From a virus: a stretch of 29,540 bases of DNA. The notes under the pieces are model-generated. The model had not been told where the DNA came from. It searched no databases and was given only the letters and a program-made list of their open reading frames with translations. Location: IMG/VR virus record IMGVR_UViG_3300017963_000619, positions 1 through 29,540 of that record. The stretch is one strand, 5' to 3'. The position numbers were made by a program, and so were the translations under genes. Positions 1-29,540 of this stretch are shown here, piece by piece. How positions within the stretch are numbered: position 1 is the stretch's first letter; each line of letters begins with the position of its first letter.

Positions 1-42
1 CTACTATGAAACCTTGCTTCTATCCCCTAACCAAGGAGAATA

Positions 43-129
43 TGGTGCGACTGGAGGGACTTGAACCCTCATAGCTGTTAAGCCGAGAGATTTTAAGTCT
101 CTTGTGTATACCAATTCCACCACAGTCGC
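43..129 (-). tRNA. tRNA-Leu (anticodon UAA)
   Basis: Read on the minus strand, this 87-nt segment begins GCGACTG and ends CAGTCGC-ACCA, so the 7-bp acceptor stem pairs perfectly and the 3' CCA is encoded in the DNA. The anticodon loop reads CUUAAAA between GAGA and UCUC arms, giving anticodon UAA (leucine, codon UUA). The long variable arm (CGGCUUAACAGCUAUG region) is that of a class II tRNA, and the T arm contains GGUUCAAGUCC. Phage-encoded tRNA-Leu(UAA) would help translate UUA codons, which are frequent in the AT-rich genes here. It lies at the downstream end of the late transcript. Fold and anticodon were worked out by eye. Confidence 0.96.
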
Positions 130-135
130 TTACTA

Positions 136-267
136 CTATTTTTTCTTTTTCTTGCCTTTATAACCACTGGCATAAGCAGCTTTTGCTACTTGGTTTGCCT
201 TTTCTTTAGTTTTGAATGGACCTTTCGATCCCCAATACCACCCATCTTTCTTTTTCACAGTAGGCAT
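136..267 (-). CDS. Small basic protein, 43 aa, W/FKTK motif
   Basis: A 43-residue protein starting at ATG (base 267), preceded by a strong AGAGGAGAG ribosome-binding site about 8 nt upstream, and ending at TAG. It is very lysine-rich with a polylysine C-terminus (GKKKKKK-like). The central motif, WYWGSKGPFKTK followed by E-K-A, resembles the W-W-L-F-G-T-FKTK-R-L-A-E-K-A segment of the adjacent 83-residue protein, so the two may be paralogues or share a small nucleic-acid-binding fold. I do not recognise the function. The basic charge suggests nucleic acid contact, but that is inference. Confidence 0.8.
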   Translation of the reverse strand: MPTVKKKDGWYWGSKGPFKTKEKANQVAKAAYASGYKGKKKKK

Positions 268-286
268 AATATACTCTCCTCTTCTA

Positions 287-538
287 TTAAAATAAACCCT
301 TCTTTAGAAGGATCTCCAGTTCATTGCTAGGTAATAAAGTTGTATTGCCATGCAAAGTTACTTCCTCCTTTGGTGAGATAAGTTTATAAACTTTTGGATG
401 TCCCATCAATGTATGAGAACGATAGAATTGGTCTTCATGGATAGCTTTTTCAGCTAGTCTTTTAGTTTTAAATGTACCAAAAAGCCACCAAATGCCTGCC
501 CAATAATCTTCTACACGCCATTCATTTTTAGTTGTCAA
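287..538 (-). CDS. Hypothetical 83 aa protein, TTG start
   Basis: An 83-residue protein read from a TTG at base 538. No ATG is available in this frame before residue 45, and the TTG start keeps the aromatic/basic segment (residues about 15-33, W-W-L-F-G-T-FKTK) that matches the neighbouring 43-residue protein. It overlaps the end of the upstream gene by 11 nt, which suggests translational coupling, and a GGGTGG stretch lies upstream as a weak ribosome-binding site. No membrane segment or known domain is visible. The start codon is the least certain part. Confidence 0.65.
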   Translation of the reverse strand: MTTKNEWRVEDYWAGIWWLFGTFKTKRLAEKAIHEDQFYRSHTLMGHPKVYKLISPKEEVTLHGNTTLLPSNELEILLKKGLF

Positions 539-1169
539 ACCAAAATACCACCCTATGATCAGATCCTTTGTAACTCTTTAGCTTTTCTATCCATTCTTCA
601 ATTATTAATCTAACTGAATTTAAGGCTTCTACATGGTCCGCCTCACAGACAATTATACCAGCATTTACAGAAGATAAGACATCTTCTAATTCTTTTACTG
701 TTAAGTAACTAGGAGTATGGGCGTTTATCCCCCAACTTTCATACTCATTTTTTATTCGGTGATCACAGTCATCTGGTATTTTAAGTTTAGGTTCGCATAC
801 TTGATAAGTAGGATTTCTCACTCCAGCTATAACTCCAAATAAAAGATAATATCTGCCTTGATAAAATTGTCTTTCATATGCCACCTGTATTTCTTCGCCA
901 CCATCTTCATCCATCCACCTCGAAGGTGACCATATATCATCTGATTCCCATTTACCATCCCTGAATGACTCAGGATACATGTGCAGATCACAACCCATAT
1001 TTGATAACTCCACAGTATGTTTATAAGGAATTACTCCATGTGCTTCAACAAATCTTTTCTTACCATCATAAAGCCTTCTCTTCTTCTCATACGTCTCCTT
1101 GCTATATTCAGTACCCGTTCGCCAAGTTGCAGGAACTTTAAAAGTAATCCTCCCATCATTCTGATTCAT
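528..1169 (-). CDS. Hypothetical phage protein, 213 aa
   Basis: A 213-residue soluble protein with an ATG start, an AAGGGA ribosome-binding site and a 14-nt overlap with the end of the upstream 222-residue gene. The sequence is rich in aromatic and charged residues, with a C-terminal helical stretch (about residues 150-205, L-T-V-K-E-L-E-D-V-L then E-W-I-E-K-L-K). I recognise no catalytic motif or family. Its position among lysis and accessory genes at the end of the late transcript suggests a dispensable host-interaction role, which is inference only. Confidence 0.8.
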   Translation of the reverse strand: MNQNDGRITFKVPATWRTGTEYSKETYEKKRRLYDGKKRFVEAHGVIPYKHTVELSNMGCDLHMYPESFRDGKWESDDIWSPSRWMDEDGGEEIQVAYERQFYQGRYYLLFGVIAGVRNPTYQVCEPKLKIPDDCDHRIKNEYESWGINAHTPSYLTVKELEDVLSSVNAGIIVCEADHVEALNSVRLIIEEWIEKLKSYKGSDHRVVFWFDN

Positions 1170-1824
1170 CTAAAATATCCCTTATATCTACTGGTTCAAA
1201 CTCCTTTCTATGTAAATACTCTTCAGTAGTACAAGCTACTACAGGAATAGTAGTTTCTAGAATATCAAATCTATTCTTAGCAGCTTTACTAAACTTAGTA
1301 ACATCTCTCATTTCTGTAGATTGTTTTATTGTTTTTACAAATCCTGTCCAAGATGGTATTTTATAAAAATATTCTAATCTTCCTCCTGTATTAGCCAATT
1401 TAGTTAGTCGATCTCTGTGATAAGCTCTATGTGCCATTATTGAATTAGGATAGTCTCTATACTGATAGGGCAACCCTTTGAATGTAACTGGGCTAAATTC
1501 TTTCTTCATCCCAGAAGGACAATTATTCAGATTTACAGCTATTTGCCTACTTTTATGCTCTCTGTGTCGATACTCCTCGAAATTCATCAGAGCTTTGATC
1601 AAGAACTTTAATAACCAATAGTAATTACCTTCAGACTCACATACCCAAGCAGTATAAGCGTGTTGTAATTGATTTGGTTTATATAATCCTGTTATTTTAG
1701 AATCATATACATGATGAACATTGCCAAGCAATTGGCAGCTATATAGAATTGCTTTGTGGTAATCTCGAAGGGCTACAGCATCTGCTGCTTCAAGAGGATC
1801 TTCCTCTAAATAATATATCTGCAA
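1156..1824 (-). CDS. Widespread phage/virus protein of unknown function, 222 aa, TTG start
   Basis: The N-terminus (MQIYYLEEDP) and later segments (DYHKAILYSCQLL; A-W-V-C-E-S; N-Y-Y-W-L-L; EYRHREHKSR at residues 84-93; then an aromatic patch ending in IPSW) match, from memory, a family common in large phages and nucleocytoplasmic viruses. In that family the protein begins M-N-I-F-Y-L-D-x-D-P and carries H-x-V-K-M and E-Y-x-x-R-x-x-x-H-K-S motifs. Some databases label relatives as pyrimidine-dimer-glycosylase-like, but I cannot confirm an activity. The start is TTG at base 1824: an in-frame stop lies three codons upstream, and this start reproduces the family N-terminus exactly. The gene begins 6 nt after the amidase stop, with little Shine-Dalgarno signal, so coupled translation is likely. 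Confidence 0.85.
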   Translation of the reverse strand: MQIYYLEEDPLEAADAVALRDYHKAILYSCQLLGNVHHVYDSKITGLYKPNQLQHAYTAWVCESEGNYYWLLKFLIKALMNFEEYRHREHKSRQIAVNLNNCPSGMKKEFSPVTFKGLPYQYRDYPNSIMAHRAYHRDRLTKLANTGGRLEYFYKIPSWTGFVKTIKQSTEMRDVTKFSKAAKNRFDILETTIPVVACTTEEYLHRKEFEPVDIRDILDESE

Positions 1825-1830
1825 TGATAA

Positions 1831-2223
1831 TCAAATTCCATAGTCTTTTAGAAACTGTTTTACATTAAAATTGGGACATGTTTTACCATTTGTAAATTCA
1901 TAATGCCCATGTATAGTCACACCAGGATAAAGCATCTTTAAACTTCTCAGAAGATCTGTCAAAGTACTCCATTGTGGATCTGTAAAAGTATCAATACCAA
2001 TTAGACAAATACCTAAACTATTTCTATTATGTCCTACTACGTGTGCTCCTTTCCAATAATGAGGTCTACCTCTCTCAAGAGCACCATCTTCACAAATAAC
2101 GTAGTGATAACCGATTCCTGACCAACCTCTTGCTAAATGCCATTCGTGAATATCTTCAGCACCTGTACCATGGCCATGAGGAGAGTCTGAACAATGTAAT
2201 ACTATCTTTTCAATAATATACAC
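1831..2223 (-). CDS. N-acetylmuramoyl-L-alanine amidase (T7 lysozyme-like endolysin)
   Basis: A 130-residue zinc amidase of the Amidase_2/PGRP fold, similar in size to T7 gp3.5. It should cut the bond between N-acetylmuramic acid and L-alanine in peptidoglycan during lysis. The zinc ligands are visible: H10 in IVLHCSDS, H107 in HGHYEF and C116 in GKTCPNF. Y39 (GIGYHYVI) and K114 (K-T-C) occupy the places of T7 catalytic Y46 and K128. There is no signal peptide, so export would need a holin. The start is GTG, sharing one base with the upstream TAG stop (TAGTG), so translation is coupled. Whether it also inhibits an RNA polymerase, as T7 lysozyme does, cannot be judged because no polymerase gene lies in this window. 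Confidence 0.95.
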   Translation of the reverse strand: MYIIEKIVLHCSDSPHGHGTGAEDIHEWHLARGWSGIGYHYVICEDGALERGRPHYWKGAHVVGHNRNSLGICLIGIDTFTDPQWSTLTDLLRSLKMLYPGVTIHGHYEFTNGKTCPNFNVKQFLKDYGI

Positions 2224-2516
2224 TATTTATCCCTCATAGTAAATTTTATAGTTCTATCATCTTCTCTGCCATCATTAGTTACTATATGGCATGTTGCGTA
2301 ATAGATACGATTTCGATCTCCATCTTCTAACCAAATAGTAGTAGTAGTGTTACTAAAACTACTTAATACTTCTGATAAAGCACCTGGAGGAGTGATGTTC
2401 CAACTTGAAGCTGTTATAAAATCTCCAGTTTTCAACCAAGGAGACCAATCTATCGTATAATCTAATACCGCTTCTGGATCTTTTTTCTCTTCGAAAGTAT
2501 GGATAGGTTGTGCCAT
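2223..2516 (-). CDS. Putative phage fibre-tail adaptor-like protein, 97 aa
   Basis: A 97-residue protein with the pattern F-x-x-KDPEAVLDYTIDWSPWL, then D-F-I-T-A-S-S-W, then IWLEDGD, and a beta-rich end (ATCHIVTNDGREDDRTIKF). I recall this pattern from small phage proteins annotated as fibre-tail adaptor or unnamed structural proteins that sit beside tail-fibre genes. It follows the 1371-residue repeat protein directly and precedes the amidase, which fits a virion role. The pattern is recalled without a search, so the product name is tentative. A GGGGA ribosome-binding site precedes the ATG. Confidence 0.75.
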   Translation of the reverse strand: MAQPIHTFEEKKDPEAVLDYTIDWSPWLKTGDFITASSWNITPPGALSEVLSSFSNTTTTIWLEDGDRNRIYYATCHIVTNDGREDDRTIKFTMRDK

Positions 2517-2547
2517 TTCAAAATCCCCTAAATGAATTCATTATAAC

Positions 2548-5500
2548 TCATCTCTTTTGAAGTGGCCTATCACTTACTATATAAACTCTCAACTCGGAAT
2601 TAACAATATAGGTTCTAGATTCACTAGCTACCTGATAGATATTCTCTGAATTATCGCTTAAATTAAACTTCTTAGGTATATTAGAAGTTAATTGTAATTG
2701 TCCAAGACCAGGAAGAATTAATTTCTCATCGCTCTTCAGTATGAGAGGTTCTTCTTCTGTTATTGTAATACTACCAATACCTATATCTACAAACTTGTTA
2801 TCACTTAAGCTTGCTGCAGGTATGGTAGTACTTAGTGCTAAAGAAGTAGCATCAACACTTCTATAATGATTTGCTACAGTAGTAACTGTAGGTATTTGTC
2901 CAGTTAATGATAAAGATCCCTCATTAGGATTAGCATCTTTAGGATCTACATGGATATAGGTTAGTGGCTGGCCAGTTATTACTAATGAACCAGGATCTAC
3001 AGAGATTCTATGATCTGCTGTAGTATCTATTACTGGAGTTTCACTGGTAAGTGTTAAACTCTCATTTGAAGGAATTCTTCTAATATCATAAAGAGGATCT
3101 GGAGCATATCCAACTAGCTCTATAGAGCCTTTCCCGATATCTATAAATCTATTTGCTGTAGCATTTACTACAGGTTGATAACCTACTAATGAGAGAGCAG
3201 CTACTCCAGGCCCTGCTGCTTTGTTATCTCCAGCGGTAAGTAAAGGTTGTTGTCCAGAGATTGCTAAAGAATTGACATCTGGGGTAACAACTTTATTATC
3301 TATTCTTACAATAGTAGGTTCATAGCCTACTAGCGTTAAACTGCCTACCTGTGGTAATTCTGATAATGAAGTTAAAACTGTAGGAACATTGGTTGATAAA
3401 GTAAGAGATTCTTTTGTAGGATTACTTACTTTGTTATCACCAGTAATTAAAGTAGGTTGTTCACTAGTTAAAGTGAGTTCAGCCTTATTTGGAGCAACAG
3501 TTTTATTATCTGTCCATACTACTGTAGGAGTCTCTTCTGTTACGGTCAGAGATCCTACTGAAGGGTTAACAGATTGAGCTGCAGTAGCTGAAATTATTGG
3601 CTCATAGCCAACTAATGTCAAAATTCCTTTATCAGGGCTTTCAGATAATGAAGTTAGTATAGTAGGTTCATAGCCCACTAAATCTAACGTGCCTTTATCT
3701 GGTGCTTCTGATAAAGAGGTTAATACAACTGGTTGCTGACCAGCAAGTGTCAGGATACCTTTATTAGGAGACTCTGACAGAGAAGTGAGTATAGTTGGTT
3801 GCTTACCGTCTAATGTTAATGTTGCTCTAGTGGGGTTAGCTAGACGGTTATCTCCGGAAATTAAACTAGGTTGTTCTCCAGAAAGAGTAAGAGCTGTACT
3901 ATTCGGTTGAACTGTTTTATTGTCAGTCCAAACAACTACTGGTTCATAAGTTGTTAAATCAATTGTTCCTACAGTAGGATAAACAAATTGATTCGCAGTT
4001 GTTGAAACAGTTGGTTCGTAGCCTGTTAAAGTTAAATCTCCAGCATTGGGAGATTCTGACAATGAAGTTAGTATAGTGGGTTCATAACTAGTAAGCGTTA
4101 TAGAACCAACTGAAGGTGCTTCTGATAATGAGGTTAATACAGTAGGTTCATAACCTACAATATTTAAAATGCCTTTATTCGGAGATTCAGATAATGATGT
4201 TAGTACTGTTGGTTCATATCCTACTAAATCTAAAACACCTTTATTAGGCGATTCAGATAAAGAAGTTAATACCGTAGGAGTTTCTTCACTAAGAGTTAAG
4301 ATACCCTTAGTTGGATTTACAATTTTATTATCGCCAGCAATTAAACTGGGTTGCTCTCCTGATAAAGTAATTGATCCGACATTAGGGGTAACAGTTTTAT
4401 TATCTGTCCATACAATTGTCGGTTCTTGTCCAGTGAGTGTTAAAGATCCTACTGAAGGAGACTCAGATAGTGAAGTTGTGATAACAGGTTCATAACCTGT
4501 TAACGTCAAATCATCTTTAGTAGGATTAGCTACTCGATTGTCACCAGCAAGGATACTGGGCTGTTCACCGGATAAAGTAAGTGAGTTTACATTAGGTTGA
4601 ACAGTTTTGTTATCAGTCCAAACTATTGTAGGTGTTTCTCCAGTGAGAGTCAGATTACCTACATTGGGACTAGCTGATCGGTTGTCAGTAGTTGTAACTG
4701 TGGGTTGTAACCCGGTTAAAGAGAGTGAAGTAACTGCTGGTGAAACTTGTCCTAAAGTATATAAAGTTACTCCAATAGATTCTTCTTCATACTCCTGAGC
4801 TATAGGAGTTTGTTTTGTGAGTGATAAAGAACCTATTTGTGGTACTACTACTCCTAATGGAGCCAATATATTGGGTTGCTCTCCAGTTAAAGAAAGAGAA
4901 CCAGTATCAGGATTTACTACATGATTATCAGTCCTATCTGGTACAGGAGTATCACCAGTTAAAGTTAGAGACCCTACTCCAACAAGTGGGAAAGCATTAG
5001 CACTTCTAGTAACTAAAGGTGTTTCTTCAGTTATTTGAAGAACGTTTGTAGCAGGGTTTACTATCTTTTGATCAGTAGCAGAAAGCGCAGGTTCTTGACC
5101 TGTTAAAGCTAAAGAATTAGTGTTAGGTGAATTTACCTTGTTATCTGTCCATATTACTGTCGGTGTTTCTTCTGTTATAGAAAGAGTAGCTTCAGAAGGT
5201 GCTTTAGACAGGAAATTAGTAGTATTTATAATTGGTTCATAACCAACTAAATCTAAAGTACCTGTAGATGGACTTTCAGATAGAGTAGTTAATACTGTAG
5301 GTACTTCTCCAGTTAAAGCTAATACTTCTGAATCAGGTTTAGCTGTAATTGCAACAAAATCTACAGGCGTTTGACCTGTTAATGTCAAATCTCCAATGTC
5401 GGGAGATTTAGTAATGTTAACAGAAGCTGTTGCAGTAGGTTCATAACTAGTTAGTGTTATCTCCCCGACTACAGCAAAAATCTTTTCATCTTGTGTTATT

Positions 5501-6663
5501 ACTGGTTCATTTGTTGTTAAAGACAATTCACCAACAGAAGGTGAAGATGTCTTATTATCTGTCCATAATATTGTTGGTGTTTGTTCTGTAAGAGCTAATG
5601 TTTTAACATCAGGCGTCTTAGTATGATTTCCATCTGCTACTATTGTTATTCTAGGAGTATTAGTATAAGTACTAAGAGCACTAGCAATTATATCAAAACT
5701 GTATATACGAAAATCAAGTGTATCATCAGTAGTTACATCATCTCCGCGAATATCTAAAGCAATTAAAATTTCTGCTTCACTATTAGCATCTATATTTCCA
5801 GTATTACTGGCAGCAGTAGTAGTAGAAATAACATTAGTATTCGTACTAGTAAAAGTACCTGCACCTAATTGTTGAGTAGTTGTTCCAGCATTTGTTAAAG
5901 CGGAATCTACATAACCTCTTACATTACTAGTAATATTGGTGATAATAGTATATGCACCGCTATTCTTACTTAAAGCTATTCTCCAACCACTAGAGTGAGT
6001 TGCTCCACCACTTTCTTGTAATAAAAATCTAAGCTGAATATATGCATGACCACCTGCACCAGGATCAGTTAAATTTATATTAGTATTAAGAGCTTCTAAC
6101 CAAGTAGGAGAACTTTCTGAACTACCTGTTTCAACAAATCTAAAACTATCTTGATCAAGTGTTAATACAGCAGGAGCATCTGGTACAGTAAGACCTATAT
6201 AAGAAACAGCAGCCGTTCGTTGATTGGGTCCACCACCTGCCGTATGCGCTGTAATCCGTACCCGTACATCAGACCAATCGGTGATAGAAGTACTATTAAA
6301 GGTTACTGATGAGTTTCCAGCAAATGCTCCTTCATTTGCAGTAAGATCGGTCAACCCTGCTACGAGAGAAGCCCCCTCATAAACCTGTATATCAAGAGTT
6401 GATGAACCGCCGCCACTGCTAGGTGCAGGAGTACCCGCATCCTCGTCTGCCTGCGCTTGGTAAACAAGAAGCGTGCAAAGGCCTGATTGGGGTACAGAAG
6501 AGCTAAGGTCAGTTAATAAGACTTCAAACGATACATCAGAGCCGTTTACACCATACCAATAATCTCCAGCGTCTGGAGCAGTTCCATCGACAACAAGATG
6601 GGAATTAGTACTAGGTGTTCCCCCAGAAGAAATCTGGGAGATAGGGCGCATTGATTGGGCCAT
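2548..6663 (-). CDS. Large repeat-containing fibre-like structural protein, 1371 aa
   Basis: The protein has three parts. Residues 1 to about 160 are glycine/serine-rich and beta-like, starting MAQSMRPISQISSGG and ending near GLTVPDAPA. Residues about 160-348 form another beta-rich domain. Residues 349-1338 consist of 42 tandem units of about 21-25 residues with consensus P-x-x-G-x-L-x-L-T-G-x-x-P-T followed by a linker such as V-L-T-S-L-S-E or V-W-T-D-N-K. The last 33 residues carry a repeated S-E-x-R-x-Y-I-V motif, seen in phage virion proteins. No enzyme motif or signal peptide is visible. It is probably an elongated tail or head fibre. The first 160 residues are encoded by markedly GC-richer DNA (64 of 120 bases at 6361-6480 by hand count) than the repeat array, suggesting domain exchange. 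The ATG directly follows the stop of a 34-codon gene. Confidence 0.88.
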   Translation of the reverse strand: MAQSMRPISQISSGGTPSTNSHLVVDGTAPDAGDYWYGVNGSDVSFEVLLTDLSSSVPQSGLCTLLVYQAQADEDAGTPAPSSGGGSSTLDIQVYEGASLVAGLTDLTANEGAFAGNSSVTFNSTSITDWSDVRVRITAHTAGGGPNQRTAAVSYIGLTVPDAPAVLTLDQDSFRFVETGSSESSPTWLEALNTNINLTDPGAGGHAYIQLRFLLQESGGATHSSGWRIALSKNSGAYTIITNITSNVRGYVDSALTNAGTTTQQLGAGTFTSTNTNVISTTTAASNTGNIDANSEAEILIALDIRGDDVTTDDTLDFRIYSFDIIASALSTYTNTPRITIVADGNHTKTPDVKTLALTEQTPTILWTDNKTSSPSVGELSLTTNEPVITQDEKIFAVVGEITLTSYEPTATASVNITKSPDIGDLTLTGQTPVDFVAITAKPDSEVLALTGEVPTVLTTLSESPSTGTLDLVGYEPIINTTNFLSKAPSEATLSITEETPTVIWTDNKVNSPNTNSLALTGQEPALSATDQKIVNPATNVLQITEETPLVTRSANAFPLVGVGSLTLTGDTPVPDRTDNHVVNPDTGSLSLTGEQPNILAPLGVVVPQIGSLSLTKQTPIAQEYEEESIGVTLYTLGQVSPAVTSLSLTGLQPTVTTTDNRSASPNVGNLTLTGETPTIVWTDNKTVQPNVNSLTLSGEQPSILAGDNRVANPTKDDLTLTGYEPVITTSLSESPSVGSLTLTGQEPTIVWTDNKTVTPNVGSITLSGEQPSLIAGDNKIVNPTKGILTLSEETPTVLTSLSESPNKGVLDLVGYEPTVLTSLSESPNKGILNIVGYEPTVLTSLSEAPSVGSITLTSYEPTILTSLSESPNAGDLTLTGYEPTVSTTANQFVYPTVGTIDLTTYEPVVVWTDNKTVQPNSTALTLSGEQPSLISGDNRLANPTRATLTLDGKQPTILTSLSESPNKGILTLAGQQPVVLTSLSEAPDKGTLDLVGYEPTILTSLSESPDKGILTLVGYEPIISATAAQSVNPSVGSLTVTEETPTVVWTDNKTVAPNKAELTLTSEQPTLITGDNKVSNPTKESLTLSTNVPTVLTSLSELPQVGSLTLVGYEPTIVRIDNKVVTPDVNSLAISGQQPLLTAGDNKAAGPGVAALSLVGYQPVVNATANRFIDIGKGSIELVGYAPDPLYDIRRIPSNESLTLTSETPVIDTTADHRISVDPGSLVITGQPLTYIHVDPKDANPNEGSLSLTGQIPTVTTVANHYRSVDATSLALSTTIPAASLSDNKFVDIGIGSITITEEEPLILKSDEKLILPGLGQLQLTSNIPKKFNLSDNSENIYQVASESRTYIVNSELRVYIVSDRPLQKR
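2650..5619 (-). repeat. 42 tandem ~70-bp coding repeats in the 1371 aa protein
   Basis: I count 42 consecutive units, most 63-75 bp (21-25 codons), with one 35-codon unit carrying an insertion near 4745-4850. Each encodes P-x-x-G-x-L-x-L-[TV]-G-x-x-P-T, where the invariant prolines and glycine probably mark turns between short beta strands. Linkers fall into a few recurring types: VLTSLSE, VWTDNK, AGDNK/R and TTAN. Units sharing a linker type recur out of strict order (WTDNK followed by GEQPS and GDN appears several times), which suggests higher-order duplication of two- or three-unit blocks. Confidence 0.92.
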
Positions 6664-6768
6664 TTAGTTACCCTGCCCTTCGAAACTAGAAAGTTTCGGC
6701 GATCTAAATTTGGCTGAGGCAGATAACTCAGGAGAGATTTGGAAAAAGGAAAATATCATTTGAGTCAT
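6664..6768 (-). CDS. Tiny protein, 34 aa
   Basis: A 34-codon frame that fits exactly between its neighbours: its ATG follows the TAA of the 59-residue gene with no gap, and its own TAA is immediately followed by the ATG of the 1371-residue gene. The product starts MTQMIFSFFQISPELS and is otherwise polar. There is little Shine-Dalgarno sequence, so it would depend on coupled translation. The exact stop-start tiling is the main support. No function is recognised, and it could simply be a leader that passes ribosomes to the fibre gene. Confidence 0.5.
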   Translation of the reverse strand: MTQMIFSFFQISPELSASAKFRSPKLSSFEGQGN

Positions 6769-6948
6769 TTAAGCAATTACTTGCTGCGGAGGACCACGAA
6801 TATAATTTATTTTTATAAATTCTCTACTAAAGAACTCATAAAAATCTTCTATATAAGTAATCACCACTGAAGTAATATGCGTGATAGCTGGCGCATAATT
6901 ACGCAGAGATATGCGACCTTCAGGAATTGTGATTATCAGGCTAGTCAT
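6769..6948 (-). CDS. Small hypothetical protein, 59 aa
   Basis: A 59-residue frame with ATG at base 6948, three bases after the stop of the 153-residue gene, and TAA abutting the start of the next small frame. It begins MTSLIITIPEGRISL, then has a hydrophobic-aromatic middle (THITSVVITYIEDFYEFF) and a basic end. No transmembrane segment is convincing and no family is recognised. It lies in the tail-fibre region and may be a small virion or assembly protein, which is inference from position only. Confidence 0.65.
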   Translation of the reverse strand: MTSLIITIPEGRISLRNYAPAITHITSVVITYIEDFYEFFSREFIKINYIRGPPQQVIA

Positions 6949-6951
6949 AAC

Positions 6952-7413
6952 TTATGCCAAAGTAAAGATACCAGCAGTAGCCATCTGAATAGTCAGTGTA
7001 TTACCAGTAGTTACATCAAAAGGAGATGTAGATAACTGAGAATAACACAGGAGGAATCCAGAAGTAGCAGCGACAGACCTAATAATTACGCCATACTTCA
7101 CTGCGGAAATGTCAGTACCAGTAGCGGTAACAACAAGATCATCTGAATCAAATTTCTGAACAGATGTCGCAGTAGTAGTCCAGCTAGTGTTTGCCAGAAC
7201 CTCACCACCAGTAGTATAAGCACCACCAGTACATTGGTTGGAGATCTGTGATTGAATACTCAAAGTAAGGTTAGCAGCATCTTTAGTAGCAGATGTAGCA
7301 CTCTTATAAAGAGCAAGACGGAAAGAGTCACCGGAAAGGTTAATACCATCGGCAGACCCAAGAGCAAGTTTATGTTTGGCTTCGTGGTAGAAAGCCCAAG
7401 CAGTAGCAGCCAT
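6952..7413 (-). CDS. Phage structural-type protein, 153 aa
   Basis: The start (AFYHEAKHKLALG, then D-S-F-R-L-ALYKSATSA) and the later G-G-x-Y-T-T-G-G-E-V-L segment match, from memory, a family of small beta-rich phage proteins commonly found next to tail-fibre and tail-assembly genes. Their exact role is not established to my knowledge. The rest alternates short beta-prone segments and ends in an F-D-V-T-T-G-N-T-L-T-I strand typical of virion surface proteins. The ATG shares its first base with the upstream TAA stop (TAATG). A virion component is likely. Confidence 0.8.
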   Translation of the reverse strand: MAATAWAFYHEAKHKLALGSADGINLSGDSFRLALYKSATSATKDAANLTLSIQSQISNQCTGGAYTTGGEVLANTSWTTTATSVQKFDSDDLVVTATGTDISAVKYGVIIRSVAATSGFLLCYSQLSTSPFDVTTGNTLTIQMATAGIFTLA

Positions 7414-8882
7414 TACGCTAATTCCTCTAATGATGGGAGTCTAGCTCCCGTTTCTAAAATATAGGCGATTAAACCATCACCTTTTACTTCTAGAGAAAAT
7501 TCATTATCGGCTGCATCGAGGAGCTTCATCATTTCCCATGCTTGTAATGCCATCCAGGGTTGACATCTAAAGGTACGACCCTCAATCATGACAGAAATAG
7601 TTTCAGTTATTACATCATTCTCTGCTTGTTGATAAGCATGATGTTCATCGCCTATTATACACGAATCCATGCCATAAATGATCTGATTTTTAAAACCTAA
7701 TATACGCATTAATACAATTGCTCTAAGAGCTACTGTAGATCCTCCAGCACAAATGACATGTTCTGGATAATTTTCAGCTACAGCAGTTACAGCCTCTTTA
7801 GAAGGAGTGACATGCCAGTAAAAAGTTCTATCTTTTGGAAGATTTTCAAACATACTGGGATGACATTGTGAAGCTATGAAATAGAGACAATCATCTCTAG
7901 CAGGTTCTACAAAGCGCTTATTGTGTTCTCTAGCATCTAGAACACATTGGTTTACTCTAGTTATTCCATTATCTAGACACCAATTATAAGCACCATTGAC
8001 AGTAACTATCTTCATTCCATTTTTCCAATTCTCAATAATTTCTTCCTTGTAATCATTGAGAGAAGGTCCTCCACAAAGGACCATGATAGTTTTGTCTTCT
8101 TGTACTTGATGAGGTTTTATGTGTTGACAGCCCCATTCTGCATTTTTGATGATATTACTAACTATAACAGGTTGGCTAGTATTTACTTTCATCTCAGGGA
8201 GAGTTTGTCTCCAAGCTGTCACATAGAAATCTACGGCACTGCCTAAATTCTCTGAAAAGAAAATAGTACAACCTAACTCAAGAAATTTACTTTCCCACCA
8301 AGAGTAATCTTTAACAGTTAGATGTAGTGGTTGATTTAAATATTCAGGACCCATTACATCAGGTGTGGTAGAAATTCTAAAGAATACCTTTCTAGCTGCT
8401 CCTAGAATATTCAGAAGAACTTTGTCTACATCTTCTGTAGGAATATGCTCCATGACATCTGTGCAATAGCCATATTCTGCATTTATAGGAGCTTCTTGAG
8501 TTAGATCATGTTCTATAAATTGAAATTTAGTTGGATGATTCTTCATTGCCAACTTAACTTCAGGATCTAAGCAGTTAGGTGCAAAATCTAACATCTTGCA
8601 TTCCATACCACACATCATAGCCAACCAGAAAGAACCTCTTCCAGTACCACATCCGAAGTCAATTACCTGAGCACCTCTAGTAGGTTTTACTACTTGTGCA
8701 AATTGATTGCCTGCTAGCTCTCCAGGAGAGACCTTTCTATAGGCATCTACTGTCCACATCTTTGTGTATTTTTCTTTTTCTGTTAAATCGGACATTTTCT
8801 TTTTAGGTTTAGCAGATTCATCTATAGGTTTGATAGCTGTGGTAGGAGTTTCACCTGACATTCCAACTTTCTTAGTTAACAT
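7413..8882 (-). CDS. SAM-dependent methyltransferase fused to a DUF115 (Maf/MptE-like) domain, 489 aa
   Basis: Residues about 40-230 form a class I SAM-dependent methyltransferase. Motif I is VIDFGCGTGRGSFWLA (73-88), an acidic residue follows at D99, and DVMEHIP (142-148) corresponds to the usual D-x-x-E-H-I motif. Residues about 262-430 match the DUF115 family seen in Maf flagellin-glycosylation proteins and MptE-like pterin enzymes: VLCGGPSLNDY (268-278), TVNGAYNWCL (294-303), CAGGSTVALRA (378-388) and IYGMDSCIIGDEHH (402-415). The family suggests transfer of a nucleotide-linked group, and the pairing with a methyltransferase suggests tailoring of a glycan or virion surface. The substrate is unknown. 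The gene lies between two fibre genes and shares one base with the next. Confidence 0.86.
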   Translation of the reverse strand: MLTKKVGMSGETPTTAIKPIDESAKPKKKMSDLTEKEKYTKMWTVDAYRKVSPGELAGNQFAQVVKPTRGAQVIDFGCGTGRGSFWLAMMCGMECKMLDFAPNCLDPEVKLAMKNHPTKFQFIEHDLTQEAPINAEYGYCTDVMEHIPTEDVDKVLLNILGAARKVFFRISTTPDVMGPEYLNQPLHLTVKDYSWWESKFLELGCTIFFSENLGSAVDFYVTAWRQTLPEMKVNTSQPVIVSNIIKNAEWGCQHIKPHQVQEDKTIMVLCGGPSLNDYKEEIIENWKNGMKIVTVNGAYNWCLDNGITRVNQCVLDAREHNKRFVEPARDDCLYFIASQCHPSMFENLPKDRTFYWHVTPSKEAVTAVAENYPEHVICAGGSTVALRAIVLMRILGFKNQIIYGMDSCIIGDEHHAYQQAENDVITETISVMIEGRTFRCQPWMALQAWEMMKLLDAADNEFSLEVKGDGLIAYILETGARLPSLEELA

Positions 8883-8906
8883 TTAACTTCTCCTGATAAA
8901 AATCCA

Positions 8907-11900
8907 TTAAATAGGATTCCATACATATAATGTGGCAGCTCCTGGAGCTAATCCTCCAAAATTTACCGTAATAGTGATAGTAGTTGCATCTTCATCTGTT
9001 ACCAGTTGTTCTACTCTGGTTCCTCCTTGTTCTAAGAAGACTCTTTTACCAGAAGCTGCTACAGTACCACTGATTGTTATTATAACTCCTGTTTGGCCTT
9101 CGTAGATAGTTTCATCTATATCTACATCAGTAATTGTCCAACCAGTAGCACCACTAGAAACGGAAGGCAATACTCCAGTTATTATTAATGAGTTACCATC
9201 TGGGGTTATTGTTATACCTGTGACAGTATACTCATAAGCACCTATGTCCCAGGTACCTGTTCTTGTATTCCCGGCAATGTCGTCATCGAAACCGAGCGTA
9301 GCAGAAAGGTCGATGCCATTGTCGATCAGCGCACTGCCGCTGGACGGGGAATAATCGCCGCCTGCAAAGTTGTTAAAATCCGTAGAGTCAATAGTTTGCT
9401 GGTTTGAGCCAAATGCCCCTGTACTGCTAAATGCGTTATAGCCGCTACTCGCGTTAGGTGTTGTCACTGACGTGTCGTCAACCGGGCCATAAAAAACATT
9501 ATTTCGGCAGATTATATCAGTGGTCGTAGCCCCTACTCCCCACGAAAGCGAATTTGACGTTCCAGTTCCACAGATAAGTGTATTGTTGGAAAAAGGCATC
9601 TCACCTCTCGGATCAATAACACAAGCAGTGCCACTTGCGGAGATGATTAGCGAATTTCTAATGTACGAAGGGGCATTGGGTACAGCGACTCGCAAGCCCC
9701 TTTCTCCACCAGCAGTTCTAATAATGCAACGCTCAAGTACAAAATTAGTAGGGTACAATCGCAACCCTTGTGCCCCCGCGCCAGTACTGCTGTTGGTAAA
9801 TTGTATGTCTCTAAGTTCTGTGTATGGTTCGTAAATCTGAAAAGCAACACTTATACTGTACGAAGTGGTAATTTCTGCCCCGCCACCAACCACACCGCCA
9901 TGCTCTTCACCGGCACCTGCCTTTATCTCAATAAAACATAATGCATCCGTGTCCCAATCAGTGAGAGACAGCGTGCCCGATTCACTGATTGTGCCAAAAA
10001 TCTCAAAAGAACACTGTTCACCCAGCGCGACAAGATTACCCTGTTCCGATGATTCGGCTGTACTGAACAATGTATAATCTTTGCCCGATCCGACGGTCAC
10101 AGTATTTATATCAAACTTATATGCGCCAATATCAAAGCTGCTGGCATACCGTGTCGCGGTGCCGCGTATGTCGTCGGTAAACGTGCTGCTCAGGTCTACG
10201 CCCGCGTTGTATAGTGCGGAGTCGGCGTTGATGCGGTAGTCGCCATTGGCGAAATCCACGAAGTCGTCGGCGGTTATGCCGGTGATTGGGGAAGTACCCA
10301 ATGCTGATGTGTCACCCGATGCGTTATTTGAGGCTATTACGTTAGTATATAGATAGTCTGAAGTATATGCTCCATAAGCAACACAGTTTCTTACAGTTGT
10401 TGGAGAACCCCCGGAATCAGACACATTAATCCCATACCTTCCACCAATTGTAGTGCAATTGTAGAATTGTATATTCGGGTCAAAGTTTCCTGCGGCAATG
10501 CATGATCCAGAGATAGACCCTGACTCATGAATCACTAACGAATTGCGCACAACATTATTATCATCAGTTACGTTAATCCCCGTATCCGCGGATGTGCTGT
10601 TACTAATAACAATTACTCTGTCCACAACATTATAATTTTGTATAAGCGATATTTCTTGTCCCTGAAACCCAGTTCTTGTATTGCGGACTTCTATACCATA
10701 AATTTCTGTATAAGCAGCACTAACTCTAAATACTTGCCCAAAATTCGAACCAATATCAGTACTAATATAAAAACCATCACCCGGCACGCCGTTGTGTTCA
10801 TGTCCTGCCGCCGCTTTAACTGTGATGTAAAAACTGGCATCAACAGTCCAACCGTCAATGTTTACAGAATCATCTAACCCACTTGGCCAATCTGCGTAAC
10901 AATCTAAAATATGCTTATCGCCAGCCGTTGCAAGGTCTGTTTGTTCACTTTCCTCCCAAGTAGCAATTGACGAGTAATCCCCGCCTGTAGATTTTAGAGT
11001 GCGGAGTATGTAGTCAGTATCGAACGCGCCTATCGACCACTGGGTTCTGGTTTCACCGCGCAGGTCAAGAGAACCTATCGTTGCAGAAAGGTCTGCACCA
11101 GCGCCCCACAGATCGCCAGTATTTATTGGGCGATAGCCGGTCGCGTGTAAGTCTGTGCCGGAAGCAATGCCCGTTATGGTGCCGATGCTTAACGTTGACA
11201 CGGAGGTATCACCGCTGGCGTTGTTAGACGAGTTCGTTGTGTCGAAGGTATTAAAAAAATCAGCGTTGTTATCAAACGCCACGCAGTTTTTAGCTATTGC
11301 CCCGGTATAACCATCAAAGCCCCGGTCTGCGCCTATCGCAGTACAGTTGTAAAAATGAGTAACATCCTGTGTAGCAGCAAAACCAGTGACCGTGCCGACG
11401 TTAGTCATAATGGCAAGGCAGTTGTAAAATCTTGATGGGGTGCTATCCGTGGGTGAATCTAAAGAGGCCCAAAATCCGGTATGCGTCCCGCCAGTAGCAT
11501 TAGGCGCACTGGCAATGCACCGTTCAACTAAACACCCTTGGTTTATCCTGAATATCTCCAGCGAAGTAAACGCCGCTTCAACGCAAGAGGCTTCTATGTC
11601 CTGAATTACCGTGCTGTCTTGGCTGACCTCAAAAACATTAACAGACCCTGCTGTCAGTCGTTTCATATGAAAACCAGCACCCGGCACGCCACCATGCCCC
11701 TCACCAGCGGCAGCACGAATTGTGATGTAATACGTTGGACTTGTCGTCCAGCCATTAAGGTAAAGCGCCTCATTTAGCGTTCCATCACTTTGCCAGTTGC
11801 CTTCGATTGTGGTGCCTTTGTAGCATTCAAGAATGTGCTTGTCGCCGCTTGCGGTCAGGCTTGTTTGCTCGGTCTGCTCCCACGTAATCATGCTGCTGTA

Positions 11901-14900
11901 ATCTTTGCCCGTTGAGCCCAGCGTGCGCAGTATGTAGTCCGTATCGAACGCACCGATGGACCAGACTGATCTGGTTTCGCCACGCAGGTCATCGGTAAAG
12001 GTGCCAGATAGATCGGCACCTGCGCCCCACAAGTCTTGCGCGTCATCGGGCCGATAGTTGTCGTTGGCGAAGTCTACGAAATCTGAGGAATCTATAGTGA
12101 CCTGATTACTACCAAACGCGCCAGTGCTCCCGAATGCGTTGTTCGTGTTTGTGCCACCCCCATCCGCATCCGTGTCTGCTGCGCCATAGAACACGTTGTT
12201 TTGAAAGTTTGCCGTGGGCTTTGTTGTTGTAGTGACATCAAACGTGCCGATCACCGTGTTGTTATATATGTTTCCGGCGTTGTCGCGCCCATCTATCTCA
12301 AGCGCCAAATATGCGGGGTTGGCATTGTATATTAAGCAATTATAGACATTGTGCGGTCCACAGGCGTTTAGCCTTAATGCAGACCCATCTGATCCAGTGT
12401 TACCTATTATGCAGCGATGGAACTCCTGATCGTCGTGGACGTTATTGGTTAATACTGCCGGAAACGGCACTGCGCTTGTCATCTCAATTTCGATATCATA
12501 AAACCTACAGTATGGTTGGTTTACTGTGAGCGTACTGGGGGTGGCGCCGTAAACGAGCTTAAACCCTGCGCCAAGGACGCCTTTGTGTTCGTGCCCAGCA
12601 GCAGCTTTTACGGTAATGGTGTTTGTCGCAGTTGTTACCCAATCCTGTATTTCAACATGCTCATTAAGCCCACTGGGCCAATCCGCGTAGCACTCTAAAA
12701 TGTGTTTATCACCGCTTGTGGTAAGATCAGTTTGTTCAGTGCTCTCCCACACAGAGATACTGCTGTAATCTCCGCCAGTGGACTTCAGGGTATAGATCAC
12801 ATAGTCCGAGTCATACGCGCCGATACTCCACACATCACGCGGCCTGCTGCGTATATCGCTAGTAAAATCAGTAGACAAGTCTTCACCAGCACCCCACAAG
12901 TCACCAGCTTCTAGTGGGCGGTATGTAGTGTTGTAATCTGTACCGGAGGCGATGCCTGTGTAAACAGTAGTGCCGGGAGCGGAAATATCTACGCTGGCAT
13001 TGTAATCTGTGCCGGTTCCATATGATGTGGCGGCAAAATTAGTGCCGCCGCCTAATCCAGCACAATTTTTAACTATAGCAACAGCACTTCCAGAAAAATC
13101 AGTTCCGGCAGTCATTGCAGAAGTACAGTTGATGAATTTAGTTGGATCACCACCCGCATAAAAGCCAGTTTTTAAGTTGTTCGGTGTGTTATAAGCCAAA
13201 CAATTTATGAATACGTTGTAGTCTGCTTCAGAGTTAAAGTCGGACAAAAACACTCTAACTGTTCCCGCAGTACTGTTTGGCATAGAGCCGATGCAATTCT
13301 CGATGGTTGAATAAAAACCAATACGAAAAACGCCAGTGCCTGTATAACCTGCGAGCGTGTTTGCAGCTTCAATGTTTTGTATTTTGCTATAGAGTTGATT
13401 GACTATTAATACCGCATTAAGCGTGTCAAGATCGGACGCAAGCATAAAGCCAGTGCCCGGTACGCCATTGTGCCCTTGACCGGCTGCCGCACGAATTGTC
13501 ACAAAGTAGCTACTGTTTGTTGTCCAGCCTATTAAATGTACTTCTTCATTTAGTGACCCATCCGCTGCCCAGTTGCCAGTAATAGTTGTGCCTTTGTAGC
13601 AGTCGAGGATATGCTTATCACCAGTGCTGGTCAGGTCTTTCTGCTCGGTCTGCTCCCAAGTAACAATTGATGAATAATCCCCGCCTGTGGATTTCAGGGT
13701 GCGGAGTATGTAATCGGTGTCGAACGCACCAATGGACCAGACTGATCTGGTTTCGCCGCGAATATCATCCGTGAACGTACCTGAGAGGTCTGCGCCAGCG
13801 GCCCACAAGTCCTGTGTATCTACCGGGCGGTAATTGTCGTTGGCTGTGTCCACAAAGTCGGCTGTGGTTATGCCGGTGACCGTGCCAATGCTCAGTGTGG
13901 ATACGGAGGTGTCTCCGCTGGCATTATTTGATGAAACTGTATTAAACGCAGTACCGGTAAAATCAGCAGTTGAATTATTATAAGCCACACAATTTCGAGC
14001 GTAAGCAGATTCAAGACTGTTTGTACCCGTGCCGTTTGATCTAAAACCATAGGAGCTATTAACAGCAGTGCAATTGTACCAACGTGAGCCGTAAAAGACA
14101 GTAGTCATATTAAATGCTACATGTGAGTCAAAAGCTAGGCAATTGGTCATCGTGCAGCGCCTGGTTGAAAACGCCCCATAATTTATATCAGTATCATTCG
14201 GGCAACTGGCTATGCACCGATTTAAAACTATAGTGTGCGTAGTGGTAGTCCCATTATAAAAACCTCTCGCTTGACTAGAAGCAAGATTTTCTACTTCGAT
14301 GTCGTTAATTACAGAATAGTCTTGCCAAACACTAAATATTGAACTTCCGACACTGCCTACCCTAGACATAAAGAACCCCGTTTTTGACATGCCCTTATGT
14401 GCATGTCCTGAAGCGGTTCTTACGGTCACGTAGTATGAAGAACTAGTTGTCCAACCATTTAAAGAAACTGAATCGTCAAGCCCACTCGCCCAGTCGTTAT
14501 AGCACTCCAATATGTGTTTATCACCACTTGCAGTAAGGTCTGCTTGCTCGGTGCTCTCCCACGTACTCATCAGGGAGTAATCGCCCGTTCCATCACGCAA
14601 CGTGCGGAGAATATAATCAGTATCGACCGCACCGATGGACCACTCAGTTCTGGTCTCGCCTCGAAGGTCATCGGTGAAGCCTGCGGTTGCTGAAAGGTCC
14701 GTGCCAGTGCCCCACAGATCACCAGTTTCTATTGGGCGATAGCCGGTAGCGAAAAAATCTGTGCCGGAGGCGATGCCTGTGTAAACAGTAGTACCCGGCG
14801 CACTGGTGTCTCCACTGGCATTATAATCGCTCGTTGGGTCCACATTAGCGTCAAAATCTGCTACATCAAACCCAGAAGCGACACAATTTTTATAGATAGG

Positions 14901-16418
14901 TTCATTGCCGGTAGCAGATGCATTATACCCATAGTCTGCTACGTTTAAATTTATAGCGGTGCAGTTATATACAGCATGGGCACGAAAATCGTCATGGTAT
15001 AAGGCACTTGATCCTGTACTACCTGCCGCATCAACAAGCATTAGACAGTTATAGATTTCCCCGTCTGTGGCCGTGTCGTTTTGTATACAACGCGCTGTAC
15101 CAGAGGCATTAGCATTATTGGCGTATAGCCAAAGGTTTCGCAAATAGGTTGGATTGCCCTGTAGCCGTAAACAACGATCATACCCAGTATGACTACCTGC
15201 GATAGAAAACCCTATATCAGAAACTATGGTGTGTGCTTGCGCTAACTGTAAAAGATAACGGGAAGTCGATACGCTAGTAGATGCCAAATAAAAACCTTCA
15301 TCTACTACACCTTTATGACCCTGCCCAGCAGCAGCTCGGATTGTTATAAAATTTGTGGCACTAGTGGTCCAACCCCCGAGTGTTATATTATTTTCTACGA
15401 GTCCACTCGCCCAATCTGCATAGCATTCCAGAATGTGCTTGTCGCCGGTACTAGTCAGGTCTGCCTGCTCGGTGGACTCCCACGTAGACATTGACGAATA
15501 ATCCCCGGCACTGGAGCGCAAGGTGTAGATCACATAGTCTGAGTCGTAAGCACCGATTGACCATACATCGCGCACCTGCTGACCGCGTATGTCGCTGGTA
15601 AACGTACCTGAGAGGTCGGTGCCTGCGCCCCACAGATTGCCAGTGTCGAGTGGGCGATAGGTAGTGTTGTAATCTGCGGAAGTGATGCCAGTGACTGCGC
15701 CTGTGCCGGTTGCGCTGGTATCCTCAGAGGCACAGTAGGTCATTGTTACTGCCGCGCCGGAGTCACTGCCAGCCAAATTATAGCCCCCGGTTGTTCCCCC
15801 AATAGCCAAACAATTGGTTAATGTTACAGCGTCTGAATCGGCACGTGAAAAAGAGTAGCCACCTCCGACAAACGTACAATTTTGAAAGGTATTTATTGCG
15901 CGTGTATAAACTGTCGAAGAACTCGTAGAGTCAGTCTTAAACAGGCAATTTTGGTAGATATTGTTGTCATAACCCGATGTGACAATTTGAAGGGCGTTGC
16001 CACCTGTTGCACTTATTATACATTCATAAAATTCAGCGAAATCATTAGCTACCCCTATCACATAACCTGCTGAAGCATTAGTATTTTTGATCTCCAGTTT
16101 TGAGCACACTACATATGTATTTTGTATTCTGAGCGTGTAGCTTGATGCACTTGAAGTAAATACCGCTCCACCACCGGGGACGCCGTTATGGTGCTCACCA
16201 CTGCCAGACGTTATGGTTACTCTGTTACTTGCGCCTGTTGTCCAGTCATTAACGATAAGGGCGACAGCACCTTCGTCCACCGTGCCGTAGATTTCAAACG
16301 TCATGGTATTGCCGTCACCCACGAGATTCCCGTAGGTGCCCTGCTCGGATGCTTCAGCAGTTACCAGTGAAGTGTAATCATAACCACTAGCACCGACAGT
16401 GGCGACAATATCAGCCAT
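8907..16418 (-). CDS. Giant modular beta-helix tail fibre/spike protein, 2503 aa
   Basis: The protein is built of eight consecutive right-handed beta-helix modules of about 290-310 residues, beginning near residues 1, 293, 603, 904, 1207, 1496, 1803 and 2106. Internal modules open with T-L-K-S-T-G-G-DYSSMSTWE, then GDKHILECY and GWTTS...ITIRAAAGHEH-x-GVPG. They continue with repeated Y-N-C / x-N-C-x-A rungs and close with LWGAG-x-DLSGTFTDDIRGE then WSIGAYD-x-DY. That closing resembles the D-x-x-G-x-R...D-I-G-A-Y-E motif of choice-of-anchor Q proteins. Modules 1 and 8 differ in opening with V-G-S-G-x-DYT and E-x-SEQG. The last 105 residues hold one copy of the short P-x-x-x-L-x-I-T-G repeat and an IPT/TIG-like domain. 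There is no signal peptide or enzyme motif. Host-receptor or polysaccharide binding is the likely role. The start overlaps the upstream stop by one base (TGATG). Confidence 0.9.
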   Translation of the reverse strand: MADIVATVGASGYDYTSLVTAEASEQGTYGNLVGDGNTMTFEIYGTVDEGAVALIVNDWTTGASNRVTITSGSGEHHNGVPGGGAVFTSSASSYTLRIQNTYVVCSKLEIKNTNASAGYVIGVANDFAEFYECIISATGGNALQIVTSGYDNNIYQNCLFKTDSTSSSTVYTRAINTFQNCTFVGGGYSFSRADSDAVTLTNCLAIGGTTGGYNLAGSDSGAAVTMTYCASEDTSATGTGAVTGITSADYNTTYRPLDTGNLWGAGTDLSGTFTSDIRGQQVRDVWSIGAYDSDYVIYTLRSSAGDYSSMSTWESTEQADLTSTGDKHILECYADWASGLVENNITLGGWTTSATNFITIRAAAGQGHKGVVDEGFYLASTSVSTSRYLLQLAQAHTIVSDIGFSIAGSHTGYDRCLRLQGNPTYLRNLWLYANNANASGTARCIQNDTATDGEIYNCLMLVDAAGSTGSSALYHDDFRAHAVYNCTAINLNVADYGYNASATGNEPIYKNCVASGFDVADFDANVDPTSDYNASGDTSAPGTTVYTGIASGTDFFATGYRPIETGDLWGTGTDLSATAGFTDDLRGETRTEWSIGAVDTDYILRTLRDGTGDYSLMSTWESTEQADLTASGDKHILECYNDWASGLDDSVSLNGWTTSSSYYVTVRTASGHAHKGMSKTGFFMSRVGSVGSSIFSVWQDYSVINDIEVENLASSQARGFYNGTTTTHTIVLNRCIASCPNDTDINYGAFSTRRCTMTNCLAFDSHVAFNMTTVFYGSRWYNCTAVNSSYGFRSNGTGTNSLESAYARNCVAYNNSTADFTGTAFNTVSSNNASGDTSVSTLSIGTVTGITTADFVDTANDNYRPVDTQDLWAAGADLSGTFTDDIRGETRSVWSIGAFDTDYILRTLKSTGGDYSSIVTWEQTEQKDLTSTGDKHILDCYKGTTITGNWAADGSLNEEVHLIGWTTNSSYFVTIRAAAGQGHNGVPGTGFMLASDLDTLNAVLIVNQLYSKIQNIEAANTLAGYTGTGVFRIGFYSTIENCIGSMPNSTAGTVRVFLSDFNSEADYNVFINCLAYNTPNNLKTGFYAGGDPTKFINCTSAMTAGTDFSGSAVAIVKNCAGLGGGTNFAATSYGTGTDYNASVDISAPGTTVYTGIASGTDYNTTYRPLEAGDLWGAGEDLSTDFTSDIRSRPRDVWSIGAYDSDYVIYTLKSTGGDYSSISVWESTEQTDLTTSGDKHILECYADWPSGLNEHVEIQDWVTTATNTITVKAAAGHEHKGVLGAGFKLVYGATPSTLTVNQPYCRFYDIEIEMTSAVPFPAVLTNNVHDDQEFHRCIIGNTGSDGSALRLNACGPHNVYNCLIYNANPAYLALEIDGRDNAGNIYNNTVIGTFDVTTTTKPTANFQNNVFYGAADTDADGGGTNTNNAFGSTGAFGSNQVTIDSSDFVDFANDNYRPDDAQDLWGAGADLSGTFTDDLRGETRSVWSIGAFDTDYILRTLGSTGKDYSSMITWEQTEQTSLTASGDKHILECYKGTTIEGNWQSDGTLNEALYLNGWTTSPTYYITIRAAAGEGHGGVPGAGFHMKRLTAGSVNVFEVSQDSTVIQDIEASCVEAAFTSLEIFRINQGCLVERCIASAPNATGGTHTGFWASLDSPTDSTPSRFYNCLAIMTNVGTVTGFAATQDVTHFYNCTAIGADRGFDGYTGAIAKNCVAFDNNADFFNTFDTTNSSNNASGDTSVSTLSIGTITGIASGTDLHATGYRPINTGDLWGAGADLSATIGSLDLRGETRTQWSIGAFDTDYILRTLKSTGGDYSSIATWEESEQTDLATAGDKHILDCYADWPSGLDDSVNIDGWTVDASFYITVKAAAGHEHNGVPGDGFYISTDIGSNFGQVFRVSAAYTEIYGIEVRNTRTGFQGQEISLIQNYNVVDRVIVISNSTSADTGINVTDDNNVVRNSLVIHESGSISGSCIAAGNFDPNIQFYNCTTIGGRYGINVSDSGGSPTTVRNCVAYGAYTSDYLYTNVIASNNASGDTSALGTSPITGITADDFVDFANGDYRINADSALYNAGVDLSSTFTDDIRGTATRYASSFDIGAYKFDINTVTVGSGKDYTLFSTAESSEQGNLVALGEQCSFEIFGTISESGTLSLTDWDTDALCFIEIKAGAGEEHGGVVGGGAEITTSYSISVAFQIYEPYTELRDIQFTNSSTGAGAQGLRLYPTNFVLERCIIRTAGGERGLRVAVPNAPSYIRNSLIISASGTACVIDPRGEMPFSNNTLICGTGTSNSLSWGVGATTTDIICRNNVFYGPVDDTSVTTPNASSGYNAFSSTGAFGSNQQTIDSTDFNNFAGGDYSPSSGSALIDNGIDLSATLGFDDDIAGNTRTGTWDIGAYEYTVTGITITPDGNSLIITGVLPSVSSGATGWTITDVDIDETIYEGQTGVIITISGTVAASGKRVFLEQGGTRVEQLVTDEDATTITITVNFGGLAPGAATLYVWNPI
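10100..15540 (-). repeat. Six tandem ~0.9 kb internal beta-helix modules
   Basis: Module openings lie near bases 15540, 14610, 13708, 12800, 11933 and 11010, and the diverged last module opens near 10100, giving a period of about 870-930 bp. Module borders are conserved in DNA as well as protein: bases 11944-11980 and 13720-13757 are nearly identical, and a 27-bp stretch near 12945-12971 recurs near 14762-14789. Borders are GC-rich (37 of 60 at 12001-12060 and at 10141-10200) whereas module cores are AT-leaning (22 of 60 at 14221-14280, 21 of 60 at 10321-10380). Counts were made by hand. Confidence 0.88.
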
Positions 16419-17014
16419 CAGTCAAGCAATCCGTCCCGCAGATAGTTGCCGACCTGTGCCGCCGTGCCCTCAACATAGCCGCCATTGGCTTCAAGATAGG
16501 TGCGCCCTGCCGCGTTGATGTACCAGCGACGACGACGGTATGACCAGTCGCGCACCGCTTGATTAATCCGCTCGATGATTTCATCCCGAGCTGCCACCGG
16601 AGCAGTGATGGTAAAAGTGAAAGTGGTAGTAGTAAGACCAGTACGAAGAGCATTGGCAGTGGGATACTCTGCATTAATCTCACCCAACAACTCATCAACT
16701 TTCGCTGCTTCAAATTGATTTCCTCCACTGGCGGAGACCATAGTAGAGGTTACTTGAATAGTACGGTCATCACCAGTAGCAGCAATTTGTTGAACATCTG
16801 GATCATGGTTCCACGATTGGAGATAAGACTGAACTTCTGCCAGTGTTTTATCCGTCACCTTGATATGCCAGAAGTTACCGGCGCTGATCACCTCCTGACT
16901 GCCGAACGTGTGATCGTCGGCAAAGGCTTGAACTATTTCGCCCTGCCGCCAAAGGCCGGGTTCACCTTCATCAGTCTTGTAAGGGGGTTTCGCTCTTGCG
17001 AGTAGTATAGGCAT
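16418..17014 (-). CDS. Phage structural-type protein, 198 aa
   Basis: The N-terminal 70 residues (starting MPILLARAKPPY, then W-R-Q-G-E-I-V-Q-AFADDHTFGSQE and F-W-H-I-K-V) resemble the conserved N-terminus of unnamed phage proteins encoded next to tail genes, in which a D-D-H-x-F-G motif recurs. Residues about 84-145 are beta-prone (TIQVTSTMVSAS; TTTTFTFTITAP), and the C-terminal part carries a basic WSYRRRRWY segment. The ATG is preceded by AAGGAG. The stop shares one base with the giant fibre start, so the two are co-translated. GC content is uneven: high at both ends (39 of 60 at 16501-16560, 34 of 60 at 16861-16920) and lower in the middle (24 of 60 at 16741-16800). Confidence 0.75.
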   Translation of the reverse strand: MPILLARAKPPYKTDEGEPGLWRQGEIVQAFADDHTFGSQEVISAGNFWHIKVTDKTLAEVQSYLQSWNHDPDVQQIAATGDDRTIQVTSTMVSASGGNQFEAAKVDELLGEINAEYPTANALRTGLTTTTFTFTITAPVAARDEIIERINQAVRDWSYRRRRWYINAAGRTYLEANGGYVEGTAAQVGNYLRDGLLD

Positions 17015-17095
17015 AGAAAACTCCTTTGATTAGTTTAGAACTAAAAGGATTTTAACACAACTACCTAGATCTCGCCATCATAATAGATACTAATC

Positions 17096-17557
17096 TTATT
17101 TTTCAGTCTCTTTTCCACGATGCTTTTGGTGTAACCGTTCACTTTTTATCTCAACTTCTGCTAATTTTTCTCTAAATTCAGAATGAGATTTATGAGATAA
17201 ATCTTCATGTTTAGCAGCTAGAGTAGCTAAACTTGCAATTTGTGTAGAGTTGACTGCTTGTTGTTTGTTGAGTATAAATATTTCTTTATCAAAACCATCA
17301 TGAACATTCAGTGCATAAAGAGCAAAAGATCCAATAAAACTAATTAGTACAGCTAATACACTCCAAATAGTTCGATTCAGTGAACGTTTGATTTCAGTCA
17401 TTTCATTTCTAATTTCATTGTGAAGGTTCCCCATAGACGTGCCCAATCCAAGATGATCTCCGTGTAAAATATCTTTCACTTTGGAGACTTCTTCGTAGAT
17501 TTCTTGCCTTAAGTCGCTAAGCCTTCTTTCAAGGTTAGCATCGAGTTCGTCAGACAT
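17096..17557 (-). CDS. Membrane protein with flanking coiled coils, 153 aa
   Basis: Residues about 1-62 are a heptad-like charged helix (L-E-R-R-L-S-D-L-R-Q-E-I-Y-E-E-V). Residues 64-83 form one clear transmembrane segment (IWSVLAVLISFIGSFALYAL), and residues about 98-148 form a second charged helix (A-A-K-H-E-D-L, K-L-A-E-V-E-I-K-S-E-R-L). The first half recalls XhlA-type haemolysin-associated phage proteins, but in those the membrane segment is C-terminal, so the match is incomplete. A lysis accessory or membrane-anchoring role is possible. It is the first gene after the terminator at 17611-17648, with AAGGA upstream of its ATG, so a late promoter should lie nearby, though none is obvious. 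Confidence 0.8.
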   Translation of the reverse strand: MSDELDANLERRLSDLRQEIYEEVSKVKDILHGDHLGLGTSMGNLHNEIRNEMTEIKRSLNRTIWSVLAVLISFIGSFALYALNVHDGFDKEIFILNKQQAVNSTQIASLATLAAKHEDLSHKSHSEFREKLAEVEIKSERLHQKHRGKETEK

Positions 17558-17610
17558 TCTTATTCCTTTAGCAGAGTTAGATTTCAGTTATTTTCAGCTA
17601 TCGGAAATGT

Positions 17611-17648
17611 AAAAAGAGGGTTCCTATTATTTAATTATAACCCTCTTT
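17611..17648 (-). terminator. Rho-independent terminator ending the MoxR/VWA operon
   Basis: A perfect 10-bp inverted repeat, AAAGAGGGTT / AACCCTCTTT (17613-17622 with 17639-17648), flanks a 16-nt AT-rich loop. On the minus strand the hairpin is followed by a run of T that includes the stem's final TTT. It lies just downstream of the 56-residue gene and upstream of the membrane/coiled-coil gene, so it separates the replication/MoxR block from the virion block. Confidence 0.85.
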
Positions 17649-17663
17649 ATAGAATAGATCTAG

Positions 17664-17834
17664 TTAATTTTGACTATAAGCTTCTTCAGTAGTTTCTTCG
17701 TAAAGTTCTTTTTCGAAAATATTCTCTCGATACATTTTTAATTCATTCGCGATTCTCATAGCCTCACCAGATTCTTTTCCACTAATTACTGCAGCAATGG
17801 TTATTAAATCCCAATATTCAAAACTAGTAAGCAT
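17664..17834 (-). CDS. Small acidic protein, 56 aa
   Basis: A 56-residue frame whose ATG shares one base with the upstream TGA stop (TGATG), ending 15 nt before the terminator stem. It begins MLTSFEYWDLITIAAVISGK, and the rest is a charged helix (E-A-M-R-I-A-N-E-L-K) ending in an acidic tail (ELYEETTEEAYSQN). No family is recognised. Coupling to the upstream gene and its place as the last gene before a terminator support it being real. Confidence 0.7.
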   Translation of the reverse strand: MLTSFEYWDLITIAAVISGKESGEAMRIANELKMYRENIFEKELYEETTEEAYSQN

Positions 17835-18190
17835 CAGTGCAAAGTCTCCTTTTCTAAGTCCCTGATCATTTTTTCCACTAATTCTTCCGATCCAGGTCTG
17901 ACTATATAAGCTACTTCCATATCTGGTTCTACTTCTTCTGGTGGTGGAACAAACTCTCTTAAATCTTCTGGACAGTTGTTCACATCAAATACAGCAGATT
18001 CTCTCAGATGCATAAAGAAATTCTCTATGATGTTTCTTTTCTTATCTACATCTATATTTAGTTCCTTTACAAAGATTACCCCTTTATTTACTAAGTCAAG
18101 GTCTACTTTCAAGTAGATCTCACCATCCTCTACTATAAAAGCATCTGGATTCAAAAATACCAAAAGAAAGTCATTTGGATTTAATTTCAT
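17834..18190 (-). CDS. Hypothetical acidic protein, 118 aa
   Basis: A 118-residue soluble protein, acidic overall, with an N-terminal beta-like region (DFLLVFLNPDAFIVEDGEI), a helical middle (N-I-I-E-N-F-F-M-H-L-R-E-S), a proline-rich turn (FVPPPEEVEP) and a C-terminal helix (SEELVEKMIRDLEKE). It overlaps the upstream zinc-ribbon gene by 20 nt and the downstream gene by one base. No motif points to a function. Its fixed place in the overlapping string behind the MoxR and VWA genes suggests co-expression with them. Confidence 0.75.
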   Translation of the reverse strand: MKLNPNDFLLVFLNPDAFIVEDGEIYLKVDLDLVNKGVIFVKELNIDVDKKRNIIENFFMHLRESAVFDVNNCPEDLREFVPPPEEVEPDMEVAYIVRPGSEELVEKMIRDLEKETLH

Positions 18191-18341
18191 CTAACAGCCT
18201 CTCACGATTCTTTGCCAATGTAAAATGTCCACAATCTTCACATAACCAACCTTTTCTAATTTTGTTTTCCGCGTTGATAACTTGTGTTGTTCGTTTCGAT
18301 TTACATTCTTCACATTCTCGGGCAAGTGTCGGATAGACCAT
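18171..18341 (-). CDS. Small zinc-ribbon protein, 56 aa
   Basis: A 56-residue frame with two Cys pairs, C10-x2-C13 and C34-x2-C37 (R-E-C-E-E-C-K and L-C-E-D-C-G-H), separated by a basic strand-turn segment. This is the classic layout of a treble-clef or zinc-ribbon that binds one zinc ion. The ATG at 18341 shares one base with the upstream TAA stop (TAATG), and the 3' end overlaps the next gene by 20 nt. A nucleic-acid- or protein-binding role is likely from the fold, but no specific family is identified. Confidence 0.75.
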   Translation of the reverse strand: MVYPTLARECEECKSKRTTQVINAENKIRKGWLCEDCGHFTLAKNRERLLDEIKSK

Positions 18342-18571
18342 TAGTGAAAATCCTTTCTTTGAGTAGTTTTCACTTGTTTTTCTTTATTCTCTTTTATAGA
18401 TTCTATTGTGATATATCCCATAGCTGTAGTAAAAACAACTAACAAGAGATACCACCAAGGACTAGTAATCCAAATCCAGGGCATATCTGTGAAAGGGTCC
18501 CATTCGAGACCCTTACAAATTGCCATTAGAATTGGTGATAAAAAGAACAACAGAGGAAGTGCTTTCATCAT
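18341..18571 (-). CDS. Small membrane protein, two predicted TM segments, 76 aa
   Basis: Residues about 4-18 (A-L-P-L-L-F-F-L-S-P-I-L-M-A-I) and 38-57 (P-W-W-YLLLVVFTTAMGYITI) are hydrophobic enough to span the membrane, separated by a tryptophan-rich loop (WDPFTDMPWIWIT) and followed by a charged tail rich in lysine. The size, two-helix layout and charged tail fit a class II holin, and no other holin is evident for the amidase. However, the gene sits in the MoxR/VWA block rather than beside the amidase, so the holin role is only a possibility. It overlaps the upstream gene by 4 nt (ATGA). Confidence 0.7.
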   Translation of the reverse strand: MMKALPLLFFLSPILMAICKGLEWDPFTDMPWIWITSPWWYLLLVVFTTAMGYITIESIKENKEKQVKTTQRKDFH

Positions 18572-19683
18572 ACGACTCCCATATGTGTCTTCGCAGTCTC
18601 AATTACTAGTCTATTCTTCATTACAGAGATAACCCTCTTTGGTGATGTACTAGATACTACTTTATATTCATCCATTAGTTTGTGTTTGTATCTAAGTATA
18701 TAACGAGGTTCAACATAACTAACTGTATCAGATTTATAAGTATTATACACGATTCTTTCTTTAGATTTACTAACATTAGGCTTACAAGAAATTATTGTAA
18801 AAGTTGGAAGGAATCTAGCAGACTTTGAAGAATTAGTTTCAGGATATATATCCATATTTGGATGATCTTTTTCAAAGGTAGGATTTAGTTTTTGAAAGTC
18901 AGAATAAGTGATTGCTAATCGTAAATAATTTTTCACATAAAAATCATGAGAAACTGCTGCTTGTACAATACGACCTTTTGCTTCTTTTTTCACATATCCA
19001 ACAATACCTTTAAATATTTTAACTTCTTCGTCTTTACCCCAAGTCTGTTGTTCCTCATCTGGAAGTAGTTTAGCGTTTAACACTACAACTTTTTTACCAG
19101 AAATGTCTGTCATTGCAATATTTTGTTTATATACGTTTTGATACCAAGTTCTGGGAATAGGTAGTGACCATAATTCTGAATAACTAGAAAGTTTTTTAAC
19201 ATTCTTTGCAATTAACTTATCACCAAAATGGCAACGATAATCTATTCTAGAATCAGAATGTCTGACTGCTCTTGTAAAGGTCTCCGAAGAGACCCTTTCC
19301 ATTTTGGATTTAAATGGAACTTCCAATTTAAATTCATTGATATGTTTCAATAGTTCTAATTCAGTTGCTAATTTCTTCAACCAACCGTTTACATAACCAT
19401 CAAAATAAAATAGAGGTTCTGTTGAAGAATCTGGAATCTTTCTAAATGCTTCACTTAGAAGCCATTCAGATCTAATACTATCAACCTCAATTCCAGCAGC
19501 AATACGCCCAACCATTGTTCTGTCATAAGTTTCTTTAATTTCTTCTTCAGAACTCTCTAGCTTAGCTCTTATTTCAGATCTATGTAAAACATACTCTTTT
19601 AGTAACTCAGGATCACCATTTATTAATGTAGATATCATCGTTTTTATTTGTAGTATATTCGAATACAGATTTTTATCGCTCAT
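18568..19683 (-). CDS. Unknown protein of the MoxR-VWA operon, 371 aa
   Basis: The third long gene of the MoxR-VWA block, with no family I recognise. The N-terminal 120 residues are mainly helical and charged (LLKEYVLHRSEIRAKLESSE). Residues about 125-310 look alpha/beta with repeated short strands (KKVVVLNAKLLP; IFKGIVGYVKKEAKGRIVQA). The C-terminus is basic and beta-rich (YVEPRYILRYKHKL; VISVMKNRLVIE). I chose ATG at 19683, with GATGAGG about 10 nt upstream. A TTG at 19692 would add three residues and overlap the VWA stop by 4 nt. Because MoxR ATPases and VWA proteins usually act on a third partner, this protein is the natural candidate for the client or effector. Confidence 0.85.
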   Translation of the reverse strand: MSDKNLYSNILQIKTMISTLINGDPELLKEYVLHRSEIRAKLESSEEEIKETYDRTMVGRIAAGIEVDSIRSEWLLSEAFRKIPDSSTEPLFYFDGYVNGWLKKLATELELLKHINEFKLEVPFKSKMERVSSETFTRAVRHSDSRIDYRCHFGDKLIAKNVKKLSSYSELWSLPIPRTWYQNVYKQNIAMTDISGKKVVVLNAKLLPDEEQQTWGKDEEVKIFKGIVGYVKKEAKGRIVQAAVSHDFYVKNYLRLAITYSDFQKLNPTFEKDHPNMDIYPETNSSKSARFLPTFTIISCKPNVSKSKERIVYNTYKSDTVSYVEPRYILRYKHKLMDEYKVVSSTSPKRVISVMKNRLVIETAKTHMGVV

Positions 19684-19688
19684 ATTAC

Positions 19689-20903
19689 TCAAGCCTCATC
19701 AACAGAAATTTGGACTAAATCACCAAAGGGTATTGCTGTCTCTTTAGAAACAGATACCCAGATTGTTGGATATATTGGTGCAGGAATACTTTTGTCAAAA
19801 TATAGGTCTGTTAAACATACTGCACAGTGAGCATCCCCTTGTTCATTCACATATTCAAAGAAAGGACCAGGATCGGTCCCTCCTCTTCCTATGAAGTCAA
19901 AACTAGCGGGAACTTCACCATGAGTAAATTCAGTAGTACCATGCACTCTTGCATCACAATGTACTATTACAGTCTTTTGTGGTTTTATGTGTTCCAATAT
20001 ATATTTCATTTCTGATGCGATAACTTCTGCTTCTTTGTTTGAGATTGATCCACTGCTATCTGGCCAAATATAAATTGTACCTACACCTTTCTTTTCAACA
20101 GATGGCATATACAATCCTTGATGTAAATATCTTCTATTTGGTCTTGCCCATGAATAATCTTCAGGATTATTTCCTTGAACTTTTCTAAATAATTTTGCTT
20201 TCCAATCTACTTGACTCTTCTTTAAACCCTTTATCAATTCTTTTAGAGAATTTGACTTGAGTCCAAAAGTATCTGCTGAGATAGCTGCGTTGAGGATTTG
20301 ACCCTCAACAACAGCTTTCATTGCTTCCATTTCGTCTTGACTTGCAGCTTGATCTTCATTCTCTGCACTAGATGGCACATATAAATGGCAATCAACTTGT
20401 TGTGGTACATCTTCATCTCTAAGATCATTGAAGATTCGTTCTGTTGACCATCCATGATATTTTGGCAGATATATAAAAGTTTCTGGATTTAAGTAGAAAC
20501 CTTCATCTTTCAATATTGGATTGATGGCGAGATCTGCTGCATAATTTAGTTTTCTGATAAGTTTATTATCTTCTCCTAGTAAAATCTCTTTTCTCATAAA
20601 ATGAAGAAAGATCTTGTGTAGAACTTCATGCACAATGGAGGATACAGCATCTTTTACTGTACCCTCTTCTACAACTGTAAAAGGATCATAATAAATATAC
20701 TTACCATCAGTAGCATAAGTTCCTAAACCTGGAACTGATTTATATTCCATGGTTAAACTCATGCTACCAAAAAATCTATGTCGTAAAAGTCTGATTTTCG
20801 CTTTTGATAATATATCTATGCATTTTTCTTGTATTTCTTCTGGCACTTCTGTTTTTGTAGCTTGTGGTAGATGTACTACCATGTGTCCTTTTTGCTTACT
20901 CAT
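19689..20903 (-). CDS. Zinc-metallopeptidase-like / VWA domain protein (DUF2201 type), 404 aa
   Basis: Residues about 15-150 carry a metallopeptidase-like domain with the HExxH motif HEVLH (92-96) inside a hydrophobic helix (IVHEVLHKIFLHF), and an aspartate at about 124 (YAADLAINP) that could complete the zinc site. Residues about 270-400 form a VWA domain with MIDAS motif DSSGS (282-286), GGTDP (341-345) and D366. The order matches the DUF2201/VWA-like proteins found beside MoxR ATPases. The DWK and YSWARPNRRY segment near 233-259 is also typical of them. ATG at 20903 is preferred over an in-frame GTG one codon earlier; GGAGGG precedes both. It overlaps the MoxR gene by 8 nt. N4-like phages are known to encode a similar pair. 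Confidence 0.93.
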   Translation of the reverse strand: MSKQKGHMVVHLPQATKTEVPEEIQEKCIDILSKAKIRLLRHRFFGSMSLTMEYKSVPGLGTYATDGKYIYYDPFTVVEEGTVKDAVSSIVHEVLHKIFLHFMRKEILLGEDNKLIRKLNYAADLAINPILKDEGFYLNPETFIYLPKYHGWSTERIFNDLRDEDVPQQVDCHLYVPSSAENEDQAASQDEMEAMKAVVEGQILNAAISADTFGLKSNSLKELIKGLKKSQVDWKAKLFRKVQGNNPEDYSWARPNRRYLHQGLYMPSVEKKGVGTIYIWPDSSGSISNKEAEVIASEMKYILEHIKPQKTVIVHCDARVHGTTEFTHGEVPASFDFIGRGGTDPGPFFEYVNEQGDAHCAVCLTDLYFDKSIPAPIYPTIWVSVSKETAIPFGDLVQISVDEA

Positions 20904-22008
20904 CACGCATACCCTCCAGATACATAGTCATATTCTCACGAATATAATCTTTGACTGAAGTTACACGGCGAGCTAAAGGAGACTTCAAACCACCAGTTCT
21001 ATCTAACATTGCAGTTACTAAGAAGGTAGAGAACTCTTGACCAGTTTCAGCTAATCTTCTAGTATAAGTGATGATATTGTCTGCATTCTTTTCTGTTGCT
21101 CTTCCTGATAATGCAATTGCTAATACGTATTTCATATTAGCATCTAGGTCTATGGGAGCTGTCTCTGGATCTTTAATTACTTTATCTGGATCAGGCATCT
21201 TTGCCCAAAGCATATCAAAGGATTTATAATCTCTAGTAGCAGCTTCACCTACTGTACCTATCATTGCTCGATATTTGCCTTCTTCATTTAGATAAGGATT
21301 ATCTAAGATAGTACCTGCTTTTTCCCAGCTTCTCGGATCTGGACATACAGGAACATTGGGGTCGAATTTATGTAACCATTCAGAACCCCTGATCTTAAGA
21401 TAAGCAGTAATCTTCTCATTGACACCTATTGTATTAAAGTGTTTTACAGTGTCTTCATAGAATGCCATTACCTTGAAATGGGCTAATCGTGATTCTAGAT
21501 GACTAGGCATTGGGTTAGTACCTGCTCTATTACTAGCATCATTAGATGCAAGAGCTACAACCCATCCATCAGGTAATTTATGCTCACCAATCCTGCCTTC
21601 ATTTGTTAGTTGTGCTACTATATTTTGATTGCTCATGTATGCTTGTGTAATCTCATCACAGAAAAGAATACCTCTGCCACTTCTAGGCATAAAAAATGGT
21701 CTAGCTCGTGCATAAGTGTTCTCACCATCTTTTACTGTGAGATATGGTAAGCCACCTAGATCTGCTTGATCATACTGTGCAATGATCAATGTCTCTAGAT
21801 GTACTTCTAATTCTTCTGCAATTTGTTCAAATATAGAAGTTTTACCAATACCAGGATCACCAATTAGATATGGAGTTATCAACTTACTAAACTTAGTGCC
21901 TTGTTCCCTAAGATCGAGATTGTGTTTGATTAAACCTTTACACAATTCCTTTGCTACAGGGATACGGAGTTTAGCTTCACTGTTGAGGATTTCATCCATA
22001 TTGCTCAT
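20896..22008 (-). CDS. MoxR-type AAA+ ATPase, 370 aa
   Basis: A single AAA+ module. Walker A is GDPGIGKTS (50-58), Walker B is ILFCDE (114-119), sensor 1 is N156 in ALASNDASN, and R174 in HLESRLAHF is the likely arginine finger. The GLPYL and ARPFFMP segments between Walker A and B, and the NEGRIGEHKLPDGW hairpin (136-149), are as in MoxR-family ATPases. The C-terminal 180 residues are the helical lid and tail. MoxR proteins act as chaperone-like remodellers with VWA partners, and the VWA gene follows with an 8-nt overlap. The ATG has GGAG upstream. Confidence 0.95.
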   Translation of the reverse strand: MSNMDEILNSEAKLRIPVAKELCKGLIKHNLDLREQGTKFSKLITPYLIGDPGIGKTSIFEQIAEELEVHLETLIIAQYDQADLGGLPYLTVKDGENTYARARPFFMPRSGRGILFCDEITQAYMSNQNIVAQLTNEGRIGEHKLPDGWVVALASNDASNRAGTNPMPSHLESRLAHFKVMAFYEDTVKHFNTIGVNEKITAYLKIRGSEWLHKFDPNVPVCPDPRSWEKAGTILDNPYLNEEGKYRAMIGTVGEAATRDYKSFDMLWAKMPDPDKVIKDPETAPIDLDANMKYVLAIALSGRATEKNADNIITYTRRLAETGQEFSTFLVTAMLDRTGGLKSPLARRVTSVKDYIRENMTMYLEGMRDE

Positions 22009-22031
22009 TTACAATCTCCAAAGATAAAGAA

Positions 22032-22048
22032 GGGGCCAATACAGCCCC
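22032..22048 (-). terminator. Possible weak terminator or attenuator
   Basis: A 5-bp all-GC stem, GGGGC / GCCCC, with a 7-nt loop lies in the 64-nt gap between the dCMP deaminase and MoxR genes. On the minus strand it is followed by TTCTTTATC, a broken U-run. The stem is short, so partial termination or mRNA stabilisation is more likely than a full stop. It would lower, not abolish, read-through from the replication genes into the MoxR block. Confidence 0.4.
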
Positions 22049-22072
22049 ATAAAAGAATAAAAAAGATACTGA

Positions 22073-22504
22073 CTACTGGATAGATTCTCTTTCGAATCCT
22101 TTAACCAAAGCGTGGCGGGATAGCAGTTCTAGACCTGTTCCCGCGCCCCCATCTTCGATATAAAAGACCGTGTGAATTCCAGCAGCCAGTATCAATTTGG
22201 CACATTCAATGCAAGGAGGCCTAGTGATAAACATCACTGCACCCTCACTGCCTTCATTACTTTTTGCTAATTTTGCTATTGCATTCAGTTCTGCATGTAA
22301 TACTTCAGGTAAGGTTTCTCCATCAGGTCCTTCACAGACATTGATATGTCCAGGAGGAGTACCATTAAACCCAGGTATTAGTGCATTATCTTTGGTTACA
22401 ATTATTGCTCCTACTTGTGCCCTTTCACAATAAGAAAATGATGCAAATAAATCTGCCACTTTGAAATAGTTATTTATCCATTTTCCATTCATTCTTTCAG
22501 CCAT
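22073..22504 (-). CDS. dCMP (deoxycytidylate) deaminase
   Basis: A 143-residue member of the zinc-dependent cytidine/deoxycytidylate deaminase family. The zinc site is complete: H70 with catalytic E72 in VLHAELNAI, and C98/C101 in PPCIECAKLI. Family hallmarks CERAQVGAIIV (26-36) and GFNGTPPGHINVCEG (45-59) are also present. It should convert dCMP to dUMP, supplying dTMP for phage DNA synthesis. The gene follows the primase-helicase and has AAGGGA before its ATG. The C-terminus is short after the GAG-x-G-L-ELL segment. A ComEB-like assignment is possible from sequence alone, but phage context favours nucleotide metabolism. Confidence 0.95.
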   Translation of the reverse strand: MAERMNGKWINNYFKVADLFASFSYCERAQVGAIIVTKDNALIPGFNGTPPGHINVCEGPDGETLPEVLHAELNAIAKLAKSNEGSEGAVMFITRPPCIECAKLILAAGIHTVFYIEDGGAGTGLELLSRHALVKGFERESIQ

Positions 22505-22526
22505 TTACTATTCCCTTAAATTTTAA

Positions 22527-24293
22527 TTACAAATCATCTATATCATCTATTTCAAATTGTTCCTCCTTATACTCTGTAGTTGGTGGTTCTTGAACAATTC
22601 TATTTGTTTTTCTAGAATAATAAACATCTGGTACAGGACCAGATAAACCGGAGAATCTACATTTTAGTATTGCCATTTTGATTGTATTTCTTTCAAGATC
22701 ATTTTCTGCATTTAGATTTCTAGCAAAGCCAATAACATTCATTGCTACTTGCTTGATAGCACCACTGCCTTTGAGATCATCTAAAGATGGTAATATGCCA
22801 CTCTCAAAGGATTTACCGCTATCTCCCATTTTTCTCAACTGGGAAATTACATCAATATGTACTTCATTCTGTTTAACTAGCTTACGCATCTTGTTCATAA
22901 TTTTGTCAATATTAGCATTCTCTGAACCATGCTCTAGGGTCTCAGAAGCTAACAGGGTTAAGTGATCTAATACGATCCACTTACAACCCATTAGTACCAT
23001 TTGTTCCATTGTATCTAACAATTTAGACTCAGAATCATAATGATTCAATACACGAATCCTATCGTTATGAAACAGATGATCAAAATATGGTTTCATTTCT
23101 GCTGGTGTAATTGTTTCTTCAGACGGGTTTTTGTTCATAGCAACTGCACACAAGTGTCTAGCAGTCTCACCAGGATTTTCTTCTAGTGCTATGATCCCAA
23201 TCTGGTCATCAGTTGTTTCTCTAGTATGTAGAATAATCTCTCTGACAATTGTGCTTTTGCCACTACCTGTGCCAGAAGCCCAGAGAGTTATTTCACCTAT
23301 TCGTCTGCCTTTCAATTTGCTATTTAGCTGATTTACGCATACTGGGTAAGGAATAGATTCCTTCTCATTGAAATCAATTACCTCTTGCCAGAGTTCTTCT
23401 GAAGTTAAAATACCTTCAGGAGACCAATACTCAGCTTCCCAAATAATCTTCATTATCTTTTCTAAATTTACTTGTATTGCTTCTTTCTTAGAACATTCTT
23501 CATATTCTAAATTGAGAATATCATTTGCATCTTTCGCTATATCGAATTTAGCTATTTTAGTCTTATCAACACCGATTATTCTGGCATGGGCTTTAGCTGC
23601 ATTTTGGCCTTGTTCTGCTTCATCTTGATCATAGAATAAAACTACTTCATCAAAAGATCTTAAATAGTCTCTCGCTTCAATTATCGCTTTGTCGGACCCA
23701 ACACCGTTAGGTAATGACACTACTGGATACCATTTCTTGTAATAATGATAACTAGCGTAGGCTACAGTAAGACAATCAAGTTCACCCTCAGTGACTACAA
23801 TTCTCTTTCCGCCTCTAGCAAATTTTGTTTGACCAAATAGACCATGAATAGTACCTTTAGGTATCGTATAAAAGGTCTTTGGTAATTTTCTTACCTTATA
23901 TTTAGCTACATTTCCGTTAGCATAATAAGGATAGTAATAAGCATCAATTTCGCCATCTAGATCAAAGGATGCTTTTACATCATAAAATTCTGCTACTACT
24001 GTAGGTATCCCTCTTGCTTTATCGCCTTTACAAGGATATTCTAATATCTGTTTAATTTCTTTATATTCTTTCATATCACTCACTTTGCTAGTTACTTTAT
24101 CTTCTCTAGTACTAGCTGCTGTTTCCATATCATCTCCTGTAGGGATTTCATTTTCGGGCCAAAAGTACTTACAAGAAAAACAGTAAGCATGATCGTTGTA
24201 GATATGGTATGCATCAGAAGATCCGCACTCTTCAGGAGGCCTAGGACAAGGTAGTTTTCCCTTAACTAGAACGGAATCTCTTCTTTCTCTCAC
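22527..24293 (-). CDS. Bifunctional DNA primase-helicase (T7 gp4-like), 588 aa
   Basis: The N-terminus carries a zinc site, C16-x6-C23-x14-C38-x2-C41, used for template recognition by primases. A TOPRIM primase domain follows, with catalytic E169 in VVTEGELDCLT and D222/D224 in FYDQDEAEQG. The C-terminal half is a DnaB-type RecA helicase with Walker A ASGTGSGKST (339-348), E371 in ALEENPGE and the ISQLRK and DLKGSGAI loops further on. This matches T7 gp4, which primes and unwinds at the fork and moves with the polymerase encoded upstream. The start is GTG at 24293 with AAGGAG 8 nt upstream; the first ATG would remove the zinc site. The acidic C-terminus (EQFEIDDIDDL) is as expected for binding the polymerase. 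It overlaps the GIY-YIG gene by 32 nt. Confidence 0.95.
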   Translation of the reverse strand: MRERRDSVLVKGKLPCPRPPEECGSSDAYHIYNDHAYCFSCKYFWPENEIPTGDDMETAASTREDKVTSKVSDMKEYKEIKQILEYPCKGDKARGIPTVVAEFYDVKASFDLDGEIDAYYYPYYANGNVAKYKVRKLPKTFYTIPKGTIHGLFGQTKFARGGKRIVVTEGELDCLTVAYASYHYYKKWYPVVSLPNGVGSDKAIIEARDYLRSFDEVVLFYDQDEAEQGQNAAKAHARIIGVDKTKIAKFDIAKDANDILNLEYEECSKKEAIQVNLEKIMKIIWEAEYWSPEGILTSEELWQEVIDFNEKESIPYPVCVNQLNSKLKGRRIGEITLWASGTGSGKSTIVREIILHTRETTDDQIGIIALEENPGETARHLCAVAMNKNPSEETITPAEMKPYFDHLFHNDRIRVLNHYDSESKLLDTMEQMVLMGCKWIVLDHLTLLASETLEHGSENANIDKIMNKMRKLVKQNEVHIDVISQLRKMGDSGKSFESGILPSLDDLKGSGAIKQVAMNVIGFARNLNAENDLERNTIKMAILKCRFSGLSGPVPDVYYSRKTNRIVQEPPTTEYKEEQFEIDDIDDL

Positions 24294-24726
24294 AAGAAAT
24301 ACTCCTTTGTATCAACGTTGGAATTAACTCTTTACGCTTTCTGATACCTAGACATTTAGGTAATACATATATGTCTGGAGCATGATCGTTATAAAAATTA
24401 TTATGTATTAGTGCGTCATACTGCATAATCAATTTGACTTCCCAATAGTAAAGATCTGTTCGATCCTCACATTCCATCAAACAATAAAAGTCAAAAGATT
24501 CTTTACCAAACTCTTTTATATCTGCTAGTAGTCTTTTACAACTTGATTTATAGTTACGCCAAGCATTTTGATGTCCGTAAGTTTTACTTCTTTTCTTTCC
24601 TGCTTTTCGGTATTGTTTTCGACCTATATATGCATGACCATTTGTTTTATTTACTATCAAATAAATAAATCCAAAATAAGATTTATCATCCATCTGATGA
24701 GTAAAATTCCAATGGCCATTATCCAT
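24262..24726 (-). CDS. GIY-YIG family endonuclease, 154 aa
   Basis: The catalytic core is recognisable: FIYLIVNKTNG (20-30) stands for GIY, YIGRK (33-37) is the YIG strand with R36, and E96 in YYWEVKLIMQYD is the metal-binding glutamate. An N-Y-K-S-S-C-K-R-L segment and a helix typical of phage GIY-YIG proteins lie between. There is no DNA-binding domain of the kind seen in homing endonucleases, so it may be a resident recombination or junction nuclease rather than a mobile intron-type enzyme. Embedding between the exonuclease (1-nt overlap) and primase-helicase (32-nt overlap) supports a stable role in replication. Confidence 0.85.
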   Translation of the reverse strand: MDNGHWNFTHQMDDKSYFGFIYLIVNKTNGHAYIGRKQYRKAGKKRSKTYGHQNAWRNYKSSCKRLLADIKEFGKESFDFYCLMECEDRTDLYYWEVKLIMQYDALIHNNFYNDHAPDIYVLPKCLGIRKRKELIPTLIQRSISCERKKRFRSS

Positions 24727-25427
24727 TATAGGTCAAATCCTTTATCTTGCTGATGCCTAATGTAAACTAGATTTCCAGTCAATTGGAATTCTTCTTCCCA
24801 AGAGTCACCATAATATTTTTTATATTCTTCTTTGACTCTTGCTGTTCTTGCTCCATAAGGTATTTTATCTAAGATTCGCTTTGCTTTGATAGGCCCTATA
24901 CCTGGAACACCTTGTATACGATCTGTTGCATCTCCCATCAATAATTGAAGATGGAGATAATAGTCTGCTTCACTAGCATCTATGTGAAGTATTCTATCTT
25001 CTCTAATATTATAATGTATACCCGGAATTGTATAAAGATCTTTATCTACTGAACAAATAACTGGTATTATACTTTTGTCTTCAGATAAAGCACGATGCCA
25101 TTGATGACATTGATCATCTGCTTCCCATCCATGAGAACGTACTGCTCCATATTTGTCTACCATATATTGCAATAATGCTTCAATTCTGTGATCGAGTTCT
25201 AATGAACGATTACGATGTCCTTTGTAATCAGGAAATATTTCCTTCCTAAAGTTATCATCTCCTTTTATTGCTAATAAATAATCATCAGCAAATACAGAGT
25301 CAATTATGTCTTGAATGATAAGATCAATTTTTACTTTTGAATCTTTAAATGAATTTTTCCATTCAGCTCTATGGACTAAATGATCCCCATCAATAATGGC
25401 AATTATTTTTAGTGCGTTTGTAGCCAT
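24726..25427 (-). CDS. 5'-3' exonuclease (FEN-type, T7 gp6-like)
   Basis: A 233-residue exonuclease of the FEN/PIN-like family. Visible acidic metal ligands are D13 and D15 (IIDGDHLVHR), E102, D104 and D105 (GWEADDQ), D128 and D130 (SVDKDL), and D166 and D169 (MGDATDR). The helix-hairpin-helix GVPGIGPIKAKRIL (173-186) binds the DNA backbone. The basic loop near 58-74 (K-G-H-R-N-R) fits the arch region. In T7-like phages this enzyme removes RNA primers and resects DNA for recombination. It overlaps the polymerase gene by 19 nt and is the only exonuclease gene in the window. Confidence 0.95.
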   Translation of the reverse strand: MATNALKIIAIIDGDHLVHRAEWKNSFKDSKVKIDLIIQDIIDSVFADDYLLAIKGDDNFRKEIFPDYKGHRNRSLELDHRIEALLQYMVDKYGAVRSHGWEADDQCHQWHRALSEDKSIIPVICSVDKDLYTIPGIHYNIREDRILHIDASEADYYLHLQLLMGDATDRIQGVPGIGPIKAKRILDKIPYGARTARVKEEYKKYYGDSWEEEFQLTGNLVYIRHQQDKGFDL

Positions 25428-27331
25428 GATCTACCTACCTTGGAATCACCGTCCATTATATTCACACCAAACCACTTTGGTGCTTCCCTAAAAGCTTCCT
25501 CTAAGATTTCTGCTACTCGTTGTCCATACTCTTTAGGTGTTTCAATTTGTAATTCATCGTGATAAAAAATAAGAGGCCACCAAGGGATATTTTCTTCTTT
25601 TAGTTTTCTTACTGCGTATAATAAAGCTGCTTTACAGGTAATAGCTTCAGTACTTTGCAATCTGTAATTCAATGCTTTGTGTTTAGAGTCAATATATACC
25701 TTTCTACCATCTATGGCTGGGATATATCCTTTTTCTCCATGATTTATCTTTAAAGTCTTTTCGTAAATCGCTGCTAATTTCTTCAATAAATCATCTAATT
25801 CTGGATTTGCTGCTAAGAATCTATCTGATAATTCTTGACCAAGTTCTTTGTCATTGTAACCCAAAATATATCTGGAGAGCTTTTCTGCTCCAGCACCAAA
25901 GAGCCAAGCATAATACCATCTTTTAGCTTGAGCACGCTCTACTTTCATTTCAGGTGAACTTAAAATATCTGCATTGTCTTGATGTATTTCTGCTCCTGGA
26001 CCTATTCTTCTTCTTGTAAAATCTTCACTATTTACATCATGGCATAATGCTCTTGCTTGATTACCAGCACTATCACCACCTACAATAACATTACCAGGAT
26101 CTGCTATAAAGATTGCTCTCATAGCTTTCCCCCAGACAGCTTCAGTAGAAGGTACGTTTACAATACCCTTGTGTCTACATCTGAATGTAGGAGTACCAAT
26201 AGAAAAAGCATCACCATGTAATCTATTGTTCTCATCTAGATTTTCATACCATCCTCTGAGAATATTATATCTACTACTAGTTGTATTGTAACGATCAATG
26301 TATTTACCAATTCTTCCTAATTTAGCTAAAGATACTTCACATAACTTAGGAGAAGTCTTTACCCATTGTCTTCCAATTTTTTTGACATTCCAGTCTAATG
26401 GTTTCCATCCTTTTGCAAATAGAAATTGTTTCAGTGAATCATTAGAGTTAATATCTGGTGGATGATATTCTAGTGGGGTATACTCACCTGCTATTGGACG
26501 ATCTGATAATCCTCTTTGAGGTTCTATACCAAATAAGTTTGCTGTATGTGAATTATATTCGCCATTCTTCTTAAATACTGGTTTTCTTGTTTTACCCAGT
26601 TTATATTCTTCACCAAAGCCATCTTCATGAGTTACATATCCATATTTAGGTTTATATCTACCTAACATCTGTGGCTCAACAATGTCCCTTATAGCTTGTA
26701 ATTGATCTTCCATTCTTTTCATTGTTCTTTTTAACTTTCTCACATCAATCAGCCAACCTCTCTCTTTTGCTTTGGCAAAGAATTCTGCTGTAGCAAATTC
26801 AGCAGAGACTGATTTCTTAATACATGGTTTCTTTTGTATTTTTCTTTTAACTTCTGCTTCTAATAAATGATAAACTTTAAGATTGATTCTGGTATCAACT
26901 AAACATCTTTCAACTTTATCATCTGTCCATTCTGACCAATCTTCAATTTCTTTTTTGTGTAATCCAAGATACTCACCCCAACGTTCTAAAGAATGACCAA
27001 AACCAAATCGTTTATAGTCCATCATCTGAGAGAGTAGCATTGTATCTACAAGTCTTACTTTTCCATCAGGTTCCCAATCTGCTAATTTCTTCAATACTGG
27101 AATATCATAACTGATTATATTGTGGCCAATCAGTTCATCCGCTTCTTCTATGAAGGGAAAAAAGGCGGCCATGCTATTCACATGACCGTCTCCATCGTGT
27201 CCAGTATAGTCAGAAAATATGTATTCTTTCTTTGTATCGAGATCAATTACTACTGCGATCCATATTTTTGTTGCTTCGTCTAAAAGACCATCACACTCAA
27301 TATCAAATACATATCTCTTACGGTTGGACAT
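25409..27331 (-). CDS. DNA polymerase I family (family A) with 3'-5' exonuclease, 640 aa
   Basis: The N-terminal proofreading domain has D10 and E12 in FDIECDGLL (Exo I), HNIISYD (70-76, Exo II) and D146 in VDTRINLK (Exo III). The polymerase domain has motif A GGDSAGNQARALC (418-430; D420 catalytic), motif B AKRWYYAWLFGAGAEKL (469-485; K470 and Y474) and motif C FYHDELQIE (589-597; D592). Size and arrangement resemble T7 gp5, without a clear thioredoxin-binding loop. The residue usually glutamate in motif A (E. coli E710) is glutamine here (Q425), and the site equivalent to E. coli F762 is Tyr (Y474). It copies phage DNA with the primase-helicase encoded downstream. Confidence 0.96.
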   Translation of the reverse strand: MSNRKRYVFDIECDGLLDEATKIWIAVVIDLDTKKEYIFSDYTGHDGDGHVNSMAAFFPFIEEADELIGHNIISYDIPVLKKLADWEPDGKVRLVDTMLLSQMMDYKRFGFGHSLERWGEYLGLHKKEIEDWSEWTDDKVERCLVDTRINLKVYHLLEAEVKRKIQKKPCIKKSVSAEFATAEFFAKAKERGWLIDVRKLKRTMKRMEDQLQAIRDIVEPQMLGRYKPKYGYVTHEDGFGEEYKLGKTRKPVFKKNGEYNSHTANLFGIEPQRGLSDRPIAGEYTPLEYHPPDINSNDSLKQFLFAKGWKPLDWNVKKIGRQWVKTSPKLCEVSLAKLGRIGKYIDRYNTTSSRYNILRGWYENLDENNRLHGDAFSIGTPTFRCRHKGIVNVPSTEAVWGKAMRAIFIADPGNVIVGGDSAGNQARALCHDVNSEDFTRRRIGPGAEIHQDNADILSSPEMKVERAQAKRWYYAWLFGAGAEKLSRYILGYNDKELGQELSDRFLAANPELDDLLKKLAAIYEKTLKINHGEKGYIPAIDGRKVYIDSKHKALNYRLQSTEAITCKAALLYAVRKLKEENIPWWPLIFYHDELQIETPKEYGQRVAEILEEAFREAPKWFGVNIMDGDSKVGRSWLQTH

Positions 27332-27346
27332 GGGAATTACCTATTT

Positions 27347-27805
27347 CTATTTGAGTTCTTCGGGCATTTCAAATCGCCCACCACCTTCTCCTTTTTTGTA
27401 TTCAATATAAATCTTCAGCCATTGAATTGCTTTTTCGGCGTCAATAATTGAATCATCTTTACGATTTAATCTGAATGTATACTTGTGTACATGAGATAAC
27501 AATGCTGCTTCTTCTGGAGGAAGGTCTCTTACCAGTTCAACTACTAACTGAGCAAACTGAAAGCCAAAAGCAACATTTTTGTAATGCTTTGCATAAGCGG
27601 CATTACTAATTTCTGAATTCCGTTTTGCTTCTAGTTCTTCTAGTTCTGCTAATTTACTTTCTGCTGTATTTCTTGCTATTTCGTTTTCTATCCATCGTCT
27701 TGCTGACTGATTTTCAAAATCATCATAATCGATATATTTCTGATATTCTCTTTGATACTTGCCTTCTTTAAATAGTGAAGAAGGAATCTTAGCATCATCA
27801 GTCAT
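27347..27805 (-). CDS. DUF3310-like protein, 152 aa
   Basis: The C-terminal half resembles DUF3310, the family that includes T7 gp1.7: HYK (74-76), then GFQFAQLV, HVHKYTFRLNRKDD (105-118) and IDAEKAIQWLKIYIE (121-135), close to the family's H-Y-K ... K-Y-x-x-R ... D-x-x-K-A-x-x-Y-L-x-x-L pattern. The N-terminal 70 residues form a charged helical extension that DUF3310 proteins usually lack. T7 gp1.7 is a nucleotide kinase, but whether this protein shares that activity is unproven. It overlaps the upstream 70-residue gene by 8 nt and lies just before the DNA polymerase. Confidence 0.6.
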   Translation of the reverse strand: MTDDAKIPSSLFKEGKYQREYQKYIDYDDFENQSARRWIENEIARNTAESKLAELEELEAKRNSEISNAAYAKHYKNVAFGFQFAQLVVELVRDLPPEEAALLSHVHKYTFRLNRKDDSIIDAEKAIQWLKIYIEYKKGEGGGRFEMPEELK

Positions 27806-28010
27806 AGCTTACCCCTAGTTCGATAGCTTTTGAGCGTAAATATGTCTCTAGTGCTCTTTGCAACTCTCCTTCAGGAAAGTCATCAAATCTGGCATCTAGA
27901 ATAGAGATTGCAATTTGCTCATAATCACAATACTCTCCACCTAACTGTTTTCCTAATGTTTCTATTTCTGCTGTTAATTCTGCTATCGATCTTTCATCAT
28001 TACAAGACAT
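27798..28010 (-). CDS. Small acidic protein, 70 aa
   Basis: I take the start at ATG 28010 because a perfect GGAGGT ribosome-binding site precedes it. A longer reading frame from 28085 would run through the terminator hairpin at 28035-28075. The 70-residue product is helical and acidic (AELTAEIETLGKQL; DARFDDFPEGELQRALETYL), without a known domain. It is the first gene after that terminator, so it is probably translated from mRNA made by read-through or by a promoter I cannot see. It overlaps the DUF3310-like gene by 8 nt. Confidence 0.75.
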   Translation of the reverse strand: MSCNDERSIAELTAEIETLGKQLGGEYCDYEQIAISILDARFDDFPEGELQRALETYLRSKAIELGVSYD

Positions 28011-28034
28011 AGGTAGCACCTCCACCCACACATT

Positions 28035-28075
28035 AAAAAGGGGCTTGAACCCTCTTTCTAATAAATCCAAGCCCC
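28035..28075 (-). terminator. Rho-independent terminator after the SSB gene
   Basis: The perfect 8-bp inverted repeat GGGGCTTG (28040-28047) / CAAGCCCC (28068-28075) encloses a 20-nt loop. On the minus strand it is followed directly by TTTTTAATG. It begins 18 nt after the SSB stop codon, so it would end an SSB transcript and limit read-through into the polymerase operon. Confidence 0.85.
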
Positions 28076-28093
28076 CAAGAATCAAGTTATCGA

Positions 28094-28666
28094 CTAATCG
28101 TAGATGGCATCATCTAGATCATCGATCTCTCGTTCAGGTTCTTTGGATTTAGGTTTCTCGGATGCTGGTTTTACATCTGTAACTGTATCTATTACTTCTA
28201 GTTCTTCGTCTAGTTTGTCAAACTCTTCAAATTCGCGGTAGTATTCGACTAATTTCTTTACTCTTAGTTTTCTTAGATCAGGTGTATAACCCTTTTCGCC
28301 GAATTTTTCCCACTCTCTGAGAAATACCATAACGTCTGCGACAGATCCATTACCTAATATTTTAGGGTCGATTGGATTGAGCTGAGGATCTAATACCTCC
28401 ACCGGGAATGCCATCTTAGCATTCGGTTTACTGGTGTCTATTGCTCGTTTCTGCAATCGTGCTCTATAATAGGTTTCTCCAGTATTCTTATCTTCAACTT
28501 TCTTCATGTTAAAGTGGTACTCATCCTTCCACATTTTTGCTATTTTAGGATCAGTAGTTCTTGCTTCTAATGTCCACTCTTTAACATGTTCCTGTTTGTA
28601 TTTTGCCACTGGAAACTCTGGATCAAGTTTTGCCCAATAAATTGTCACGTCCTTTACGATTGGCAT
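28094..28666 (-). CDS. Single-stranded DNA-binding protein (phage type)
   Basis: A 190-residue protein with a beta-rich core, including YYRARLQKRAID (66-77), AFPVEVLDPQLNPID (86-100) and ILGNGSVADVMVFL (103-116), the last close to the I-G-N-G-S-x-x-x-V segment of phage SSBs. A flexible charged linker (about 145-180) leads to an acidic tail, DDLDDAIYD, the type of tail that recruits T7 polymerase and helicase. Length is shorter than T7 gp2.5 (232 aa). It is its own transcription unit between an inverted-repeat-rich upstream region and a terminator, as expected for an abundant protein. The ATG has GGAG 10 nt upstream. Confidence 0.78.
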   Translation of the reverse strand: MPIVKDVTIYWAKLDPEFPVAKYKQEHVKEWTLEARTTDPKIAKMWKDEYHFNMKKVEDKNTGETYYRARLQKRAIDTSKPNAKMAFPVEVLDPQLNPIDPKILGNGSVADVMVFLREWEKFGEKGYTPDLRKLRVKKLVEYYREFEEFDKLDEELEVIDTVTDVKPASEKPKSKEPEREIDDLDDAIYD

Positions 28667-28679
28667 TCTATTCTAACTC

Positions 28680-28705
28680 CACAATTAAATGATATGATAA
28701 TTGTG
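28680..28705. promoter_or_regulatory. Inverted repeat abutting the SSB ribosome-binding site
   Basis: A perfect 8-bp inverted repeat, CACAATTA / TAATTGTG, with a 10-nt spacer ends at the GGAG ribosome-binding site of the SSB gene. It could be an operator at a promoter or an mRNA hairpin that controls translation, for example autoregulation by SSB. The AT-rich spacer could also host a -10 element. The repeat is seen directly; its function is inferred. Confidence 0.55.
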
Positions 28706-28945
28706 TGGTGTTCCGTAATTAGTTGTCCATATGATTACATGCCCTACAACTATTATTAGCATGAAGACATACATGTACCTCCGAGGGGATCTTCATGTAA
28801 CACATTACGGCTTTGCTCCAAGCGAGACCACTGCACTTAGATGTCCTGGCAAGCACAATAAGGATAAGCTTGACAGGTCAAGGAGGTTTGGGCACAACCC
28901 TCTAAAACCTCTCTAGATCAGAACTGGGAATTATCAATTATAATC
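28706..28945. ncRNA. Candidate structured non-coding RNA region (strand unsure)
   Basis: This gene-poor stretch is GC-richer than its flanks (83 of 180 bases at 28741-28920 by hand count). It holds nested pairings: CCGTAAT 28713-28719 with ATTACGG 28804-28810; GTTGT 28722-28726 with ACAAC 28746-28750; and CATGAAGA 28760-28767 with TCTTCATG 28790-28797. Together these draw a three-way junction. Downstream are CTTGAC/GTCAAG (28869-28882) and a bulged stem GAGGTTTGGG with CCC...AAACCTC (28883-28911). Short frames on either strand (61 codons on plus, about 45 on minus) lack ribosome-binding sites and look spurious. It could be an untranslated leader, a small RNA or an origin element. Confidence 0.4.
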
Positions 28946-29332
28946 CTAATCTTCTACTGTGGCACTCTTTTCGTGAGAAATCTTCCTTTTCCTCTCACGT
29001 TCTTTCTTTGAATGTATCTCTGCTAAAATCTCTTCTTTAACCTCTCTCAGTTTTTTAAGTTCCTCTCGCTCCTTATCAATTAGTTCACTGTACTTCTCAT
29101 CTCTCTCCATGAGAGATTTTAATGCTGGATATAATGATGTTACAATCTTTTCTTCTCCTGTTTTTAACTCGATATAATATTTTAATGCCTGTGTAAATGT
29201 TGGAAAGAATCTTTCAATTATCTTTATAGTTTCTTTTCTAGTTCTCTTTTTATATTTTAATATGTATTGTCTATCATCTGTTTCTATGAATCCATCATCA
29301 TCAATGATGATTGTCCTGTGATTTTTCTTCAT
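28946..29332 (-). CDS. Phage protein with C-terminal coiled coil, 128 aa
   Basis: The first 60 residues are beta-rich (TIIIDDDGFIETDDRQYILKY) with an F-F-P-T-F-T-QALKYYIELK segment, a pattern I recall from small phage proteins of unknown function near replication genes. Residues about 70-118 form a strongly charged coiled coil (EREELKKLREVKEEILAEIH). A GGAGG ribosome-binding site precedes the ATG, and the start overlaps the Lar-like gene by 32 nt. No activity can be assigned. Confidence 0.8.
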   Translation of the reverse strand: MKKNHRTIIIDDDGFIETDDRQYILKYKKRTRKETIKIIERFFPTFTQALKYYIELKTGEEKIVTSLYPALKSLMERDEKYSELIDKEREELKKLREVKEEILAEIHSKKERERKRKISHEKSATVED

Positions 29333-29522
29333 CTGAGTCCTCCTTAAAACGCTTATTCCAAAGATATTCTGCTTCTCCTAAAGATATTACTCCATCAGGG
29401 CTAGACCAACCACAGTCAGATTCCATACATACATAATAACCCCAAGCGCCATCTCCTCCTGATTCCATAAATTGAATATTAGTACTCCCACAACCTGGAC
29501 ATGGTTTTAATTTATCAGTCAT
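29301..29522 (-). CDS. Lar-like restriction alleviation zinc-ribbon protein, 73 aa
   Basis: The sequence KPCPGCGSTNIQF opens the protein, a second Cys pair (VCMESDCGW) follows, and the end carries the A-E-Y-L-W-N-K-R-F motif. This is the layout of the Lar family, whose founding member in the Rac prophage reduces type I restriction (K-type). Lar-like proteins are also common in phages where no such role has been shown, so anti-restriction is inferred from the family. It is the first complete gene in transcription order, with weak GAG upstream of its ATG. Confidence 0.85.
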   Translation of the reverse strand: MTDKLKPCPGCGSTNIQFMESGGDGAWGYYVCMESDCGWSSPDGVISLGEAEYLWNKRFKEDSDEEKSQDNHH

Positions 29523-29540
29523 TTGTATTCTCAGAAAAAA

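Follow-up and report, generated by a model that had tools for sequence, protein, structure and literature searches.

The window analysed here, a 29,540 bp virus record that is probably a fragment, carries on its minus strand a single open reading frame in which a methyltransferase (MT) is fused to a DUF115 domain, and the same pair of domains recurs among virus-particle genes in many other phages. The explanation we favour, with somewhat better than even confidence, is that the protein is a CMP-ulosonate-type glycosyltransferase joined to a methyltransferase, which together modify virion proteins with a donor made by the host. The two domains, their intact motifs, their recurrent pairing and their location in virion modules are established.

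The fusion gene is read from 8882 to 7413, and the plus strand over the same interval is full of stops. Both domains score above the Pfam gathering cut-offs, Methyltransf_25 at residues 73-160 (E = 2.8e-7) and PF01973 at residues 244-409 (E = 8.3e-20; 71.7 bits against a cut-off of 34.6), the latter placing the protein in the MptE-like/DUF115 family; the fusion proposed in an earlier, sequence-only reading of this DNA is thus real. In an alignment of 18 rows (A1), consisting of the window protein and 17 further fusions at 39-46% identity, the invariant residues of the MT are motif I (D75-x-G77-x-G79-T80-G81), D99, D126 and D142-V-M-E145-H146. Those of DUF115 are GGP 271-273 (part of a conserved G271-G-P-S), N296, D316-x-R318, G380-G-x-T-V384, G404-x-D406 and H414-H-A-Y417, the last of which falls just beyond the end of the Pfam match. 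Because the architecture is kept in the 17 further fusions with the motifs of both domains invariant, the fusion is neither a chance event nor an assembly chimera; the many independent contigs with the same architecture rule out an artefact. The AlphaFold model built from the same alignment has a mean pLDDT of 85.4 and a pTM of 0.80, with very low confidence limited to residues 1-26. With the Pfam cut-off passed, DxGxGTG and D99 invariant, and the expected strand and helix order in the model, the MT has the features of a class I SAM-dependent methyltransferase; phosphoethanolamine and TehB-type methyltransferases are among its matches in the PDB. It is therefore described as a Rossmann SAM-methyltransferase with an intact motif that is apparently live. 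The loss of active-site residues from either domain, which the earlier reading would have counted against its proposal, appears not to have occurred, judged by the sequence motifs of both.

Maf and PseD are flagellin nonulosonic-acid transferases. PseD and WaaZ are both enzymes of CMP-ulosonates, the donor of WaaZ being CMP-Kdo, while MptE is an archaeal 6-hydroxymethylpterin diphosphokinase. Since PF01973 also covers MptE, membership in the family is not enough to settle the chemistry. The link to Maf that had been drawn from the sequence is nevertheless upheld by several comparisons. As a query against the PDB, the 18-row profile matches the Maf protein of Magnetospirillum magneticum (5MU5) over the DUF115 part (E = 4e-5), with GGGPSL aligned to GSGPSI and with the TV segment, LGF...L.G.D and HH also aligned. 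The profile was needed to reach this structure; the single DUF115 domain, searched with phmmer against the PDB, gave only weak and doubtful oxidoreductase matches. The motifs GxGPSL, D, TV, GxD and H are common to gammaproteobacterial cellular PF01973 proteins, so that a Maf_flag10 (PF01973) domain with its conserved motifs is present. The NCBIfam PseD model also matches the window protein (E = 3e-4), at a score, 19.3 bits, so far below its cut-off of 670 that PseD proper is rejected. WaaZ proper is rejected as well: its model (TIGR04437) gives a partial match of about 43 residues around the GGGPS region, in a second DUF115 ORF of one relative (L049) only, with E = 1.9e-5 and 24.2 bits against a curated cut-off of 200.

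The phage protein and Maf/PseD share a PF01973 domain that has the GxGPS, TV, GxD and H motifs and is preceded by a Rossmann domain, and the target of Maf/PseD is a protein filament, which would be a further likeness. In the Maf structure this N-terminal domain is a degenerate Rossmann fold, weakly methyltransferase-like (PMC11339370), whereas the phage MT has an intact SAM motif. The phage protein is also shorter (489 residues versus 666) and is without the long C-terminal helical domain, the roughly 80 residues after PF01973 being modelled as mixed strand and helix. Phage forms occur in virion operons, and also with the domain order reversed or with the two domains on separate genes. On this comparison of sequences, the phage protein is like a Maf whose MT is apparently live and whose long C-terminal domain is missing. 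The likeness to WaaZ, a Kdo-III transferase, lies in the GGGPS region of the second DUF115 ORF, but WaaZ acts on lipopolysaccharide and has no MT. MptE, judged by family membership alone, belongs to the same Pfam family; it is an archaeal pterin enzyme without an MT fusion, unlike the phage copies in their virion operon.

Features of the fusion gene and its neighbourhood, in coordinates of the window.
Feature	Coordinates	Strand	Basis or remark
Amidase	1831-2223	-	after the Gp77-type adaptor
Gp77-type podophage fibre-tail adaptor	2223..2516	-	PF23148, E = 5.5e-26
1371-aa short-repeat protein, 25% Ser+Thr	2548..6663	-	candidate acceptor; beyond phrog_644
phrog_644 protein, 153 aa, 26% Ser+Thr	6952..7413	-	candidate acceptor
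MT–DUF115 fusion gene	7413..8882	-	489 aa; Pfam, alignment A1, AlphaFold
DUF115/MptE-like (Maf-type) domain, aa 244-409	7656..8153	-	PF01973; 5MU5 profile match; cellular homologues
Methyltransferase domain, about aa 35-210	8253..8780	-	Methyltransf_25; alignment A1
2503-aa repetitive protein, units of about 300 aa, 22% Ser+Thr	8907..16418	-	candidate acceptor; upstream of the fusion; without a Pfam family

The main genes of the window lie on the minus strand. A replication block of podophage type, with a family A polymerase, a 5'-3' exonuclease and a Toprim/DnaB helicase, precedes a tail block, and it is the PF23148 adaptor that identifies the region as a tail module. The fusion had been described as lying between two fibre genes. 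This holds on the upstream side, where the 2503-residue repetitive protein is found; directly downstream, however, comes the gene of the phrog_644 protein, whose start shares one nucleotide with the fusion stop (TAATG), and the 1371-residue repetitive protein follows only after it. Both large proteins are fibre-like by their repeat character and neighbourhood only, and the phrog_644 profile has no match in the PDB. In the three candidate acceptors Ser and Thr make up 22-26% of residues, against 8-11% in the enzymes of the window. Elsewhere in the window, at 19689-22008, a DUF2201 metallopeptidase/VWA gene stands beside an ATPase of AAA type that looks MoxR-like by eye, the two making a cellular-looking pair within a phage, and a tRNA-Leu (TAA) lies at the left edge (43-129).

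As a single query, the window protein finds no match among viral contigs, and in 50,697 GenBank phage records it matched only MW202621 (Manatee Spring), over the MT part. In this metagenomic record the MT and DUF are split genes; the MT gene comes directly after a Gp13-like major capsid gene and shares 4 bp with a 277-residue gene that has a GGAPSL motif. Used as a query in turn, the MW202621 MT retrieved 236 relatives in viral contigs, and the alignment of fusions retrieved at least 576, together with 33 loci in genome contigs. With profiles built in this analysis, 194 loci were sorted by architecture. There are 122 MT–DUF fusions, 26 fusions in the reverse order (three of them, L010, L011 and L013, with a divergent DUF), about 15 adjacent pairs (14 plus L005) that often overlap and show both gene orders, and one DUF-only locus (L085); the remainder are MT-only and mostly bacterial. 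The search for the same fusion in other phages, suggested by the sequence-only reading, was therefore successful, and its remark that these domains are normally found on separate proteins does not hold for this family, in which fusion, in both orders, is the rule.

The MT tree places the two main fused groups together with a strong support of 99, apart from the split pairs, and in the tree of the DUF domains the DUF–MT fusions form one side of a branch with a support of 97; both trees were made by a quick method without bootstraps, and their deep branches are weak. Since L010 and L013 branch elsewhere than the main fused groups in the MT tree, fusion probably arose more than once, and we read the MT and DUF115 as a functional pair that has been fused repeatedly. 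The DUF partner in the split clades is only weakly linked to PF01973 (E = 0.0022). Direct BLASTP between the window DUF115 and the split DUF of MW202621 found no match and hhalign gave a probability of 30%, so the latter is only a probable member of DUF115; for the split partners in general, weak profile evidence, motif and position together make this identity probable.

The surroundings of these loci, which were found by sequence and not by context, point consistently to virion modules in different phage groups, although the counts are not independent because many of the loci are closely related. A phrog_644-like ORF lies within 150 bp downstream of the fusion in 109 of the 122 MT–DUF loci, or 109 of 114 once the eight of the remaining 13 that are cut off or have fewer than 65 bases left are set aside, and 67 of them have a gap of 1 nt. 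A second phrog_644-like ORF is present upstream in 89, and the virion structural family phrog_2941 in 92 of the 122. No phrog_644 was found beside complete copies of the other architectures, except after the DUF-only gene of L085. The DUF–MT fusions adjoin virion structural families in 21 of 23 loci, major head families in 17 and tail families in 22; most lie a few tens of bases past phrog_29386 (virion structural) and about 0.5 kb past phrog_9953 (major head), and tail and amidase genes come after them. Split DUF,MT pairs sit among genes for head closure, the major head protein and minor tail proteins, and in five of six loci a Sulfotransfer_3 gene is close by.

There are several side observations from these relatives. 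A sulfotransferase-family gene directly follows the MT in head-tail operons of L012 (1868-2467), L015, L016 (5241-5846), L018 and others, the Sulfotransfer_3 identity having been tested for L016, which suggests sulfated particles in this group. A second, free-standing DUF115 ORF of 234 residues lies close to the DUF–MT fusion or directly behind it in L026 (3188-3892) and L049 (5506-6210). In L014 (2151-2660) and L017 (6108-6638), whose operons have no detected DUF115 partner, another small protein carries a glycine motif, GGGxTLWxDL, similar to that of DUF115; the L014 copy has no Pfam match. Relatives of phrog_644 also close the tail operon of Mycobacterium abscessus prophages, after minor tail genes (L197:5001-5432), with no adjoining MT–DUF fusion. 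In a Rhodospirillales MAG (L097:5357-12522) an MT relative adjoins a second MT and genes for flagellar hook and flagellin-like proteins, which hints that the MT is also kin to flagellar modification.

Because the pair recurs so consistently among virus-particle genes, decoration of the phage's own particle proteins is probable. In the mechanism we propose, a two-domain tailoring enzyme would be produced together with the particle proteins; its Maf/PseD- and WaaZ-like DUF115 domain would take a host-made, CMP-activated 3-deoxy-ulosonic acid, CMP-Kdo in most Gram-negative hosts and nonulosonic acids in some, and attach it to Ser or Thr of a virion protein. The MT domain would then methylate the attached sugar, or the protein beside it, and in some relatives the sulfotransferase may add a further group. 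The parts of this explanation that we infer are the donor and the acceptor, the linkage, the order in which the steps occur, and the benefit. The acceptor, deduced from adjacency, would most likely be the phrog_644 protein, which is adjacent and co-translated, or the fibre-like proteins rich in Ser and Thr, and in relatives the head-module proteins adjoining the gene. The position favours virion proteins over a host surface glycan, and points to phrog_644 in the window clade and to head-module proteins in the sister clade more than to fibres as such. NeuB and CMP-sugar synthetases were absent from 23 phage records, many of them fragments, and were detected in control genomes. The donor would then be supplied by the host, unless it is of another kind. 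CMP-Kdo is a plausible donor because the Maf of C. botulinum can use Kdo (PMC11339370). The benefit may be masking of the particle, or tuning of its adsorption or stability.

It may be instead that the enzyme adds or methylates Kdo or nonulosonic acid on the host's lipopolysaccharide or capsule, a change that would keep competing phages from adsorbing, or released progeny from binding to debris. The presence of WaaZ, a lipopolysaccharide Kdo transferase, among the family matches and the common action of CMP-ulosonate enzymes on surface glycans speak for such a role, which we nonetheless consider unlikely, though well short of negligible: the gene is embedded in the virion structural operon across quite different phage clades and is co-translated with a structural-type gene, and glycan-synthesis genes are not found alongside.

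Decoration of virion proteins must also be weighed against two less probable accounts. The Pfam family is named after MptE, and generic methyltransferases of this type act on many small molecules, so one could imagine a pterin or nucleotide diphosphokinase that cooperates with the MT to produce or alter a small molecule or nucleic acid for the phage. This is improbable, as the solved-structure match over DUF115 is Maf, the NCBIfam matches are PseD and WaaZ, the neighbours are structural rather than nucleotide-metabolism genes, and the sulfotransferase partner fits glycan tailoring. Even less probable, to our judgement, is a mainly non-catalytic chaperone or assembly factor for the neighbouring protein whose folds are kept for binding. 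The tight co-translation with phrog_644 would suit it, as would L085, where DUF115 alone stands beside phrog_644, but a pure scaffold would not need SAM motif I, the acidic residues and the motifs of DUF115 to stay invariant at an overall identity of about 43%.

A precedent is found in cluster O mycobacteriophages, whose virions are reported to be modified by phage glycosyltransferases encoded beside an O-methyltransferase (PMC11600133, citing Freeman et al. 2023). There too a phage glycosyltransferase and methyltransferase modify capsid and tail proteins; as far as that description goes, these are separate genes in phages of other hosts and are not presented as DUF115 fusions. A literature search of partial coverage found no paper describing DUF115 in phages, and one lead, a BREX paper, was false, the domain there being DUF1156. 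That the fusion has apparently gone unremarked would be accounted for by its near absence from GenBank phages. If decoration of virions is correct, many environmental phages decorate their particles, with sugars that come from the host, using an enzyme type so far known from flagella and lipopolysaccharide; this would bear on how free virions escape recognition or attach to hosts, and would provide a compact, one-gene tool for protein glycosylation and methylation. More tentatively, and as a possibility that we hold at less than even confidence, this may be a system widespread in phages, yet almost missing from cultured ones, in which virions receive sugars derived from CMP-ulosonates (Kdo or nonulosonic acids of the host) that are then methylated or sulfated. 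Such a system would be the virus-side counterpart of Maf-type flagellin glycosylation, assembled repeatedly as fused or operonic MT and DUF115, with or without a sulfotransferase. A possible laboratory model is the cultured strain Lysobacter dokdonensis DS-58, which has a split MT and DUF pair (L096:5824-7240) in a prophage-like region, beside DnaT_2 and a prophage tape-measure gene.

Follow-up and report, generated by a model that had tools for sequence, protein, structure and literature searches.

The window, a 29,540-nucleotide stretch of viral DNA that is a complete IMG/VR entry and may itself be a fragment of a phage genome, encodes a protein of 2503 amino acids made of eight related modules and a C-terminal domain. 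We consider it probable that this protein is a giant tail-associated adsorption array, expanded from one module to eight, whose cores are exchangeable through conserved caps. Among relatives at the homologous locus only one module is present, and replacement of the core between matching flanks is directly visible in a pair of single-module relatives.

Module layout and predicted fold

The ORF was translated from ATG to stop, and module boundaries were set by cutting after each SIGAYD/DIGAYE-type motif (Table 1). The modules, of about 300 residues, end at residues 292, 599, 900, 1203, 1492, 1800, 2101, and 2396, with lengths of 289–308 residues (292 for M1 and 295 for M8), and are followed by the 107-residue C-terminal domain. 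The six internal modules, M2–M7, share 37–51% pairwise protein identity. The two terminal ones are more divergent, M1 and M8 being 24–37% identical to the others. The first-pass annotation had described six internal modules of ~0.9 kb in tandem, bracketed by two related terminal modules, and our segmentation gave the same count and frame. The self-comparison that it proposed was done as a direct-repeat search, which returned six in-register copies at a spacing of 867–924 bp.

Each module can be divided into an N border (~80–90 residues), a core (~140–155 residues) and a C border (~65–70 residues). Among M2–M7, the N borders are 55–73% identical and the C borders 47–75%, compared to 16–36% for the cores. 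The window cores are mostly no closer to one another than to the cores of other phages; the M6 core is 33% identical to that of the relative L023, against 17–36% to its sibling cores.

Table 1. Features of the array locus (aa, amino acids; GC3, GC content at third codon positions).
Feature	Positions	Strand	Basis
Array protein of eight putative beta-helix modules, 2503 aa	8907..16418	-	ORF, translation, module segmentation
M1, N-terminal module; N border divergent, C border of internal type	15543..16418	-	alignment
M2	14622..15542	-	module segmentation
M3	13719..14621	-	module segmentation
M4	12810..13718	-	module segmentation
M5, apparent mosaic; C border starting as in M8/L040 and ending as in M3	11943..12809	-	segmentation and triplet test
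M6, structure-modelled module	11019..11942	-	segmentation and AlphaFold2
M7; internal-type N border, C border about equally near L023/L024 and M3	10116..11018	-	segmentation, alignment
M8, C-terminal module	9231..10115	-	module segmentation
M1 variable core	15738..16163	-	
M2 variable core	14826..15290	-	
M3 variable core	13929..14372	-	
M4 variable core	13005..13445	-	
M5 variable core; the sole core not AT-leaning at third positions	12144..12560	-	
M6 variable core	11226..11669	-	
M7 variable core	10329..10769	-	
M8 variable core	9441..9875	-	
C-terminal domain, 107 aa; GC3 0.168, as low as the rest of the phage	8910..9230	-	
End of M3 C border, matching end of M5 C border (11944-11980)	13720..13757	-	
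29-bp exact repeat in M4 C border; twin in M2 C border (14764-14792)	12943..12971	-	
GC3-rich block, partner gene and module array	9248..17014	-	change-point scan
Partner gene, 198 aa, directly upstream of array gene	16418..17014	-	
Fibre-tail adaptor gp77-like gene, PF23148, podophage family, E 5.5e-26	2223..2516	-	

An AlphaFold2 model of M6, built from a 13-row alignment, is a right-handed parallel beta-helix with repeated short strands (pLDDT 81.7, pTM 0.89), in which the borders look like beta-helix caps. When this model was searched with Foldseek, pectin methylesterase and pectate lyase came at the top, with rhamnogalacturonan lyase and K1 capsule lyase among the first ten; the scores were modest (best PDB E 2.8e-3, TMq up to 0.52). 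In the viral library of Foldseek, M6 matched phage beta-helix proteins. A model of two modules was poor (pLDDT 58). No convincing Pfam or PHROG family was found for the module, no Pfam family for the whole protein and no enzyme family, and none of the modules matched BACON down to E 1. The C border resembles choice-of-anchor Q (NF041518, with an IGAYE ending), at 21.5 bits for M8 and 18.8 bits for M7. The tested modules stayed below the curated cut-off of 25 bits and M3 gave no match; a distant relative, L009, scored 43.9 bits.

With the PF23148 adaptor gene nearby, the array can be assigned to a cluster of tail-adsorption genes. From the fold and this neighbourhood we infer that the cores are receptor-facing, and adsorption to a surface polysaccharide is a likely activity of the protein. 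It would contain eight tandem right-handed beta-helices, in which the N and C borders act as helix caps and the core is a stack of rungs carrying the binding surface, probably for a bacterial polysaccharide. When 19 of the 24 proteins of this fragmentary contig were scanned, no Pfam match to an invertase/recombinase or a reverse transcriptase was found.

Relatives, partner gene and base composition

Queries against viral contigs were the complete protein, an alignment of the modules, the C border, and the N border of a sister lineage (see below). About 50 distinct metagenomic proteins were recovered, each with one module of the array type; neither a second copy of this module nor an intermediate module number was found among them, and no close relative of the eight-module array appeared. 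A search with the DNA polymerase likewise gave no close relative of the phage itself, only two distant phages being matched. On genome contigs, the C-border profile identified only four bacterial MAG loci, with one array-type module per ORF. In the isolate-phage collection, the whole protein, the L055 and L058 modules, the partner gene and the C-terminal domain had no match, and M7 had two weak partial ones. The module family is mostly metagenomic and nearly absent from the isolate-phage collection searched. In the module tree, M2–M6 appear to group together, and the tree does not settle whether all eight modules form a single clade.

Homologues of the partner protein, 38–56% identical to it, are encoded directly upstream of a one-module gene in L055, L040/L041, L001, L032, L029, and L024. 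In L091, the module gene behind the partner homologue is truncated by the contig end. At the partner locus of these seven distinct phages and the window, the copy number is one in six, cut by the contig end in L091, and eight here; the module gain that had been suggested for this gene is supported by this comparison. The array would descend from a one-module gene that normally lies directly behind the partner gene, its module number having been raised by tandem duplication.

Some relatives have features of their own. A short contig, L041, carries two separate module genes (3–419 and 3615–4712), possibly a gene-level duplication. The 1512-residue proteins of L014/L015 were considered as multi-module candidates and rejected, as they contain one array-type module among other beta-helices. 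In L058 (9158–10558), a very long tail rich in serine (SSSSSSSSF/E repeats) comes after the module; L076 has a similar tail, as does L078 with S/P/A repeats. The four MAG loci (L082–L085), on contigs of Parcubacteria, Zambryskibacteria and Omnitrophota, encode one-module proteins, the L085 frame being 3082 residues long.

Spectral analysis of GC along the array gave a power of 16.4 at ~300 codons, compared with 1.8 in block shuffles (p 0.0005). For GC3, the corresponding values were 20.3 and 2.6, with none of the 2000 shuffles reaching the observed power. The module-phase oscillation that the first-pass annotation had claimed, and proposed to check in sliding windows, is therefore real and lies mostly at third positions. 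Its extremes of 60% GC for borders and 35–37% for cores are found as single 100-bp windows but not as averages, which are ~50–55% and 43%, respectively. Pooled over modules, GC3 is 0.47 in the N border, 0.38 in the core and 0.57 in the C border; in all other genes of the window it is 0.16–0.34, save the partner gene (0.47). The border-minus-core difference in GC3 was +0.139. When synonymous codons were shuffled within each amino acid, the difference was +0.017 ± 0.019 (maximum 0.083 in 5000 permutations). Hence, amino-acid content fails to explain the gap.

At codon positions 1 and 2, the borders were GC-richer than the cores in the window and in all the five single-copy relatives tested, so that this part of the contrast follows protein composition. 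The third-position contrast was also present in single-copy L001, L025, L069, L070, L071, L073, L075, and L077, but was absent or reversed in single-copy L002, L023, L074, and L079; in the window, GC3 of the M5 core is as high as that of the M5 borders. Periodic GC had been read as a sign of recombination. With positions 1 and 2 following protein composition and the GC3 contrast missing in some relatives, that argument is weak, and the GC pattern alone is no demonstration of recombination.

A change-point scan returned a single GC3-rich block (GC3 of 0.449, compared with 0.205 outside it). The lower edge of this block falls ~6 codons or less from the end of M8 and the upper one at the start of the partner gene. 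The partner and module genes were probably acquired as one block from a GC-richer source. The block would then have been fused to a C-terminal domain whose composition is phage-like.

Core replacement in relatives and possible older traces in the array

In a sister lineage of single-module genes, the N borders are 55–94% identical, the cores are mostly different, and the C border is shared again. Two blocks of DNA are shared by L075 and L077. One, of 815 bp and 90.1% identity, stops where the N border ends; the other, of 1634 bp and 88.0% identity, starts with the C border. The intervening ~650 bp gave no blastn match, and the two cores have 30% amino-acid identity with a codon agreement of 0.42. 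The L077 core is 61% identical in amino acids to that of L073; the L077 N border is 93% identical to that of L075 and 79% to that of L073. In a windowed comparison, identity fell at the cap–core edge and returned at the C border. It is clear that in L075/L077 conserved flanks surround a non-homologous or highly diverged segment, that is, the core has been replaced between matching flanks. In another pair, L069/L070, the only common DNA is 245 bp of the N border (88%) and 83 bp of the C border (94%). Codon agreement differed between borders and core (Fisher p 9e-6 and 7e-5).

Almost all pairs within the family had more variation in the core than in the borders. The earlier claim that cores are swapped in from other sources holds for L075/L077, where the L077 core is like that of L073, but not for all close pairs; L029/L032 and L001/L055 co-diverge without core exchange and without excess synonymous core distance, the L001/L055 core changing faster in amino acids. 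As the caps are conserved on both sides of the core, homologous recombination within them can replace the core and leave the helix unbroken. Such cap-mediated replacement would be what is seen in the single-module relatives, the array keeping older traces of it.

The longest exact repeat in the array is 29 bp. The ends of the M3 and M5 C borders, identical at 36 of 37 positions, are among the best patches. Whole junctions have 44–68% DNA identity, or 57–68% without the divergent 7|8 junction. "Near-identical", as the borders had been described, therefore applies to short patches and not to whole junctions. At identical residues, codon agreement was 0.406 in N borders (0.364 expected) and 0.404 in C borders (0.365 expected); for cores it was 0.385, with 0.388 expected from codon usage. 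Synonymous sites of the array are close to saturation and give no sign of recent exchange between modules. Since this holds for the borders, their likeness comes mainly from protein conservation. The proposal that borders act as recombination sites is supported in the sister lineage but, as stated for the window array, finds no support in view of the synonymous saturation.

Traces of older events were also looked at. There were 45 repeated 15-mers, whereas 300 synonymous permutations gave 6.3, and at most 29. The six longest DNA matches all fell within borders, had differing partners and were 2 or 4 modules apart; adjacent borders were less alike than expected (P 0.017–0.028 in two amino-acid tests). 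A two-module duplication unit is not claimed, the even–odd test giving P 0.1–0.2. The neighbour-site compatibility test gave p 0.0003 or less for M1–M8 and a marginal 0.03–0.05 for M2–M7. In triplet tests M5 and M4 scored as mosaic, each with a corrected p of 0.042 that barely survived correction. In M5, the early C border is like that of M8 and L040 (NAF.STGAFG.NQ) and is followed by an M3-like end. M1 resembles M8 in its N border (51%) and M4 in its C border (70%). The C border of a module was correlated with the N border of the next (r 0.63, p 0.014 for all seven junctions, falling to r 0.41, p 0.083 when the last is dropped), and the N and C borders of one module were uncorrelated (r -0.15). 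The clustered identical patches and the mosaic tests point to recombination in the array that would be old and patchy, not ongoing.

Alternative readings and known systems

Part of this evidence would also fit an array formed by duplication and divergence only, in which the tandem copies are old, the caps are under purifying selection, and the cores drift or diversify with no exchange. Near-saturation of synonymous sites in borders and cores alike agrees with it, as do the two co-diverging pairs, the faster amino-acid change of the L001/L055 core, and the general excess of core over border variation. Against it are the clustered DNA-identical patches with different partners, the combination in M1 of an M8-like N border with a C border like those of M2–M4, the change of type within the M5 C border, and the core replacement that relatives do display; we regard it as a serious but rather unlikely account. 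A little less likely still, in our opinion, is that high border GC3 marks recombination hotspots, through GC-biased gene conversion, for example, or through borders circulating among higher-GC phages. The gap far above permutation is in its favour, and the pattern recurs in L069, L070, L071, L073, L075, and L077, whose borders are shared at the DNA level; its absence or reversal in four other relatives and the border-like GC3 of the M5 core are against it, and codon usage or co-translational folding could also be the cause.

The array may not bind receptors at all. It could be a long fibre with a structural or decorative role, or a bacterial-type surface protein, in which length matters and not specificity. 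Array-type modules do occur in bacterial MAG proteins, no enzyme family was matched, and the array is known from its sequence alone. However, diversification and replacement of cores between conserved caps fit a selected surface, and the adaptor homologue lies in the gene neighbourhood, which makes this reading improbable to us. We give similarly little credence to a stronger form of the adsorption proposal, a multi-specificity device in which eight cores stand side by side and are replenished through the caps from a pool of single-module phages, with cap GC3 as the footprint of conversion. The adsorption array with exchangeable cores is the reading that we retain. Core swapping would be a plausible means of altering which bacteria get attached to.

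Phage receptor-binding proteins are known to change by C-terminal swaps. The crAssphage tail-associated protein has an array of eight BACON domains, with fewer or single domains in other lineages, and these arrays are ascribed to internal duplication, plus horizontal transfer in other lineages (PMC6949934). The likeness to our case is an eight-domain array in a (here presumably) tail-associated phage protein, with fewer or single copies elsewhere. However, BACON is a small Ig-like domain, whereas the window unit is a beta-helix of ~300 residues with conserved caps and a replaceable core, and the text of that paper does not contain the word recombination. In Kuttervirus tailspikes, a conserved motif was proposed as a recombination site (PMC8432352). 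There also, beta-helix receptor-binding modules move between proteins at conserved sequence, but the proposed point of exchange flanks a C-terminal module on a single side, and the tailspike genes are separate; in the window family both caps are conserved and the middle is exchanged, and the window copies are in tandem in one gene.

A study of domain shuffling in phage receptor-binding proteins places pectin-lyase-like domains, together with other receptor-binding ones, among the classes for which recent exchange is best evidenced (PMC10684548). In examples from that study the N-terminus stays almost identical and the C-terminal portion is swapped; in the window family, the exchanged segment lies inside a single fold. 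Distant, unrelated Alteromonas phages share a tail-fibre gene and a chaperone gene as a unit (PMC10579305). Like the module gene, that fibre gene travels with a partner, but the partner is different and only a knob domain is duplicated; whole modules do not form tandem arrays there. That receptor-binding modules are exchanged is already well documented (PMC10684548, PMC8432352); what differs here is a whole-beta-helix unit with its middle exchanged between two conserved caps, combined with tandem expansion. In pairs such as L075/L077, the breakpoints of natural exchange are directly readable, and the array protein splits into units that can be expressed singly.

Other genes of the window were also recorded. 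A 1371-residue protein of short repeats (SPSVGSLTLTGQEPTI-like) is encoded at 2548–6663, with a 66-bp tandem array at 4120–4278. It is 27% identical to the product of L007 10564–13458; in L028 and L029, the module is followed by repeat tails of a similar kind. Adjoining the array, 7413–8882 encodes a 489-residue fusion of a methyltransferase domain and an MptE-like domain, 47% identical to L007 1144–2577; a phrog_644-type gene follows there, as it does at 6952–7413 in the window. A tRNA-Leu (TAA) gene lies at 43–129, close to the contig end. Between the primase-helicase and 5'-3' exonuclease genes, at 24262–24726, is a gene for a SegE-like GIY-YIG endonuclease, possibly a homing endonuclease.
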